A DNA stretch of 64,000 nucleotides, from positions 1,450,001 through 1,514,000 of the forward strand of contig NZ_JAKKUT010000002.1 of NCBI RefSeq assembly GCF_029582805.1. Direction: 5' to 3'. How positions within the stretch are numbered: the first letter of the stretch is position 1; every line of letters begins with the position of its first letter. Below, one piece after another: positions 1 to 64,000 of the stretch. This stretch comes from Candidatus Synechococcus calcipolaris G9. Lineage in GTDB: Bacteria; Cyanobacteriota; Cyanobacteriia; Thermosynechococcales; Thermosynechococcaceae. The notes below the pieces were generated by a model, which was given only the letters and a program-made list of their open reading frames with translations, searched no databases and had not been told where the DNA came from. The position numbers and the translations under genes were made by a program.

Positions 1-801
1 GGAACCCATATAGCGATTACAGCCACTAGACCCAAAAAAACGTTTTTCCTTTGCATCAAATTGAAGGTAGGGAGTATCCATCATGGCTGACTCCTGCGGC
101 ACGGATTCTGTTCCGACACGGACTAAACGCCAAGGTGTACTCAATAAGGTACCGGCGGGGGGCATGGAAGACCCATTGGCATTTTGGCGAGTGTTTACCC
201 CCGTGGGGAGTAAATCGGGGATATCAGCATGGCGCAGGGTGTAGGTTATTCTGGTTGTGCCGGAGGGGCAGCAGAGGGGATCCGCTTCACCATAGCGGTT
301 AAAGTCCGCCACAATTTCACTGGGGCTGATCACCCGAAAATCATTGAGGGAGCCATCGGTACGGGCATCCATTAATTCTGGAGACAGGGTTCCGGCATAG
401 CGGCCCTCGGCATAGACAAACACTTGATAGCCCATGGGGCGGCACATCCCATCAAAACCCGAGGCTCCCAGAATCATTTGGATCCGATCCTCTTGGTGGC
501 GATCGCCCACTAAATGCCAACCTTGCTTAGCGATCGCCTGTTCAGCAGTGGTGGCTGGTTGACGAATCACCGATTCACATTGCTCGATATTTTCGCCAGG
601 GCCAGGTTTAGGCAGCGTTGGAAACGCGGTGGGAGTGGGCCGATTCCAGGGCATCAGGGGTTGATCCAACCAGGATGGGGAGGATAGCTGACTCATGGTG
701 GGGTTGGGAGCCATGGCCATCAACAGGGGGGCTACTGCTAAGGGCACTAAAGGCAATTTAGTTCTTAGATTTGCTTGAAGAGTCTTTAGGAAGAAAACCA
801 T
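1..801 (-). CDS. Secreted META-domain (DUF306/HslJ-like) protein, C-terminus cut by window edge
   Basis: The minus-strand frame is open from an ATG at 801 to base 1, so 267 residues are visible and the C-terminus is missing. The first ~35 residues look like a signal peptide (basic start, then a Leu/Ala/Val-rich stretch). A ~170-residue middle part with Cys-containing segments has no function I can assign. From about residue 215 the sequence has the shape of a META domain: a TPWRLVRVG strand, then PYLQFD, then SSGCNRYMG running off the edge. META domains occur in E. coli HslJ and in many bacterial envelope proteins, usually of unclear role. Envelope location is inferred from the signal peptide. 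Confidence 0.7.
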   Translation of the reverse strand, partial: MVFFLKTLQANLRTKLPLVPLAVAPLLMAMAPNPTMSQLSSPSWLDQPLMPWNRPTPTAFPTLPKPGPGENIEQCESVIRQPATTAEQAIAKQGWHLVGDRHQEDRIQMILGASGFDGMCRPMGYQVFVYAEGRYAGTLSPELMDARTDGSLNDFRVISPSEIVADFNRYGEADPLCCPSGTTRITYTLRHADIPDLLPTGVNTRQNANGSSMPPAGTLLSTPWRLVRVGTESVPQESAMMDTPYLQFDAKEKRFFGSSGCNRYMGS

Positions 802-904
802 TGATCAGTCATCCATCAAAAATTATGTATTAAAACCCTTTATTTTTTCCAGGTTGGTTTACCCGAAAAGGGATCAGCCCCCTTCAAGACGAGATTGATG
901 GTAC

Positions 905-2132
905 TTAGGTTTCCTTTGGTTCAATCCATTGGCCATCCGCCTTAATTAAATTAATGAGTTCAATCACCCCCTGATCTTCGGGCACTTTTTTCACCTCGTC
1001 TCGACCGCGATAGAGGGAAATAAACCCCGGTTGTTTACCCACATAGCCATAGTCAGCATCGGCCATTTCGCCAGGGCCGTTGACAATACAGCCCATGACG
1101 GCAATATTTAAGCCCGTCAGATGACTGGTGGCTTCTCGCACCTTATGTAAAACCTCTTCCAGATTAAAGAGGGTGCGCCCACAGGAGGGACAGGCGACAT
1201 ACTCGACCATGGTGCGCCGCAAGCCCAGGGCCTGCAAAATACCGTAGCAAACGGGAATTTCTTTTTCAGGGGCTTCGGTGAGGGATACACGAATGGTATC
1301 GCCAATGCCTTCAGCCAAGAGGGTGCCAATGCCTGCCGTAGATTTAATCCGTCCGTATTCGCCATCCCCCGCTTCCGTTACCCCTAAATGTAAGGGATAG
1401 TCCATTCCCAGTGCCTCCATGCGCTTCACCATGAGCCGATTAGCGGCAATCATCACGGGTACACGGGAGGCTTTCAGGGAAATTTCTAAATGATAAAAAC
1501 CAAAGGATTCACACATCCGAATAAATTCTAGGGCTGACTCTACCATGCCTTCGGGGGTGTCGCCGTAGGTAAAGAGCATCCGCTCGGCCAAGGAGCCATG
1601 GTTGACTCCAATGCGCATGGATTTGCCCTGATCTCGGAGGGACTCTACCAAGGGTTTGAGGGTTTCCCGGATTTTTTCACCAATTTCGTTAAATTCGGCT
1701 TGGGTATATTCGGTGCGATCGGCCTTGGGTTTTTCAAAGACATAGAGGCCGGGATTAATCCGCACGTTATCGACATAGTTGGCGACTTCTAGGGCAATTT
1801 TCATGCCATTGTGATGGACATCGGCGACTAGGGGAACAGGTTGATAGGTTTTGTAGAGGCGATCGCGGATTTCTTCCATGGCCTTGGCGTGGGCAAGACT
1901 GGGAACGGTGACACGGACAATTTCACAGCCAATTTCATGTAACCGGCGAATTGCGGCTACGGAGCCAGGAATATCTAGGGTATCTTCATTGATCATGGAT
2001 TGGACTGCCACCGGATGACCACCGCCAATGGTCACGGAGCCAACGGGAACGGGGCGGGTCTGACGACGAATAATCCCTGTCTCAACGGGGGGGGGGAGAA
2101 GCCAGGACAGGATTGGGCAGCGTTTGCGTCAT
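905..2132 (-). CDS. ispG: 4-hydroxy-3-methylbut-2-enyl diphosphate synthase IspG (GcpE), with apparent frameshift near the 5' end
   Basis: IspG is an iron-sulfur enzyme of the MEP isoprenoid pathway that reduces MEcPP to HMBPP, feeding carotenoid, chlorophyll phytyl and quinone synthesis. The frame open from 2035 covers the TIM-barrel part and the cluster domain, with cluster ligands in CPSCG and GCIVNGPGE. Conserved IspG sequence continues upstream of 2035 in the same frame ([12 protein letters not shown]) back to a run of ten C on the coding strand (2087-2096), with no ATG or GTG there. An ATG at 2132 preceded by GAAAGG begins MTQTLPNP, typical of cyanobacterial IspG, but lies one frame off. 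Removing one C joins the two into a normal 408-residue protein. As read, the gene is broken or restarts at GTG 2035. Confidence 0.93.
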
Positions 2133-2201
2133 GATCTCACTTGCCTTTCAGTCTTGTGTCCTTTTTAGATTGCCACAAATTGGGACAAACCGGGGTTGAT
2201 C

Positions 2202-2663
2202 TTAGGGTTTTTGAGCGAGTTGTCGATAAGCTTCAAACAGGGCGATCGCCACACTGGTAGAGAGGTTAAGACTGCGAACCCCGGTACTGGCCATGGGAAT
2301 ATAAACGGTTTGATCACAGTCCCCAAGGATGGTTTCCGGGATACCATCGGCTTCATTGCCAAAGATGAGCCAGTCCGTGGGTTGAAAGTTACAGTCCCAA
2401 TAATTACAGTTGCTCTGAGGTTCAAAGGCAATCAAACGGCCGCCGCGATCGCCCACGAGGGTTTGAAAGGTCTGCCAGGAATCATGGCAGTGTAAATCCA
2501 CATAGGGCCAATAGTCTAAACCGGCACGCTTCAAGTAGCGATCGCTCAGTTCAAAGCCCAAGGGTTCAATCAGGTGTAGGGGGGTTTGGGTTGCAGCACA
2601 GGTACGGGCAATATTACCGGTATTGGGGGGAATTTGGGGATAAACCAGGACAACTTGGGGCAT
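2202..2663 (-). CDS. trmL: tRNA (cytidine/uridine-34-2'-O)-methyltransferase TrmL
   Basis: The 153-residue protein is a compact SPOUT-class methyltransferase of TrmL length. It should methylate the ribose of the wobble base in tRNA-Leu isoacceptors using S-adenosylmethionine. Visible family signatures are PQIPPNTGNIARTCA near the N-terminus, IFGNEADGIPE around residue 100 (SPOUT motif 2) and the C-terminal knot segment RSLNLSTSVAIALFEAYRQL. The gene stands alone between ispG and a divergently transcribed DUF29 gene. It is expected to act in the cytosol as a dimer, as other TrmL proteins do. Confidence 0.93.
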   Translation of the reverse strand: MPQVVLVYPQIPPNTGNIARTCAATQTPLHLIEPLGFELSDRYLKRAGLDYWPYVDLHCHDSWQTFQTLVGDRGGRLIAFEPQSNCNYWDCNFQPTDWLIFGNEADGIPETILGDCDQTVYIPMASTGVRSLNLSTSVAIALFEAYRQLAQKP

Positions 2664-2764
2664 AGGGAATTGAAAATTTTTCGTTGATATAATGAAGAAA
2701 GAGATTGCAAAACTGTGTTAAGCCTAAGTGATGGAGCGTCGATCAAGGCCAGAGCAAATGAAAC

Positions 2765-3199
2765 ATGGGTGAGAAATACTTAGAAGATTTTAGTTCATGG
2801 GTCAACCAAACAAGCCAACTGTTACGGGAACGGCGTTGGCAAGAGATCGATGTGCCAAATTTAATCGAAGAGGTTGAAGACTTGGGTAAAAGTGAACGAC
2901 GGGGGATTGCTAGTCAACTCACTCGTCTTTTGCTCCATCTCCTCAAGTGGCAGTATCAACCTCAGCGTCGCTCCGATAGTTGGCTGGACTCCATCACTGA
3001 TGCGCGTACCCAGATTGAATTAGCCATTGAAGATAGTCCTAGTTTAAGGAGTTATCCAGCAGACCAACTGGCAGAAACCTATCAGCGGGCACGTCGTCAA
3101 GCGGCTAAGCAAACAGGAATCGACGCTTCCGTGTTCCCAGAAACCTGCCCCTATCCCCTCGATGTAGTCTTGGACGCCGACTGGCTACCGGAGGGCTAA
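2765..3199 (+). CDS. DUF29 domain-containing protein
   Basis: This 144-residue protein matches the DUF29 family, which is common and multicopy in cyanobacteria and has no established function. Typical features are the N-terminal YLEDFSSWVNQTSQLLRERRW segment, the acidic IEEVEDLGKSERR helix, and the LLLHLLKWQYQP segment. The C-terminal half is helical and ends with a CPYPL(D) motif usual for the family. It is divergent from trmL across a 101-bp AT-rich gap that contains GATATAATG near 2684, a plausible -10 region. No toxin or antitoxin partner is visible beside it. Confidence 0.85.
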   Translation: MGEKYLEDFSSWVNQTSQLLRERRWQEIDVPNLIEEVEDLGKSERRGIASQLTRLLLHLLKWQYQPQRRSDSWLDSITDARTQIELAIEDSPSLRSYPADQLAETYQRARRQAAKQTGIDASVFPETCPYPLDVVLDADWLPEG

Positions 3200-3284
3200 C
3201 AATTTCAACAGGCCTGATTTACTTTGAGACGATAGACCGCAGAAACGGCCATACCAGCTAACTAAATCAAGCACATTAGGGTGA

Positions 3285-4115
3285 TTATGAGTTTTGGCGG
3301 GGGCGAGGTAATAAATGCCCTAAACCAATGCCACTGAAATAAAGACTAATTAGTGCTCCCGCCAATAGTCCCTGGGTGATGGGATCAATGGAGGGGGTCA
3401 ATACGGCGGCTAGGGCAACGGCAATAATGATCACATATCGCCACTGACTGAGCATTTGCTCAATGGAGACAATATTTAGGCTAATTAAAATGAGTTGCAA
3501 AATGGGGACTTGAAAGGCTAATCCGGTGACGAGTAACAACAATAAAATAAAGTCAAAATAGCGATCGATAGACCATAATTGCTCGACTACATCTGCCCCG
3601 TAACTAATGAAAAAGCCCAAGGCCGCTGGAGCTAATAGGCTATAGGCAAAGCCAATTCCTAACACAAATAGTAGGGACGAACCAAAGACGGCGGGGCCCA
3701 AAAGCTGCCGTTCCCGTCGGGTTAATCCAGGTAAAACAAAACGAATTCCCTGGTATAGCACCATGGGCATGGTCAGCAATAAACCACAATAGGCTGCGGC
3801 CTTGCAGGAGACAAAAAAGTATTCCCCCGGCCCCAGTTGCAGAAATTTTGCCCCATGGGCGGGTTGCTCTAGGAGAGTGATAATCCCTCTCACTTGGGTG
3901 AAGCACAGAATAATGGCGATCGCCGCCGTGGCCAAAACCACAAAAATGCGTTGGCGCAGTTCTTCCAGGTGATCCCATAGGGACATTTCCACCTCTCCCG
4001 GCAATAGATCATCAGCATGGATGTCCTCGGGGTTGGGTTCACCTTGCCCAGGGGTGAGATCATCCGCTGGCAGTTCAGAGCCGTTGAGGGGTTCTAGATC
4101 GGGCGATCGCGTCAT
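3285..4115 (-). CDS. tatC: Sec-independent protein translocase subunit TatC
   Basis: TatC is the multispanning receptor of the twin-arginine translocase, which moves folded proteins across the thylakoid and plasma membranes. The 276-residue protein has the hallmark N-terminal cytoplasmic segment SLWDHLEELRQRIF at about residue 45, followed by six predicted membrane helices and the proline/glutamate-containing loops of the family. An acidic, proline-rich extension of about 40 residues precedes the conserved core, making it slightly longer than the usual ~250. It sits 12 bp downstream of clpR on the same strand, so the two are probably co-transcribed. No tatA is in the window. Confidence 0.95.
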   Translation of the reverse strand: MTRSPDLEPLNGSELPADDLTPGQGEPNPEDIHADDLLPGEVEMSLWDHLEELRQRIFVVLATAAIAIILCFTQVRGIITLLEQPAHGAKFLQLGPGEYFFVSCKAAAYCGLLLTMPMVLYQGIRFVLPGLTRRERQLLGPAVFGSSLLFVLGIGFAYSLLAPAALGFFISYGADVVEQLWSIDRYFDFILLLLLVTGLAFQVPILQLILISLNIVSIEQMLSQWRYVIIIAVALAAVLTPSIDPITQGLLAGALISLYFSGIGLGHLLPRPRQNS

Positions 4116-4127
4116 GGGCTAGAAAAT

Positions 4128-4781
4128 CTAAATCACGCCAGCGGGCAGGGGCGGAACGGCTTCACTCTCAAGGATGCGATCGATGAGTCCGTAGGCTTTG
4201 GCTTCATCAGGGGTCATGTAAAGTAACCGATCCATATCTCGGCTGATCCGTTCCGGAGTTTGGCCGGTATTTTTGGCCAAAATATCAATCATGGTTTTCT
4301 TGTTCGCTAAAACCTCTTGGGCCCGAATTTGAATGTCCGTGGCTTGACCCTGGGCGTAGCTCTTGGTTTGCTGAAGAACAATCGTGGCGTGGGGTAAACT
4401 GGCCCGACATCCCTGGGAGCCAGAGGAGAGGAGCAACGCAGCCATACCAATGGCCTGGCCAATACAAATGGTATGCACTGGCGGCTTAATGTATTGAATG
4501 GTGTCGCAGATGGCAAAGGCTTCCGTCTCAAAGCCAATGGGTTCACCATCGTAGCGAGATGTTCCCGTTGAATTGATGTAGATACGGATCGGTTTTTCCG
4601 GATCGTCATACTGCAAATAGAGCAATTGGGCGACAATCAACTCGGTAACGGACGCAACGAGGGGCATCCCCAGATAGACAATCCGCTCTTTGAGAAGTAA
4701 TGAAGGTAAATCCGGTGGCGGCGTGCGATAGGCAGCATCACCATAGTAGGGGGCTTGAACAGCAGCGATCGGCAACCTCAT
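4128..4781 (-). CDS. clpR: ClpR-type inactive ClpP paralogue
   Basis: The 217-residue protein has the ClpP fold sequence (KERIVYLGMPL, FAICDTIQYIKPPVHTICIGQA, SLPHATIVLQQ, LYMTPDEAKAYGLID). The catalytic residues are replaced: the nucleophile Ser position in GQAxSM reads GQAIGM, and the His of the IHQP motif is Gln in VLQQT. This is the pattern of cyanobacterial ClpR, which forms mixed heptamers with ClpP3 in the essential ClpCP3/R protease. From memory, ClpR of other cyanobacteria has an insertion of about ten residues after GMPL(F)SS; here GMPLVAS runs directly into VTELIVAQ. The gene is followed by tatC and preceded 68 bp upstream by ruvB. No clpP3 is nearby. Confidence 0.85.
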   Translation of the reverse strand: MRLPIAAVQAPYYGDAAYRTPPPDLPSLLLKERIVYLGMPLVASVTELIVAQLLYLQYDDPEKPIRIYINSTGTSRYDGEPIGFETEAFAICDTIQYIKPPVHTICIGQAIGMAALLLSSGSQGCRASLPHATIVLQQTKSYAQGQATDIQIRAQEVLANKKTMIDILAKNTGQTPERISRDMDRLLYMTPDEAKAYGLIDRILESEAVPPLPAGVI

Positions 4782-4849
4782 AGCACACTCAGTAGGGGGT
4801 CAGTTGACTCAATATCTTTTTACTTTCTTTACTTTAGCAAGTTTTTCGC

Positions 4850-5965
4850 CTAGCTCAGAAGCGGTAGTTGCTCATCCGGGGGACGGTAGCCCAAATGGTG
4901 CCAGGCTTGGGGGGTGGCCATCCGACCTCGCGGGGTCCGTTGCACATAGCCCATCTGCATCAGGTAGGGTTCATAGACTTCTTCAATGGTTTGGCTATCT
5001 TCTCCCGTGGCGGCAGCTAGGGCATCGACCCCGACGGGCCCTCCCTGGTACGTTTCAATCATCACCGTCAAGAGGCGGCGATCTGTCCAGTCCAGTCCCC
5101 CTGGATCCACATGAAATAGTTCTAGGGCCTGCTCGGCGATCGCCACGGAAATTTCACCATTATGTTTGACGGCGGCGTAGTCCCGCACCCGTTTGAGTAA
5201 GCGATTGGCAATGCGGGGGGTTCCCCGACTCCGACGGGCAATTTCCAGGGCAGCGTCCGCCGTAATCGGGGTATCCAGAATCCCGGCGGTACGCAGAATA
5301 ATCTGACTTAGTTCCTCTGGTTCATAGAAGCGTAATCGTTGGATTAAGCCAAAGCGATCGCGTAGGGGGGAAGTCAAAGCACCAGCGCGGGTTGTCGCCC
5401 CCACCAGCGTAAAGCGATTCAGGGATAGGCTACGACTGCGGGCACTCTGATGTTTACCAATGGTAATATCGATGCGAAAGTCTTCCATGGCCGGATAGAG
5501 TAATTCTTCCGTCATCCGGGAAAGGCGATGGATTTCATCAATGAATAAAATATCCCCCGGTTGCAGATTGACTAGGAGGCCGACAATATCCCGGGGCCGC
5601 TCTAGGGCAGGGGCACTGGCCACTTTGCAGTTGACCCCCATTTCCGCTGCCAAAATTAAGGCGATGGTGGTTTTACCAAGGCCAGGGGGGCCGTAGAGGA
5701 GCAGGTGATCTAGACATTCTTGGCGGGTTTGGGCGGCTTGAATGGCAATGTGCAGTACATCCTTCAAATCCCGTTGGCCAATGTAGTCACCCAGGGATTG
5801 GGGACGAATGGTTTCTTCATTCCGGGAGGGTGTATCCTCTGGCAGGGCTTGGGCCGAGAGCAGTGGAGTATCCTGCTTTTTGGGACTGGCTCCGTGATCT
5901 TTCGCCTTTTTTTGGGCGCGGTGGGGGCGATCGCCGGGGGGCTGATGGGACGAAACAATGGCCAT
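4850..5965 (-). CDS. ruvB: Holliday junction branch-migration helicase RuvB
   Basis: RuvB is the AAA+ motor that drives Holliday junction branch migration with RuvA. The 371-residue protein carries Walker [10 protein letters not shown] (residues 92-100), Walker B IDEIHRL, sensor 1 GATTRAG, the arginine-finger region LRDRFG and a C-terminal winged helix with RTPRGRMAT. An approximately 45-residue hydrophilic extension precedes the core [14 protein letters not shown], as in several cyanobacterial RuvB proteins. It is divergent from the DUF4079 gene. The upstream gap holds a short AT-rich duplication. No ruvA or ruvC is in the window, which is usual in cyanobacteria, where these genes are scattered. 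Confidence 0.97.
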
Positions 5966-5971
5966 AGAGGA

Positions 5972-6000
5972 TTTTAACAGATTTTTTTAACAGATTTTTT
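5972..6000 (+). repeat. Short AT-rich direct duplication upstream of ruvB
   Basis: Two adjacent copies of TTTAACAGATTTT occur just upstream of the ruvB start, within the 142-181 bp gap shared with the divergent DUF4079 gene. This is seen directly; a promoter or slippage origin is possible but not shown. Confidence 0.5.
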
Positions 6001-6146
6001 GTGAGTGACGAGAAACTGAATCCTGTGAATAAACTTGAAGCCCCAACCTCGGATCATCCAGAAATGGAAAAAGTACCGTACTCTATAAAGCAGCTTGCGT
6101 AAGCAGTTTGCGGTTCATGATGCGTAGGGAGGCTCTGGAAGCAGCA

Positions 6147-6872
6147 ATGTTATTGAACCTTAAGGATATTATTTTACTCTTGCATCCGATTTTAGCTTGT
6201 ACCTTTGTCTTTCCGGTCATTGGCATTGTCAGTTATTTTGCCTGGCAAACCCGCCAGCGTCGCCTTCGAGAAGGTGCTGAGAGTAAAAAAATTCCGCCCA
6301 CGGTCGGCCGGGAACATGTGCAACTGGGAAATCTCCTCACGGCAGGGGTGGTGGGCATTACCCTCGTTGCCTATGCCTATTCAGTGATTTTTGGCTTTCA
6401 GGGCTTTCTGATGCAGGCCAGTGAAGGAAACCTAGATTGGCTGCGGGTGGGCTTAGTGGCGTTGATGTTTGCGGTGACGATCGCCTCCTTGGTGTTTCTC
6501 TATCAAGCCCATAATCGAATTTGGCGGGGTGTATTTGCCACCCTAACCGGAATCGGTATTGTGGTGCTGGGATTTCAGCCCGGGGTATTTCGCCGCGATG
6601 ATGAGTGGTATGTGTCCCATTTTTACTACGGCATTGTCGCCTCGTTGCTGATGATCTTTGCCCTGGCGATCGTCCAGGATATTTATCAAGATCGTACCCA
6701 AACCTGGCGGCGGGTGCATATTGCCCTGAATACTGTTGCCCTGATTCTGTTTCTTGGTCAAGGGATTACGGGAACCCGGGATTTACTGGAGATTCCCCTA
6801 AGTTGGCAAGCCCCCGCAATCTATCAATGTAATTTTGATTCCAATTCACCGGACTTCAAGACCTGCCCCTAA
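6147..6872 (+). CDS. DUF4079 family integral membrane protein
   Basis: The protein belongs to the DUF4079 family, found in cyanobacteria and plastids and of unknown function. The frame is open from 6108 (TTG) with ATGs at 6117, 6120 and 6147. I prefer 6147, which has GGAAG five bases upstream and begins MLLNLKDIILLLHPILA as expected (241 residues). Four or five hydrophobic segments are seen (about residues 7-29, 65-85, 95-115, 155-180 and 190-210), with conserved His residues in LLHPIL and HFYYGIVAS that could bind haem, although this is inference. The C-terminus ends in a short Cys-containing tail. It converges with the metal-ABC permease gene with no gap. Confidence 0.8.
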   Translation: MLLNLKDIILLLHPILACTFVFPVIGIVSYFAWQTRQRRLREGAESKKIPPTVGREHVQLGNLLTAGVVGITLVAYAYSVIFGFQGFLMQASEGNLDWLRVGLVALMFAVTIASLVFLYQAHNRIWRGVFATLTGIGIVVLGFQPGVFRRDDEWYVSHFYYGIVASLLMIFALAIVQDIYQDRTQTWRRVHIALNTVALILFLGQGITGTRDLLEIPLSWQAPAIYQCNFDSNSPDFKTCP

Positions 6873-7736
6873 CTATTTTCGGCGTAGCTGTTGGGTGAGA
6901 AGGCCCTGGGATGGACTAAACAAAAAAGCACATAGAAATAAACTAAAGGCGACAAGGACGATCGCCGCGCCAGAGGGAATATTGATGTAATAGCTCAAAT
7001 ACATTCCCATAATTGCGGCCAAGGAACCAATCATTGCTCCTAGGATCATCATTTGGTGGAGTTCTTTGACCAATAGGTAGGCGGTCATGCCGGGGGCCAC
7101 TAGCATGGCAATGACTAATAAAACTCCCACGGTTTGCAGCGTTGCCACAACAGTTAAACTAATCCCGGTCACCATACTCAGGTAGTACCAGTGAACTGGT
7201 AAACCACTGGCTTGGGCCCCCACCGGATCGAAGGTGTAAAAAAGCAACTCTTTATAAAAGAGAAAAACCGCCGTCAGGATCAGCAGGGTAATTCCCAGGG
7301 TCAGGAGTAGGTCTTGGGGGGTAATACCGAGAATATTGCCAAAGAGAATGTGAATGAGATCTAGGCGATCGCCCCCCGGTAGTACCGTAACCAATGTGGT
7401 TCCCATCGCCAAAAAGGAGGCCAAAATCAAGGCCATCACCCCATCTATTTTGAGGCGAGATTGGGACTCTAGAAATGATAAGAGTGCTGCGCTCAATACC
7501 CCCGCCACTAAGGCTCCTAGGGATAGGGGCACATTCAAATACAATGCTACGGGTAAGCCTGCCAGGACAGAATGGGAAATCATATCCCCCATCATGCCCA
7601 TTTGCTGAACAATCATATAACTACCGACAACGGCACAGAGAATGCCGAGCAGAACCCCCATCATCAGGGCTTGACGCATAAAGGCAAATTCTAGGGGTTC
7701 TAATACCCCCTGAACTAACCAAAAAAGGCTCTCCAT
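6873..7736 (-). CDS. Metal (Mn/Zn) ABC transporter permease, ZnuB/MntB type
   Basis: This 287-residue ABC-3 family permease has eight to nine hydrophobic helices. Its family segments include MRQALMMGVLLGILCAVVGSYMI near the start, GDMISHSVLAGLPVAL (the conserved His-containing motif) and the C-terminal SYYINIPSGAAIVL. The family imports Mn2+ or Zn2+ (and sometimes Fe2+) across the plasma membrane. It lies 9 bp downstream of its ATPase gene. The metal-binding protein normally encoded with them (MntC/ZnuA type) is absent from the window, so the substrate cannot be decided here. In cyanobacteria Mn2+ uptake supports photosystem II, making MntB one option. Confidence 0.88.
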   Translation of the reverse strand: MESLFWLVQGVLEPLEFAFMRQALMMGVLLGILCAVVGSYMIVQQMGMMGDMISHSVLAGLPVALYLNVPLSLGALVAGVLSAALLSFLESQSRLKIDGVMALILASFLAMGTTLVTVLPGGDRLDLIHILFGNILGITPQDLLLTLGITLLILTAVFLFYKELLFYTFDPVGAQASGLPVHWYYLSMVTGISLTVVATLQTVGVLLVIAMLVAPGMTAYLLVKELHQMMILGAMIGSLAAIMGMYLSYYINIPSGAAIVLVAFSLFLCAFLFSPSQGLLTQQLRRK

Positions 7737-7745
7737 GGCGATGGG

Positions 7746-8474
7746 TTAAGCTGCGGCCAAGGAGAAGGTTGAACCGTAGGCCTCCTGAAGATTTTGGGTG
7801 GTGATCACGTCGGTTTTGGCCCCCATGGCAATCAGACGCTTATTCAGGAGCAAAATGCGATCGTAGTAGTTGAGGCTCTCCCCTAGATCATGGTTAATCA
7901 CGAGTAGGGTTTTGGCCTGGGCCTTCAGTTCCTGGAAAATATCAAAAATAATATCCTCGGTTTTGCGATCCACGCCCGTAAAGGGTTCGTCAAAAATCAA
8001 GAGATCGGCTTCTTTGGCTAGGGCTCGGGCAATGAATACCCGCTGCTGTTGGCCACCGGATAGTTCACCAATTTGGCGATCGCGCAGATGATACATCCCC
8101 ACCCGCTCTAGGGCTGCCTTTACCGTTTGCTGTGATTGGACGCTAGTCCGCCGAAAGAGACCCGTTTGCACCGTCCGAGCCATCATCGCCACATTCCAAA
8201 CCGTGATCGGATAATCCCAATCAATGTGCGATCGCTGGGGCACATAGGCCACCCGGCCTAACTGCTGTCCTAAAACTTTCCCTTGGAACATTGCCTTGCC
8301 CGCCACCGCACGAATGAGACCGAGCATGGCCTTGACCATCGTACTTTTCCCCGCACCATTGGGGCCAACCACCCCCACCAGTTCACCGGCGGGAACCTGA
8401 TAGTTAATCTGCTCTAGGGCAGCAACACCACGATAACTGACGGATAATTCCTGAACCTGCAACATGGTAGGCAA
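7746..8474 (-). CDS. Metal (Mn/Zn) ABC transporter ATP-binding protein
   Basis: The 242-residue ATPase has Walker A GPNGAGKST (residues 37-45), a Q-loop in AYVPQRSHIDWDYPITV, signature LSGGQQQR, Walker B LLIFDEPFTGVD and the switch His in VINHD. The Q-loop sequence with IDWDYP is characteristic of ATPases for Mn/Zn/Fe ABC importers (MntA/SitB/ZnuC). It is the first gene of a two-gene operon with the permease. A palindrome, ATGAA-A-TTCAT, lies 36-46 bp upstream of the ATG and could be an operator for a metal-responsive regulator. No solute-binding protein gene is adjacent. Confidence 0.92.
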   Translation of the reverse strand: MPTMLQVQELSVSYRGVAALEQINYQVPAGELVGVVGPNGAGKSTMVKAMLGLIRAVAGKAMFQGKVLGQQLGRVAYVPQRSHIDWDYPITVWNVAMMARTVQTGLFRRTSVQSQQTVKAALERVGMYHLRDRQIGELSGGQQQRVFIARALAKEADLLIFDEPFTGVDRKTEDIIFDIFQELKAQAKTLLVINHDLGESLNYYDRILLLNKRLIAMGAKTDVITTQNLQEAYGSTFSLAAA

Positions 8475-8509
8475 TCCTGAAAGGATAGTGAAGAAAAAAT
8501 GAAATAAAT

Positions 8510-8520
8510 ATGAAATTCAT
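8510..8520. promoter_or_regulatory. Odd palindrome upstream of the metal ABC operon
   Basis: ATGAA-A-TTCAT is a perfect inverted repeat around one central base, in an AT-rich stretch 36 bp before the ATPase ATG. Its position suits an operator for a metal-sensing repressor. It does not match the full Zur or Fur consensus, so the regulator is unknown. Confidence 0.35.
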
Positions 8521-8620
8521 CTTTAATCTACCATAAAGCCAAGATACCCAGCAGGATTCCAGGGGCACAAAATTGCAGCCGTAAAGATCGGCCAGTGAAT
8601 CACCTTAAAGTAGCGAACCC

Positions 8621-9643
8621 CTAAAGGAAGGGCTGTTCTGTGGGCGAAGAATCTAATTGGGCCAACTCCTGCCAGACGACAGCCAGCATGGCATCTATCC
8701 CTTGGCCGCTGACGGCGGAAATGGCAAAAATCGGCAGCGCACTATGGGGGGCAATAGTTTCTTGGAGATGGCTAATCTGCTCGGGTTCGAGGGCATCAAT
8801 TTTATTTAACACAATAATTTGGCGGCGATCGCCCAGGCCGTGGCCATAGGCCCGTAACTCCCCCTGAATCGTTTGATAGGCTCCTAACACATCCGCCGCC
8901 GTAGCATCAATCAAATGAATTAGTAAGCGGGTGCGCTCAATATGCCGGAGAAACTCATGGCCCAATCCCGTCCCTAGGTGGGCCCCCTCAATCAGGCCAG
9001 GAATATCCGCAAAGACAGTTCCATCCCCATTGGGGCGGCGGACAACCCCCAAGTTAGGAATTAATGTGGTGAAGGGATAGTCGGCAATCTTGGGTCGGGC
9101 CGCCGACAGAACCGAAATTAAGGTTGATTTTCCGGCATTGGGCAGGCCAATAATCCCCACTTCCGCCAGAAGTTTCAATTCTAGGCGCAGGGCGAAGGAT
9201 TCTCCCTCTAACCCCGGCAGGGCATAATCTGGGGCCCGTTGACTATTGCTGAGGAAATGTTTATTCCCTAGGCCGCCTTTGCCCCCCTTGGCAACAACGA
9301 GGGTTTGCTCCGGTTTAACCAAATCCCCCAATAGTTCGCCGGTTTCCCCATTCCAGACCATCGTGCCGCAGGGAACCTCAATCAGGCGATCCTGACCATT
9401 GGCCCCCGTCCGATTACTGGGGCCGCCCCGTTGACCGTTTTCCGCCTTAAATAAATGGGCATAACGAAAGTCCAGCAGGGTTTGCAGATGACTCACGGCC
9501 TTGAGAATGACCGATCCGCCCCAGCCCCCATTGCCCCCTGAGGGGCCGCCCGCCGGTACATACTTCTCCCGCCGAAATGCGACAATGCCGTCGCCCCCAT
9601 CCCCTGCTTTAACCTGAATTTCGACCTGATCAATGAATTGCAT
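8621..9643 (-). CDS. obgE: Ribosome-associated GTPase ObgE/CgtA
   Basis: ObgE is a conserved GTPase that binds the 50S subunit and links ribosome assembly to stress signalling. The 340-residue protein shows the glycine-rich Obg domain in residues 1-158 ([39 protein letters not shown]). The G domain follows, with G1 GLPNAGKST (166-174), G2 in [10 protein letters not shown]3 [10 protein letters not shown]4 NKID and G5 ISAVSG. It lacks the long C-terminal OCT or acidic tail, as usual in cyanobacteria. It follows a small coiled-coil gene on the same strand 53 bp upstream. Confidence 0.97.
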
Positions 9644-9696
9644 TCAAAGCTCTAGAAATGCTCTATTCCCAGATTAACCGGGAGATGGATGGAACC

Positions 9697-10080
9697 CTAA
9701 TGGTTGTGGTGAGTGAGGAGTTGTTCTTCTAGGGCAGCAATTTGGTTGTAGGCGGCGGTGAGTTGGGCCGTGAGCCGTTGAATTTGCACCTCCGTACTCA
9801 AGTGGCGATCGCCATTCATGTGACGGTTTTGGCTATAGTCCTCATCCGCTAGAATATCCTTATGTTCCGGCGTTATCCCACGGGTATGATGTATGTAGTT
9901 GACTCCAAGACTAGTTCCATGGCTAGTTATGCCGTGACGCATACTTGATGGACTACCCGATGCACTAAACGAACCCTCCAATAGAGCTTGGGCGACTTTT
10001 TGATTTAGCTGATCCACAATCTGGTAGAGCGCATCAACCTTGCTACTCAGAACCAGTACTTGTTTGTGCAATAAATCCAC
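9697..10080 (-). CDS. Small coiled-coil protein of unknown function
   Basis: I do not recognise this 127-residue protein. It starts at a GTG with GAGGAAG seven bases upstream. The first ~35 residues (LHKQVLVLSSKVDALYQIVD) and the last ~30 (IQRLTAQLTAAYNQIAALEEQL) have heptad-like Leu/Ile/Val spacing, suggesting two coiled-coil helices. A Ser/Gly/His-rich linker joins them, and the C-terminus is His-rich (HHNH). There is no signal peptide or membrane segment. It is divergent from ndhL and precedes obgE on the same strand. An architectural or adaptor role is a guess; being a real gene is supported by the ribosome binding site and the frame length. Confidence 0.6.
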   Translation of the reverse strand: MDLLHKQVLVLSSKVDALYQIVDQLNQKVAQALLEGSFSASGSPSSMRHGITSHGTSLGVNYIHHTRGITPEHKDILADEDYSQNRHMNGDRHLSTEVQIQRLTAQLTAAYNQIAALEEQLLTHHNH

Positions 10081-10140
10081 GTCAGCTTCCTCAATATGAT
10101 GCCTATGTAAGCTATGTTAGGAACTGACATCCTCTAAGTG

Positions 10141-10153
10141 GTTGAATTTCAAC
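10141..10153. promoter_or_regulatory. Odd palindrome in the ndhL upstream region
   Basis: GTTGAA-T-TTCAAC is a perfect inverted repeat, about 67 bp upstream of the ndhL ATG and in the gap shared with the divergent coiled-coil gene. It could be an operator; no known consensus is matched. Confidence 0.35.
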
Positions 10154-10219
10154 ATATTTTAAGGATGGATGTACTTTTGTTAAGTTATTTCTAGTAAACA
10201 GTGATGGAGATTGAGGGGC

Positions 10220-10450
10220 ATGGCAATTTCAACGAACCTCTTGGTTTTATTGGTCTACGGTGGTTTGGCAGGATTGTATCTGTTAGTGATGCCCCTCGGT
10301 GTTTATTTCTATCTAAAAAGCCGTTGGTATGTGGCTAGTTCCTTCGAGCGGGCTTTTATGTATTTTTTGCTATTGTTTTTCTTCCCCGGAATGGCGGCCC
10401 TTTCGCCCTTTTTGAATTTTCGTCCCCAACCCCGCTCCCTTGAGTTTTAG
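10220..10450 (+). CDS. ndhL: NAD(P)H-quinone oxidoreductase subunit L (NDH-1)
   Basis: NdhL is a small membrane subunit specific to the photosynthetic NDH-1 complex of cyanobacteria and chloroplasts, which works in cyclic electron flow, respiration and CO2 uptake. The 76-residue protein from the ATG at 10220 (GAGGGG just upstream) has two membrane helices: [21 protein letters not shown] and [19 protein letters not shown]. The family motif [16 protein letters not shown] lies between them. A frame extension to 10211 adds only three residues. The DUF3007 gene follows 6 bp downstream, an arrangement seen in other cyanobacteria. Confidence 0.93.
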
Positions 10451-10456
10451 CGATCC

Positions 10457-10771
10457 ATGCGTCGTGTAGATGTTATTTTCCTTGGCTTTGGTGTTTTTAT
10501 TGCCGGTGGTTTGATTTACGCCCTATTGCGGCTACTGGGGGTAGAGGAGACAGCGGCGGGAATATGGAGTCAAGGAATTTTTATTGTGGGTGTTATGGTC
10601 TGGGTACTCAGCTATTTTGGTCGGGTGTTTACGGGCAAGATGACCTATAACCAGCAACTCACGGACTATGAAGATGCGGTGTTAGAAAAAAAACTAGCGG
10701 AAATGACACCAGAAGAATTGGAGCAACTGGCCGCAGAATTAAACGCAGATCCGGAAGAGAATTCACCCTAA
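10457..10771 (+). CDS. DUF3007 family small membrane protein
   Basis: The 104-residue protein belongs to DUF3007, a family of cyanobacteria and plastids without a settled function. It has two hydrophobic helices (about residues 5-27 and 37-57), then a soluble acidic helical tail with EKKLAEMTPEELEQLAAEL. It follows ndhL by 6 bp and is almost certainly co-transcribed with it, which suggests (by inference only) a link to NDH-1 assembly or thylakoid electron transport. The last four bases overlap the convergent TrpE/PabB-type gene. Confidence 0.85.
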   Translation: MRRVDVIFLGFGVFIAGGLIYALLRLLGVEETAAGIWSQGIFIVGVMVWVLSYFGRVFTGKMTYNQQLTDYEDAVLEKKLAEMTPEELEQLAAELNADPEENSP

Positions 10772-12186
10772 ACTGGAATCGCCTGAAAGAGGGCCTGGGC
10801 CTTATCCAAGGATTCTTGCCATTCCCGTTGGGGATCACTATCGGCAACAATTCCTGCCCCAACCTGGCCCCAGGTTAACTGGCGATCGCCCCGCACCAGC
10901 AATGTGCGAATCAAAATATTCAGGTCTAAATAGCCCCGCTGATCTAGGTAGCCACAGGAACCATAGAACAGGTTTCGGGGAAAGGGTTCCAATCCGGCCA
11001 AAATTTCCATACAGCGTACCTTGGGACATCCGGTGATCGTTCCCCCCGGAAAAACCGCCCCAATCACATCAATGCCATCCCACTGGCCCGCCCGTTGACC
11101 GCGCACATTACTGACGAGATGAATGACATGGCTGTAGTATTCCAAGGTCAAAAGCTCATCCACTGTCACCGTTCCCCAGGTGCAGACCCGGCCCAGATCA
11201 TTGCGCTCTAGATCCACCAGCATAATGTGTTCAGCCCGTTCCTTGGGATTGGCTTGCAGCGTTGCAGCCAGGGCCTGATCCTCAGCGGGCGATCGCCCCC
11301 GGGGTCGGGTTCCGGCAATGGGCCGGGTTTGAATGGTGTCTCCCTGAACCTGTACCAACCGTTCTGGAGAGCAACTGACAATATAGCCCCAGGGGGTCTG
11401 CCAATAACTGGCGAAGGGGGAAGGATTAATCCGCTGCAACGTTTGATACAACTGCCAAGGATTCACCGGGCCATGGTGCTCAAACCGCACCGAAAGATTG
11501 CCCTGAAAAATATCCCCCGCCTGAATATAGCCTAGAATCTGCTGAACGGCTTTTTGATAATCATCGGGCTGCCAGCCAGCGGACAGGGTAATATGGGCGG
11601 GCATTCCCGTCGGTGAGATAGGGGAGTCAGGGATATAAACTCTATTTGGATAATTTTTTTGATCTTTTTGATGATCCTTGATTCCATCCTCATTAAAATT
11701 TTCCAGTCGCTGCTCAAGCTGATCCAGGCGATCGCCCCCACTGGCCGCTAAGTGGAGTTGATCCGCTTGGTGATCCAAAAGAGCAAAGGCGGCGGGTTCA
11801 TACCAAAAGGCCACTGGAAAGGGAATGGGATCCTTGGCTAAAGGAGGTAGGGTTTCAATTTCCCAGGCCAATTCGTAACCAAACCACCCCAACCATCCCC
11901 CTAAAAAGGGAAGGTGCTGCAAGTGGGAGGGGGTGGCATCTGGGGACGGGGTCGTCAAACGCTGGCGAAGGGTAGGTAGGACATTACCCAGGGAGGGAGT
12001 CCAGGACTGGCCCGGGCGGGGAGAACCGGCGCAGAGGGAATAGCGGGCGTGGGTCTGAGGAATACCTGGGGGACTTTCCAGGAGAACGGCAATATCATCC
12101 CCTTGAAATAGGGCAGCAAATAGCTGGGAAGCCGTGCGATTCTGAAGCGGCAGCGATCGCCAGTACCAGGGAGCTAGGGGAGACAT
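10768..12186 (-). CDS. Chorismate-binding enzyme: anthranilate synthase component I / aminodeoxychorismate synthase I type
   Basis: The 472-residue protein has the chorismate-utilising enzyme fold. An N-terminal regulatory-like part contains VLLESPPG; the catalytic part has GDIFQGNLSVRF, SCSPERLVQV, PIAGTRPRG, AEHIMLVDLERNDLGRV, FPGGTITGCPK and IRTLLV. These enzymes convert chorismate to anthranilate (TrpE) or aminodeoxychorismate (PabB). PIAGT, with Ala where E. coli PabB has its Lys nucleophile, favours anthranilate-synthase-like chemistry, but cyanobacteria carry two such genes and annotation often alternates. It directly follows the EcfT-like gene and is probably translated from the same message. 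Confidence 0.88.
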   Translation of the reverse strand: MSPLAPWYWRSLPLQNRTASQLFAALFQGDDIAVLLESPPGIPQTHARYSLCAGSPRPGQSWTPSLGNVLPTLRQRLTTPSPDATPSHLQHLPFLGGWLGWFGYELAWEIETLPPLAKDPIPFPVAFWYEPAAFALLDHQADQLHLAASGGDRLDQLEQRLENFNEDGIKDHQKDQKNYPNRVYIPDSPISPTGMPAHITLSAGWQPDDYQKAVQQILGYIQAGDIFQGNLSVRFEHHGPVNPWQLYQTLQRINPSPFASYWQTPWGYIVSCSPERLVQVQGDTIQTRPIAGTRPRGRSPAEDQALAATLQANPKERAEHIMLVDLERNDLGRVCTWGTVTVDELLTLEYYSHVIHLVSNVRGQRAGQWDGIDVIGAVFPGGTITGCPKVRCMEILAGLEPFPRNLFYGSCGYLDQRGYLDLNILIRTLLVRGDRQLTWGQVGAGIVADSDPQREWQESLDKAQALFQAIPV

Positions 12187-13092
12187 CTAGCCCAGGGTAA
12201 ACCAGCGGGGCAAAATGACGCGCAGGAGCCAAAACGGAATAATTAAAAACAAGGCCCACCAATCCCGCGCCAAGAAACGAAATCGATGCCAGCGACTCTC
12301 GTACTCCCCAGAGGTGGTAAATCCCCGCACCTGCATGGCACAGGCCACCTGTTCCGCCCGCAGCAGTAGGTTTTCCAGTAGGCGTACCGCCAACATCATC
12401 CAAATGTTGATTGCTCCCCGAAAGCCGATTTTACGCCAATTAATCGCCCGGGTTCGCAATGACCGAATCAGATTTTGCACTTCTTCTAACACCAGGGGAA
12501 TAAATCTCAGGGATAGGGTTAAGGTCAAGGCTAATTCAGTCACTGGCCAGCGGAATCGCCGCAGGGGATGCATCAAATTCGCTAGGGCCGCCGTAATTTC
12601 CTCCGGTGCAGTCGTCAAGAGATAGAGATGGGTGCTGTAAATCAAGGTAAACAATAGAGTACTTAATCGCACCCCCAGATCCAGGGATCGCCGGGTGATT
12701 TGGAGGTGAACCTCTTGCCATAGCACTTGGGACTGGAATTGCCAAAGAATGTAATTGTAATCCGTGGCGGGAATCTCTAGCTCTAGGGGCCGTCGGGGTT
12801 GGTAGGCGATCGCCAAGCCATCGGGCATTAAGGCCGTCATCCCTAGGATCAAGCTCGCTAAAATCAATAACCAGACCATTTGCCGTCGCCACACCCGCGC
12901 TGGAATACCGCCGATCCCCGTCAAAATCATCAGAAACAGGACGAGTAAAACCCGCCACACCCCATCCGCCAGTAGGGGAGTCAACAAAAAACTCATCAGC
13001 CATGCCATTTTCACCCGCGCATCCAAGCGATGCAGCCAGGTAATGGGATGTTCTAGGTAAAGCCCAAGGGGGAGCGATCGCAATAGATCCAT
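12187..13092 (-). CDS. EcfT/CbiQ-family transmembrane protein of an ECF-type transporter
   Basis: The 301-residue protein matches the T component of energy-coupling factor vitamin/metal importers. It begins LHRLDARVKMAWLMSFLLTP, has about six hydrophobic helices, and ends with the ATPase-coupling helices. Of the two Ala-Arg-Gly signatures expected, one is clear (ACAMQVRGFTT) and the other is seen as RSLRTRAINWR. The stop codon directly abuts the TrpE/PabB-type start, and vipp1 lies 6 bp upstream, so vipp1, ecfT and the chorismate enzyme form a run. Neither an EcfA ATPase nor an S component is encoded nearby, so the substrate is unknown. Solitary EcfT-like proteins are common in cyanobacteria. 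Confidence 0.82.
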   Translation of the reverse strand: MDLLRSLPLGLYLEHPITWLHRLDARVKMAWLMSFLLTPLLADGVWRVLLVLFLMILTGIGGIPARVWRRQMVWLLILASLILGMTALMPDGLAIAYQPRRPLELEIPATDYNYILWQFQSQVLWQEVHLQITRRSLDLGVRLSTLLFTLIYSTHLYLLTTAPEEITAALANLMHPLRRFRWPVTELALTLTLSLRFIPLVLEEVQNLIRSLRTRAINWRKIGFRGAINIWMMLAVRLLENLLLRAEQVACAMQVRGFTTSGEYESRWHRFRFLARDWWALFLIIPFWLLRVILPRWFTLG

Positions 13093-13098
13093 GGATTC

Positions 13099-13839
13099 CT
13101 AGGAATCTTGTTCCAGTTGACGTTTTAGGGCCTCTAGCTCTGGGTCGTAGGCCACCGCTGCCTCTGGTAATTGGGCACTAGGGGTACTCAGTTGCTGCTT
13201 TAGGGCCGCCAATTCCGCCTCCGCACTGCCCCCGGATTCCAGTTCCGCAAATTTGGCCTCTAAACTATCCGTACTTAGCTCCGCTACCGCCTGGGATTGG
13301 GCTTCCATTTGTAAGACCTGATCTTCCATGCGCTCAAAGGCCGCCATTGAGGAATTGGTACCTACCTTGCCAATGGCCTGATTGATCTGCTCACTGGCCT
13401 TCGCTGCCCGGGCCCGGGCCACTAACATATCTTTTTTCGTTTTCGCTTCGGCAATTTTGCTCTCTAGGGCAATCATCTGGGTTTTCAGGGTTTTCACCTG
13501 GCCAAGGGATTGCTCCAGTTGGCCCTTCAGGGCTAGGGCGGCAGAGGTCGCCGTTTGTTTCCGATTCAGAGCCTCTAGGGCGAGGGCTTCATCCCCCTTT
13601 TGCAAGGCCAACTTCGCTCGACCTTCCCACTCATGGGCCTGTTTTTCATTTTGATTAAATTGCTGCTCTAGACGTTTTTGGGAGGCGATCGCCTGGGCCA
13701 CCGCTTGCCGTAACTGCACCAAATTATCTTGCATCTCAATTAGGGTCTGATCCAAGATTTTTTCGGGGTCTTCCGCAGAACCGACTAGGGCATTGAGATA
13801 ACTGCGAATCACTCGACTGATGCGATCAAAAAGTCCCAC
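13099..13839 (-). CDS. vipp1: Vipp1/IM30, PspA-family membrane-remodelling protein
   Basis: Vipp1 is an ESCRT-III-like protein that polymerises on thylakoid and plasma membranes and is needed for thylakoid biogenesis and membrane repair. The 246-residue protein is almost wholly helical. It opens with amphipathic helix MGLFDRISRVIRSYLNALVG, continues through long coiled coils (DPEKILDQTLIEMQDNLVQLRQ, EALALEALNRK), and ends with a linker plus a short terminal helix DPELEALKRQLEQ. That extra C-terminal helix distinguishes Vipp1 from bacterial PspA. The gene begins a minus-strand run with ecfT 6 bp downstream. Confidence 0.92.
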   Translation of the reverse strand: MGLFDRISRVIRSYLNALVGSAEDPEKILDQTLIEMQDNLVQLRQAVAQAIASQKRLEQQFNQNEKQAHEWEGRAKLALQKGDEALALEALNRKQTATSAALALKGQLEQSLGQVKTLKTQMIALESKIAEAKTKKDMLVARARAAKASEQINQAIGKVGTNSSMAAFERMEDQVLQMEAQSQAVAELSTDSLEAKFAELESGGSAEAELAALKQQLSTPSAQLPEAAVAYDPELEALKRQLEQDS

Positions 13840-13917
13840 AGATCAGCCTCCTAAAGCCAAAAACAAAACCAGAACCATCAAAGGAACCAGTACCATTATG
13901 CACGATGTCTCTGACCA

Positions 13918-14640
13918 TCATTGGCTAGAGACTAAACGCTGCTTAATACTTTCGGCCATGCGCTGGCCAAGATAGTCGGGGATCAGGTTGCCATTGGGGC
14001 CTAAAAGGTAGAGGAGGAGTCGAACCCGTCCTTGCCAGATCATGAAATTGGTATTGACCACCAGTAAATCTTCTTGCCAGAGAGCGTGCATCACCTTATA
14101 AAGTAAGCCGGGATGGTTGCCCGCTTCAATGAGGAGGGCAGGTAAATGGAATACCTGATCAATGAAAAAACTGGTACTAATGTCCGCTAATCCTTCCAGC
14201 CAGGTAAACTCCACCGCCAGCATCTCTTCAACTTCAAAATCACCGTTGAGGGTCTGGGTCAGGGCCCGACAGACACTATCCCGACGCTTTTTAGAGAGTA
14301 AATGTCCCCCCTCGGAGATAATCAGCTTGACAAAGACGAGCATGGGCGATCGCACATGGCCATAGAGGCTAATACTGTGGATGCCCAATTTGTAGGCCGC
14401 CATGACCCCAAACAGGTCACTCAGGAGAAAGGACTGATTGCGATGGGCAAAATAAAGGGCGGAATGATCCCCCTCCTGGCCCATTTGGATCACCGGTTGC
14501 TTGGTTTTGTGGATTTGATAGGCCAGCTTGAGGTTCTGAAGTTGAATCTCACGACTGACAAACTGCTCATAGAAATCGGGAAACGACCGGTTAAATCGCT
14601 TCAGCAGTTCAGGGTTCTGAAGTTGAAATTCGGAAACCAT
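13918..14640 (-). CDS. Conserved protein of unknown function, possibly ACT-like
   Basis: I do not recognise a named family. The 240-residue protein is soluble, with no signal or membrane segment. Two stretches resemble beta-alpha-beta regulatory modules: SLYGHVRSPMLVFVKLIIS near residue 92 and HLPALLIEAGNHPGLLYKVMHALWQEDLLVVNTNF near residues 165-200. The latter has the GHPGLLYKV-type turn and following strand typical of ACT domains in sensors such as GlnD. That resemblance is by eye only. It is divergent from the GNAT gene and lies 78 bp upstream of vipp1 on the same strand. Confidence 0.6.
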   Translation of the reverse strand: MVSEFQLQNPELLKRFNRSFPDFYEQFVSREIQLQNLKLAYQIHKTKQPVIQMGQEGDHSALYFAHRNQSFLLSDLFGVMAAYKLGIHSISLYGHVRSPMLVFVKLIISEGGHLLSKKRRDSVCRALTQTLNGDFEVEEMLAVEFTWLEGLADISTSFFIDQVFHLPALLIEAGNHPGLLYKVMHALWQEDLLVVNTNFMIWQGRVRLLLYLLGPNGNLIPDYLGQRMAESIKQRLVSSQ

Positions 14641-14731
14641 ACTTTGATTGCGGGTATACTATTGCGTAGGCCAGCCTCTTTCTGGTTATTCCCCACCGAT
14701 GGGGTTCACTAACCATCTCCAGCATACTTGC

Positions 14732-15259
14732 ATGAGCTTCTGGAAATCGCTTTTTAATGGTCAAAGTTCATCGGCATCTGCGGTGACTGCCCCACCTCCC
14801 CCTTTGAATGGCAATGGCCAGGAGGGGGTAATTGAGACAAAGGTTTTTTTCAGCACCAATAAAGAAATTGATGTCTATGAACTCGAAGAACTCTGTGATG
14901 CGGTGGGTTGGTCTCGCCGGCCGATCCGCAAAGTCAAAAAGGCGATCGAACACAGTTTTATTGTGGTGTCGATGTGGGAACAGCGGGGCCAGTACCGTCG
15001 TTTAATTGGATTTTCCCGGGCTACCTCCGATCATGCCTTTAATGCCACCATTTGGGATGTGGTGGTGCATCCCGACTACCAGGGGCAGGGGTGGGGTAAA
15101 TCCCTGATGCGGCAAATTATTAAGGAGCTTCGCAGCGAAGACATTAGTAATATCACCCTGTTTGCCGATCCCCATGTGGTAAATTTTTATCGAAATTTAG
15201 GGTTTCGTCCCGATCCCGAAGGAATTAAAGGAATGTTTTGGTACCCCAATTCCCGCTAG
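14732..15259 (+). CDS. GNAT-family N-acetyltransferase, similar to plastid NSI/GNAT enzymes
   Basis: The protein has the acetyl-CoA-binding GNAT core: [23 protein letters not shown], then the pyrophosphate loop [15 protein letters not shown] (Q/RxxGxG/A), then [18 protein letters not shown]. The segment before it ([23 protein letters not shown]) and the ending GIKGMFWYP closely resemble the plastid acetyltransferase NSI/GNAT2 of plants as I remember it. The frame is open from 14648, but ATG 14732 ([10 protein letters not shown], 175 residues) gives the more typical start; there is no clear ribosome binding site. Lysine or N-terminal acetylation of photosynthetic proteins is a family-based inference. 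Confidence 0.85.
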
Positions 15260-15311
15260 ACCCTGGTTTCTTTCGCTTCAAGCTCCTTATCCTAATGTTC
15301 CTGAGTCTAAT

Positions 15312-15956
15312 TTAATTCCCCTTAAATGTATCCTTGAGTACCGTGCGGGCCGCCAAGTGATTGCGGGTCGTGATAAGAATTTCTGCCTCCCGTTCTAAGC
15401 GGGCCTTGGTTGCTTGGAGTTCCAGAAGTTTTTGCTGCTCCATGGCCACCCCCCGAAAATTACTGGCAATCCAATAGGACAACTCTAGGGGACTGGTGGG
15501 CACATCGGCGGGAAGTTCAATGGCCTGCTCGGTTAATTTGGAGGATAAACGCACCACGTCATTGAGGAGTTGGCGAACCTCCTGGCCCAGGGGACGGAGA
15601 TCGGTGGCAGTGGGTTCATCTTCGAGCCATTCCACTAGGCCGATACGATAGGGCTTTTCCCGCACATAGTCTAGGACGCGAAATCGTTGTTGCCCAAGGG
15701 AATCCACAATCATCCGGTCATCGGGTAGGCGTTCATAGCGCAAAATTTCGGCACAGCAGCCAATGGTGGCAGGTCGGCCCGTTTGCGGATCCCACATGAG
15801 GACACCAAAGCGGCGATCGCCCTCCAGGATGGTGTTCATCATAATCCGGTAGCGAAACTCAAAAATGTGGAGGGGCAGAGGTCGTCCGGGAAATAATACA
15901 ACGTCGGGCAGAGGAAAAAGGGGTAATTCGCGCACAGCGATGGAAGAAAACGTCAT
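15312..15956 (-). CDS. LON peptidase substrate-binding (LAN) domain protein
   Basis: The 214-residue protein consists of the Lon N-terminal substrate-binding domain without ATPase or protease domains. Family segments are LPLFPLPDVVLFPGRPLPLHIFEFRYR at the start, FGVLMWD, and the later helical bundle. Stand-alone LAN-domain proteins are widespread in cyanobacteria and of unknown role; adaptor or chaperone-like work is inferred. I chose the ATG at 15956; the frame extends to a TTG at 15980 that adds eight residues. It is divergent from the BicA-like transporter gene. Confidence 0.88.
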   Translation of the reverse strand: MTFSSIAVRELPLFPLPDVVLFPGRPLPLHIFEFRYRIMMNTILEGDRRFGVLMWDPQTGRPATIGCCAEILRYERLPDDRMIVDSLGQQRFRVLDYVREKPYRIGLVEWLEDEPTATDLRPLGQEVRQLLNDVVRLSSKLTEQAIELPADVPTSPLELSYWIASNFRGVAMEQQKLLELQATKARLEREAEILITTRNHLAARTVLKDTFKGN

Positions 15957-16072
15957 GGTTGGGCAGCGGATAAGACTCAATACTTACTGTATCGCAATTT
16001 ATCGCGGTAAAAGAGTCACAGTCCCCCTAGAATTCCTGGGGCCTTAGCCCTACACTGTGGGAATCATTAGCT

Positions 16073-17773
16073 ATGAATAAAATTCCTGTGAATAGAATTC
16101 AATTCTGGAATTGGCGCGGCGATCTATTTGGTGGCCTATCGGCAGCGATTGTTGCCCTGCCCCTGGGGTTAGCCTTTGGTGTAAGTTCGGGAGCCGGGGC
16201 GATCGCTGGCCTCTACGGTTCCATCTTTGTCGGCTTTTTTGCGGCCCTGTTTGGCGGAACCCCCACCCAAGTCTCTGGGCCCACGGGGCCGATGACCGTT
16301 GTGATAACGACGGTAATCACCGCCTTAGTGGCCCGACACCCGGAGCATGGTTTAGCCATGGCCTTTACAGTGGTGATGCTGGGGGGACTCTTTCAGATTT
16401 TAATGGGATTCCTACGGCTGGGCCAGTACATTACATTGATGCCCTATACGGTGATCTCCGGCTTTATGTCCGGGATTGGCATCATTATTATTGTGATCCA
16501 ATTGCCCCCCCTCTTGGGTTATGGAGCCAGTGGCGGCGTTGTGACTATTCTGGAAACGCTTCCCCAGTATTTGAGTCACCCCAATCTCATTGCCGTGGTG
16601 TTGGGCTTACTCACCCTGACGATTGTGGCGTTTACTCCCCCTAAGATCAATCGGCTGTTGCCGGCCCCCCTGATGGCCTTGATTTTAGTCACGCTGATAT
16701 CCGTGGTGGCCTTTGGTCAAGCCGATTTACCGCGCATTGGTTCGATTCCCGTGGGTTTACCCCAGCCCAAACTCCCCACCTTTGAACTCAGTGAACTAAA
16801 GGACATGATTCGCTACGGGATCATGCTGGGTTTTCTCGGGGCCATTGACTCTCTGCTGACCTCCCTCGTCTCCGATAGTATTGCCCATACCCAACACGAC
16901 TCGGACAAGGAACTCATCGGCCAGGGCATTGGTAACTGTGTCTCAGGTTTGATGGGGGGATTACCGGGGGCCGGGGCGACAATGCGAACGGTGATGAATA
17001 TTCAAGCGGGGGGACGAACTCCCTTGGCGGGCATCATTCATGCGGTGGTTTTGGTCGCGGTCGTTTTTTTGGCGGGGCCACCCACCTCCCAAATTCCCCA
17101 TGCGGTTCTGGCGGGACTTTTACTAAAGGTGGGGTTAGACATTATTGACTGGAGCTTTATTAAGCGGGCTCCCCGTCTGTCCCTCAAGGGGACCGGGATT
17201 ATGTACTTGGTCTTGATCCTCACCGTGTTTGTGGATCTGATCGTTGCGGTGATTGTCGGGGCCTTTATTGCCAATCTACTCACCATTAAACGGCTGACGG
17301 AAATCCAGAGCGATCGGGTGCAAACGATCACGACATCAAATCAAGCCAGCCACCTGAGCCTAGCGGAACAGGAACTCTTTAACCGGGTTCCTGGGGAAAT
17401 TCTATTGTTTCAGTTGGGGGGGCCCCTCAGTTTTGGGGCGGCAAAGACGATTACGAAACGGATGTCGATTCTCCACGATTACCGCATGTTGGTTCTAGAT
17501 CTGAGTGACGTTCCCTCCATTGGTGTTACCGCAACTCTGGCGATCGAAGCGATGACCAAAGATGCTCTCAATCATCAGCGGCAGGTGTGGGTGGTGGTTT
17601 CTCCTGGGGCCGTGAAGCAACGGATTGCCAAGCTGGAACTGGAAACCTTGGCGGGAGTGTATTTTGTCGAGAGTCGGCTTCAAGCTCTAGAAGCAGCGGT
17701 CGCCAAACTAGATGCCCCAGACAAGTTTGACTACTTCCAAAGTTCCGGTGATCAGGGTAATGGCAGGGTATGA
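16073..17773 (+). CDS. SulP-family anion transporter, BicA-type putative Na+/bicarbonate symporter
   Basis: The 566-residue protein has 12-14 hydrophobic helices (to about residue 415) followed by a cytoplasmic STAS domain (LLVLDLSDVPSIGVTATLAIEAM). Recalling BicA from Synechococcus PCC 7002, the length and several motifs agree: RGDLFGGLSAAIVALPLGLAFGV, GFFAALFGGTPT, TGPMTVV, TVISGFMSGIGI and the transport-site segment AIDSLLTSLVSDS with Asp and Thr preserved. In the first site the residue before PTGPM is Gly here and, as I recall, Glu in BicA. Bicarbonate import for the CO2-concentrating mechanism is the most likely role; sulfate or another anion is the alternative. Confidence 0.85.
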   Translation: MNKIPVNRIQFWNWRGDLFGGLSAAIVALPLGLAFGVSSGAGAIAGLYGSIFVGFFAALFGGTPTQVSGPTGPMTVVITTVITALVARHPEHGLAMAFTVVMLGGLFQILMGFLRLGQYITLMPYTVISGFMSGIGIIIIVIQLPPLLGYGASGGVVTILETLPQYLSHPNLIAVVLGLLTLTIVAFTPPKINRLLPAPLMALILVTLISVVAFGQADLPRIGSIPVGLPQPKLPTFELSELKDMIRYGIMLGFLGAIDSLLTSLVSDSIAHTQHDSDKELIGQGIGNCVSGLMGGLPGAGATMRTVMNIQAGGRTPLAGIIHAVVLVAVVFLAGPPTSQIPHAVLAGLLLKVGLDIIDWSFIKRAPRLSLKGTGIMYLVLILTVFVDLIVAVIVGAFIANLLTIKRLTEIQSDRVQTITTSNQASHLSLAEQELFNRVPGEILLFQLGGPLSFGAAKTITKRMSILHDYRMLVLDLSDVPSIGVTATLAIEAMTKDALNHQRQVWVVVSPGAVKQRIAKLELETLAGVYFVESRLQALEAAVAKLDAPDKFDYFQSSGDQGNGRV

Positions 17774-17800
17774 TATTCATGCTGCTTATGACTGCCTCCC

Positions 17801-18334
17801 ATGGCCCTGCGTCAGATTACCCGTCTTCTTCAGCCTAAGCTCGTCCTTAAGGATTCCATTCTTGCCCTGACTCCAGATATTTTGGAGTGTCATGGCTTAA
17901 AGGGACTGGTCTTAGATGTGGATGATACCCTGGTACCCTGCTGGGATCCGACGGTTTCCCCAGAGGTGGTGTCCTGGCTGAAAGAAACGAAAAAGAGTGT
18001 GAATCTTTGGCTGGTGAGTAACAATATTAGCCAGAGTCGAATTCGGGCGATCGCCGAGCAACTGGATCTTCCCTACCTAATGGGGGCTGGCAAGCCGTCC
18101 CGTCGTAAAGTCCGCCAAGCCGTAGAGGCGATGGAGTTGCCCGTAGAAAATATTGCCATGGTGGGCGATCGCCTGTTTACGGATGTGATTGCTGGAAATC
18201 GACTGGGATTATTTACAATTTTGGTGGAACCCATGGTGGGCGATCGCCCAGATTATCGGGTTTGGGGTCGATCCCTTGAGCTTTGGCTGTATCGGAATCT
18301 GACGAACCTCTTTCAAATGGACACCAAGATATGA
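17801..18334 (+). CDS. YqeG-family HAD IIIA phosphatase
   Basis: The 177-residue protein has the HAD core: motif I LVLDVDDTLVP (nucleophile and acid Asp), motif II LVSNN, a Lys at GAGKPSRRKVR and motif III MVGDRLFTDVIAGNRLG. YqeG-family phosphatases of cyanobacteria and plants (related to the phosphatidylglycerophosphate phosphatase PTPMT/Gep4 type) have been linked to phosphatidylglycerol synthesis. That link is from family knowledge, not shown here. It follows the BicA-like gene by 27 bp and ends 106 bp before hemA. Confidence 0.88.
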   Translation: MALRQITRLLQPKLVLKDSILALTPDILECHGLKGLVLDVDDTLVPCWDPTVSPEVVSWLKETKKSVNLWLVSNNISQSRIRAIAEQLDLPYLMGAGKPSRRKVRQAVEAMELPVENIAMVGDRLFTDVIAGNRLGLFTILVEPMVGDRPDYRVWGRSLELWLYRNLTNLFQMDTKI

Positions 18335-18440
18335 GGGGCCCAGAAATCGTAAAGAGTTGCAAACATCTGTGAATTCTCCGCAAGAATCTTGATAAAACTT
18401 GTATTGGACTGCCGATTGAATTGCCTTTAAGAGTACCCCA

Positions 18441-19721
18441 ATGAATATTGCTGTGATTGGTTTAAGCCACAAAACTGCCCCGGTGGATGTCCGGGAAAAA
18501 CTAAGTGTCCCGGAAGAAGTACGGGAACGGGCCCTCAACCATCTCTGTGGCTACCCCCATATCCAAGAAGCCACCATTTTAAGTACCTGTAATCGCCTAG
18601 AAATTTATATTGTTACCTCAGATACCGATAGCGGTGTCCGGGAAATTAGTCAGTTTATGAGTGAGTGGGGCCAGGTTCCCCTGCGGCAATTGCGCCCCTA
18701 CCTGTTCATTCTGCTCCATCAGGATGCGGTAATGCACCTGATGCGGGTGGCGGGGGGGTTGGATAGCTTGGTGATTGGCGAAGGACAAATTCTCTCCCAG
18801 GTGAAACGCTGTCATCAATTGGGGCAACAGTACAAGGCGATCGGCCCGATTTTGAATCGCCTATTTAAGGGATCCATTTCGGCGGGGAAACGGGTACGCA
18901 CAGAAACCAGCATCGGTACAGGGGCAGTGTCCATTAGTTCGGCGGCGGTTGAACTGGCGGAGTTACGTTTACCGGATTTACACCGCTGTCGCATTGCCAT
19001 TGTTGGGGCCGGCAAAATGTCTCGCCTGGTGGTGCAGCACCTCTTTGCCCGCGGCATTCAAGAGATTACAATTATTAATCGCTCCCTGGAACGGGCCCAG
19101 GAATTAGCCCAGCAGTTTGGGGAGGTTCGTTTTCACCTCCATACCATGCCCGATATGCTCTCCCAGGTCGCCCAGATGGATCTGGTCTTTACGGGAACAG
19201 CGGCAACCCATCCCCTTTTAGATCGGGATAACTTGGCCCCAGTGATCACGGGCGATCGCCCCCTAGCCATTATTGATATTGCCGTTCCCCGCAATGTCCA
19301 TGGGAATGTGACGGAACTAGGGGCGGTGAGATTATTTAATGTGGATGATTTAGAGGCCGTCGTCGCCCAAAACCAGGAAGCACGCCGCCAATTGGCCATG
19401 GAAGCCGAAGCCCTTTTAGAAGAAGAATTAGGGACATTTTGCGCCTGGTGGCATGCCCTGGAAACCGTACCCACCATTCGTTGTTTGCGGGAAAAAATTG
19501 AATCCATTCGCACCCAAGAACTGGAAAAAGCCCTCTCTCGTCTAGGCACTGAATTTGGGGATAAGCATCAGGGGGTGATTGAGGCCATGACCCGAACGAT
19601 TATCAATAAAATTCTCCATGAACCCACAGTCCAACTTCAGGCCCAACAGGATTTAGAAAGTCGTCAACGGGCCATGGCCACGCTGCAACAGTTGTTTAAC
19701 CTCGAACCCATTGAAAGTTAA
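18441..19721 (+). CDS. hemA: Glutamyl-tRNA reductase HemA
   Basis: GluTR reduces glutamyl-tRNA(Glu) to glutamate-1-semialdehyde, the first committed step towards 5-aminolevulinate, haem and chlorophyll. The 426-residue protein has the catalytic Cys50 in STCNRLEIY, the [12 protein letters not shown] substrate segment, the NADPH-binding [11 protein letters not shown], and a C-terminal dimerisation helix region ([17 protein letters not shown]). It has its own upstream gap of 106 bp. Supply of this enzyme is the usual control point for tetrapyrrole flow, which fits with chlL/chlN later in the window, although they are not linked in an operon. Confidence 0.97.
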
Positions 19722-19775
19722 GCCCCATTATCCTGAATCCCCCGCTTATCCTAAATCCAATGTCTAACCCTCAAG

Positions 19776-20525
19776 ATGCCTGATACCCAAGCTCCGGCGA
19801 TGATTACCGCCGAAGGAGTGCAAAAGTGGTTTGGCCAGTTCCATGCCCTGCGGGGAGTGAGTCTCACCGTTGCCCAGGGTGAGGTCGTCGTCATTATGGG
19901 GCCCTCCGGTTCCGGTAAATCCACATTTATTCGTACCCTCAATGCCTTGGAAGACTTTCAACAGGGACAGATCACGATTGATTCTATTCCCTTGAATGAT
20001 AATGTCCGCCATATTGATCAGGTACGGCGGGAAGTGGGGATGGTGTTTCAGCAGTTTAATTTATTTCCCCATTTAACCGTGCTGCAAAATATTACCCTGG
20101 CTCCTCGGTGGGTGCGGGGTTGGCCCCAGTCCAAACGGGATGAAATTGCCCTGCAATTACTCGAACGGGTCGGCATCCTTGAGCAGGCCCAAAAATATCC
20201 TGGTCAACTATCGGGGGGGCAACAACAACGGGTGGCGATCGCCCGGGCCCTGGCCATGCAGCCCAAGATTTTGTTGTTTGATGAACCCACCTCCGCCTTG
20301 GATCCAGAAATGGTGCGGGAAGTGTTAGACGTGATGCGATCCCTGGCTAACAGTGGCATTACCATGGTGGTCGTCACCCATGAAGTCGGCTTTGCCAAAG
20401 AAGTCGCCGATCGAATTGTTTTTATGGATCAGGGCCAGATTGTGGAAATTGCCAGCCCCGAAGAGTTTTTCCAGAATCCCCAGGAAGATCGCACTCGTCA
20501 GTTTCTTGCCCAGATTTTAAGTTAG
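19776..20525 (+). CDS. Polar amino-acid ABC transporter ATP-binding protein (GlnQ/BgtA type)
   Basis: The 249-residue ATPase has Walker [11 protein letters not shown]-loop [18 protein letters not shown], signature [15 protein letters not shown], Walker [14 protein letters not shown], and TMVVVTHE. The [13 protein letters not shown] and [11 protein letters not shown] segments are typical of amino-acid importers (GlnQ, ArtP, BgtA). No permease or binding protein is adjacent. An amino-acid binding lipoprotein is encoded at 34.4 kb, which could be a partner. Unlinked ATPases such as BgtA serve several importers in cyanobacteria, so this may be a shared subunit. Confidence 0.92.
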
Positions 20526-20544
20526 CGAGTCTTAAATTTTTTAA

Positions 20545-21804
20545 TTACTGGGCAAGAATAAGTAGCTGTCGGCGTAAATAATCCAAGGCCGTCAAAATAC
20601 TCAGGTGGCGGATCCACGATCGCCCCCGTTGGGAATTAAAGCGACATTCATAGGTCTGCACGGAATCCTTGGGCGTGGCCAAACCAATATAGACCAGGCC
20701 CACTGGTTTTTCTAGGGTTGCGCCACCGGGGCCGGCAATACCCGTAATACTTAAGCCCCAATCCGTTGCCAAATGATTTTTTACCCCCTGGGCCATCTGG
20801 GTCGCCACGATCTCACTGACGGCCCCTGACTGCTCCAAATCCCCAGAGTTCACATTCAAGAGGCGGACTTTTACACTGTTGGCATAGGAAATCACCCCAC
20901 CCATAAAATAATGGGAGCTACCGGGTAAACGGGTGAGCATTTCCCCTAGACCACCGCCGGTACAGGACTCCGCCACACTTAGGGTTTCCCCAGCGGCCAA
21001 CAGCAACTCTCCCACCCGACTGGCCAAGGTATCCTCATCCGCCCCATAGCAGTCCAGTCCAGTGAGTTGCCGCAGTTGGGTTTCCACGGGATGAATGAGT
21101 TGCAGGGCCTCTGCCTCAGTTTTCGCCCGGGCTGTGATCCGCAGTCGTGCTTCCCCATTGCCCGCATAGGGGGCCACGGTTGGATTTTTTAAGGCTAATT
21201 GCTCTGACACCTTTTCAGCTAAGACCGATTCGGGAATACCCCAAAAACGCAACACCCGACTGTGGATGGTTTCTTGCCCCCATCCCTGTTGCCGCAGGTA
21301 GGGGATTGCCGTCTCCTGCCACATCTGCTTAATTTCTGCGGGAACCCCCGGAAATGTCATCAGGGTGAGGCCGGTGCGGGGTTGCCAAATCATTCCTGGG
21401 GCACTACCGGCAGGATTGGGTAAAATGTCTGCGCCGACGGGTAAAAGAGCTTGCTTGCGATTACTGGGACTAAAGCCACCGCGATGGGCATACTTTTGTT
21501 CTAGGTCGGCAATGATTTCTGGGCGTTCTGCTAGGGGAGCCTGGAAAAAATCCGCCAGGGCTTCGGTGGTCAAATCATCGGGCGTGGGCCCCAATCCGCC
21601 GGTGAAAATCAATAATCGGGAGCGATCGCAGGCGATGGCCACCGCTTTTTTGATGCGGGTGGGATTATCGCCCACCACCGTTTGATAGTAATGGGGAATA
21701 CCGAGGCTGGCCAACTGCTGGGCTAGGTACTGGGCATTGCCATTGAGGATTTCCCCCAGAAGTAATTCCGTACCAATACAAATAATTTCTGCGCTTACGC
21801 TCAT
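20545..21804 (-). CDS. cinA: CinA-family nicotinamide-nucleotide amidohydrolase / competence-damage protein
   Basis: The 419-residue protein has an N-terminal MoCF_biosynth-like (COG1058) domain with IICIGTELLLGEILN and FTGGLGPTPDDLTTEAL. A C-terminal PncC domain carries AESCTGGGLGEMLT and SITGIAGPGG. CinA hydrolyses NMN to nicotinate mononucleotide in pyridine-nucleotide salvage and was first noted in competence operons. It converges with the ABC ATPase gene and follows the WecA-like gene with a 2-bp gap, so the two are likely co-transcribed. Confidence 0.95.
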   Translation of the reverse strand: MSVSAEIICIGTELLLGEILNGNAQYLAQQLASLGIPHYYQTVVGDNPTRIKKAVAIACDRSRLLIFTGGLGPTPDDLTTEALADFFQAPLAERPEIIADLEQKYAHRGGFSPSNRKQALLPVGADILPNPAGSAPGMIWQPRTGLTLMTFPGVPAEIKQMWQETAIPYLRQQGWGQETIHSRVLRFWGIPESVLAEKVSEQLALKNPTVAPYAGNGEARLRITARAKTEAEALQLIHPVETQLRQLTGLDCYGADEDTLASRVGELLLAAGETLSVAESCTGGGLGEMLTRLPGSSHYFMGGVISYANSVKVRLLNVNSGDLEQSGAVSEIVATQMAQGVKNHLATDWGLSITGIAGPGGATLEKPVGLVYIGLATPKDSVQTYECRFNSQRGRSWIRHLSILTALDYLRRQLLILAQ

Positions 21805-21806
21805 TC

Positions 21807-22850
21807 TTACTCACCTGGGGGCTGAACCCGTTTCCACACATACCAACAGGCAAAACAGAGTAACCCTGTTGCCCCCAAAAAATAACCCATGCCCCCTGGT
21901 AGTCCGGCCATGCCCATGGCAAAGCTGCCCACCCACAGGGTCAGGGTATAGATAAATAACACCGTAGATCGCTGGGATAGACCGGCCTGTAGGAGCCGAT
22001 GGTGCAAATGACGCTTATCGGCGGTAAAAGGGGAGAGACCCTGGCGCAATCGATTCAGGATTACCGTAGAGGTATCAATAATGGGTACGGCTAAAATCAT
22101 GAGGGGCGCAAGAATGGCCATGGTGGTATAGCCCTTCACCAACCCAACCACGCCAATGCCTGCCAAGGTAAACCCCATAAAATAGGCTCCCCCATCCCCC
22201 ATGAAAATTCGCGCCGGATTAAAGTTATAGCGCAAAAATCCTAAGGCTCCCCCCGCCAAGGCCGCCGCCAACAGGGCCGCCTCCGGTTCGTCTAAAAACA
22301 AACAGACAAAAAACATGGAGATGGCCGCAATCCCAGAGACCCCCGCCGCCAAGCCATCCACCCCATCAATGAAATTAATGGCATTGGCCATGCCCACCAA
22401 CCAAATTGAGGTGATGGGTAAACTGAGGGAGCCGAGATCAAACCCCCCCAGGAAGGGAATCGTCACAATGCGAATTTTGACCCCCACCCCCCAGACAATG
22501 GCAGCGACGGCGAATTGGGCAATCAGTCGCCCCAGGGCGGGTAAGGTAAACAGATCATCCGCCAAGCCAATCAGGAAAAAAGCCACTCCGCCTAAGGTGA
22601 CACCCCAAATTTCATATTCCGAGTTTTGGGGCATCCCCGCAAACCCGCCCGCATTCCAAACTAAGAGCAAGGCGACAATATTGCCGGCAAAAATAGACAC
22701 CCCCCCCAATCGCACCATGGGACGATTATGGATCTTGCGGGCATTGGGCTGATCAACGCAGCCGGTTTTCAGGCCTAACTCGTTGATTAGGGGGGTGAGC
22801 AGCAACACCACCGCACAGGCGGCAAGAAAGGCAATCAGATGGAAGTGCAT
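21807..22850 (-). CDS. UDP-N-acetylglucosamine/UDP-sugar--undecaprenyl-phosphate transferase (WecA/TagO/MraY family)
   Basis: The 347-residue membrane protein has about ten hydrophobic helices and the polyprenyl-phosphate sugar-1-phosphate transferase signatures: GLADDLFTLPALGRL with the Asp-Asp pair, NAINFIDGVDGLAAG, and FMGDGGAYFMGF. The HLHHRLLQAGLSQR segment is the conserved His motif of the WecA/TagO branch, not MraY. It would start O-antigen or exopolysaccharide repeat synthesis on undecaprenyl phosphate at the inner face of the plasma membrane. It lies between glyA and cinA on the same strand. Confidence 0.9.
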   Translation of the reverse strand: MHFHLIAFLAACAVVLLLTPLINELGLKTGCVDQPNARKIHNRPMVRLGGVSIFAGNIVALLLVWNAGGFAGMPQNSEYEIWGVTLGGVAFFLIGLADDLFTLPALGRLIAQFAVAAIVWGVGVKIRIVTIPFLGGFDLGSLSLPITSIWLVGMANAINFIDGVDGLAAGVSGIAAISMFFVCLFLDEPEAALLAAALAGGALGFLRYNFNPARIFMGDGGAYFMGFTLAGIGVVGLVKGYTTMAILAPLMILAVPIIDTSTVILNRLRQGLSPFTADKRHLHHRLLQAGLSQRSTVLFIYTLTLWVGSFAMGMAGLPGGMGYFLGATGLLCFACWYVWKRVQPPGE

Positions 22851-22888
22851 CTAGGTGAGGTTAAGAATAATTAACCGAGGAATACCTA

Positions 22889-24163
22889 TCAGGCTAACAC
22901 TGGTTGGGAAATTTGGAGATGGGGATAGAGGGGAAATTTTTGGCAGAGTTGGGCAACTCGCTGGCGGCAGGTTTGGGCCACGGTTTCATCCTCTGGTTTC
23001 TGCAGGCGATCGCCAATAATATGGCCAATTTCCTGGAACTCGGCGGCCATCATGCCACGGGTTGTCATGGCCGGCGTACCCAAGCGCAGACCACTGGTGA
23101 CAAAGGGAGAGGCTGGATCAAAGGGAATGGTGTTTTTGTTGGTCGTAATATTGATCTCGCCCATGAGTTGATCCGCCTGTTTGCCCGTCAAGCCCACCGA
23201 TCGCAGGTCAATGAGTAGCAAATGATTATCACTGCCCCCTGATACGAGGCGCAGATCCCGATCCTGCAATGTCTGGGCTAGGGCTTGGCAGTTTTCGAGC
23301 ACCTGGGCCGAATAGGCCGTAAATTCTGGTTTGAGGGCCTCACCAAAGGCCACCGCTTTAGCGGCAATGACGTGCTCTAGGGGCCCTCCCTGGGTTCCCG
23401 GAAACACGGCTTTATCCAGTTTTTTGCCCAGATCGGGATCACGGGTGAGAATGAGTCCCCCCCGCGGCCCCCGTAGGGTTTTATGGGTGGTTGTTGTCAC
23501 CACATCACAGATGGGTACTGGGTTGGGATGATGCCCCGTGGCCACTAAGCCAGCAATATGGGCCATATCCGCCAACAGGTAGGCTCCCACTTCATCGGCG
23601 ATCGCCCGAAACTGGTCAAAGTCAATGGTGCGAGGATAGGCGGAATAGCCACAAATGATTAATTTGGGTCGATGCTGCTGGGCCAGGGTGCGAATTTGGT
23701 CAAAATCTAGCCGCTCCGTCTCCGGGTCTACGCCATAGTGAACCACCTTAAACCACTTCCCTGAAACATTGACGGGGGATCCGTGGGTCAGGTGGCCGCC
23801 GTGGGAGAGATCCATCCCCAAAATGGTATCCCCTGGCTCTAGCAAGGCTAAAAATACGGCAAAATTCGCCTGGGCACCGGAGTGGGGTTGAACATTGGCA
23901 TGGGCTGCCCCAAAAAGTTCCTTTGCCCGATCAATGGCCAGTTGCTCCACCTGATCAATGAACTCGCAGCCGCCATAGTAGCGTTTCCCTGGCAAACCTT
24001 CGGCGTACTTATTCGTAAGAACCGTACCCTGGGCCGCCATCACCGCCGCCGAGGTAAAATTTTCACTGGCAATGAGTTCTAGGTGTTGCTGCTGACGCTC
24101 CACTTCCCGCTGAACCATGGCAGCGACAAGGGGGTCGGTTTGAGAGAGCCAATCAAGGTGCAT
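22889..24163 (-). CDS. glyA: Serine hydroxymethyltransferase
   Basis: SHMT interconverts serine and glycine with tetrahydrofolate, supplying one-carbon units and acting downstream of photorespiratory glycine. The protein of 424 residues from ATG 24163 has [30 protein letters not shown], the PLP lysine in [13 protein letters not shown], and [16 protein letters not shown]. The frame continues to a TTG at 24187 adding eight residues; the ATG gives [11 protein letters not shown], the usual cyanobacterial beginning. The upstream 275-bp gap is shared with the divergent spore-coat-U gene. Confidence 0.97.
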
Positions 24164-24344
24164 AGTGATCAGGTATTGGGTAAACAAGTTGCGCTGGTGT
24201 CGAACTATACCAGACTTCTCCCATCATACATGGGTCGTTGATTGAGAATGGTTGGGTTAAAATCTATCCGAAGGATTTAAACTGGTGATCAGAAACACAC
24301 CCCAACGGTGATCCAACGTACAGCGGATTGCCAATCCTGTTCGC

Positions 24345-24350
24345 TATAAT
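24345..24350 (+). promoter_or_regulatory. Perfect -10 box (TATAAT) for the spore-coat-U gene
   Basis: TATAAT lies 89 bp upstream of the SCPU ATG. No good -35 hexamer sits at 17 bp; TTGCCA is too close at 11 bp. A 12-bp perfect palindrome follows directly, so this promoter may be regulated. Confidence 0.45.
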
Positions 24351-24362
24351 TGCCTATAGGCA
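24351..24362. promoter_or_regulatory. 12-bp perfect palindrome abutting the -10 box
   Basis: TGCCTATAGGCA is self-complementary over all 12 bases and begins one base after TATAAT, near the expected transcription start. A repressor bound here would block initiation. No known operator consensus is recognised. Confidence 0.4.
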
Positions 24363-24438
24363 TCAGTACTGTTGAATTTATCTCGATTCAATATCTCTAA
24401 CTGTTCCTCTGTTAGTTAAGGAAAAAGGATTATTTGCT

Positions 24439-25011
24439 ATGGCTGGAATGCTCTCTCTGTTGATCAAGCGGCTGACAGTGGGCCTGTTTTTAGGGGCTGC
24501 CGCGGGTGTATTACCCATGCTCTTTGCTCAAGAAGCCAAAGCCCAAACAGCAAGAGCCGATCTTCCGATAAGTGCTACAGCGAAAAATAACTGTCTTGTA
24601 ACAACTAAAACAGCGATCGCTTTTGGAAATTATGATCCAATTGTCGCCAACGCCACAACTGCTGCTAAAGCTAATGGCCAAATTACTGTCAAATGCTTAC
24701 CCAATGCTCAAGTTGAAATTGCTCTAGGTGCAGGAGCGAACGGTGACGGAACAACTTGCTTGTCACGAGAAATGAATGGGCCAGATGATGACGCAAAGTT
24801 ACCCTACAAACTCTATACCGATGCTGCTTTCACGACTGAATGGGGTTGCGGTGTAAACGCCATTGATCATACTCCTACCAACGCTAGACCAGTTCCTTTC
24901 ACAGTTTATGGCGAAATTCCTGCGGGTAATGATCCGCTAATCGAAGCTGTTTTAGATACTCTGACTCCTGGGGCCTATAACGATACGGTTGTTGTAACCG
25001 TGACATTCTAG
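24439..25011 (+). CDS. Spore coat protein U (SCPU) domain protein, archaic chaperone-usher pilin-like subunit
   Basis: The 190-residue protein has a signal peptide (basic LLIKRLTVGLFLGAAAG, cleavage expected near AKA-QTARA, about residue 36) and then an SCPU domain. This has an N-terminal strand ending in NNCLVTT, IAFGNYDPI, paired Cys residues (KCLPN, TTCLSRE, WGCGVN), VPFTVYGEIPAG, and a C-terminal beta strand VVVTVTF. SCPU proteins are subunits of Csu-type (archaic) chaperone-usher fimbriae used for adhesion and biofilm. A periplasmic chaperone gene follows at 15 bp, but no usher does. GCGATCGC occurs once in it. Confidence 0.85.
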   Translation: MAGMLSLLIKRLTVGLFLGAAAGVLPMLFAQEAKAQTARADLPISATAKNNCLVTTKTAIAFGNYDPIVANATTAAKANGQITVKCLPNAQVEIALGAGANGDGTTCLSREMNGPDDDAKLPYKLYTDAAFTTEWGCGVNAIDHTPTNARPVPFTVYGEIPAGNDPLIEAVLDTLTPGAYNDTVVVTVTF

Positions 25012-25025
25012 ACTTAGTTCCGACA

Positions 25026-25817
25026 TTGATCTCACCTTTAGTTCTTAGAACTCTAACAAAGCCAGGGATGCTTATACTGTGGGCATTCCTGGTTCTTGCT
25101 GGTCAATCAGTCTTTGCCCAGTCCCAAGAATTTTATTTAAGTGCGATTCAGGTTTTCCTCTCGCCCCGTCAGCGAACCACACTATTGACGATCAACAATA
25201 CGGGAAGTGGTGCCATTGATTTTGAAATTAGTGCCGAGAAGTGGCAACAAACTGAGAATGGCATTGATCAACTATCCCCAGCGGATGGTGAGATCGTTGT
25301 TTTCCCCCTCATTTTGAATGTTCCACCCGGAGAAAGTCGTAATATCCGCATTGGTACGCGCCAACCTCCTAGTACGGTTGAGGGAACCTATCGATTGCTG
25401 GTCGCCGAGTTACCTGCCGCCGACATCCCGGAAACCCAAGCTACCGGGCCGCAACTGCGAATTATTAAACGCATGAGTTTACCCGTCTTTATTGAACCCC
25501 TTAATCCCATTGCCACGGCTGAGATTGTTAATACAAACATTCAAAATGGACAGCTAGGCTTCACGATCCGGAATACTGGCAATGTTCATATTCAGACCCT
25601 CAGTATTGCTTTGACCGGGCAAACGGCCGATGGGGAAATGTATTTTGAAAGGAACCTAGACTCAGTTTATGTCCTGGCAGAACGGGAGCGATCGTTTTCC
25701 CAGGTAGACCTCCCCCAAGCAGGCTGTGCCCAAGTCAGGCAAGTCACAATTCGTCTTGGCAGCCGCCGCCATCCCCTTTCGACCCAACTTCCCACACCCA
25801 ATGGTATTTGTCGCTAG
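25026..25817 (+). CDS. Periplasmic fimbrial chaperone (PapD/CsuC-like)
   Basis: The 263-residue protein starts at a TTG (25026) 15 bp after the SCPU gene; the alternative is ATG 25068. A signal peptide ends at about QSVFAQ. An N-terminal Ig-like domain follows with QVFLSPRQRTTLLTINNTGSGAIDFEISAEKW and PPGESRNIRIG, then a second beta domain (NTNIQNGQLGFTIRNTGNVHIQ). This is the layout of chaperones that donate a strand to pilin subunits in chaperone-usher systems. Its pairing with an SCPU protein supports the Csu type. The usher and tip genes that normally follow are replaced by an Rpn nuclease gene. Confidence 0.8.
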   Translation: MISPLVLRTLTKPGMLILWAFLVLAGQSVFAQSQEFYLSAIQVFLSPRQRTTLLTINNTGSGAIDFEISAEKWQQTENGIDQLSPADGEIVVFPLILNVPPGESRNIRIGTRQPPSTVEGTYRLLVAELPAADIPETQATGPQLRIIKRMSLPVFIEPLNPIATAEIVNTNIQNGQLGFTIRNTGNVHIQTLSIALTGQTADGEMYFERNLDSVYVLAERERSFSQVDLPQAGCAQVRQVTIRLGSRRHPLSTQLPTPNGICR

Positions 25818-25853
25818 TCTTGAGAGTCAACCATCAACTAGAGTCCTCAATAA

Positions 25854-26720
25854 ATGCGTCGCGACTCAATCTTTTATAAACTCTTTCAACAATTCCCAAA
25901 CCTTCTTTTTCAACTCCTAGACCCACACCCTGAACACACAGCGGAGTATCAATTTGCTTCCGTTGAAATCAAAGAAACCAGCTTCACCATTGATGGCGTT
26001 TTTATTCCTCCTGAAAATCAATCCCCTGCGATCGTTTACTTTTGTGAGGTGCAATTTCAAAAAGACGAAACCCTCTATGAGCGTCTCTTTTGTGAGTCTT
26101 TGCTGTACTTCTATCGCCATCGCCCTCGATTTTCAGATTGGCAAGCGGTAATTATCTATCCCTCTCGCAAAACCGAACAGAGTGGCTATACCCCCTACGC
26201 AGATTTGGTGAATAGCTCCCGTGTTCACCGCATTTATCTTGATGAACTGCCCCACCCGGATCAACTCCCCCTAGCCCTAGCTCTCATGCGCTTAACCATT
26301 GTGGATACAGACCATGTGCCGGCGATCGCTCGGCAGATCCTTGGGCGAAGTCACCAGGAACCGGAACCCAGCCAAAAAGCGATAATAGACTTACTCACCA
26401 CAATCCTCGTGTATAAATTCACCCATTTAAGTCGTCAGGAGATTAACCAAATGTTAGGACTCACGACAACCGCGCTCAAAAATACCCGTTTTTACCAAGA
26501 AGCCAAAGAAGAAGGGCGGGAAGAAGGAGAACTCATTGGTGAGCGCACCCTTATTTTTCGCCAACTCCACCGTCGCCTAGGAATCATCCCGACGGATCTG
26601 CACAACCAAATTGAGTCCCTTGCGATTCCCCAACTTGAAAATCTGGGTGATGCCCTCCTTGACTTCACCACCCTAGAAGACCTAAAAATCTGGCTAGAAA
26701 ACCAAGATGGCTTAGGCTGA
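25854..26720 (+). CDS. Rpn-family recombination-promoting nuclease/putative transposase (DUF2887) with DUF4351 C-terminus
   Basis: The 288-residue protein starts MRRDSIFYKLFQQFPNLLFQLL, the usual DUF2887 opening. Its PD-(D/E)xK core is visible as IDGVFIPP (Asp) and VYFCEVQFQ (E-x-Q in place of ExK), then LYERLFCESLLYFYRHRP. The last ~50 residues (RQLHRRLGIIP through LEDLKIWLE) match DUF4351, often fused to Rpn nucleases. Rpn proteins are DNA endonucleases that stimulate RecA-independent recombination; they are multicopy in cyanobacteria and mobile-like. It begins 36 bp after the chaperone gene, where an usher would be expected. Confidence 0.88.
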   Translation: MRRDSIFYKLFQQFPNLLFQLLDPHPEHTAEYQFASVEIKETSFTIDGVFIPPENQSPAIVYFCEVQFQKDETLYERLFCESLLYFYRHRPRFSDWQAVIIYPSRKTEQSGYTPYADLVNSSRVHRIYLDELPHPDQLPLALALMRLTIVDTDHVPAIARQILGRSHQEPEPSQKAIIDLLTTILVYKFTHLSRQEINQMLGLTTTALKNTRFYQEAKEEGREEGELIGERTLIFRQLHRRLGIIPTDLHNQIESLAIPQLENLGDALLDFTTLEDLKIWLENQDGLG

Positions 26721-26791
26721 TCGATGGATAGGTTAGTTTTTCTCAACAAATAAAATTCCAGATTAGTCATGATCTGTAACGATTTGTAAAC

Positions 26792-26797
26792 TATAAT
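26792..26797 (+). promoter_or_regulatory. -10 box (TATAAT) upstream of pds
   Basis: TATAAT occurs 65 bp before the pds ATG in an otherwise AT-rich gap of 141 bp. The -35 region is poor (no TTGACA at 16-18 bp), as in many cyanobacterial promoters. Confidence 0.45.
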
Positions 26798-26843
26798 AGA
26801 GGTTATTTTAATCGGTGGCCCAAGCCATCTTAAAGTTACCTAG

Positions 26844-29199
<2,356 letters not shown>

Positions 29200-29249
29200 T
29201 CACTATAAAATGTAAGTATGGGAAATCATTAGGTTTACAATAACCTTCT

Positions 29250-29321
29250 GGGTGACTAGCTCAATGGTAGAGCAGCGGACTCTTAATCCGGTGGTTCAGG
29301 GTTCGAGCCCCTGGTCACCCA
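29250..29321 (+). tRNA. tRNA-Lys (anticodon CTT)
   Basis: The 72-nt sequence folds as a full cloverleaf. It has acceptor stem GGGTGAC/GTCACCC with discriminator A, D arm GCTC-AATGGTA-GAGC, and anticodon loop CTCTTAA (anticodon CTT at positions 34-36). The T arm is CAGGG-TTCGAGC-CCCTG, and the 27-43 pair is a G-G mismatch. The CCA end is not encoded. TACAAT at 29236 may serve as its -10 box. Confidence 0.95.
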
Positions 29322-29368
29322 TCCCACGAAAAATCAAGCTTTGACCCCAGTTTGACAAAAGAGGGATA

Positions 29369-29557
29369 GCTTGTATTTCAGACTGTTGGGGATTTTCCGA
29401 TTATGCCCTAGAACTTTATGCCTATATTCTCAAGAATTTTCCTGAGAGTTCTTTCGTTCAATTGGGAATGAAGCAAGCAGTTATAGATTCCCTTTTAGCA
29501 ATTCCAGATGTTACCAAAATGGATATTGAATCTCTATCAATCTTAAAAGATATTTAA
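29369..29557 (+). pseudogene. Short open remnant downstream of tRNA-Lys, possible gene fragment
   Basis: Between the tRNA and sucrose synthase, one frame stays open for about 63 codons to TAA at 29557 and reads like real protein (SDYALELYAYILKNFPES and VTKMDIESLSILKDI), but has no upstream start codon in frame; an internal ATG is at 29474. Composition is AT-richer than its neighbours. It may be the C-terminal scrap of a gene deleted next to a tRNA. I do not recognise the family. The alternative is chance open reading in AT-rich DNA. Confidence 0.35.
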
Positions 29558-29598
29558 GACTGTTAAAATAAAATTGATTTCAATATCAATATTTATGA

Positions 29599-32022
29599 TT
29601 AACGCTGGCGATGCTGTTCCAGTAGGGCTTGGGCGCGGGGTTTATAAAGCAGGTAAAACAGGGACTCAATATAACGCATCATGTCTTCACGGTTTTCGTG
29701 GGATACATAATTCCAAAAGCCGTAGATTTTTGCCAGGGAAAGGAGTCGCGTTGTATGAATTTTCCAGGTGTAGGTACTGTAGACCCGCTCAATGGCCGCC
29801 TGGGAAATTTTCTGCCAGTAGTTTGCATCTTGCTGGCATTGATCAAAAAATGTGATGACGATTTGAGCCACTTCTTCCGGCAGCGTCGGGTTAATATAAA
29901 AACCATTGGTTTTGTCTTGGATGATTTCTAAGGGCCCGCCAAAACGAGTGGCAAAGGTGGGCAGTCCACTCACCATGGCTTCCAAAATGGTTAAACCAAA
30001 GGCTTCAAATAGGGCCGGTTGCACAAAAACTCCGCGGCGATCGCCAATAATGCGATAAATTTCCCCAGAATCTGTTTTAGCAAGACGTACCCCTAACCAA
30101 CGCACCTTACCGTGCAAATCGTACTCATGAATAATTTGATAGAGCTTTTCAATTTCACTGATTTCTTCGTGATCCGTGGAATCCTCTGTTCGCAGTTTAC
30201 CCGCCACTAGGATTAAATTGCACCGCTCCTGTAAATCCTTACTTTGACCATAGGCCTGGGCTAATCCCGTTAGATTTTTAATCCGATCGAGGCGGGCCAT
30301 GGAGAAGAGGGGCGGCTTACTAGTATCCTCTAGGTGGCCATAAACCTGGGCCGGATCCTCTAGGGTAAACAGTAATTCCTCTAGGCGTTGGCGATCGCCT
30401 TCAAGTCGCTCATCTTTGTTGTAGTAAGGGAAGTAAATACTTTCATTCACCCCCGGTGGCACCACATTAAACTTCGGGCTAAATAGCTCAATCCCACTCA
30501 CCACATGGTACAGATCCGGCATCGTAAAGGACTTATAGGATTCATACTGGCCAATACTATCGGGGGTACCGACAATTTCTTGGTAGGTGCTGCTAATAAT
30601 AAAACTCGCAGCATTCATGGCAATCAAATCTGCCGTAAATTGCAGGGAAAAATGGTACTGGTGCTCAATATCCTGCCAATACAGGTTACTAAACAGGTAT
30701 TTTGACTTCTCCAGGGCATGGGCAATATTGCATTGGGTCACCTTCATCCGCCGGGCCAGCAAAAAAGCCACCAAGTTGCCATCGGAATAGTTCCCAATGA
30801 TTAAATCAGGCACATGGCCAAATTCCGCCCGCAGTTCCCGTTCAGCATCAATGGCAAAGGTTTCCAGGTAGGGCCAAATTTCAAACCGGGAAATCCAATT
30901 TTCCGTAATCGTTGGATTAATATCCCGAAAGGGAACCCGTAAAATCCAGCTATCCGTCGTACCATAAATTTTTTCGAGGCGTTGGTGACACAGGGTTCCA
31001 TCGGCATTGGGAATCAAGCGAGTGAGGACAATCACTTTGGGATGCACCGCTAAGGAATCCAACCCTGCCAAAATCAACTCATCCCGCAGTTGTTGCTCCA
31101 GACTCTTCACCTGATCCAGGATATAGACCACCTGCCCCCCCGTATCGGGACGACCCAGAACCCCCTCTTGGCCAAACCAACCGTGGGGAGAGACTAGGAC
31201 AACCCGAAAAATCATCGGGATGCGGGAGACAAAGGCCTCCAATACCTGATGGTCGGGGGAGTCAATGAGTTGATCCAGCATTTCCAGGGTTTCGCGGACG
31301 CGATCGGCGGTATTTCCCCAGCCTGCTTCAAAGCCTAAGGCCTGAAGATCAAAACGAAAATCAGGATAGGGTTCATCCTTGGGGCGATCGCTGACAAAGG
31401 TGAGGGCCTGCTTCACCCGATCCGAGAGTTGGCGTTGGGTTTGGATCCGCTCATTAATCAGGAGTTGATAGCCGTTATAGCGATGCAAACGCAGAAAATC
31501 AAAAAGCTCTTCCTGCCACTGACGCGGATCTTGAAATAATTTACTGGACAGGTAGCGATTCAGGTAGGCAACCCCCTTGCCAATATTTTTAGAATCCCGG
31601 ATGGCGGGGGAGTAATCATAAAAGGGATCCATGTCAATTTCAAAGACATCCCCCTCATTGGGGTGGTAGCGATTGACCAGGCGATCTCGCAGATCCAATA
31701 GATCCGAGACCGACATGGGCACAATCGTCATGTCTTCCAGGAGCCGATAGGCCTCTTCGTGGGCAATGCGGGGCCGAATTACTAGGCAAAGACTTTCCTT
31801 GTCAACAATAATTTCCTGGATACAGGAAACCAGTTTACCGAGATGGGATTGGCGAATAAATTGCTCAGAGATGTCATGGGTCTGACAATAGTCATTAAAG
31901 ACCGTCAGGATTTCATTGCGGAGAAGATACTGTTTTTCGGAGGTACGCAACTGGCTAGCAAACTGACGGAGATTCGTGCGCTCAGAACTGTTTAAGACCG
32001 CTTCAATAAGCTGAGATGACAT
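29599..32022 (-). CDS. susA: Sucrose synthase
   Basis: Sucrose synthase reversibly converts sucrose and a nucleoside diphosphate into NDP-glucose and fructose. It links sucrose pools to glycogen or polysaccharide synthesis. The 807-residue length is that of plant and cyanobacterial sucrose synthases. An N-terminal regulatory part (to about 270) is followed by the GT-B core with VVLVSPHGWFGQEGVLGRPDTGGQVVYILDQV, the NIAHALEKSKY segment, and the donor site EAFGLTILEAMVSGLPTFATRFGGPLEII (E-x7-E). No sucrose-phosphate synthase gene is nearby. The gene stands alone, convergent with the tRNA. Confidence 0.95.
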   Translation of the reverse strand: MSSQLIEAVLNSSERTNLRQFASQLRTSEKQYLLRNEILTVFNDYCQTHDISEQFIRQSHLGKLVSCIQEIIVDKESLCLVIRPRIAHEEAYRLLEDMTIVPMSVSDLLDLRDRLVNRYHPNEGDVFEIDMDPFYDYSPAIRDSKNIGKGVAYLNRYLSSKLFQDPRQWQEELFDFLRLHRYNGYQLLINERIQTQRQLSDRVKQALTFVSDRPKDEPYPDFRFDLQALGFEAGWGNTADRVRETLEMLDQLIDSPDHQVLEAFVSRIPMIFRVVLVSPHGWFGQEGVLGRPDTGGQVVYILDQVKSLEQQLRDELILAGLDSLAVHPKVIVLTRLIPNADGTLCHQRLEKIYGTTDSWILRVPFRDINPTITENWISRFEIWPYLETFAIDAERELRAEFGHVPDLIIGNYSDGNLVAFLLARRMKVTQCNIAHALEKSKYLFSNLYWQDIEHQYHFSLQFTADLIAMNAASFIISSTYQEIVGTPDSIGQYESYKSFTMPDLYHVVSGIELFSPKFNVVPPGVNESIYFPYYNKDERLEGDRQRLEELLFTLEDPAQVYGHLEDTSKPPLFSMARLDRIKNLTGLAQAYGQSKDLQERCNLILVAGKLRTEDSTDHEEISEIEKLYQIIHEYDLHGKVRWLGVRLAKTDSGEIYRIIGDRRGVFVQPALFEAFGLTILEAMVSGLPTFATRFGGPLEIIQDKTNGFYINPTLPEEVAQIVITFFDQCQQDANYWQKISQAAIERVYSTYTWKIHTTRLLSLAKIYGFWNYVSHENREDMMRYIESLFYLLYKPRAQALLEQHRQR

Positions 32023-32121
32023 TGTAGAAAAAAATCCTATGGAACATCAGGGTGATTTTATTCATAGCATGGGGAGACAGACCCAGGAATTTCCAATGAC
32101 CCGAAAACCCGTATCGTACTA

Positions 32122-32136
32122 TGATAATTGAATGAG
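32122..32136. promoter_or_regulatory. Possible Zur-like half-site upstream of cobW-type gene
   Basis: TGATAAT-T-GAATGAG starts with a perfect left half of the cyanobacterial Zur consensus (TGATAATNATTATCA), but the right half is poor. It lies 86-100 bp upstream of the His-rich CobW gene, where a zinc-responsive operator would make sense. Low-confidence inference. Confidence 0.25.
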
Positions 32137-32222
32137 GTTTAATTTTTTGCTAAAAGTTATCCCTTGACGTAGCTCATCTCTCCTTCTTCGTTTCAACAAT
32201 CCTCACTTGAACAAATAGGCCT

Positions 32223-33287
32223 ATGTCTGCAACTATCATTTCTGCCACCCCAGGTATGGATGCGATTAAGCACGGACTACCCGTAACCATTATTACTGGG
32301 TTCTTGGGTAGCGGCAAAACCACCCTCCTCAACCATATCCTCACGAATCAAGAGGGGGTCAAGACCGCCGTATTGGTGAACGAGTTTGGCGAAATTGGCA
32401 TTGATAATGAGCTATTGGTGACCTCCGATGATGACATGGTGGAACTCAACAATGGCTGTGTCTGTTGCACGATTAATAATGATTTGGTGAATGCCGTTTT
32501 TCGCGTTCTTGAACGGCCCGATAAAATTGATTATCTAGTGGTGGAAACGACCGGATTGGCGGATCCTCTCCCCGTAGCCCTCACCTTTTTAGGAACAGAA
32601 TTACGGGATTTGACCCGCCTCGACTCCATTGTCACCGTCGTTGATGCCGAAAATTTTAGCCTAGACCTTTTTAATAGTGCTGCGGCCCAAAGCCAGATTG
32701 CCTACGGGGATATTATTTTGCTCAATAAGAGCGACTTAGTCAGCGATCGCCGCCTCGGAGAATTAGAGCAACGAATTAGGGAAACCCGTGAAGGGGCGCG
32801 GATCATTCGTACCGTCAACTCCCAAGTGCCCCTGCCATTGATCTTAAGTGTGGGCTTTTTCGAGAGCGATCGCTATTTTCAGCCCCAGGAGCATAGCCAC
32901 AATTCCCCCAAGCATGAACACAACCATGGGCATGATCACCATGGGCATCATGATCATGACGATCACGATCACCATCATCACTCCAATCACCTAGAAAACG
33001 ATGGCTTTAATTCCGTCTCCTTCCAAAGCGATCGCCCCTTTAATATTCGCAAATTTCAAAACTTTCTCGATCACCAATTACCGGAAGCTGTCTTTCGAGC
33101 CAAGGGCATTCTTTGGTTTACGGAAAGCCCCCGTCGCCATGTTTTTCACCTCAGTGGTAAACGCTTCAGTCTGGATGATGAAGATTGGAAAGGTGTGCCA
33201 AAAAATCAACTGGTCTTAATCGGCCAAGGTCTGGACGAAACAACCCTACTTTCCCAGATAAACGCTTGCCTGGAGGGAGAATCTTGA
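32223..33287 (+). CDS. CobW/ZNG1-type (COG0523) metallochaperone GTPase with His-rich loop
   Basis: The 354-residue protein is a G3E GTPase of the COG0523 group. It has G1 GFLGSGKTTL (about residues 22-31), the metal-binding GCVCCTI (CxCC), G3-like VVETTGLADP, and G4 NKSD. A His/Asp-rich stretch of ~35 residues at about 220-255 separates the GTPase domain from the C-terminal CobW_C domain (RAKGILWFTESP). His-rich COG0523 proteins deliver or store Zn2+ (ZNG1, YeiR) or other metals; cobalt for cobalamin is another option. A Zur-like half-site upstream slightly favours zinc. Confidence 0.9.
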   Translation: MSATIISATPGMDAIKHGLPVTIITGFLGSGKTTLLNHILTNQEGVKTAVLVNEFGEIGIDNELLVTSDDDMVELNNGCVCCTINNDLVNAVFRVLERPDKIDYLVVETTGLADPLPVALTFLGTELRDLTRLDSIVTVVDAENFSLDLFNSAAAQSQIAYGDIILLNKSDLVSDRRLGELEQRIRETREGARIIRTVNSQVPLPLILSVGFFESDRYFQPQEHSHNSPKHEHNHGHDHHGHHDHDDHDHHHHSNHLENDGFNSVSFQSDRPFNIRKFQNFLDHQLPEAVFRAKGILWFTESPRRHVFHLSGKRFSLDDEDWKGVPKNQLVLIGQGLDETTLLSQINACLEGES

Positions 33288-33419
33288 CCTAGTTAATGAT
33301 ACAAAACGCTATTTGATTCAGATTTTGCAGCATATCGGAGGCCCCGTGAATGTCAAGGCATAGGCTTGTTTACCCTAGCGTATGCTTCCTTAGACATTTT
33401 TGATCGGCGGAAGGGACAC

Positions 33420-34439
33420 ATGGTACAGTTTCACATTCAACCAGATAGCGAAATTCCCGCTTCTACCCAGTTATTTAATCAAATTAGTTTTGCGATCGCT
33501 GCCCGCCAATTTCCCCCCGGTTATCGCCTACCCAGTACACGCCAATTGGCCATGCAAACGGGCCTCCACCGCAATACCATTAGTAAGGTTTATGAGCGAC
33601 TAGAATCGGCGGGTCTAGTCATTCCCCAAGTGGGTTCCGGTATCTATGTCCGTGCCCTGGGCCAAGAAGAAAGTCGGCCGCGCCAACGACGTTCGGCGGT
33701 TGTTCCCGTCCATCGGGTCGTCCAGGATGGTCTAGATACCCTCTTGGGCATGGGCTACTCCCTGGGTCAAATTCGTGAACTCTTTTTAGCGGAAATTGAT
33801 GCCCGTCAAAAAGCAGGGGTGCGGATCCTCGTCACCGTTCCCCGCCACGATCAAGGGGCCGGCGAATTAATTGTCCAGGAACTCCAGCAACTATTGCCCA
33901 TTCCCGTAGAGCTGGTCTTTTTAGAAGAACTGGATACAATTCTCCAGCCGGATAGTGCGGCCACCCTGGTCACTGTCCGCTATTTTGCCAGCATGACGGA
34001 GGCGATTACCCGGGATAAGGGGGTGCGTCTGTTCTTTATTGATATTTATAGCTATCAACGGGAATTAGACGTGGTGCGCCAACTACCCAAGGGATCCTGC
34101 CTAGGCTTAGTGAGTCTTAGTTCTGGAACCCTGGGGGTAGCCGAGGTGATGATCCACAGTCTGCGGGGAGAGGATCTGCTCTTGGTCACGGCCCAGGTCA
34201 ACGATGCCTATAAGCTCAATGCCCTAGTTCACCGCTCCCATACGATTATTAGCGATCGCGCCAGTGCGGAACGGGTGAAGGAGGCGATCGCCGCCGCCCG
34301 GGAAGATTTAATTCGGATTCCGCGTTTAATCTGTTGTGAAAGCTATATTGATAGTAACTCTGTGGATCTGCTCAAGCGGGAGTTGGGGCTAACAGAGGAC
34401 CCTATTCAGGCAAAAAGTGTTGAGGTAAAGGCTTCATGA
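33420..34439 (+). CDS. GntR-family transcriptional regulator
   Basis: The frame opens at 33366, but ATG 33420 (MVQFHIQ) has GGAAGGGA seven bases upstream and gives the usual N-terminus (339 residues). A GntR winged helix-turn-helix spans about residues 10-75 (QLFNQISFAIAARQFPPGYRLPSTRQLAMQTGLHRNTISKVYERLESAGLV). The ~250-residue C-terminal domain is not an aminotransferase, FCD or UTRA domain that I can recognise. It contains alternating strands and helices (VRILVTVPRHDQGAGELIVQEL, ITRDKGVRLFFIDIYSYQ) resembling a periplasmic-binding-like sensor. Its TGA overlaps the ATG of the next gene (ATGA), implying joint translation. Confidence 0.85.
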   Translation: MVQFHIQPDSEIPASTQLFNQISFAIAARQFPPGYRLPSTRQLAMQTGLHRNTISKVYERLESAGLVIPQVGSGIYVRALGQEESRPRQRRSAVVPVHRVVQDGLDTLLGMGYSLGQIRELFLAEIDARQKAGVRILVTVPRHDQGAGELIVQELQQLLPIPVELVFLEELDTILQPDSAATLVTVRYFASMTEAITRDKGVRLFFIDIYSYQRELDVVRQLPKGSCLGLVSLSSGTLGVAEVMIHSLRGEDLLLVTAQVNDAYKLNALVHRSHTIISDRASAERVKEAIAAAREDLIRIPRLICCESYIDSNSVDLLKRELGLTEDPIQAKSVEVKAS

Positions 34440-35512
34440 ACCATTGGCGGCAACTGTTTTCCCGACTTGGCCTAGCGGTTTTAGCCATCGTCAGTGTTAG
34501 CAGTTGTAATGGGGATGCCCCCCCCGCCCCCGAAGGAGAAGGGCCCGCCATCATCGCTGGGGGAGAACGCCTCCAACTCCTCCGCGATCGCGGCCAACTG
34601 TTGTGCGGTGTCAGTGGCGAGTTGCCCGGATTTAGCTTTGTGGACAGCAATGGCAACTATGCGGGCATGGATGTGGATATTTGCCGGGCCGTTGCCGCTG
34701 CCGTCTTTGATGACCCCAATGCGGTGGAATATCGCAATCTCAATGCCAAGGAACGCTTCTTAGCCCTGCAAACCGGGGAAGTGGATATCCTCAGTCGCAA
34801 TACCACCAACACCATGAGTCGTTCCACCAGCTTGGGGCTACGCTTTGCCCCCGTGGTTTTCTACGATGGTCAAGCGGTGATGGTCAAGCGGGACAGTGGC
34901 ATCCAGGCGATCACCGACCTCAAGGATAAGTCCATCTGTATGCAAACCGGAACCACCACGGAGCAAAACTTCACAGATCAGATGCGGAAACTCAATTTGA
35001 CCTTTACCCCCGTCATTTTTGAGGATGTGAATACCGTCTTTGCCGCCTACGCTGAGGGCCGTTGTGATGCCATCACCTCCGATCGCTCCCAACTGGTTTC
35101 CCGGCAGCAAGTCTTACCGGATCCTGCCAATCACGAGATTTTGGATCAAGTTCTCTCCAAGGAACCCCTCGCCCCTGCGGTAACAATTAATGACCCAACC
35201 TGGGGGAATCTCGTTGAATGGGTGATCTATGCCCTGATCAATGCCGAAGAATTGGGTATCACCCAGGCCAATGTCAATGAACAACGCCAGAGTCAGGATC
35301 CAACCATTCGCCGTTTTTTGGGGAGCGAAGGGGAACTCGGTCAGACCATCGGCCTCACCAATGATTTTGTGGTCAGAACCATTAAGCACGTCGGCAACTA
35401 CGGCGAAATCTACGATCGCAATCTCGGTGAAGATACACCCCTCAAACTAGAGCGCGGTCAAAATAACCTCTGGACCCAAGGGGGATTGCTCTATTCGCCG
35501 CCATTCCGCTAA
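34436..35512 (+). CDS. Amino-acid ABC transporter substrate-binding lipoprotein (AapJ/BztA/Nat type)
   Basis: The 358-residue protein has a lipoprotein signal with lipobox VSSC (Cys24), then a two-lobe family-3 solute-binding domain: LLCGVSGELPGFSFVDSNGNYAGMDVDICRAVAAAVF, RFLALQTGEVDILSRNTTNT, FYDGQAVMV, and CDAITSDRSQLVSRQ. Length and C-terminal LGEDTPLKLERGQNNLWTQGGLLYSPPFR are typical of the general L-amino-acid receptors (AapJ/BztA, cyanobacterial NatB/NatF). Permease genes are absent. The gene overlaps the GntR gene by four bases. The ATPase at 19.8 kb could belong to the same importer. Confidence 0.93.
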   Translation: MNHWRQLFSRLGLAVLAIVSVSSCNGDAPPAPEGEGPAIIAGGERLQLLRDRGQLLCGVSGELPGFSFVDSNGNYAGMDVDICRAVAAAVFDDPNAVEYRNLNAKERFLALQTGEVDILSRNTTNTMSRSTSLGLRFAPVVFYDGQAVMVKRDSGIQAITDLKDKSICMQTGTTTEQNFTDQMRKLNLTFTPVIFEDVNTVFAAYAEGRCDAITSDRSQLVSRQQVLPDPANHEILDQVLSKEPLAPAVTINDPTWGNLVEWVIYALINAEELGITQANVNEQRQSQDPTIRRFLGSEGELGQTIGLTNDFVVRTIKHVGNYGEIYDRNLGEDTPLKLERGQNNLWTQGGLLYSPPFR

Positions 35513-35536
35513 ATTTCCTTGGATGGGTTGGCACTC

Positions 35537-35542
35537 TATAAT
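35537..35542 (+). promoter_or_regulatory. -10 box (TATAAT) upstream of the 2TM gene
   Basis: TATAAT lies 125 bp upstream of the 2TM ATG and just before the 15-bp repeats, which would then be in the 5' untranslated region. No clear -35 box. Confidence 0.4.
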
Positions 35543-35566
35543 AAAAATTAAAATAAATTAAAGTTG

Positions 35567-35626
35567 AAGTTGATGTTCAAAAGATTGACGTTCAAAAAGT
35601 TAACGTTCAAATTTTGAGCAATTCAA
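35567..35626 (+). repeat. Tandem 15-bp direct repeats in the leader of the 2TM gene
   Basis: Three adjacent near-identical units of 14-15 bp follow the pattern AAG(A/T)T(G/A)A(T/C)GTTCAA (35567-35580, 35581-35595, 35596-35610). A fourth degenerate copy ends in ATTCAA (35611-35626). They sit between a TATAAT box and the ribosome binding site of the 2TM gene. They may be iterated binding sites or a slippage product. Confidence 0.6.
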
Positions 35627-35666
35627 ATTTTCAGCGAATCGATAGCTTCCGGCTCAAGGGGTTTCC

Positions 35667-36161
35667 ATGGCAACCGACTCTAACACTAACACCTATACCA
35701 CTGATGACGTTCAGCAAATCCTGAATCGGGCGATCGCCCAGCAATCCTATGCCAGCGAATTTTCCTGGCAAGACCTCCTGGATATTGGAGCCGAACTGGG
35801 CCTCACCCCAACGGATCTTCGTCAAGCAGAGCAGGATATCCAGGTTGAACAGGCCCTCACGCTGGAGCGAGAAAAGTTCGATCGCTTCCGCCAGAGACAG
35901 CTCTATGGCAAGGGGGGGCGTTATAGCATTATTGCCGCCGTCCTGATTGGGATTAATAGCCTGACCGGGTTTGGTGTCCCCTGGGCCATTTATATCAGTT
36001 TAATTCTTGCCCTCAAGCTGGGTCTAAGTGCCTGGCACATCTATCAACCCAAAGGGGAAGACTACGAGCGGGCCTTCCATCGCTGGTATCGTAACCATCA
36101 GGTGCGGGGTTGGCTAAGTTCCTGGACCCATCGACTGCTACAGCGCACCCTACCCCAATAG
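35667..36161 (+). CDS. 2TM domain protein
   Basis: The 164-residue protein has an N-terminal soluble helical part (DVQQILNRAIAQQ, DLLDIGAELGLTPTDLRQAEQDI), then the 2TM domain: two membrane helices at about residues 88-108 and 112-132 joined by a short turn containing FGVPW, and a basic C-terminal helix. The 2TM domain also occurs attached to histidine kinases, but here no kinase is present. AAGGGG precedes the ATG by six bases. The long leader contains tandem repeats. Function unknown. Confidence 0.8.
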   Translation: MATDSNTNTYTTDDVQQILNRAIAQQSYASEFSWQDLLDIGAELGLTPTDLRQAEQDIQVEQALTLEREKFDRFRQRQLYGKGGRYSIIAAVLIGINSLTGFGVPWAIYISLILALKLGLSAWHIYQPKGEDYERAFHRWYRNHQVRGWLSSWTHRLLQRTLPQ

Positions 36162-36221
36162 ACTCCAGCGGCAGGACGTTAAACGCTAGACTAGGAACTA
36201 TAACTGTAGACTGGCAGAGCA

Positions 36222-38219
36222 ATGCGGTTGAGGACATCGATAATAGACGGGACAAAATTGTACCGAATACCCGGCCACGGGAAACACCACCATTGGCCCC
36301 AACGCCTAAGTCAACTCGCCCTCATCCTTGGGTTGTGCTTCGCTCCCCTATCCCCTGGTTTAGCCCAGTCGGGAAGTGATGCTAACGAGACGGTTGTTTC
36401 CTATAGCGAATTCTTGCAGGATTTACAGGATAAGAAGGTTACGAAAGTTGATCTCTACCAGGAGCAGCGGTTAGCAAAATTTCGCCTAGAAGGACAAAGT
36501 GAAAGCGATCCGCCCAAAGAAGTCTATCTCTTCGATCGCAATCCCGAACTCGTTGAATACCTGCGGCGCAGTGGCGTGAGTTTTACCGTTGTACCGGCGG
36601 GCAATGATCGAGCCGTTGTCGGCCTGATCTCTAACCTGATGCTGGGCTTTTTCATCCTGTTCATATTTTTAATGATTATTCGCCGCACCAGCAGTGGATC
36701 CGGTGGCCCCGGCCAAATTCTCAATTTTGGTAAGTCGCGGGCCCGGTTTCAAATCGAGGCGGAAACAGGAGTCACCTTTGGCGATGTGGCCGGCATTGAA
36801 GAAGCCAAGGAAGAGCTCCAAGAAGTCGTCACCTTCCTGAAAAATGCCGAAAAGTTTACGGCGGTAGGGGCGCGCATTCCCAAGGGAGTCTTGCTCATTG
36901 GCCCCCCTGGAACGGGTAAAACCCTCCTGGCCAAGGCGATCGCCGGCGAAGCTGGAGTCCCCTTCTTTTCCATCTCCGGTTCCGAGTTTGTGGAAATGTT
37001 TGTGGGGGTGGGGGCCTCGCGGGTGCGGGATCTCTTCAAAAAAGCAAAGGAAAGTGCCCCCTGCCTCGTCTTCATTGATGAAATTGACGCGGTGGGTCGG
37101 CAACGGGGTGCCGGCATTGGCGGTGGCAATGATGAACGGGAGCAAACCCTTAACCAACTACTGACGGAAATGGATGGCTTTGAGGGCAATACGGGCATTA
37201 TTGTCATTGCGGCTACAAACCGGCCCGATGTATTGGATTCAGCCCTATTACGGCCAGGTCGGTTCGATCGCCAGATTACGGTGGACTTACCCTCCTATAA
37301 GGGTCGCCGCCAAATTTTAGATGTCCATGCCCGGGATAAAAAAGTCGCTGACGACGTTTCCCTGGACACCATTGCCCGTCGCACCCCTGGTTTTTCCGGT
37401 GCAGAACTGGCCAACCTCCTCAATGAAGCGGCCATTCTCACGGCGCGGCGGCACAAAAAGGCCATTACCACCCTGGAAATTGACGATGCCATCGATCGCG
37501 TCACCATTGGCTTGACCTTGACCCCCCTCCTGGACAGTAAGAAAAAATGGCTGATTGCCTACCATGAAGTGGGCCATGCCCTGTTAATGACCCTCCTGAA
37601 AAACAGCGATCCCCTCAACAAAGTGACGATTATTCCCCGCTCCGGTGGGGTGGGTGGTTTTGCCCAACAGGTATTTGATGAAGATCGGGTCGATAGCGGT
37701 CTCTATACCCGCGCCTGGCTCTTGGATCAAATCACGATTCTCTTAGGGGGGCGATCTGCGGAGGTAGAAGTTTTTGGGGATGCGGAAGTCACCATTGGTG
37801 CCAGTAGTGATCTGCGGGCCGTGGCCAACCTGGCTCGGGAAATGGTTACGCGCTATGGCATGTCCGATCTGGGCCATCTGGCCCTAGAAACCCCTGGCAA
37901 TGAGGTCTTTTTAGGTCGGGATCTAATGCCGCGATCGGAATACTCCGAAGAGGTGGCAGTGCAGATCGATCGCCAAGTCCGCCAAATTGTTAGTCATTGC
38001 TATGACATTGCCCGCAAACTAATCCGTGATCATCGCCTACTCATGGACAAACTCGTTGATGTTCTCCTGGAGCAGGAAACCATTGAAGGGGATCAATTCC
38101 GGGAATTGGTACGCCAATACAGTGATCTGCCTGTGAAGGAACCCTCCTGGCATTCTCCGCCCGTTCCTACCCCCGCCCCCGTTGCCTATGATCTTTCCCA
38201 TGGCCCTATCGCAGAATAG
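36222..38219 (+). CDS. ftsH: ATP-dependent zinc metalloprotease FtsH
   Basis: FtsH hexamers extract and degrade membrane proteins, including damaged D1 in cyanobacteria. The 665-residue protein has an N-terminal signal/TM segment (about 30-50), a lumenal domain, and a second TM ([21 protein letters not shown], about 140-160). AAA+ motifs follow: Walker A GPPGTGKT (~227), Walker [11 protein letters not shown], second region of homology and Arg fingers. The zinc site is HEVGH (448-452) with a downstream Asp in [11 protein letters not shown]. With this length and a Pro-rich C-terminus it resembles the FtsH1 paralogue as I remember it; assignment among the four cyanobacterial FtsHs is uncertain. 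Confidence 0.95.
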
Positions 38220-38478
38220 ATCGCTGAATAGTCTGGCCCTCGGGGAAACGGCCATTGTCACCACCATTGACGGAGATAGGGCTTGGCAGCGGCGACTGGC
38301 GGCCCTAGGCATTGTGACCGGCCAAAAGATTAAACTGACGGGGCGGGCTAGTTTAGGGCAAACCTTAGCCCTGCGGGTGGGTCGGGTGACCGATGTGGCC
38401 CTACGTCCCCAGGATGCTGCCCACATTCTCGTTAACCCTATCACCCCGTTAGGAATAGAAGAACGAGTCGAAACCTGA
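38200..38478 (+). CDS. feoA: FeoA-domain protein
   Basis: This SH3-like FeoA protein has 92 residues from ATG 38200 (an upstream ATG at 38188 and TTG at 38182 are also in frame). Typical features are [31 protein letters not shown] and the C-terminal strand [13 protein letters not shown]. FeoA normally assists the ferrous-iron permease FeoB, but no feoB follows. The start overlaps the 3' end of ftsH by 20 bp, suggesting coupled expression with the protease. Whether it acts in iron transport here is open. Confidence 0.85.
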
Positions 38479-38545
38479 CCCTAGTAACCTTGGCTTTGCC
38501 ATTCCCAAGAAAGGCACAAAAATTAACCTATCGTAGACGTAACCA

Positions 38546-39151
38546 ATGCAAACCATCCAAAAAATTCAAACCCTTCAAGGTCGGGGACTTCCCCTGCGGG
38601 GCAACGATATTGACACCGATCGCATTATTCCGGCCCGGTATCTCCGCTGTGTCACCTTTGATGGCTTGGGAGATCATGTTTTTGCCGACGATCGCCATCA
38701 GGGCAATCATCCCTTTGATCAACCCCAGTACCAGGGAGCTAGAATCTTAGTGGTGAATGGGAATTTTGGCTGTGGCTCCAGTCGCGAACATGCTCCCCAG
38801 GCGATCGCCCGTTGGGGGATTCAAGCTATTTTGGGAGAGAGTTTTGCCGAAATTTTCCTGGGAAACTGTGTGGCCATGGGGATTCCCTGTTTGACGGGTG
38901 AGCCAGAGGCGATCGCGGCCTTGCAAACCACCCTAGAAACGGATCCCACCACTGAGATCATCGTTAATCTAGAGACCTTGACCGCCACCACTCCCCAGCA
39001 AACCCTTGCCCTGACGATGGCCGATGGGATCCGGCAAATGCTCATCAGTGGCCAATGGGATGCCTGCGGCCAACTCCTGGCCAATCAGACCGCCATTCAA
39101 ACCACTGCGGCCACCCTCCCCTATATTGCTTGGTCCACAGCTCAGGTCTAG
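38546..39151 (+). CDS. leuD: 3-isopropylmalate dehydratase small subunit
   Basis: LeuD pairs with the iron-sulfur LeuC to isomerise 2- to 3-isopropylmalate in leucine synthesis. The 201-residue protein has the swivel-domain signatures LRGNDIDTDRIIPARYLRCVTF at the N-terminus, VVNGNFGCGSSREHAPQAIARWGIQAIL, and SFAEIFLGNCVAMGIPCLT. LeuC is not in the window, as usual in cyanobacteria where leuC and leuD are often unlinked. It begins 67 bp after feoA on the same strand. Confidence 0.95.
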   Translation: MQTIQKIQTLQGRGLPLRGNDIDTDRIIPARYLRCVTFDGLGDHVFADDRHQGNHPFDQPQYQGARILVVNGNFGCGSSREHAPQAIARWGIQAILGESFAEIFLGNCVAMGIPCLTGEPEAIAALQTTLETDPTTEIIVNLETLTATTPQQTLALTMADGIRQMLISGQWDACGQLLANQTAIQTTAATLPYIAWSTAQV

Positions 39152-39391
39152 GATGAAGATTAAGAAAATCTATTCTTTGTCTGGCATGATGCCTTCAGAT
39201 AAAGTTAGGCTGGTAACCTGTGATGGATGGTCTGGGGTATAGGTATATAACGTGTATTTAACCTGTTCAATCCCGTGGAAGGAAGCCGATATAGGAATCT
39301 ATGGTGTACATTTGGCCATAGTTCAGCCTGTTGGCCAATGGTTGTTCATCTCCCCAAATAATCATCGCTATATTTCGTAGAGTCTGTCCCC

Positions 39392-42061
39392 ATGTCCACC
39401 CTTGTCATTGTTGAATCACCCACCAAAGCCCGCACGATTCGTAAATTTTTGCCCTCGGATTATCGCGTCGAAGCCTCCATGGGCCATGTTCGGGATTTAC
39501 CCCGCAGTGCCGCCGATATTCCCGCCAGCTACAAAGGGCAGGATTGGGCTAATTTGGGGGTGAATGTGGCCAATGGGTTTGAACCTCTTTATATTGTCCC
39601 TAAAGATAAACAAAAGGTCGTTAAGGAACTGAAGGAAGCCCTGCGTCAAGCGGACGAATTGCTGCTGGCCACGGATGAAGATCGGGAAGGGGAAAGTATT
39701 AGCTGGCACTTGCTCCAGTTACTAAACCCGAAAATTCCGGTGCGGCGGATGGTGTTCCATGAAATCACCAATGAGGCCATTCAAGCGGCCCTCACCAACT
39801 GTCGGCAGGTAAATCAACAACTGGTGCGGGCCCAGGAAACCCGGCGTATTTTGGATCGCCTCGTCGGCTATACCCTCTCTCCCCTGCTGTGGCGGAAAAT
39901 TGCGCCCCACCTTTCTGCCGGGCGGGTACAGTCGGTGGCGGTACGATTGTTAGTGCAACGGGAGCGGGAACGGTTAGCGTTCCATAAGGGTCAGTTCTGG
40001 GATTTGAAGGCCACTTTAGATAAAGAAACGGTTCTTTTTCCAGCCCGCTTGGTGAGTGTGGCAGGGCAGCGGGTGGCCACGGGCAGTGATTTTGATGCCA
40101 CCACGGGGCAAATTCGTTCCGGGCGATCGGTCTTGCTGTTAACGGAAGCCACGGCGACGGATCTGCGGAATCGCCTTGAGCAGGAAACCTGGACTGTTGC
40201 TGATCTAGAGGAGCGGCAGCAAAGCCGGAAAGCGGCCCCGCCCTTCACCACCTCCACACTGCAACAGGAGGCAAACCGGAAACTCCATCTCTCGGCCAAG
40301 GACACGATGCGCTTGGCCCAAAAGCTCTACGAAGAGGGCTATATCACCTATATGCGGACGGATTCGGTGCATTTATCGGATCAGGCGATCGCCGCAGCCC
40401 GCAGTTGTGTGGAAGCCAACTATGGTAAACCCTTTTTATCCCCCAAACCCAGACAGTTTACCACTAAGGCCAAGGGGGCCCAGGAGGCCCATGAAGCCAT
40501 TCGTCCTGCGGGTAGTGAGTTCCGCATTCCCCAGGATACGGGTTTGGCCGGCCGGGAATTAGATCTCTATGATTTAATCTGGAAGCGTACCGTGGCCACC
40601 CAGATGGCCGATGCTCGCCTCACCTTAGTGAATGTACAGATCCAGGCGGCGGATGCCCTCTTTCGGGCCAGTGGTAAACGGATTGATTTTCCGGGGTTTT
40701 TCCGGGCCTATGTGGAAGGTTCCGATGATCCCGATGCGGCCCTAGAAAGTCAGGAGGTGATTTTACCCTACCTCCAACGGGGCGATCGCCTCGCCTGCCA
40801 AAATTTGGAAGCTCTCGGCCACGAAACCCAACCCCCCGCCCGCTATACCGAAGCCAGTTTAGTCAAAGCCCTAGAAAGTGAGGGTATTGGCCGACCCAGC
40901 ACCTATGCCACGATTATCAGCACAATCCAGGATCGGGATTATGCAATGCGGCGTGGGAATGCCCTAGAGCCGACCTTTACGGCCTTTGCGGTGACGGGAC
41001 TCCTAGAGAAAAACTTTCCCGATCTGGTAGATCCCGGCTTTACGGCTCGTATGGAGCAAACCTTAGATGATATTTCCACAGGAGGAGTGAAGTGGTTGCC
41101 CTACCTGGAGGAGTTTTATTTAGGGGCGCAGGGGCTAGAAACCCAGGTGAAGGAACGGGAAAAGACGATTGAATCTACGGAAGCCCGGGCCATTCATCTA
41201 CCGGGTCTAGAGGGAGAGGTGGTCGTGGGTCGCTATGGCCCCTTCGTGGTGGTTCAAAATGGTGATGAGCCAGTGAAGGCCTCCCTACCCCAAGACTGTA
41301 CACCGGGAACCCTCAATCCTGAACAAATTGAGCATCTGATTCGCCAAAAACTGGAGGGCCCGGATAAATTAGGCCTCCATCCCGATACCGGGGAGCCAAT
41401 CTTTTTACTCACGGGTCGCTTTGGCCCCTACGTCCAATTAGGTGAAGCAACGACGGAGAATCCCAAGCCGAAACGGGCCTCCCTGCCCAAGGGGGTAAGT
41501 GCCGAAGAAGTGAATCTAGATCTGGCTGTCACGCTGCTCTCCCTACCCCGCACCCTAGGGGTACAGCCGGACACCGGTAAGCTGATTCAGGCCAATCAAG
41601 GTCGATTTGGCCCCTATGTTGTTCTGGATCCAGACGGTGAAAAGGAATATCGCTCCCTGAAGGCGGAGGATGATCTCTATACGATTAGTTTGGAGCGGGC
41701 CCTAGAACTACTTGCCCAGCCCAAGTCCAGCCGGGGGCGATCGAAAAAGCAAGCCCTACGGGTTTTGGGCAATCATCCCGAAGATGAGCAACCCATCCAA
41801 ATCTTTGATGGCCCCTATGGCCCCTACGTCAATCATGGCAAAGTCAATGCCTCCCTGCCCGAGGGAACAACCGTAGAAAACATGACCTTGGAGCAGGCCC
41901 TACCCCTGTTGGCGGAAAAGGCTCCTAAGCGAAAAACAAGTCGTCAAACCAGTACCACGAAGAAAACCACGGCGAAAAAGTCCACAACTACCAAAAAAAC
42001 AACCCGTAAAACCAGTTCCCGCAAAACCTCTTCCCCAAAGGATTCCACTAAAAAGACATGA
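39392..42061 (+). CDS. topA: DNA topoisomerase I (type IA)
   Basis: TopA relaxes negative supercoils through a transient 5' phosphotyrosine. The 889-residue protein starts with the toprim domain ([40 protein letters not shown]). It contains [20 protein letters not shown] and the catalytic Tyr in YITYMRTDS (about residue 320). In place of Cys4 zinc fingers the C-terminus has four degenerate GPYV(V/Q/N)-type repeats (around residues 610, 675, 745 and 810) and a Lys/Thr/Ser-rich basic tail of ~45 residues, as in other cyanobacterial TopA. A 7-bp inverted repeat (39312-39318 and 39332-39338) lies in the 240-bp upstream gap. Confidence 0.97.
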
Positions 42062-42100
42062 TGGAACCTCCCAGGCTGCATCTGCCATGAATCATTTGCC

Positions 42101-43720
42101 ATGAATGCTGCCGCCCTTTTTCAGGCCGAAACCCATTTATTTACGATCGCCCGACCCCAACCCGATGCCCTGAAGATTATTTATGGTTTTCCCAATACCT
42201 ACAGTGTGGGAATTACCAGCCTTGGCTATCAAGTGGTGTGGGCGATGTTGGCTCAGGACCCTGGCGTAGATGTGCGGCGACTATTTACGGATGTGCGGGA
42301 ATCTTTACCCCGAAACCCAGACCTGCTGGGATTTTCCCTCTCCTGGGAGTTGGACTATGGCAATATTTTGACTCTACTGGAGCAATTAAAATTACCTCTC
42401 TGGGCCCGGGAGCGTCAAGGGGAGCATCCCTTGGTCTTTGGGGGTGGGCCAGTATTGACGGCTAATCCCGAACCCTATGCGGATTTTTTTGATGTGATTC
42501 TCCTAGGGGATGGGGAAGATCTACTTCAAAATTTCCTGGAGGCCTATCGCTCGGTACGGGGGACAGGTCGCCAAACCCAGTTGGATTCCTTAGCTCAAGT
42601 GCCCGGTCTCTATGTCCCCAGTTTGTATCAGGTTAGCTATCAGGAAAACACGGGGGCGATCGCCCGCATTGAGGCCATAAAACCAACAATCCCTGACCAT
42701 ATCATCAAGCAAACCTATCGGGGAAATACCCTAGCCACCTCAACCGTCGTCACTCCCCATGCGGCCTGGGAAAATATCTATATGGTGGAGGTGGTGCGCA
42801 GTTGTCCAGAAATGTGTCGCTTTTGTCTGGCAAGTTATCTGACCTTACCCTTTCGTAGTTCCAGTTTAGAGAGTTTAATCCCAGCGATCGCCCGTGGCCT
42901 AACCGTAACCCATCGGATTGGCCTATTGGGAGCCTCCGTCAGCCAACACCCTGAATTTGAGGCACTCCTCGATTACTTAGGCCAACCCCAATTTGCGGAA
43001 ATGCGGCTGAGTTTAGCATCGGTACGCACCAATACTGTCACCCCCAAACTGACCACATTATTAACCCAGCGGGGAACCAAGTCACTGACGATCGCCATTG
43101 AAACCGGTTCAGAACGACTGCGCCAAGTCATTAATAAAAAATTAGATACTCAAGAAATTTTCCAAGCGGCAGCCAATGCCCGATCCGGCGGTCTTAAGGG
43201 CTTGAAATTCTATGGCATGGTGGGCATTCCTGGGGAAACCGATGGGGATGTCCAGGCTACGGTGGATCTATTTAGGGCCCTAAAAAAACAGGTTCCCGGT
43301 CTGCGCCTTACCCTGGGATGTAGTACCTTTGTGCCCAAGGCCCATACCCCTTTTCAATGGTTGGGGGTGAGGGCGATCGCTGAAAAACGGCTCAAATTTT
43401 TGAAAAAAGAATTGGGTCGCCTTGGGATTGATTTTCGACCCGAACCCTACGGTGATTCCCTGATTCAGGCCTTGCTGTCCCGGGGAGATCGTCGCCTAGG
43501 CCCTCTTCTTGAACGAGTCCGCTGTTATGGCCAGTCCCTTGGCAGTTATCGCCGCACCTTCAAAGAATTCAAGGGCAAACTGCCCACCATGGAGCATTAT
43601 GTTCACTCCGATTGGCCGACTGGAGGCCAACTCCCCTGGGATCACCTGCAAGGGCCGTTATCCAATGCCACCCTAACTAAGCATTTAGAACTTGCCCAGG
43701 AAAACACCCATGATATATAG
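42101..43720 (+). CDS. Radical SAM protein with B12-binding-like N-terminus
   Basis: The 539-residue protein has an N-terminal region with IIYGFPNTYSVGITSLGYQVVWAM, LLGFSLSWELDYGNIL and FGGGPVLTANPEPYADFFDVILLGDGED, resembling B12-binding-fold radical SAM enzymes. The CxxxCxxC cluster motif is CPEMCRFC at about residue 237. GLLGASVSQHP and TIAIETGSERLRQVINKK follow, and the C-terminus has FKGKLPTMEHYVHSDWP. It belongs to a family found across cyanobacteria, close to the YgiQ/MiaB-like group without a TRAM domain. The substrate is unknown. It sits 39 bp after topA and converges with the GTPase gene. Confidence 0.88.
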   Translation: MNAAALFQAETHLFTIARPQPDALKIIYGFPNTYSVGITSLGYQVVWAMLAQDPGVDVRRLFTDVRESLPRNPDLLGFSLSWELDYGNILTLLEQLKLPLWARERQGEHPLVFGGGPVLTANPEPYADFFDVILLGDGEDLLQNFLEAYRSVRGTGRQTQLDSLAQVPGLYVPSLYQVSYQENTGAIARIEAIKPTIPDHIIKQTYRGNTLATSTVVTPHAAWENIYMVEVVRSCPEMCRFCLASYLTLPFRSSSLESLIPAIARGLTVTHRIGLLGASVSQHPEFEALLDYLGQPQFAEMRLSLASVRTNTVTPKLTTLLTQRGTKSLTIAIETGSERLRQVINKKLDTQEIFQAAANARSGGLKGLKFYGMVGIPGETDGDVQATVDLFRALKKQVPGLRLTLGCSTFVPKAHTPFQWLGVRAIAEKRLKFLKKELGRLGIDFRPEPYGDSLIQALLSRGDRRLGPLLERVRCYGQSLGSYRRTFKEFKGKLPTMEHYVHSDWPTGGQLPWDHLQGPLSNATLTKHLELAQENTHDI

Positions 43721-43783
43721 GCCTATTTCTTTGCTGATGGGAAAGTGCGCCTTCTGTGCATGGATGCTCATAGGGTCGTAGCT

Positions 43784-45754
43784 CTACCGAGCAAAGAAGG
43801 TCGTTGGATTTTTAGGGCCAGTGTTGTCGAGATAGCGTTTTCGATAATGGTCATATCGTGTGTCAATATCTAGGCCTCCGGAACCGAGATTCCCATCCCG
43901 TGACCAGTATTCCACCAGGGTATGACCCACGGCCCAGGCATCCTGCTCCAAGGGGGGGGGACAACGCAACAGCAGGGGCCAAATTCTGCCCAGATCTAGT
44001 TTGGGAGAGGCTAAACGATCGCTGAGGCTGGGGCGATCGCCCATGAGGGAAAAGAGTTCATAGGCCATCTGCATCTTACACAGCACCACGGGCGACTGTT
44101 CTAGGGGTAATTTTTCGGCGAGAAGCCAGGCCGCCGCAGGGGATCCCGTTAAGGCTGTGGATAAGAACTGCAATAGGGGGCCTTTGACCAAATCGGCAAT
44201 TCCCTGGCCCGTTGCCATCAAGGCACTATAGCGATCGATGATCCGATAGGCTGCCGCAATTCGACCTTCGCGATCGCGGAGACAGCGGCCGAGACGGACT
44301 TGTTTGGCTGGATCAATCGTTGTAAACAGGGTTTGAATCAGGTCTAATTCCCCCCAAGGGGTTCGGTTTTGCTCTGTATCCCCAGTCACAATGGGTAAAA
44401 TAATCGGATCAAAGGCTTGAAAACGTTCCTGGCGATAGGCGATCGCATCCCGAATCGACCGTTCCTTGGGCAGTTCACCCATTTCCCAATCGTAGGGGGG
44501 CGACCATTCCCGTAGGGGGCGAAGACGATCCACTTGACTCACTAAAATAATCACTGGCAAGTTGGCCGCCGTGGCTTGAACACGGGCCAAGACCTCTAAA
44601 TCTGGCTCTAGGGCCGGGTCTAGAGCCGGCGTGACCAGGAGCAGGACATCACACTGGGGCAAAATCCGTTGCATTTGCTCCGGCAGGGCGGGGCCCTGAA
44701 TTTGTTCATAGCCTGGGGTATCCCAGAGAATCATATCTTCGCCGGTTTCACTCTGCCAGCGATAGTCTTGAATCACGTCCGTACTGGGCAGGACATCCAC
44801 CGCCGCTTGGGGGGTCTGAAAGAGGGTATTAATTAAACTACTTTTACCAGCTCCGGTACGGCCGACAATAAATAGATTGACGGGTTTGGCTTCCAACGAT
44901 GCTAGGGGGCGGGCCTGTTCGAGGATTTCCCGTAGGGTTTGACTCTCCGAGGCATTCGGGGTCTTTTCCTCCAGGCTGGGGGGCTTTTTCTTGCGACCAT
45001 AGAGGGCGATCGCCCGCAGCCCCAAGGCCTTTAAGATTTGCTCCCGCATAATTAGGCCCATGTTGGCAATGAGTTCCCGATTGGCCCGATTTTGGCTTTC
45101 CTGGGTCATGGTTTTGGTTGCCGCCACCGTTGGATTGGTGATCCACTGGGCCCAACTCCAGGCAATGAGTCCCCATCGGGCCGCTGGCGCGAGTTTTTGG
45201 GAGAGTTCATAGGCCCGTACCGCCTGGCCCACGGTCACTTGCCCCAATAATGGCGAGAGGGTTTGCATCCACCGATCCACATCGTCCACTGAATCGCGAA
45301 TCAGGCCATAGGCCTGGGGGACATAGATCTGGAGGAGGGGCCGTTTCACATCGGGATAATAGACTTGGGCGATCGCCGTGACTAATTCCTGGGCCCGCTG
45401 CCAAAAGAGGGGCCAGTTCTCCCATGGCACAATATCCTGCCGCGCCGTTTCTAGGGATTGGCGCACCACCTCTAGGGCCCGTTGATCTAAACCAGTATTG
45501 GCGGCGGCATCGTTGACATTAGGGCTAGAGCCAGCCAGGGTAGCCCCATCCAAGAGAGTCTCACCCAGTTGTACCTGTGGTGCCTGTAACCAACGCAGGA
45601 GCAGCAACCGCCAGAGGAATAGCACTAGGACAATAATTGCCCAGACCCAATTTAAGCCCCAATCATGGATCTGGGAAAAGGCCGCTACTCCCAAAAAGCC
45701 AATGATACTGAGAATGGGCAGGCTTAAAACAATCCATTGCCAACGGGAGATCAT
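43784..45754 (-). CDS. Membrane-anchored 50S-binding/dynamin-like GTPase domain protein
   Basis: The 656-residue protein has two N-terminal membrane helices (about residues 7-28 and 34-53), a helical middle part, and a Ras-like GTPase domain from about residue 295. This has G1 VGRTGAGKSSLINTLF, G3 ILWDTPGYEQIQG and G4 VSQVD. A helical C-terminal region of ~230 residues with VKGPLLQFLSTALTGSPAAAWLLAEKLP could associate with membrane. A run of nine C on the coding strand (43952-43960) is in frame (CPPPLEQD). It lies 58 bp downstream of chlN on the same strand. Function unknown; related genes occur in many cyanobacteria. Confidence 0.8.
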   Translation of the reverse strand: MISRWQWIVLSLPILSIIGFLGVAAFSQIHDWGLNWVWAIIVLVLFLWRLLLLRWLQAPQVQLGETLLDGATLAGSSPNVNDAAANTGLDQRALEVVRQSLETARQDIVPWENWPLFWQRAQELVTAIAQVYYPDVKRPLLQIYVPQAYGLIRDSVDDVDRWMQTLSPLLGQVTVGQAVRAYELSQKLAPAARWGLIAWSWAQWITNPTVAATKTMTQESQNRANRELIANMGLIMREQILKALGLRAIALYGRKKKPPSLEEKTPNASESQTLREILEQARPLASLEAKPVNLFIVGRTGAGKSSLINTLFQTPQAAVDVLPSTDVIQDYRWQSETGEDMILWDTPGYEQIQGPALPEQMQRILPQCDVLLLVTPALDPALEPDLEVLARVQATAANLPVIILVSQVDRLRPLREWSPPYDWEMGELPKERSIRDAIAYRQERFQAFDPIILPIVTGDTEQNRTPWGELDLIQTLFTTIDPAKQVRLGRCLRDREGRIAAAYRIIDRYSALMATGQGIADLVKGPLLQFLSTALTGSPAAAWLLAEKLPLEQSPVVLCKMQMAYELFSLMGDRPSLSDRLASPKLDLGRIWPLLLRCPPPLEQDAWAVGHTLVEYWSRDGNLGSGGLDIDTRYDHYRKRYLDNTGPKNPTTFFAR

Positions 45755-45812
45755 GGCGAGTGACCCTCTAGTGACAATGGAGAGGAAAAGACATTATCTA
45801 ACGAGCAATCCC

Positions 45813-47231
<1,419 letters not shown>

Positions 47232-47239
47232 TTAGAACG

Positions 47240-47641
47240 CTAGTAAGACGAAGACTCAGTTCTGCGTTGGGCCGCTTCCTTGGCATTTTCGGCATGTTCT
47301 TCAGCACGATTACTGACGAAGGGTTTGGGGGGCAACAAACGCGATTCCGGGGTCAACAGGGGTGGGCTTTCTTGACGGGCGAGTTCATCGTCGGGATTAA
47401 AATTGAGGCCGAGGGCAGAAATGACGCGATCGGGATCATTACTCAATTCCACAATCACGGGTAGGGCATCAACTAAACGGGGTTCAAGAACACTTAATAC
47501 GCCGAGAATAAAACTAGAGGTGGGACGACGCTGGCCGCGGTAGGTACTCCACAGGGCCAGGCGCACAATCCAATGACGATTTTCTTGGTAGTAGTCTAGC
47601 CATTTGGTTTTGACCGTATGGCGTAATTGTTCAGGATTCAC
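47240..47641 (-). CDS. DUF5331 protein encoded between chlL and chlN
   Basis: The protein has 133 residues from a GTG at 47641 (VNPEQLRHTVKTKWLDYYQENRHWI). The frame reaches a TTG at 47656, but the GTG fits the family start and has AGG eight bases upstream. It is mostly helical, with WLDYYQENRHWIVRL, RRPTSSFILGVLSVLEPRL and DPDRVISALGLNFNPDDEL, and a charged, disordered C-terminus. The family is cyanobacterial and habitually sits between chlL and chlN. That position suggests a helper of DPOR assembly, stability or oxygen protection, but this is inference only. Confidence 0.85.
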   Translation of the reverse strand: MNPEQLRHTVKTKWLDYYQENRHWIVRLALWSTYRGQRRPTSSFILGVLSVLEPRLVDALPVIVELSNDPDRVISALGLNFNPDDELARQESPPLLTPESRLLPPKPFVSNRAEEHAENAKEAAQRRTESSSY

Positions 47642-47714
47642 GAAATACCTATGCAACTAAATGGGGTCAGTCCTGCATTTTAGTTGATCGTTGACGCTTC
47701 CCTCGTGCGGAACC

Positions 47715-48572
47715 CTACACCATCATTAAATCTGTTTCCGCTCTCACCGGGGCGGGTGCTGCATTCAGATAAAAGTCAGAGAGGAGGGAGAATAGGTCGC
47801 GATCGGGGGCATCCTTGGGCACGACACCTTCGGGTAAGGCGAGAACTTGGTCGGCAATATTCAGGTAGTAATCACAGACATACTCAAGGCTGGGGTCTGT
47901 TTCTGCCATCTCAAAGAGGGTTTTGCCCTTCACCCGTGAGACGCGAATATCTTCAATTAGGGGCAGGACTTCTAGGATCGGCATGGGCACGGCTTCGATG
48001 TATTTCTCAATCAAATCCCGCTTGCTGGTGCGATTGCCAATGAGACCGGCTAACCGCAGGGGATGGGTACGGGCTTTTTCGCGGACGGAGGCGGCAATCC
48101 GGTTGGCGGCAAACAGGGCATCAAAGCCATTGTCGGTGACAATCATGCAATAGTCGGCGTAGTTGAGGGGGGCGGCAAAACCACCACAGACCACATCTCC
48201 CAAGACATCAAAGAGGATGACATCGTATTCATCAAAGGCATTGAGTTCTTTGAGGAGCTTGACGGTTTCTCCTACCACATAGCCACCACAGCCAGCACCG
48301 GCGGGGGGGCCACCTGCTTCGACGCAATCCACACCGCCATAGCCCTTATAGATGACATCTTCGGGCCAGACATCTTCGTAGTGGTAGTCCTTTTCCTGAA
48401 GGGTATCAATGATCGTGGGAATGAGAAATCCGGTGAGGGTAAAGGTGCTGTCGTGTTTTGGGTCACAGCCAATTTGCAATACTTTTTTGCCCCGCCGTGC
48501 CAGAGCAACAGAGATATTGCAACTGGTGGTGGACTTACCAATTCCGCCTTTGCCGTAGACTGCCAGTTTCAC
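47715..48572 (-). CDS. chlL: Light-independent protochlorophyllide reductase ATP-binding iron-sulfur protein
   Basis: ChlL is the NifH-like dimeric reductase that passes electrons to ChlN-ChlB with ATP hydrolysis. The 285-residue protein starts at a GTG (GAGG nine bases upstream) and has the P-loop [10 protein letters not shown] (residues 7-16), [13 protein letters not shown], the cluster ligands in [15 protein letters not shown] and the second conserved Cys in [12 protein letters not shown]. It begins a minus-strand run chlL, DUF5331, chlN. Upstream, AGTGACTC is repeated with a 20-bp period, a candidate regulatory site. Confidence 0.98.
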
Positions 48573-48593
48573 AGTGAAAATCCTCGCTCTAGA

Positions 48594-48621
48594 AGTGACT
48601 CAAGCGTTAACTGAGTGACTC
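48594..48621. promoter_or_regulatory. AGTGACTC direct repeat upstream of chlL
   Basis: AGTGACTC occurs at 48594-48601 and 48614-48621, exactly two helical turns (20 bp) apart and 22-49 bp before the chlL GTG. The second copy is part of the odd palindrome GAGT-G-ACTC. This suggests two dimer binding sites on one DNA face. The binding protein is unknown. Confidence 0.45.
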
Positions 48622-49130
48622 GGTGACCATATCTGCCATTATTAACGGGTTTCTACTGGCTTGGGGCGGGCAAATAAAAATATATTATTAAGATTAAATT
48701 TTCTGTGCGACTAAATTTTATTAATAGAGATAATTTTTAACTTTTAGTCTAACTGGTACATATATAAACTCTAAAAAAACTACTAGATTTATTTTATAGT
48801 CTTATTTTTATAAAGATAGTTACAAAACACAAAAATTACAAAAAAGTGATAAATAATCCATTTCAGCGATCGCCCCGCAAGTATCCATGGGTTTTCAGAA
48901 GAGATACCTTGCCTCTAGGGTGGATATTGGGGTGAATATTCTAGGTTGGGGATGGTCGGCCGGGATGGCTCCGAGTCCGGCTAGGCTGGTTTGTAAAAAA
49001 TCATTAAATATAGGGGAAATATAGGGGTTTGTTGCACAAAAAAGACAAATAAAATCTGTAGGTACTATCTTCGTTGTTATTGGAAGGCTAAAATATAGGC
49101 AAGTTGCACAGTTACGCCAAGGGAAGAACA
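48622..49130. other. AT-rich intergenic region between chlL and the VWA gene
   Basis: I see no convincing gene in this ~510-bp divergent gap. It is strongly AT-rich from 48680 to 48855 (poly-A/T tracts, likely containing the chlL promoter). It then has one GCGATCGC, a GC-rich inverted repeat (GCCGG/CCGGC near 48957-48981), and an 11-bp tandem duplication at 49006. A 78-codon minus-strand frame (48895-49131) lacks protein-like character. Confidence 0.5.
49006..49027 (+). repeat. Perfect 11-bp tandem duplication
   Basis: AAATATAGGGG is repeated twice head to tail (49006-49016, 49017-49027), 104 bp upstream of the VWA start. It could be a regulatory repeat or a recent slippage event. Confidence 0.6.
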
Positions 49131-50399
49131 ATGCGGGTTAATGTACTAGCTCAACTCAATGATCCGGGGTTGGTTGCGGGCCAGGGCGGTCAGCGGCAGG
49201 TATCCATTGCCCTAACGGCGAATCCCGAAGGGGTTGGAGATGGTGCCCCCCTTAATTTATGTCTAATTTTGGATCACAGTGGCTCCATGGCGGGTCAACC
49301 CCTAGAAACCGTGAAGCAGGCTGCAAAAACCCTGGTGGATCGTTTGGATGCCAGCGATCGCCTGTCGGTGGTTGCCTTTGACCATAAGGCAAAAACCCTG
49401 GTTCCCAATCAACTGGTGACGGATACCGCTGCCATTAAGGCTAAAATTTCTTCCTTAGAGGCCAATGGGGGGACGGCGATCGATTTGGGGATGAAATTAG
49501 GCATTGAGCAACTGGCGGAGGGTAAGAAAGGAACGATTTCCCAGGCCTTTTTATTAACAGATGGCGAAAATGAGCATGGGGATAACGATCGCTGTTTGTC
49601 CTTTGCCAAATTAGCGGCGAGTTACAATATCACCCTGAATAGTCTTGGGTTTGGCTATCACTGGAATCAGGATGTGCTAGAGCAAATTGCCGATGCCGGG
49701 GGTGGGCAACTAAGTTTTATTGAGTACCCAGAGCAGGCGGTGGTTGCCTTTACGGATTTACTCAAACGAGTTGAGTCCGTGGGTTTAACCAATGCCCATT
49801 TAGTGATGGAACTGGCTGATGGTGTCAAATTAGCGGACTATAAGCCCATTGCCCAGGTCGCGCCGGATACCATTGAGCTAGAGCATCAAGTAACCAATAA
49901 CGGAACCTATAGTGTGCGGGTGGGGGATTTATTGGTGGATACCCCGCGCACCCTCCTAGTGAATCTCTATACCGATGCCCTGCCGGACGGGCCACAGGTT
50001 TTAGCCTATTTTCAGGTGTGCTACGATGACCCCGCCACCGGCAAAGTGGGCGTGGTTTCCGAACGGGTTCCCATTAGTATCCAAGTGAGTGCGGTTCACC
50101 AGCCCCAGGTAAATCCAGAGGTGCAAAAAAGCATTCTCACCCTGGCGAAATACCGGCAAACCCAAATTGCGGAAACGAAACTACAACAGGGCGATCGCAC
50201 CGGGGCGGCTACCCTCCTCCAAAGTGCGGCCCAAACGGCCCGACAAATGGGAGATGAACAGGGGGCCACGGTTCTGCAAAAGTCAGCTACCCAACTCCAA
50301 AGTGGCAAAGATCTCAGTGAAGCCGATCGCAAAAAGACGCGGATGGTTTCTAAAACCATGTTGAGTGGGCCCACGTCTCAGTCACCGCCAACGCCCTAG
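49131..50399 (+). CDS. VWA-domain protein (Ca-activated-channel-like)
   Basis: The 422-residue protein from ATG 49131 (AAGGGAAGA six bases upstream; the frame opens at 49104) contains a von Willebrand A domain from about residue 40. Its MIDAS motif is DHSGSM, with Thr in GGTAID and Asp in LLTDGENEHGD, predicting a metal-dependent adhesion site. A beta-rich domain (VMELADGVKLADYKPIAQV) and a C-terminal helical region with AKYRQTQIAETKLQQGDRTGAATLLQ follow. No signal peptide is visible, so it is probably cytoplasmic. Similar stand-alone VWA proteins are common in cyanobacteria; partners are unknown. Confidence 0.85.
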   Translation: MRVNVLAQLNDPGLVAGQGGQRQVSIALTANPEGVGDGAPLNLCLILDHSGSMAGQPLETVKQAAKTLVDRLDASDRLSVVAFDHKAKTLVPNQLVTDTAAIKAKISSLEANGGTAIDLGMKLGIEQLAEGKKGTISQAFLLTDGENEHGDNDRCLSFAKLAASYNITLNSLGFGYHWNQDVLEQIADAGGGQLSFIEYPEQAVVAFTDLLKRVESVGLTNAHLVMELADGVKLADYKPIAQVAPDTIELEHQVTNNGTYSVRVGDLLVDTPRTLLVNLYTDALPDGPQVLAYFQVCYDDPATGKVGVVSERVPISIQVSAVHQPQVNPEVQKSILTLAKYRQTQIAETKLQQGDRTGAATLLQSAAQTARQMGDEQGATVLQKSATQLQSGKDLSEADRKKTRMVSKTMLSGPTSQSPPTP

Positions 50400-50425
50400 C
50401 TTTCACACTCCTAGTTCTTGCGCCC

Positions 50426-53400
50426 CTAGCTCTCAGTGTCTTCGTTCTCAGCAATCAAATGATAACCATTAACCACGTAGCGATCGCGCCCCAAGTTTTT
50501 AGCTTTGTAGAGGGCATGATCGGCATCCTGAATACATTGGTCAAAATGAACGGAGAGATCAGGAAGACAGGTATGAATCCCGATACTGAGGGTGACAAAT
50601 TCCGATACCGCTGATTGGGGATGGGGAATTTGTTGATCCGTAAGTAGGGCTTGGATACGTTCGGCCACAGTAATCGCTCCAGGGGAATCGGTGTGGCCTA
50701 AAATGACGGCAAATTCTTCGCCACCATAACGAGCAACTATATCCGTGGGCCGATGCACCGCACTCATTAGGGTTTGGGCAATGGTAATTAAGCAACTATC
50801 TCCCGCTTGGTGGCCGAGGGAGTCGTTATAGAGTTTGAAATAGTCAATATCAATCATCAGAAGACTGAGGGGATATTGCTCTCGACAGGCCCGTTCCCAT
50901 TCTTGGAGAATACGGCTATCAAAGGCACGACGATTGTACACGCCGGTTAAGCCATCCACTAAACTCAGGTGTTCTAACTCGCGGTTGAGTTGCTGCATTT
51001 TTGCCTGGGCATCTTTCAGGAGGGTGATATTTTGAATTTGGACAATAAAGTAGAGGGGGCGATCGCCCTGATCTCGTACTAAAGCAATACTCAACATTCC
51101 CCAGATAATATGGCCTTGACAATGGATAAACCGTTTTTCAATGCTATAGGATGAAACTTCACCCGCCAAGAGTTGCTGTCGTTGGCCCCAATCGATCTCA
51201 ATATCTTCGGGATGGGTAAACTCTGCAAAGGTCATGTTCATGAGTAGGGTGGCATCGTAGCCCAACAGGTTACAGAGGGCAGGATTAATTTCTAAAAAAT
51301 TGCCATCTAAGGTGACAAGGGAATTACCTACGGGAGTAATACTAAAGTTTTGGCGAAATCGTTCTTCGCTTTCCCTGAGAACCTGTTGCATTTCGTACTT
51401 TTCGGTAATATCGCGGCCTTCGCAGAGGAGTCGTACCACCTCACCGGCTTCATTTTTAATGGGGCGAATGATGAAATCAATAATAGCTACCTGGCCTGAA
51501 CCTTTATTTTCAACATCGTAACGAACAAGTTCCCCCTGGGCAGCCTGGGCGATCGCCTGCTGAAGTTGGCTTTGATTGTCCGGCGAGGTTTGCCACCAAT
51601 AGGTTTCCCAGAAGGGTTTATTGATCACATCGGTTAGTTCAAGATTGGCAAATTCAAGGGCGGTAAGATTCACATCAATAACCGTACCATCGGTTTTTAG
51701 TAGGGCCGTAAATTGAAAGGCTTGATCAAAAAGGGCCCGCAGGGTGGCTTCTTTTTCCTGAAGGGTCTGCTGGATCAGTTTTTGCTCAGTAATATTAATA
51801 ATCAGGCCACTAATACTAATGGGGCGATCATTCCTATCCTTTTTAACCCGACCTATATCCAAAAGCCAACGAGGAGTGCCATCGCAATGGATCATCCGAT
51901 ATTCACGCTTGAAGGGGGTACCAGTTTTGATCGAATGGTCGAGTTCGGTCATAACCCGATCGCGATCGTTGTCGTGAATTAATGCTGAATAGGCATCCAG
52001 ATTTCTGGCAATGGAACCAGGTTCGTAGCCCAAGATAGCAAAATCAGAAATATCTGGCCAGCTCACCTCATTGGTGACTAAACTAATCTCCCACCAAAAG
52101 ACATCCGTTGCTTCTAGGGCAAAACGTAACTTCTCTTCACTTTCTTGGAGGGCAATTTCTGCCACTTTGCGATCGCTAATATCTAAATTAATCCCACTCA
52201 TACGGGTTGCTTTGCCGGTTGCATCCCGTTGCACGGTTCCGGTAGCCATCACCCAGCGCACCTGACCATCGGGGTGGAGAAAACGAAATTCCACCCTATA
52301 GGGGTGATTTTCTATCAGGGTTAAACGAATTTTCTCCGTCAGCCAATCCCGATCATCGGGGTGAACAAAGGAAAAAAATGTCTCTAGATTTTCTGGAAAA
52401 CTACCGAAGGGGCGACCCACCATTTGGGCAAAATTAGCTGACCATTCAATGTCATTGGTGAGGATATTCCAATCCCACCAGTTCGTTGCCGTTGAGTCCA
52501 GGGCAAAACGCAATTGTTCTTCGCGGTGACGGAGGGACTGCTCAATGCGTTGTCGTTCCTGAATTTCCGCTTGCAGAGATTGGGTTCGCTGGAGAACCTT
52601 TTCTTGAATGATCTTTGTCATTTCCTTAAAGACGTGATCCAACTGGCGTAATTCGTCAATAAAGGGCAGGGGCGTCGGCTCAAGGGGTTCTCCGGCCGCC
52701 AGTTTCTGAGATTGTTTTTGGATGAGGCGAATCGGTCGCACAATTAATTTCACGAGTAATAGATTTAACAGCATCATCCCCCCAAAGACTGCTGCACAAA
52801 TCAGTAGGGTAAAAACAAGATTCGCTCTAAGTTGATTTCTAAATTGAGCTTTGGGGACAATGGTAATAATCAACCAATCGATATTGGGCCGAAAGTAAAA
52901 CCGTGCGATTTCAACGTAGTAGGGTTGACCCCCAATCTCCAAGGGTTGAACGACAGATTGCCCTGGCTTGGGCAGTGACTGACCGGAACTCTGGAAAAAT
53001 CCTGGCAATAGGGTGGGTAGGGTGGCCACTACTGGATTGTCACTATCCTGTAAATAACGTCTCCGTAATGGGCGATCGCCACCGATGCCGCCTTCTTCCT
53101 CTAATTCTGCCTCTAAAATATAGGGTGATTCAGAAATGGAGGAACCAATCAATGCCCCATTGGTTTCTGTAACCAGAACGAGGCTATCATGCTCAAATTT
53201 TTCCTGCTCTAAAATCTGATTTAAGCGATTCAACGTGATACTAATGGCTACAAAACGGGAATTATTTGAGGATGATGAATTATCAAGGGATTGATAGGCC
53301 GTGATCATCACATCAGAATTTTTCCGATTCCTATAGGGCCGACTCCAGCTTGTCCCACTAGATGGGAAATGATTTGCATAGAATGGCCATTCCTGCAAGC

Positions 53401-53920
53401 TAAAGGATGAAACTGATCCTAGATTAGCAACTTCTTCTCCCTGCTGATCAATCTGAAATCGTTGGAGCACATTGGCTTGATTTGGATCTATACGCTGGAC
53501 TTCAAACTGTTGCGGGTTTGTGGTTCGTCGTGTGATACGGAGAACGGCATCTGGCGGATTTACTACTCCGATGGCTTGAATATTTGCAAAGTTATCTAGT
53601 TCAGCTAAAAAAGTCTTTTTGAGAAGTTCAAAATTTAGATTATTGGCTAGATTATCATTAATAACAATAGAATGATTAATTTGATTAATTTTTTCAATGG
53701 ATTCCAGTTCGGTTTGCAGATATTCTATAACATGATGACTGATTTCTGTCGTTAATTTGCTAACTAGTTTTTCCGTATTTTCACTGCTGGATTGATGACT
53801 TAAATAAGCAACAACACCAACAATGATCAACGTTTGAATTGCGAAGGGTACAGTTAAAATAACCCGTAGCGATCGCAGATTTACGGAGGAAAATTTTTCT
53901 CGCAAACCTGATCGATTCAT
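50426..53920 (-). CDS. Cache-HAMP-(PAS)4-GGDEF diguanylate cyclase
   Basis: The 1164-residue membrane receptor has TM1 (about 20-42), an extracytoplasmic Cache-like domain (~45-360), TM2 (~365-390), a HAMP-like linker and four PAS modules with PAC segments. The first PAS begins near 475 (LRFALDSTATNWWDWN) and the others near 600, 725 and 855. A GGDEF domain closes the protein. The active-site motif is GGEEF (1066-1070), and the inhibitory I-site R-x-x-D (RPTD) sits exactly five residues before it. It should make c-di-GMP under feedback control. No EAL domain is present. The ligand is unknown. Confidence 0.92.
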   Translation of the reverse strand: MNRSGLREKFSSVNLRSLRVILTVPFAIQTLIIVGVVAYLSHQSSSENTEKLVSKLTTEISHHVIEYLQTELESIEKINQINHSIVINDNLANNLNFELLKKTFLAELDNFANIQAIGVVNPPDAVLRITRRTTNPQQFEVQRIDPNQANVLQRFQIDQQGEEVANLGSVSSFSLQEWPFYANHFPSSGTSWSRPYRNRKNSDVMITAYQSLDNSSSSNNSRFVAISITLNRLNQILEQEKFEHDSLVLVTETNGALIGSSISESPYILEAELEEEGGIGGDRPLRRRYLQDSDNPVVATLPTLLPGFFQSSGQSLPKPGQSVVQPLEIGGQPYYVEIARFYFRPNIDWLIITIVPKAQFRNQLRANLVFTLLICAAVFGGMMLLNLLLVKLIVRPIRLIQKQSQKLAAGEPLEPTPLPFIDELRQLDHVFKEMTKIIQEKVLQRTQSLQAEIQERQRIEQSLRHREEQLRFALDSTATNWWDWNILTNDIEWSANFAQMVGRPFGSFPENLETFFSFVHPDDRDWLTEKIRLTLIENHPYRVEFRFLHPDGQVRWVMATGTVQRDATGKATRMSGINLDISDRKVAEIALQESEEKLRFALEATDVFWWEISLVTNEVSWPDISDFAILGYEPGSIARNLDAYSALIHDNDRDRVMTELDHSIKTGTPFKREYRMIHCDGTPRWLLDIGRVKKDRNDRPISISGLIINITEQKLIQQTLQEKEATLRALFDQAFQFTALLKTDGTVIDVNLTALEFANLELTDVINKPFWETYWWQTSPDNQSQLQQAIAQAAQGELVRYDVENKGSGQVAIIDFIIRPIKNEAGEVVRLLCEGRDITEKYEMQQVLRESEERFRQNFSITPVGNSLVTLDGNFLEINPALCNLLGYDATLLMNMTFAEFTHPEDIEIDWGQRQQLLAGEVSSYSIEKRFIHCQGHIIWGMLSIALVRDQGDRPLYFIVQIQNITLLKDAQAKMQQLNRELEHLSLVDGLTGVYNRRAFDSRILQEWERACREQYPLSLLMIDIDYFKLYNDSLGHQAGDSCLITIAQTLMSAVHRPTDIVARYGGEEFAVILGHTDSPGAITVAERIQALLTDQQIPHPQSAVSEFVTLSIGIHTCLPDLSVHFDQCIQDADHALYKAKNLGRDRYVVNGYHLIAENEDTES

Positions 53921-54071
53921 AGGAGAAATATATTTACTTTTGATTATCTTTGTATCTTAGCACTCCCAAAAACTGTCAATGATTAAATTCCAGAAAATAA
54001 TTGTTGTTGCAATTAAACAATCATTGAGTTGTTAAAGTCTTTCAGACGGTAATAATTGTGCATAAAAATAA

Positions 54072-54599
54072 TTAAAACAAGACCGACTCGATCGCCGCCT
54101 TAAAGCCATTGACCTCCATAAATTGTAGAAGTTCTTGGGCCTTACTTTGTTCTTGGAAGGAACCCACCTGCAAGACGGGGCGATCGCCATAGCGGCTACG
54201 AAAGGCATCGGGCACGAGGGAGCGCAAAAGCTCTTGTTTGGGGTGATCATCCTCCCGCAGGTCTAATACCAGAACGCGAAAGCGGGGGCCACTGGCAACG
54301 GTGCTTTGGGGTGGCGGTGGCAATTGATTCATTTCCGGGCGATCGCCCACATCCCCCAAAGGAATCTCCCCATTGGGAACTGGAAAGGGATGATTCGGCT
54401 CTAGGCTCGGCATGGGGGTTGCTTGGGGAGGGGTGATAATAGCGACATCGGGAGGTGGAACCACAATGGGAATCGCCTCTGCTGCCCAAGTTTTCGGGAT
54501 AGAAAATCCGCTCCAGAGACTACCCATCCAAAGCAAAGGAGAGAGGAATACAATGATACCCTTGGGGTGCGATCGCTGGCGGAGTCTCATGGTTGCCAT
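54072..54599 (-). CDS. Secreted protein with SPOR-like C-terminal domain
   Basis: The frame opens at TTG 54650, but ATG 54599 (175 residues) gives a better N-terminus with a signal peptide (RLRQRSHPKGIIVFLSPLLWMGSLWSG, cleavage near TWA-AEA). A Pro-rich linker follows, and then a ~75-residue domain: FRVLVLDLREDDHPKQELLRSLVPDAF, VLQVGSFQEQSKAQELLQFMEVNGFKAAI. The QVGSF(Q)xxxxA motif and repeated beta-alpha pattern resemble SPOR peptidoglycan-binding domains. Envelope or septal location is inferred. It is divergent from thiE. Confidence 0.7.
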   Translation of the reverse strand: MATMRLRQRSHPKGIIVFLSPLLWMGSLWSGFSIPKTWAAEAIPIVVPPPDVAIITPPQATPMPSLEPNHPFPVPNGEIPLGDVGDRPEMNQLPPPPQSTVASGPRFRVLVLDLREDDHPKQELLRSLVPDAFRSRYGDRPVLQVGSFQEQSKAQELLQFMEVNGFKAAIESVLF

Positions 54600-54661
54600 C
54601 GTGGAAAAATAGTACGTTAGTAATGTTCTGAAGTTAATGTTCTGAATCAAGGGGCTGGGCT

Positions 54662-55738
54662 ATGCAGGATTTAGGGACATTTCACCCAAAACAAGACGGT
54701 GATTCCCTAGGAATTGTTCATCGAATTTTAGATGCCAATCTGGATCGGGCCCGGGAAGGGTTGCGGGTGGTGGAAGAATGGTGTCGTTTAGGTTTAGAGC
54801 ATTCTCAGTTAACGGCGGAATGTAAAGCTCTACGGCAAGAATTAGGGGGCTGGCATCGCCAAGAATTACGGGCAGCCCGGCAAACCAGCACCGATGTGGG
54901 TACGCACCTGAGTCATCCCCAGGAAGAGGAGCGATCGCACCTAGCCCAGCTACTTCAGGCCAATCTCTGTCGAGTTCAGGAAGCCCTGCGGGTCATTGAA
55001 GAATACGCCAAATTATCCACACCCCCCCTGGCGATCGCCGCCAAGTCCATGCGCTACCGGGTCTATATCCTTGAAAGCCAATTACTAGATCAGGCATTAG
55101 AACAGGCGATCGCGCCCCTGAATCCCCGCCTCAACCAACTTCGCCAGACTCCCCTGTATTTAGTCACATCCCCCCATGACCATTTAATTCAGATTGTGGA
55201 AGCGGCCCTAGAAGGGGGTCTGAAACTGGTGCAACACCGAGATAAAACCAATGACGATCAAACCCGCTTAGACCTAGGTCGGCGGCTACGCAAACTCTGC
55301 GATCGCCATGAGGCCCTTTTAATTGTGAATGACCGGGCGGATATTGCCCTCGGTGTTGAGGCCGATGGCGTTCATTTGGGCCAAACCGATATTTCCCTAG
55401 CCCTAGCCCGCCAGATTTTAGGGCCCCACCGCCTGATTGGCCGATCCACAACAAACCCAACGGAACTCAACCGAGCGATCTCAGAAGGAGCCGACTATAT
55501 CGGAGTTGGCCCCGTCTATGCCACTCCCACCAAACCCGGAAAAGCCGCTGCCGGCCTCGACTATATTCGCTACGCCCTAGCTCAAACTCCCATACCTCAG
55601 TTTGCCATTGGTGGCATTGATCACACCAATCTCCAGGACGTCCTTGCTGCTGGGGCAAAACAGGTGGCCGTTGTTCGGGCCATTATGGAGGCATCAGACG
55701 TAAAAGTAGCCACCCAACAGTTGTTATATCAGTTGTAG
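54662..55738 (+). CDS. thiE: Thiamine-phosphate synthase with N-terminal ThiD2-like extension
   Basis: ThiE joins HMP diphosphate and the thiazole phosphate into thiamine phosphate. The C-terminal ~210 residues carry TPLYLVTSPHDHLIQIVEAALEGGLKLVQHRDK, LIVNDRADIALGVEADGVHLGQTD, GRSTTNPTEL, DYIGVGPVYATPTKPG and FAIGGI. The first ~140 residues (ILDANLDRAREGLRVVEEWCRLGL, VQEALRVIEEYAKL) are the helical extension (ThiD2 family) typical of cyanobacterial ThiE. Ribosome binding site AAGGGG precedes the ATG. Length 358 matches the family. Confidence 0.96.
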   Translation: MQDLGTFHPKQDGDSLGIVHRILDANLDRAREGLRVVEEWCRLGLEHSQLTAECKALRQELGGWHRQELRAARQTSTDVGTHLSHPQEEERSHLAQLLQANLCRVQEALRVIEEYAKLSTPPLAIAAKSMRYRVYILESQLLDQALEQAIAPLNPRLNQLRQTPLYLVTSPHDHLIQIVEAALEGGLKLVQHRDKTNDDQTRLDLGRRLRKLCDRHEALLIVNDRADIALGVEADGVHLGQTDISLALARQILGPHRLIGRSTTNPTELNRAISEGADYIGVGPVYATPTKPGKAAAGLDYIRYALAQTPIPQFAIGGIDHTNLQDVLAAGAKQVAVVRAIMEASDVKVATQQLLYQL

Positions 55739-55931
55739 CTAACGCTGAGGGAATACAAACGAAAGGTGATTCCACGAGTTACCATAGGGCAATATTAATA
55801 GATGCTTATTGTGCCATTTCTGCTGGTTAGCACCCCCCAATGTTATGCGTCAAGATGCTGAGGGCGAGGCTGGTTGCACCTTAACATTCCCCATCCACGA
55901 CTAATTTCTCCCTGCAAGCGAGATCACTCCT

Positions 55932-56822
55932 ATGGCGTACTGTCCCCCTAGTTTTCGGGATCAAAAATTCTCCACCAACCTGGGTCAGATGACCTACTAC
56001 ACCCCCAGTGAAGCCGTTTGGGGTTCCCTCCAGGATCGCCTACCCCTCATTTTCCTCCACAGCTTAGGGGGAGGATCCAGCCACTACGAATGGTCTAAGG
56101 TCTACCCGGCCTTTGCCGCTGATTATCGGGTGATTGCCCCCGATTTGATCGGTTGGGGCGCGTCGGATCATCCGGCCCATGCCTACCAAGTGAGTGACTA
56201 CTGGCTGATGACGGCGGAAATCATTCGTCCCCTGGCCCAGCCAGTGGCGGTGGTAGCCTCATCTCTAATGGCGGGCATTGTGATTCGCTTGGCTATTCAA
56301 CAACCCCAATTATTTCGGGCCCTGTGCCTCGTCTGTCCCACGGGTTTTAATGACTTTGGCAATGATGAAGGACGGGGACTGGCGGGTCAGTTTTTGGGTA
56401 TTCCGGGACTGGATCAACTGGTCTACGGCCTCGGTGCGGCGAATGTTATAGCGGTGCGGAATTTTCTGGAGCAATTTATCTTTGCCGATGGCGATCGCCT
56501 CAGTCAGGAAACCGTCTCGGCCTATTTAGATTCCGCCCTGCAACCGGGGGCCAGTCACGCTGCCTTGGCCGCCCTACGGGGGGATCTATCCTTTGACTTG
56601 GCCCGCTATTTACCCCAATTAACGGTACCAACGGTCATTTTTTGGGGAGAAAAGGCGCAGTTGAGTCCCCTGGAGACGGGACAGCGATTACGTGACCTCA
56701 ATCCCACCGCCCTCCGCAGTTTTCGCGTGATCCCCAATGCCGGTGTTTTACCCCACCTAGAAGTTCCCGAAGCTGTCCTTTATGGGATCAGCCATGATTT
56801 TTTGCCCTTATTGAATAATTAA
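55932..56822 (+). CDS. Alpha/beta-fold hydrolase encoded beside psb28
   Basis: The 296-residue protein has the alpha/beta-hydrolase layout: oxyanion segment IFLHSLGGGSSHYEW, RVIAPDLIGWGASD, nucleophile elbow VVASSLMAG, LVCPTGFNDF, late Asp/Glu region VPTVIFWGEKA and catalytic His candidate VLPHLEVP. The elbow reads A-S-S-L-M where most relatives have G-x-S-x-G, a deviation seen in some cyanobacterial/plastid members. The substrate is unknown; pheophytinase-like or haloperoxidase-like activity has been suggested for relatives. It lies 48 bp before psb28 on the same strand. Confidence 0.82.
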   Translation: MAYCPPSFRDQKFSTNLGQMTYYTPSEAVWGSLQDRLPLIFLHSLGGGSSHYEWSKVYPAFAADYRVIAPDLIGWGASDHPAHAYQVSDYWLMTAEIIRPLAQPVAVVASSLMAGIVIRLAIQQPQLFRALCLVCPTGFNDFGNDEGRGLAGQFLGIPGLDQLVYGLGAANVIAVRNFLEQFIFADGDRLSQETVSAYLDSALQPGASHAALAALRGDLSFDLARYLPQLTVPTVIFWGEKAQLSPLETGQRLRDLNPTALRSFRVIPNAGVLPHLEVPEAVLYGISHDFLPLLNN

Positions 56823-56870
56823 TCCAGGTATCCTAGAGATCACTATTCCTAATTCCTGTATATAACCCCC

Positions 56871-57221
56871 ATGGCAGAAATTCAATTTATTCCCGGCACC
56901 AATGAAGAAATCGTCCCTGATGTGCGCCTCACCCGTGCCAAGGATGGCAATAGCGGTCAGGCCCTCTTCTATTTTGATAATCCCAAGATTGTTCAGGAAG
57001 GTAATCTTGAAATCACAGGGATGTATTTGGTCGATGAAGAAGGCGAACTCGTGACGCGGGATGTGAATGCAAAGTTTGTCAATGGCCAACCCACGGCCAT
57101 TGAAGCCACCTACAATATCCGCAGTGCCGAGGACTGGGATCGCTTTATCCGGTTCATGGATCGCTATGCCGCCAGCCATGGATTGGGCTTTCAAAAATCC
57201 GATGATGCTACGGAGTCATAA
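56871..57221 (+). CDS. psb28: Photosystem II assembly factor Psb28
   Basis: Psb28 binds the cytoplasmic side of the PSII RC47 assembly intermediate and protects it during biogenesis and repair. The 116-residue protein has the family sequence [44 protein letters not shown], and [12 protein letters not shown]. It is soluble, without a signal. It probably shares a message with the upstream hydrolase gene and converges with the DUF58 gene. Confidence 0.95.
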
Positions 57222-57270
57222 AGCGTCATAAAATAGCCAACTCGGCTCCATGCATCCCCATCAATCCCTC

Positions 57271-58776
57271 TCAAAATCGTCCCTTGGCTTTCAAGAGAAG
57301 ATACCGATCCACCAGTTGCTCACTCAGGCAGTCGGCGGGGGCATCTAGGACAAGGACACCCTGTTGCTTAATCCGGGCAAAGGCAAGCTGGCGTTGCTTC
57401 AGTAAGTCTAGGGCGATCGCCTGTTCGTAGAGGTGTTGTACTTGATCTCCCTTCGCTAGGTCGCGGGACTGGAGGGGTTGGTGGGCCAGGGCCTCAATTT
57501 GGCGATCGCGAAAGGCCACACAAAAGGGCAAAAATCGCGGACTGAGCCGGGCCATGGCCCCCAATAATTCATGGGAGGCCACATCATCGATAATTTCCGT
57601 GAGCATCACCACCAGGGCGCGGCGGGTATATTGGCCCAAAAGGGTGCTAACGGTACCAATGTAGTCGGACTCTTCCAGAACCGGCTCACAGTTATAAACT
57701 TGGCCCATAATTCGACCGAGGTGGGAATCTCCAGCTTGGGGGGCCACCCAGGTTTGTAACTTACTGTCAAAAATAGCGAGACCAACCCGATCGCCCCGCC
57801 GCAAACCCGTTAGGGCCAGGGCCAGGGCCGCATTCAGGGCCCAGTCAAATCGTTTTAATCCTGCCACTTGGGCCGTCATCAGGCGACCCCGATCCAAAAG
57901 AATAATCAGGGGTTGATCCCGTTCCGGCTCCATCACCCGCACCAAGGGGCGACCGCGGCGGGCCGTGGCTTTCCAGTCCATTAACCGTAGATCATCCCCA
58001 AGATTGTAGTCCCGCAGTTCGGCAAATTCCGTTCCCCCCAAGGCATGGCGACGGCGACGCAAACTGCCACTGGCCTCTAAGCTGAGGCGCACCGACAGCG
58101 ATCGCAGGGCCATCAAATCGGGATAAACCTCTACATCGGTGGTCACGGGGGCAAACCAACCCCGCCACACTAAACCCAAGGGACTTTTGATGCGGACATC
58201 TAACCCAGCCCAGCTAAATTTTCCCCGCTGGGGTGGAACGACATGGTACGTCAAATGCACATCCGTATCTGCTTGATAGGCCAGGAAAAAGGTGGCTTGA
58301 TCGGCGGTAAATCGGGGGGGATGGTGTTCCCATAGCTGAATCGTAGTGGCTCGAATGCCAAGGGGATGATCCGTGGCCCGCAGATGGAGATGGATCAGGT
58401 TCTGCCGACCAATGGATAAGCGTCCCTCACAGCGACGGCTAATCTGGACATTCCACTGCCGCGATCGCCCGAAATCAGCAATCAAAATCCCCAAAAGAAT
58501 GACATCGTACAGCCCCATCAGGGCAATGCCCAGGAGTAATTGCCACCGCAGCAACAACCAACGCAAAATGTAGTCCCCTAAATCTGCGGCCGGTTCGGCA
58601 GGGATGGCCACAAAATCCGGTAATAAGTGGGTCAATACCGGAATCACCATGCCCACCCCCAACCAGGTATAGAATCGGGCCGTGGGAATCAAAAAGCCGC
58701 GAGGGTTGGCTTGAGTAGGAGTCGGCTGGCCGGAGGGGCGTGTTGTCCCAGTAGTAGATGGAGTGGTGGTGGTCAT
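57271..58776 (-). CDS. DUF58 domain protein (VWA-like), partner of MoxR
   Basis: The 501-residue protein has two N-terminal membrane helices (about residues 35-55 and 75-97), a beta-rich domain, and the DUF58 signature GSLRRRRHALGGTEFAELRDYNLGDDLRLMDWKATARRGRPLVRVMEPERDQPLIILLDRGR. The last part is a VWA-like fold with DRG in place of DxS. DUF58 proteins are encoded with MoxR AAA+ ATPases and are thought to work as their co-chaperones. Its ATG overlaps the MoxR stop (ATGA), so expression is coupled. It is last in a four-gene coupled operon. Confidence 0.9.
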   Translation of the reverse strand: MTTTTPSTTGTTRPSGQPTPTQANPRGFLIPTARFYTWLGVGMVIPVLTHLLPDFVAIPAEPAADLGDYILRWLLLRWQLLLGIALMGLYDVILLGILIADFGRSRQWNVQISRRCEGRLSIGRQNLIHLHLRATDHPLGIRATTIQLWEHHPPRFTADQATFFLAYQADTDVHLTYHVVPPQRGKFSWAGLDVRIKSPLGLVWRGWFAPVTTDVEVYPDLMALRSLSVRLSLEASGSLRRRRHALGGTEFAELRDYNLGDDLRLMDWKATARRGRPLVRVMEPERDQPLIILLDRGRLMTAQVAGLKRFDWALNAALALALTGLRRGDRVGLAIFDSKLQTWVAPQAGDSHLGRIMGQVYNCEPVLEESDYIGTVSTLLGQYTRRALVVMLTEIIDDVASHELLGAMARLSPRFLPFCVAFRDRQIEALAHQPLQSRDLAKGDQVQHLYEQAIALDLLKQRQLAFARIKQQGVLVLDAPADCLSEQLVDRYLLLKAKGRF

Positions 58777-59714
58777 CGGGGGACGGGCACTTTGCCGAGG
58801 ATGCTATTGATCACCTGCTCTAGGTTAGTGCCATCCAGTTGGGCCTCAGGCTTGAGGATTAAACGGTGTTGGAGCAGCGGCAAGGCAATATTTTTTATAT
58901 CATCGGGAGTCACAAAATTTCGCCCATCTAACCAGGCTTGACTTTGACTAGCCCGCAACCAGCCTACGGCGGCCCGGGGGGAGGCCCCTAGGAGCAATTC
59001 TGGATGTTGGCGACTGGTTTGCACCAAGGCCAAGAGATAGTCCACCACCACATCTTCAATGGTAATTTGGCGAACCTCTTGGCGTGCTCCTAAAACCTGA
59101 TCTACCGTAATCAGGGGTGTCAACTCTAATTTATCCAGTTCCCTGGCTTCAAACCCCGCCAAGGCATTATTCAGCATTTGCTTTTCGGCGGCGGCGGGGG
59201 GATAGTTCACCACCAGCTTGAGTAAAAATCGATCCAGTTGGGCTTCGGGTAAGGGATAGGTTCCCTCAAACTCTAGGGGGTTTTGGGTGGCGATCGTCCA
59301 GAAAAGGGGAGAAAGGGGCAGGGTATTGCCGTCCAGGGTTACCTGCCGTTCTTCCATGGCCTCCAAGAGGGCCGCCTGGGTCTTGGGTGGGGTGCGATTA
59401 ATTTCATCCGCAAGGAGCACTTGGGTAAAAATGGGCCCTTTACGCAGCCGAAAACTGCGGCTATTAAAATCAAAAATACTGGTGCCTAAAATATCCGCAG
59501 GCAAGACATCCGGGGTGAGTTGGATGCGGCGAAAGTCGGCTTGGATCAACCGGGCCAAAAGTTTTACAATCAGGGTTTTGGCGGTTCCAGGCACCCCTTC
59601 TAAAATGACATGGCCCTCCGATAACAGGGCCACCAGCAGGCCGGTGACGATCGCCTCTTGACCCATGACAATTTGACTGAGACGCTGCTGTAGTTCAATA
59701 AATAGGTTTTTCAA
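58773..59714 (-). CDS. MoxR-family AAA+ ATPase
   Basis: The frame extends to 59849, but the first part overlaps the preceding gene. A TTG at 59714, overlapping the upstream TGA as TTGA, gives MKNLFIELQQRLSQIVMGQEAIV and a normal 313-residue protein. Walker A-like GVPGTAKT, Walker B LLADEINRTPPKTQAALLEAMEERQVT, sensor WTIATQNPLEFEGTYPLPEAQLDRFL, and ASPRAAVGWLRASQSQAWLDGRNFVTPDDI are classical MoxR. These ATPases remodel or insert metal into client complexes, usually with a DUF58/VWA partner, here the next gene. Clients are unknown. Confidence 0.92.
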   Translation of the reverse strand: MKNLFIELQQRLSQIVMGQEAIVTGLLVALLSEGHVILEGVPGTAKTLIVKLLARLIQADFRRIQLTPDVLPADILGTSIFDFNSRSFRLRKGPIFTQVLLADEINRTPPKTQAALLEAMEERQVTLDGNTLPLSPLFWTIATQNPLEFEGTYPLPEAQLDRFLLKLVVNYPPAAAEKQMLNNALAGFEARELDKLELTPLITVDQVLGARQEVRQITIEDVVVDYLLALVQTSRQHPELLLGASPRAAVGWLRASQSQAWLDGRNFVTPDDIKNIALPLLQHRLILKPEAQLDGTNLEQVINSILGKVPVPR

Positions 59715-60880
59715 CGACGGCCTCGCACAACGGATTCTGCTTTGCCTAACCAGGCTAGCAACTCTTGGGGCCTCATAGGCTGGTTTTGATCCTTGGGTTG
59801 TAAAAGTTGCTGAAGGTCTTGGCCATCCCGACCGGTTTCTGCGGCCCATTGGCTCACCAGTTCCCCATCTTCGGGTAAATATCGCCCCAGACTAGAATCG
59901 GCGGTCATTCCCAAACCATAGGCCACATCATAGCGCAGGCGATCGCGCAGTTGGTTCAGAACAAAGTCTGTTTGCTCGGCTCGATGCAGAACCCCGGCCA
60001 TGGCTTGAATATAGTCCAGGCTATTATTCACCTCTGGGGGAGAGGGTATCAGCAGAGGGCCAAAGCGATGGTTGTGCTGCCAGAGCAAAAAAAGGAAAAT
60101 CAAAATTCCCTGGAAAAATATTCCTAGCCAGGGAGTTTGACTCAGATAATCAATGAAATCCTGGTAGGGCACATCCTCTGGAAGATCGCTGCTGTCCCGA
60201 ATCCGGTAGCCATGGAGCCATTCATCAAACCAAATGGTTTTTGTCCTGGCCCCGGCCTGCTCCAGTAGATGGGCGACAAAGGCATAGTTCCCTAAGTCCG
60301 GTTGATTATAGGCATTGGCCACTAACCAGGGGTAGAGTACAAGGATGCGTCCCTGTTCAAGGGCAATAATCCTTCCCTGGGCATCCTCTAAGTAATAGGT
60401 GGTCTCAGCAGGGGTGGTGGGCGGGTGAGTATTGATAAACCGACGGCGGGTATTCACTTGCACAGGGCCCTGGTCAGTGGCAAAGCGTGGACTAAAGGGC
60501 CCCGCGGTCACTTTTCCACCCCAGGCCAATCGCAGTAAGGTATTGCCTTGTTCCAGCCAATCATTGGTGGGGCCATCAATGCTCAAAAGGTCGGGCAGGG
60601 TTTGGTTATTACCAATTTGGATGAAAACATCGCCGCCATCCCCCTCCAGATGGGTGTAATCTCGCTGCCAGCGTTTGACGTGAAAGCCCTGTTGGTTCAA
60701 ATAGTCGAAAAATTCGCGGCTGCCCCAGGGGGAGCGATCGAAACTGGAGCCAGCCTTAGAGGACGGGGCCAAGGCTAAGAGCATCACCCCTAGGACAAGA
60801 ATAACCGCGATCGCCCAGATCCACGGGGGTAGACCCCGCCGCCGTTGCAGACGATGGATGGGAGGAACGGTGGCCGTCAT
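59711..60880 (-). CDS. DUF4350 domain membrane protein
   Basis: The 389-residue protein has a TM helix after a basic N-terminus (PPWIWAIAVILVLGVMLLAL). A DUF4350 region follows (SFDRSPWGSREFFDYLNQQGFHVKRW, NDWLEQGNTLLRLAWGG), then a second TM (WLGIFFQGILIFLFLLW) and a cytoplasmic helical tail. The first part resembles the GATase-like fold of IFT/GldG-type proteins and likely faces the periplasm or lumen. It starts in a 4-bp ATGA overlap with the DUF4129 gene and ends overlapping the MoxR start, showing tight coupling. Function unknown. Confidence 0.87.
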   Translation of the reverse strand: MTATVPPIHRLQRRRGLPPWIWAIAVILVLGVMLLALAPSSKAGSSFDRSPWGSREFFDYLNQQGFHVKRWQRDYTHLEGDGGDVFIQIGNNQTLPDLLSIDGPTNDWLEQGNTLLRLAWGGKVTAGPFSPRFATDQGPVQVNTRRRFINTHPPTTPAETTYYLEDAQGRIIALEQGRILVLYPWLVANAYNQPDLGNYAFVAHLLEQAGARTKTIWFDEWLHGYRIRDSSDLPEDVPYQDFIDYLSQTPWLGIFFQGILIFLFLLWQHNHRFGPLLIPSPPEVNNSLDYIQAMAGVLHRAEQTDFVLNQLRDRLRYDVAYGLGMTADSSLGRYLPEDGELVSQWAAETGRDGQDLQQLLQPKDQNQPMRPQELLAWLGKAESVVRGRR

Positions 60881-61497
60881 GGGGTGGGGGACAAATTGGG
60901 TTCAACGTGAAAGTAGGCGGCTTGGCAAGCTTGCAGGGTTTCTAGGGAAATCGGATTGCGACCATAATAGCTCAGGGTATGGGTTTGGAATAACTGATAA
61001 ATTCCCTGCCGCACCTGGGGCGATCGCTGGCCCAGGGCCCATTGCACCTCCAAATCCCGTAGGTATTCCACATTCGTTGCCGAGGGTGTTGCCCGCAACC
61101 AACCCGCTTCCTCTAGGCGCACCAGCAGGGCCATGTATAGGGCCCGACAGGCACCAGCATAGTCTTCCTCCCCCTGAAGTTTTTGGGCTAATTCTAACCA
61201 TTCCCGCACGGGCCGTGGCCGCTCTAGGGAATTGACCTGAACGGGATTGATCATCCGCTGTTGTTGCCGTTGCCACCACCGCCACAGGAGCCGCCCCAAT
61301 ATGTAAAGGCTGACTCCCATAACAACGAGAAAAAGCCAGCGGGCAACCCAGATCACGAGTTGATCTATCAACGTCCAATCTTGATCTTCACTGGCTGCGG
61401 GACTCTCAAATAGGCGATCTAGGAGGTAGGTGACCCCTTCATTACTCTGTTGCCAGAGGCGATCGAGATTCCAGCGGATCTGGTCGTAGAGATTCAA
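60877..61497 (-). CDS. DUF4129 domain membrane protein
   Basis: The 206-residue protein has one membrane helix (about 46-72, VIWVARWLFLVVMGVSLYILGRLLW), then a Trp/Arg/Gln-rich linker and the cytoplasmic DUF4129 domain with VREWLELAQKLQGEEDYAGACRALYMALLVRLEEAGWL and ATNVEYLRDL. DUF4129 proteins accompany MoxR-DUF58 systems and transglutaminase-like proteins in many bacteria. It starts the four-gene overlapping set. The double Usp gene begins upstream, 21 bp away on the same strand. Confidence 0.87.
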   Translation of the reverse strand: MNLYDQIRWNLDRLWQQSNEGVTYLLDRLFESPAASEDQDWTLIDQLVIWVARWLFLVVMGVSLYILGRLLWRWWQRQQQRMINPVQVNSLERPRPVREWLELAQKLQGEEDYAGACRALYMALLVRLEEAGWLRATPSATNVEYLRDLEVQWALGQRSPQVRQGIYQLFQTHTLSYYGRNPISLETLQACQAAYFHVEPNLSPTP

Positions 61498-61518
61498 GGG
61501 GCCCCCTCCGGTGTATGG

Positions 61519-62367
61519 TTAGGCTTCGCTCTGCCGGACAAACAGTACCGGACATTCCGCATAAACCCGAACATAATCGGACGTGGATGTGCCCAGCAAC
61601 CGATCTAAGTCCGGTAAACTGCGGGCAATGGAGGGTCGGCGATCGGGGGAACCAAGCAAGAGCAGATCCGCATTGGTTTCACTGGCAATACGGCAAATCT
61701 CTTCCCCCGGTTTACCGGAACTACTCAGGCATTGGTAGGCAATTCCCCGCTGCTTGGCCGCATTGGCCGCATTGGTGAGAACCGGATCCGCCTCTGCACT
61801 CGTTAACTCGGTGCGTCCTTTCAGTTCAGGATTGACATGGGCAAAAATTAGTTTTCCCCCCTTTAAGCCATCCATGAGGGAAAGGGCTAAATTTAGGCAT
61901 ATCTGCCCCGAAGCAGAAGGATCCAGGGCCACCATGACGCGATTAATTTTCTTAACAAAAAGATCATCCCGCACCAGCAACATCGGCCGGGGAGATAATT
62001 GAAACACATATTGGCTCACGGAATTGGCGAGGATTGATTGCAGCCGTTTTAAGCCCCGGGATCCCATGATGATCAAGTCGGTGTTGATTTCTTCCGCAAC
62101 TTGGACAACGGTGTCTTTGGGATCCCCTTCCCTTAGCATGGTATTGACATTGGTGACGGGATCCAAATGGAGTCGCTCAACCGCCTGGGCCAGTAGTTTG
62201 ACCCCTTCTTGGCGTTGGCTGACCATATCTTCGGCAATGACTTGGGGGGTAATGACATGCAAGACGGTGACCGCAGCCCGTTGAATTGCAGGCAGTTCCA
62301 CTAGGGCCTTGAGCATCTGCTCGGATTGCCCAACCCCTGAATCTGCCAATAAAATGCTTTGAATCAT
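61519..62367 (-). CDS. Universal stress protein, two Usp domains
   Basis: The 282-residue protein contains two tandem Usp domains of ~140 residues. The first has SILLADSGVGQSEQMLKALVEL and IIMGSRGLKRLQSILANSVSQYV (the G-x2-G-x9-GS type nucleotide loop in altered form). The second has RVMVALDPSASGQICLNLALSLM and LLLLGSPDRRPSIARSLPDLDRLLGTSTSDYV. Usp proteins bind ATP or other ligands and act in stress tolerance; details vary. It stands upstream of the DUF4129-DUF4350-MoxR-DUF58 set on the same strand with a 21-bp gap, so it may be part of the operon. Confidence 0.92.
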   Translation of the reverse strand: MIQSILLADSGVGQSEQMLKALVELPAIQRAAVTVLHVITPQVIAEDMVSQRQEGVKLLAQAVERLHLDPVTNVNTMLREGDPKDTVVQVAEEINTDLIIMGSRGLKRLQSILANSVSQYVFQLSPRPMLLVRDDLFVKKINRVMVALDPSASGQICLNLALSLMDGLKGGKLIFAHVNPELKGRTELTSAEADPVLTNAANAAKQRGIAYQCLSSSGKPGEEICRIASETNADLLLLGSPDRRPSIARSLPDLDRLLGTSTSDYVRVYAECPVLFVRQSEA

Positions 62368-62519
62368 AGGTTACCTCTTCTATGGAGCCAAAATAGGAAT
62401 CACCCTATATCTTAGTTGGGTCTTGGGAACCCTAGCTGAGGAGTCCACAAAACTTTGCTATTGGATGACTTGATATTCCTAGGAGATAAAAATCCTTTAG
62501 AGAAACACGTCTAGCCAAT

Positions 62520-63407
62520 CTAAATTTCCGCCACTGCCCGCTCAATCAGTCGCCGTGCCAGGGTTTGTACGCCAGTGTGATAGTAATAGTTGGTACTCAT
62601 GTCTAGGAAAGCTCCGAGAAAATCTAGGTTTTCCTTGGATAGCTCCACAAAACTTTGCAGGTTGTTCACGACTTTTTCCGGGGTCAGGTTGCGAGAGGTA
62701 ACAAAATCACCCATCCATCCCTTGACGGAGCCAAAACTCTGGGTCATAAAACTGAGTTGACCCGCCGGATTTCCCCCAGGAATCACTGAGGAAACGGCTT
62801 TGAAGGTGGGATTTTCCTGTAAATCTTGGGGTTTCATCTCCTGAAGGACATTCAGAGACTTAAGGATAAAGTCTGGGCCAAGGGGAATGAGGCCATCAAA
62901 ACAGACGAGGGCCGCCATCCGCATCAGGGATTCACCGCCGTAGTCGCCTAGAGCCCGCAAAAAGTCACCGATACTATCCCCTGGAATGCCATTAATTTGA
63001 CAGAAGGCGACAATCTCCACGACCAATTTAATCGTCAAATCAATGGACTGGGCCCGCTCCGGTTTGGGGGTGAGGCGATCGAGGAAGCCGAGGAAGGAAA
63101 TTTTCTCCCCCACCTTGTTAGCGAAGGCCGCCGCCCCCAGCATGGCATCGGTTCTATCCACGGTTTCATAGAGCCACAGGGCCCGTTGGTAGCCTTGGGA
63201 TTTATCGTTGAAAAGATGCACGGCCCGATTGCCAATTTGCTGCACGAGGGCTGGATCCGTTTCCATGGTGACGTGGCGAATGGTATTTTCAAAACCGACA
63301 ATATTCTGCCATTGCCCTGGAACGGCAAAATCTAGGGCTTTGAGAGACATCACCGTTATACCGCCCGTGGGCAACTGATCGACAATCTTAAAAATGGCTT
63401 GACTCAC
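62520..63407 (-). CDS. Conserved cyanobacterial-type protein of unknown function
   Basis: I do not recognise the family. The 295-residue protein is soluble and predominantly helical, without a signal or membrane segment. Noticeable segments are SLKALDFAVPGQWQNIVGF near the start, VQQIGNRAVHLFNDKSQGYQRALWLYETVD, AAAFANKVGEKISFLGFLDRLTPKPE, and a helical C-terminal region with MRMAALVCFDGLIPLGPDF. It lies between the Usp gene (152 bp away) and a lipoprotein gene on the same strand. Base composition and HIP1 content match its neighbours, so it looks like a resident gene. Confidence 0.65.
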   Translation of the reverse strand: MSQAIFKIVDQLPTGGITVMSLKALDFAVPGQWQNIVGFENTIRHVTMETDPALVQQIGNRAVHLFNDKSQGYQRALWLYETVDRTDAMLGAAAFANKVGEKISFLGFLDRLTPKPERAQSIDLTIKLVVEIVAFCQINGIPGDSIGDFLRALGDYGGESLMRMAALVCFDGLIPLGPDFILKSLNVLQEMKPQDLQENPTFKAVSSVIPGGNPAGQLSFMTQSFGSVKGWMGDFVTSRNLTPEKVVNNLQSFVELSKENLDFLGAFLDMSTNYYYHTGVQTLARRLIERAVAEI

Positions 63408-63473
63408 GCTGGACTCCTTGGCAGTTTAGGGGGAAAGGGAAAGGGAGACACGGGGAGAATAAATGCTCAATTA

Positions 63474-63986
63474 TTACTGGAGTTTGGATAATCCGGTTAG
63501 ATCAAATTTTTCAATCCACTCTTGCCGATCGCCCGGGCCAAAACCGGGGTCACGGGAGAGAACTTTCACTTGGTAGCGATCGGAGACGAGAATGGCGGTT
63601 TGGGTGGCCCCAATTTCTAGGGCAGGATAGCCGGCGATCGCCATGGGGCTATTTTGAAATTTTTGGGCCGCCTCCGGCAAACTAATGGTGTCGGAGATGG
63701 AGAGCATGGCGAGATCTTTGCCATCTTTTTTCAGCTTGGCTTCCGCAAATCCTTTTTTCTCCTGGACATAAATGCGCTCGTAGCCGTCTCCGTCCGGTGG
63801 AAAGAACTTGTTAAATTCACTGCCTTGGGTGGCTTCACGGGACACGGCCGGTGTTGCTCCCCGTTGGGTACTTTCCTGCTGGGCCTGCTCAAAGGGGGAT
63901 GGGGTCTGGGGGGCACAACCTGTCAGGAGGAGGAGCACCACTAAACAAAAACCAACTAAGGCGCGGGGCAAACGGATCACCGGCAT
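63474..63986 (-). CDS. Small lipoprotein of unknown function
   Basis: The 170-residue protein from ATG 63986 (GAGG five bases upstream; a TTG at 63995 is also in frame) has a lipoprotein signal peptide with lipobox LLTGC at Cys24. A Ser/Gln/Thr-rich linker and a ~100-residue domain follow: EFNKFFPPDGDGYERIYVQEKKGFAEAKLKKDGKDLAMLSISD and YPALEIGATQTAILVSDRYQVKVLSRD. The domain is beta-rich and resembles proteins annotated as lipoproteins in cyanobacteria. It would sit at the outer leaflet of the plasma membrane or in the outer membrane. No family name is recognised. Confidence 0.75.
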   Translation of the reverse strand: MPVIRLPRALVGFCLVVLLLLTGCAPQTPSPFEQAQQESTQRGATPAVSREATQGSEFNKFFPPDGDGYERIYVQEKKGFAEAKLKKDGKDLAMLSISDTISLPEAAQKFQNSPMAIAGYPALEIGATQTAILVSDRYQVKVLSRDPGFGPGDRQEWIEKFDLTGLSKLQ

Positions 63987-64000
63987 TGTCCTCAACGTTG

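What the first reader, a model, noticed from the sequence alone, without database searches (positions are those of the whole stretch)
24345..26720. Chaperone-usher remnant: SCPU subunit and chaperone without an usher, followed by an Rpn nuclease
Archaic chaperone-usher operons normally encode subunit(s), chaperone, a large outer-membrane usher and a tip protein. Here only one SCPU subunit and one chaperone remain, and an Rpn-family nuclease starts 36 bp later. Either the usher was lost with the nuclease marking the junction, or the pair works with an usher elsewhere, or it has a usherless role. The chaperone still has its signal peptide and complete length, so recent decay is not obvious.
Basis: partly seen in the sequence, partly recalled or inferred. 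Interest (0 to 1): 0.5.

Follow-up and report, generated by a model that had tools for sequence, protein, structure and literature searches.

The report
Half of a scattered pilus operon
A cyanobacterium carries a fibre protein and its chaperone here, while the pore protein needed to export the fibre and a likely tip protein are encoded elsewhere on the same chromosome, so this looks like an ordinary adhesive-fibre system whose genes have been scattered rather than a leftover that lost its pore.

Summary
In detail: an SCPU pilus subunit (24439-25011), a PapD-type chaperone (25026-25817) and, 36 bp on, an Rpn-family DUF2887 protein (25854-26720), with no usher at the locus. The "usher lost" reading does not hold. 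The same genome (G000) has two usher loci elsewhere. Usher B, about 105 kb away on the same contig, groups with the usher of an intact SCPU-chaperone-usher-SCPU operon of Thermosynechococcus-group relatives. The window pair matches that operon's first two genes (42-49% and 53-59% identity), and a solitary SCPU gene about 646 kb away resembles its fourth (51-59%). So an archaic, Csu-like operon appears spread over three sites. A second chaperone-usher system of another lineage is split in this genome too. The Rpn gene belongs to a dispersed multi-copy family and is probably a chance neighbour. A subunit-chaperone pair with its usher elsewhere is already published for Synechocystis 6803 (cccS-cccP, slr0019). 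New are the lineage, the three-way split, and both systems of one genome being split. Main doubt: the assembled usher B changes reading frame at a run of seven C, so whether this system still makes a fibre is open.

The parts
24439..25011 (+). SCPU-domain pilus subunit (190 aa), counterpart of the first gene of the operon in relatives
   Evidence: PF05229 E 2.5e-27; 42-49% to the first-gene SCPU proteins of G020, G014, G022, G028, G018; a profile of 14 rows finds CsuA/B, CsuE and an SCPU protein (8cio) in PDB
24544..24591 (+). putative N-terminal donor strand (residues 36-51, after the signal peptide)
   Evidence: alignment A2: the window subunit and seven other first-gene-type rows share an extension before the first Cys; the solitary G000 SCPU and four operon fourth-gene rows lack it; cleavage site judged by eye
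25026..25817 (+). PapD-type periplasmic chaperone, complete (263 aa from TTG; ATG at 25068 may be the start)
   Evidence: PF00345 E 1.1e-9; 53-59% to operon chaperones of six relatives; CsuC is the only PDB molecule at E<=0.001; CsuC Arg89 and Pro59 lie opposite R123 and P94 (positions counted by hand)
25854..26720 (+). Rpn-family DUF2887+DUF4351 protein; neighbour, judged not part of the system
   Evidence: second full-length place at G000:C2:484906-485502, 63% identical

Best explanation
The pair is the subunit-chaperone part of an archaic (sigma, Csu-like) chaperone-usher operon whose genes have been scattered by rearrangement. The usher (usher B) and an SCPU protein without a donor strand (likely tip or cap) are separate genes on the same contig. 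Inferred working: both window proteins go to the periplasm; the chaperone holds the SCPU subunit by donor-strand complementation; the complexes go to the distant usher, where the N-terminal strand of each incoming subunit replaces the chaperone strand and a thin fibre grows. Shown here: domains, kinship of each part, gene positions, the presence or absence of the extension, the archaic arginine. Inferred: that the parts still act together, that the solitary SCPU is the tip, any surface function. Unsettled: whether usher B is made as one protein.
For: Own genome: 2 SCPU, 2 chaperone and 2 usher places. In G018, G020, G014 and G022 the order is SCPU1, chaperone, usher, SCPU2; in G016 the contig starts just before the chaperone and the rest is in place. 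The G000 parts match these operon genes: SCPU 42-49%, chaperone 53-59%, usher pieces 52-60%, solitary SCPU 51-59%. Quick trees put the window chaperone and the usher piece with these operon genes, and the chaperone apart from the second lineage. In 291 genomes of the class, 39 of 44 with both families have a chaperone within 5 kb of an usher hit, so linkage is the usual state and the split here is derived. Flanks: crtP-crtB are together in 28 of 28 loci and glyA with the gene on its other side in 24 of 26, own locus counted, but CU genes lie beside them only in G000. Precedent for a split: Synechocystis 6803 (PMC4390875).
Against: Usher B is in two reading frames that meet at a C7 run, so in the assembly it is not one open gene. 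18 of 20 G or C runs of exactly seven in 142 kb of G000 lie inside long stop-free stretches, which argues against a general fault, but of 9 runs of eight or more only 3 do, and a local error cannot be excluded. No shared upstream word links the scattered genes beyond shuffles. The chaperone and usher trees differ on where the second G018 operon (L067) falls: the usher data mildly reject (AU p 0.046) the chaperone arrangement, the chaperone data do not reject (p 0.114) the usher one. The N-terminal usher piece is as close to L067 as to the main operon. The solitary SCPU may instead descend from solitary paralogues such as L083 (unresolved). No expression or phenotype data.
Confidence: 0.75

Rival explanations
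1. Decaying system: the operon was scattered and its usher is already inactivated, so the window pair is a remnant that has not yet decayed.
For: Frame break in usher B. Decay is seen in relatives: at the operon site G024 keeps only SCPU2 and 177 aa of usher, between genes that I read as carB and valS; G022 has a second usher in three pieces. Several g5 genomes have no match to the three families (G011, G026, G027), and G004 only a weak SCPU match with a stop inside.
Against: Window subunit and chaperone are full length without stops, and the two usher pieces still align over their length at 52-60% with one break only.
Confidence: 0.3
2. Usherless role: the subunit and chaperone act without the usher, for instance in building other surface structures.
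For: In Synechocystis 6803, cccS and cccP mutants are described as non-motile with no or fewer thick pili (PMC4390875, section 12 read), yet the ushA mutant stays motile and flocculates (PMC6755745, passages).
Against: That precedent probably belongs to the other lineage (second G000 chaperone 27% to the window one); in the relatives read the window lineage sits beside its usher, apart from solitary paralogues in G014, G016 and G020; the subunit has an extension fit for polymerisation.
Confidence: 0.1
3. Cross-use: the window subunits are exported by the intact usher A of the second system.
For: Usher A is one open frame of 882 aa while usher B is broken.
Against: Usher A belongs to a distant lineage, 21-27% to the usher B pieces, with its own subunit and chaperone. 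Recalled: chaperone-usher recognition is usually cognate.
Confidence: 0.07

Closest known systems
Thermosynechococcus chaperone-usher cluster (CL-1 FFX45_06900-06920, PMC7005997, passages)
   Same: Same gene kinds: chaperone, usher, SCPU subunits; the window parts match the genes of such clusters in g5 relatives
   Different: There the genes are contiguous; here they are at three sites
Synechocystis 6803 cccS-cccP with usher slr0019 elsewhere (PMC4390875, section 12 read)
   Same: Subunit-chaperone pair with the usher elsewhere in the genome
   Different: Probably a different chaperone-usher lineage; its likely counterpart in G000 is the second system (C2:771k pair and C8 usher), judged by kinship to G224, which fits Synechocystis but is unnamed; no Synechocystis 6803 sequence was compared
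Csu pili of Acinetobacter baumannii (CsuA/B, CsuC, CsuD, CsuE)
   Same: SCPU subunit with N-terminal extension; CsuC-like chaperone with the archaic arginine
   Different: Distant in sequence; neither of the two SCPU places in G000 is a two-domain tip like CsuE; genes not in one operon

Membership tests
Archaic (sigma) chaperone-usher system | Subunit with SCPU domain | tested here: met
   PF05229 E 2.5e-27; PDB relatives CsuA/B and CsuE; Foldseek best hit CsuA/B of a CsuC-CsuA/B complex
Archaic (sigma) chaperone-usher system | N-terminal donor strand on the polymerising subunit | tested here: met
   Extension present in the window subunit and seven other first-gene-type rows, absent in the solitary G000 SCPU and four fourth-gene rows; that it acts as donor strand is inferred
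Archaic (sigma) chaperone-usher system | PapD-like chaperone with the non-classical arginine (CsuC Arg89) and Pro59 | tested here: met
   Definition from PMC4654587 (passages; the arginine marks archaic and alternative chaperones, so it does not by itself separate the two); HMMER alignment puts window R123 and P94 opposite CsuC Arg89 and Pro59, counted by hand
Archaic (sigma) chaperone-usher system | Chaperone second-domain anchors (CsuC Tyr196, Arg174) | tested here: inconclusive
   The sequence alignment stops at chain residue 122; the model is moderate (mean pLDDT 71)
Archaic (sigma) chaperone-usher system | Outer-membrane usher of the same lineage in the genome | tested here: met
   Usher B pieces 52-60% to the ushers of six intact operons; its frame is broken in the assembly
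Archaic (sigma) chaperone-usher system | Genes in one operon (the usual arrangement) | tested here: not met
   Parts at C2:827k, C2:1367k and C2:1474k
Archaic (sigma) chaperone-usher system | Makes a surface fibre | not testable with these tools
   Needs microscopy or proteomics
Rpn family (neighbour gene) | Match to the family model above cut-off | tested here: met
   TIGR01784 67.2 bits, cut-off 52.1; nuclease activity untested

The most novel reading that the evidence does not exclude
One cyanobacterium has both of its chaperone-usher systems taken apart between chaperone and usher, and exports two kinds of subunit through unlinked ushers, one of them switchable or off through a C7 tract; the subunit-chaperone pairs would then be stand-alone modules that can share, or do without, an usher.
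Probability: 0.07. Interest if true: 0.5.

Novelty: new member of a known kind. Interest (0 to 1): 0.25.

Why it matters
It turns an apparent usherless remnant into a dispersed system and shows that an usher missing next door says little in cyanobacteria. If the scattered genes still work together, this genome is a natural case, beside Synechocystis, for asking whether subunit-chaperone pairs need an usher at all, an open point there because cccS/cccP and ushA mutants are reported to differ in motility.

Tried and rejected
Rpn as junction marker: rejected. The other full-length place is at C2:485k; of 25 relatives with a readable stretch upstream of crtP (27 loci, two cut at 25 bp), one (G006) has a related piece there; the window Rpn protein has no match among the ORFs of L009-L012.

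Shared promoter word: no pair of upstream regions exceeds its shuffles (lowest 40 of 200). CRP-type palindrome, consensus recalled: 8 of 10 positions before the window SCPU (18 of 200 shuffles as good) and before the solitary SCPU (16 of 200), 6 of 10 before the other three; only G224's subunit gene has 10 of 10, without a shuffle control. Weak, so not used. Promoter and terminator scans at chance level.

tRNA-Arg beside the solitary SCPU (L012:7304-7378): none in L009, L010 or L011, and the window's only tRNA is at 29249, so not pursued.

Poly-G run in the ushers as a switch: it falls in a Gly-Gly codon block and is broken or short in some relatives, dropped.

Structure: the chaperone model is moderate (mean pLDDT 71); its Foldseek list starts with CsuC but also holds other Ig-fold proteins, so it adds little. 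The weak UpsA match of the chaperone (18.9 bits, cut-off 130) was disregarded.

Full report
What is at the locus. The window carries an SCPU subunit gene (24439-25011), a PapD-type chaperone gene (25026-25817) 14 bp later and an Rpn-family gene (25854-26720) 36 bp after that, all on the + strand, between glyA (other strand) and crtP-crtB (the last three names are mine). The chaperone's Pfam match covers its first domain only, but the protein aligns over nearly its whole length with seven chaperones of relatives, and its predicted model, of moderate confidence, has CsuC as first solved match.

The rest of the system is in the same genome. The window lies in G000, contig C2; G000 has 3.30 Mb in 8 contigs. 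Searches of G000 found SCPU at two places, PapD_N at two and Usher at two. Besides the window pair there are a solitary SCPU at C2:827436-827951; usher B at C2:1367141-1369532; a second subunit-chaperone pair at about C2:771.1-772.6k; and usher A on C8, one frame of 882 aa. Usher B ends 104.9 kb, and the solitary SCPU 646.5 kb, before the window SCPU. The second subunit has no Pfam match; I call it a subunit because of its place before the chaperone and its similarity to genes in the same place in G224, G090 and G280.

Relatives show the parts as one operon. Of 58 genomes searched as relatives, G000 included, 9 have SCPU, 10 usher and 10 PapD_N matches. In G018, G020, G014 and G022 the order is SCPU1 (two copies in G014), chaperone, usher, SCPU2; in G016 the contig begins in SCPU1 with the rest in place; in G028 the operon is cut by contig ends. 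The window SCPU is 42-49% identical to SCPU1 of five relatives (39% to the extra copy in G014, 30% to that of a second operon in G018), the chaperone 53-59% to six (48% for the second G018 operon), the usher pieces 52-60% to six whole ushers, that of the second G018 operon included, and the solitary SCPU 51-59% to SCPU2 of seven genomes. SCPU1 proteins have an N-terminal extension, SCPU2 proteins do not, as expected for a polymerising subunit and a tip or cap; that role is inferred.

The site. In the family, crtP and crtB lie together in 28 of 28 loci, and glyA with the gene on its far side in 24 of 26, own locus counted in both; SCPU or chaperone genes of the window kind lie beside them only in G000. 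The genes upstream of glyA and of crtP differ between relatives. So the block sits at a loose joint between two stable pairs.

Trees (quick method). The chaperones split into two starred lineages; the window chaperone is sister to the operon chaperones with support 92. The usher piece falls with the same ushers but outside the second G018 operon (support 94). The usher data mildly reject the chaperone arrangement (p 0.046) and a pairing with the second G018 operon (p 0.031); the chaperone data do not reject the usher arrangement (p 0.114). One shared history is thus possible but not proven. The SCPU tree has long branches and leaves the solitary SCPU unresolved between the operon type and a solitary G018 paralogue.

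Usher B. Relatives' ushers match G000 in two overlapping frames that meet at L010 about 7995-8017, in a C7 run. In 142 kb of G000, 18 of 20 runs of exactly seven G or C lie inside a stop-free stretch of at least 200 codons in some frame, and 3 of 9 longer runs; usher B's is one of the two exceptions of length seven. A real mutation, a switching tract and a local sequence error all remain open. Both pieces are otherwise well conserved.

How usual is a split? In 291 genomes of the class, 53 have usher and 46 chaperone matches; 44 have both, and 39 of these have a chaperone within 5 kb of an usher hit (with the window chaperone added). Of the other five, G038 and G280 show part of an usher beside a chaperone at a contig end, G224 has them 63 kb apart, G259 on different contigs, and G000 has both systems split. 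Nine genomes have usher matches only and two chaperone only. Some linked genomes also have an unlinked extra: a chaperone in G014, G016, G020 and G253, an usher in G022 and G190. The search has misses, as itself shows.

Second lineage and literature. The second G000 chaperone groups with those of G224, G259 and G090, among others. G224 carries a full CRP-type palindrome before its subunit gene, which fits cccS-cccP of Synechocystis 6803, whose transcripts change most in a sycrp1 mutant and whose usher slr0019 lies elsewhere (PMC4390875, section 12 read). G224 is unnamed, so this is inference; against it, CccS is described there as an SCPU protein while the G224 subunit has no Pfam match. PMC7005997 (passages) describes an intact cluster in Thermosynechococcus CL-1 and its kin and its absence from three Japanese strains. 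Mechanism as drawn rests on passages of PMC9452303 and PMC4654587. Paper searches listed nothing that I recognised as a split cluster in this family; the library holds open-licence papers only, and I looked into six of those listed.

The Rpn gene. The family has one other full-length place in G000, 63% identical, and two partial ones. It is absent upstream of crtP in the relatives except for a related piece in G006. Nothing found ties it to the pilus genes.

Verdict. A real, mostly ordinary feature: a scattered archaic chaperone-usher system with a published precedent for the arrangement and an unsettled usher.

Noticed in passing
L011:6121-7584 (G000:C2 about 771.1-772.6k) and L009:5417-8065 (G000:C8): A second chaperone-usher system of another lineage, also split: subunit-chaperone pair on C2, usher on C8. 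A TPR gene runs divergently beside usher A; a similar-looking gene, not tested, sits before the usher in G171 and G090.
   Followed up: partly
L073:6601-7401, L074:6788-7588, L075:6712-7512: Solitary chaperone genes (39% to the window chaperone) in G016, G020 and G014, with no usher or SCPU match in the stretch read and beside a gene of 827-831 aa in each.
   Followed up: partly
L083, L080, L071, L085; G014:C1:493564-493933; G020:C1:1984472-1984654: Solitary or broken SCPU and usher pieces in several genomes of genus code g5, a sign of repeated decay of this system.
   Followed up: partly
L012:7304-7378: tRNA-Arg gene ending 58 bp before the solitary SCPU gene, on the other strand.
   Followed up: no
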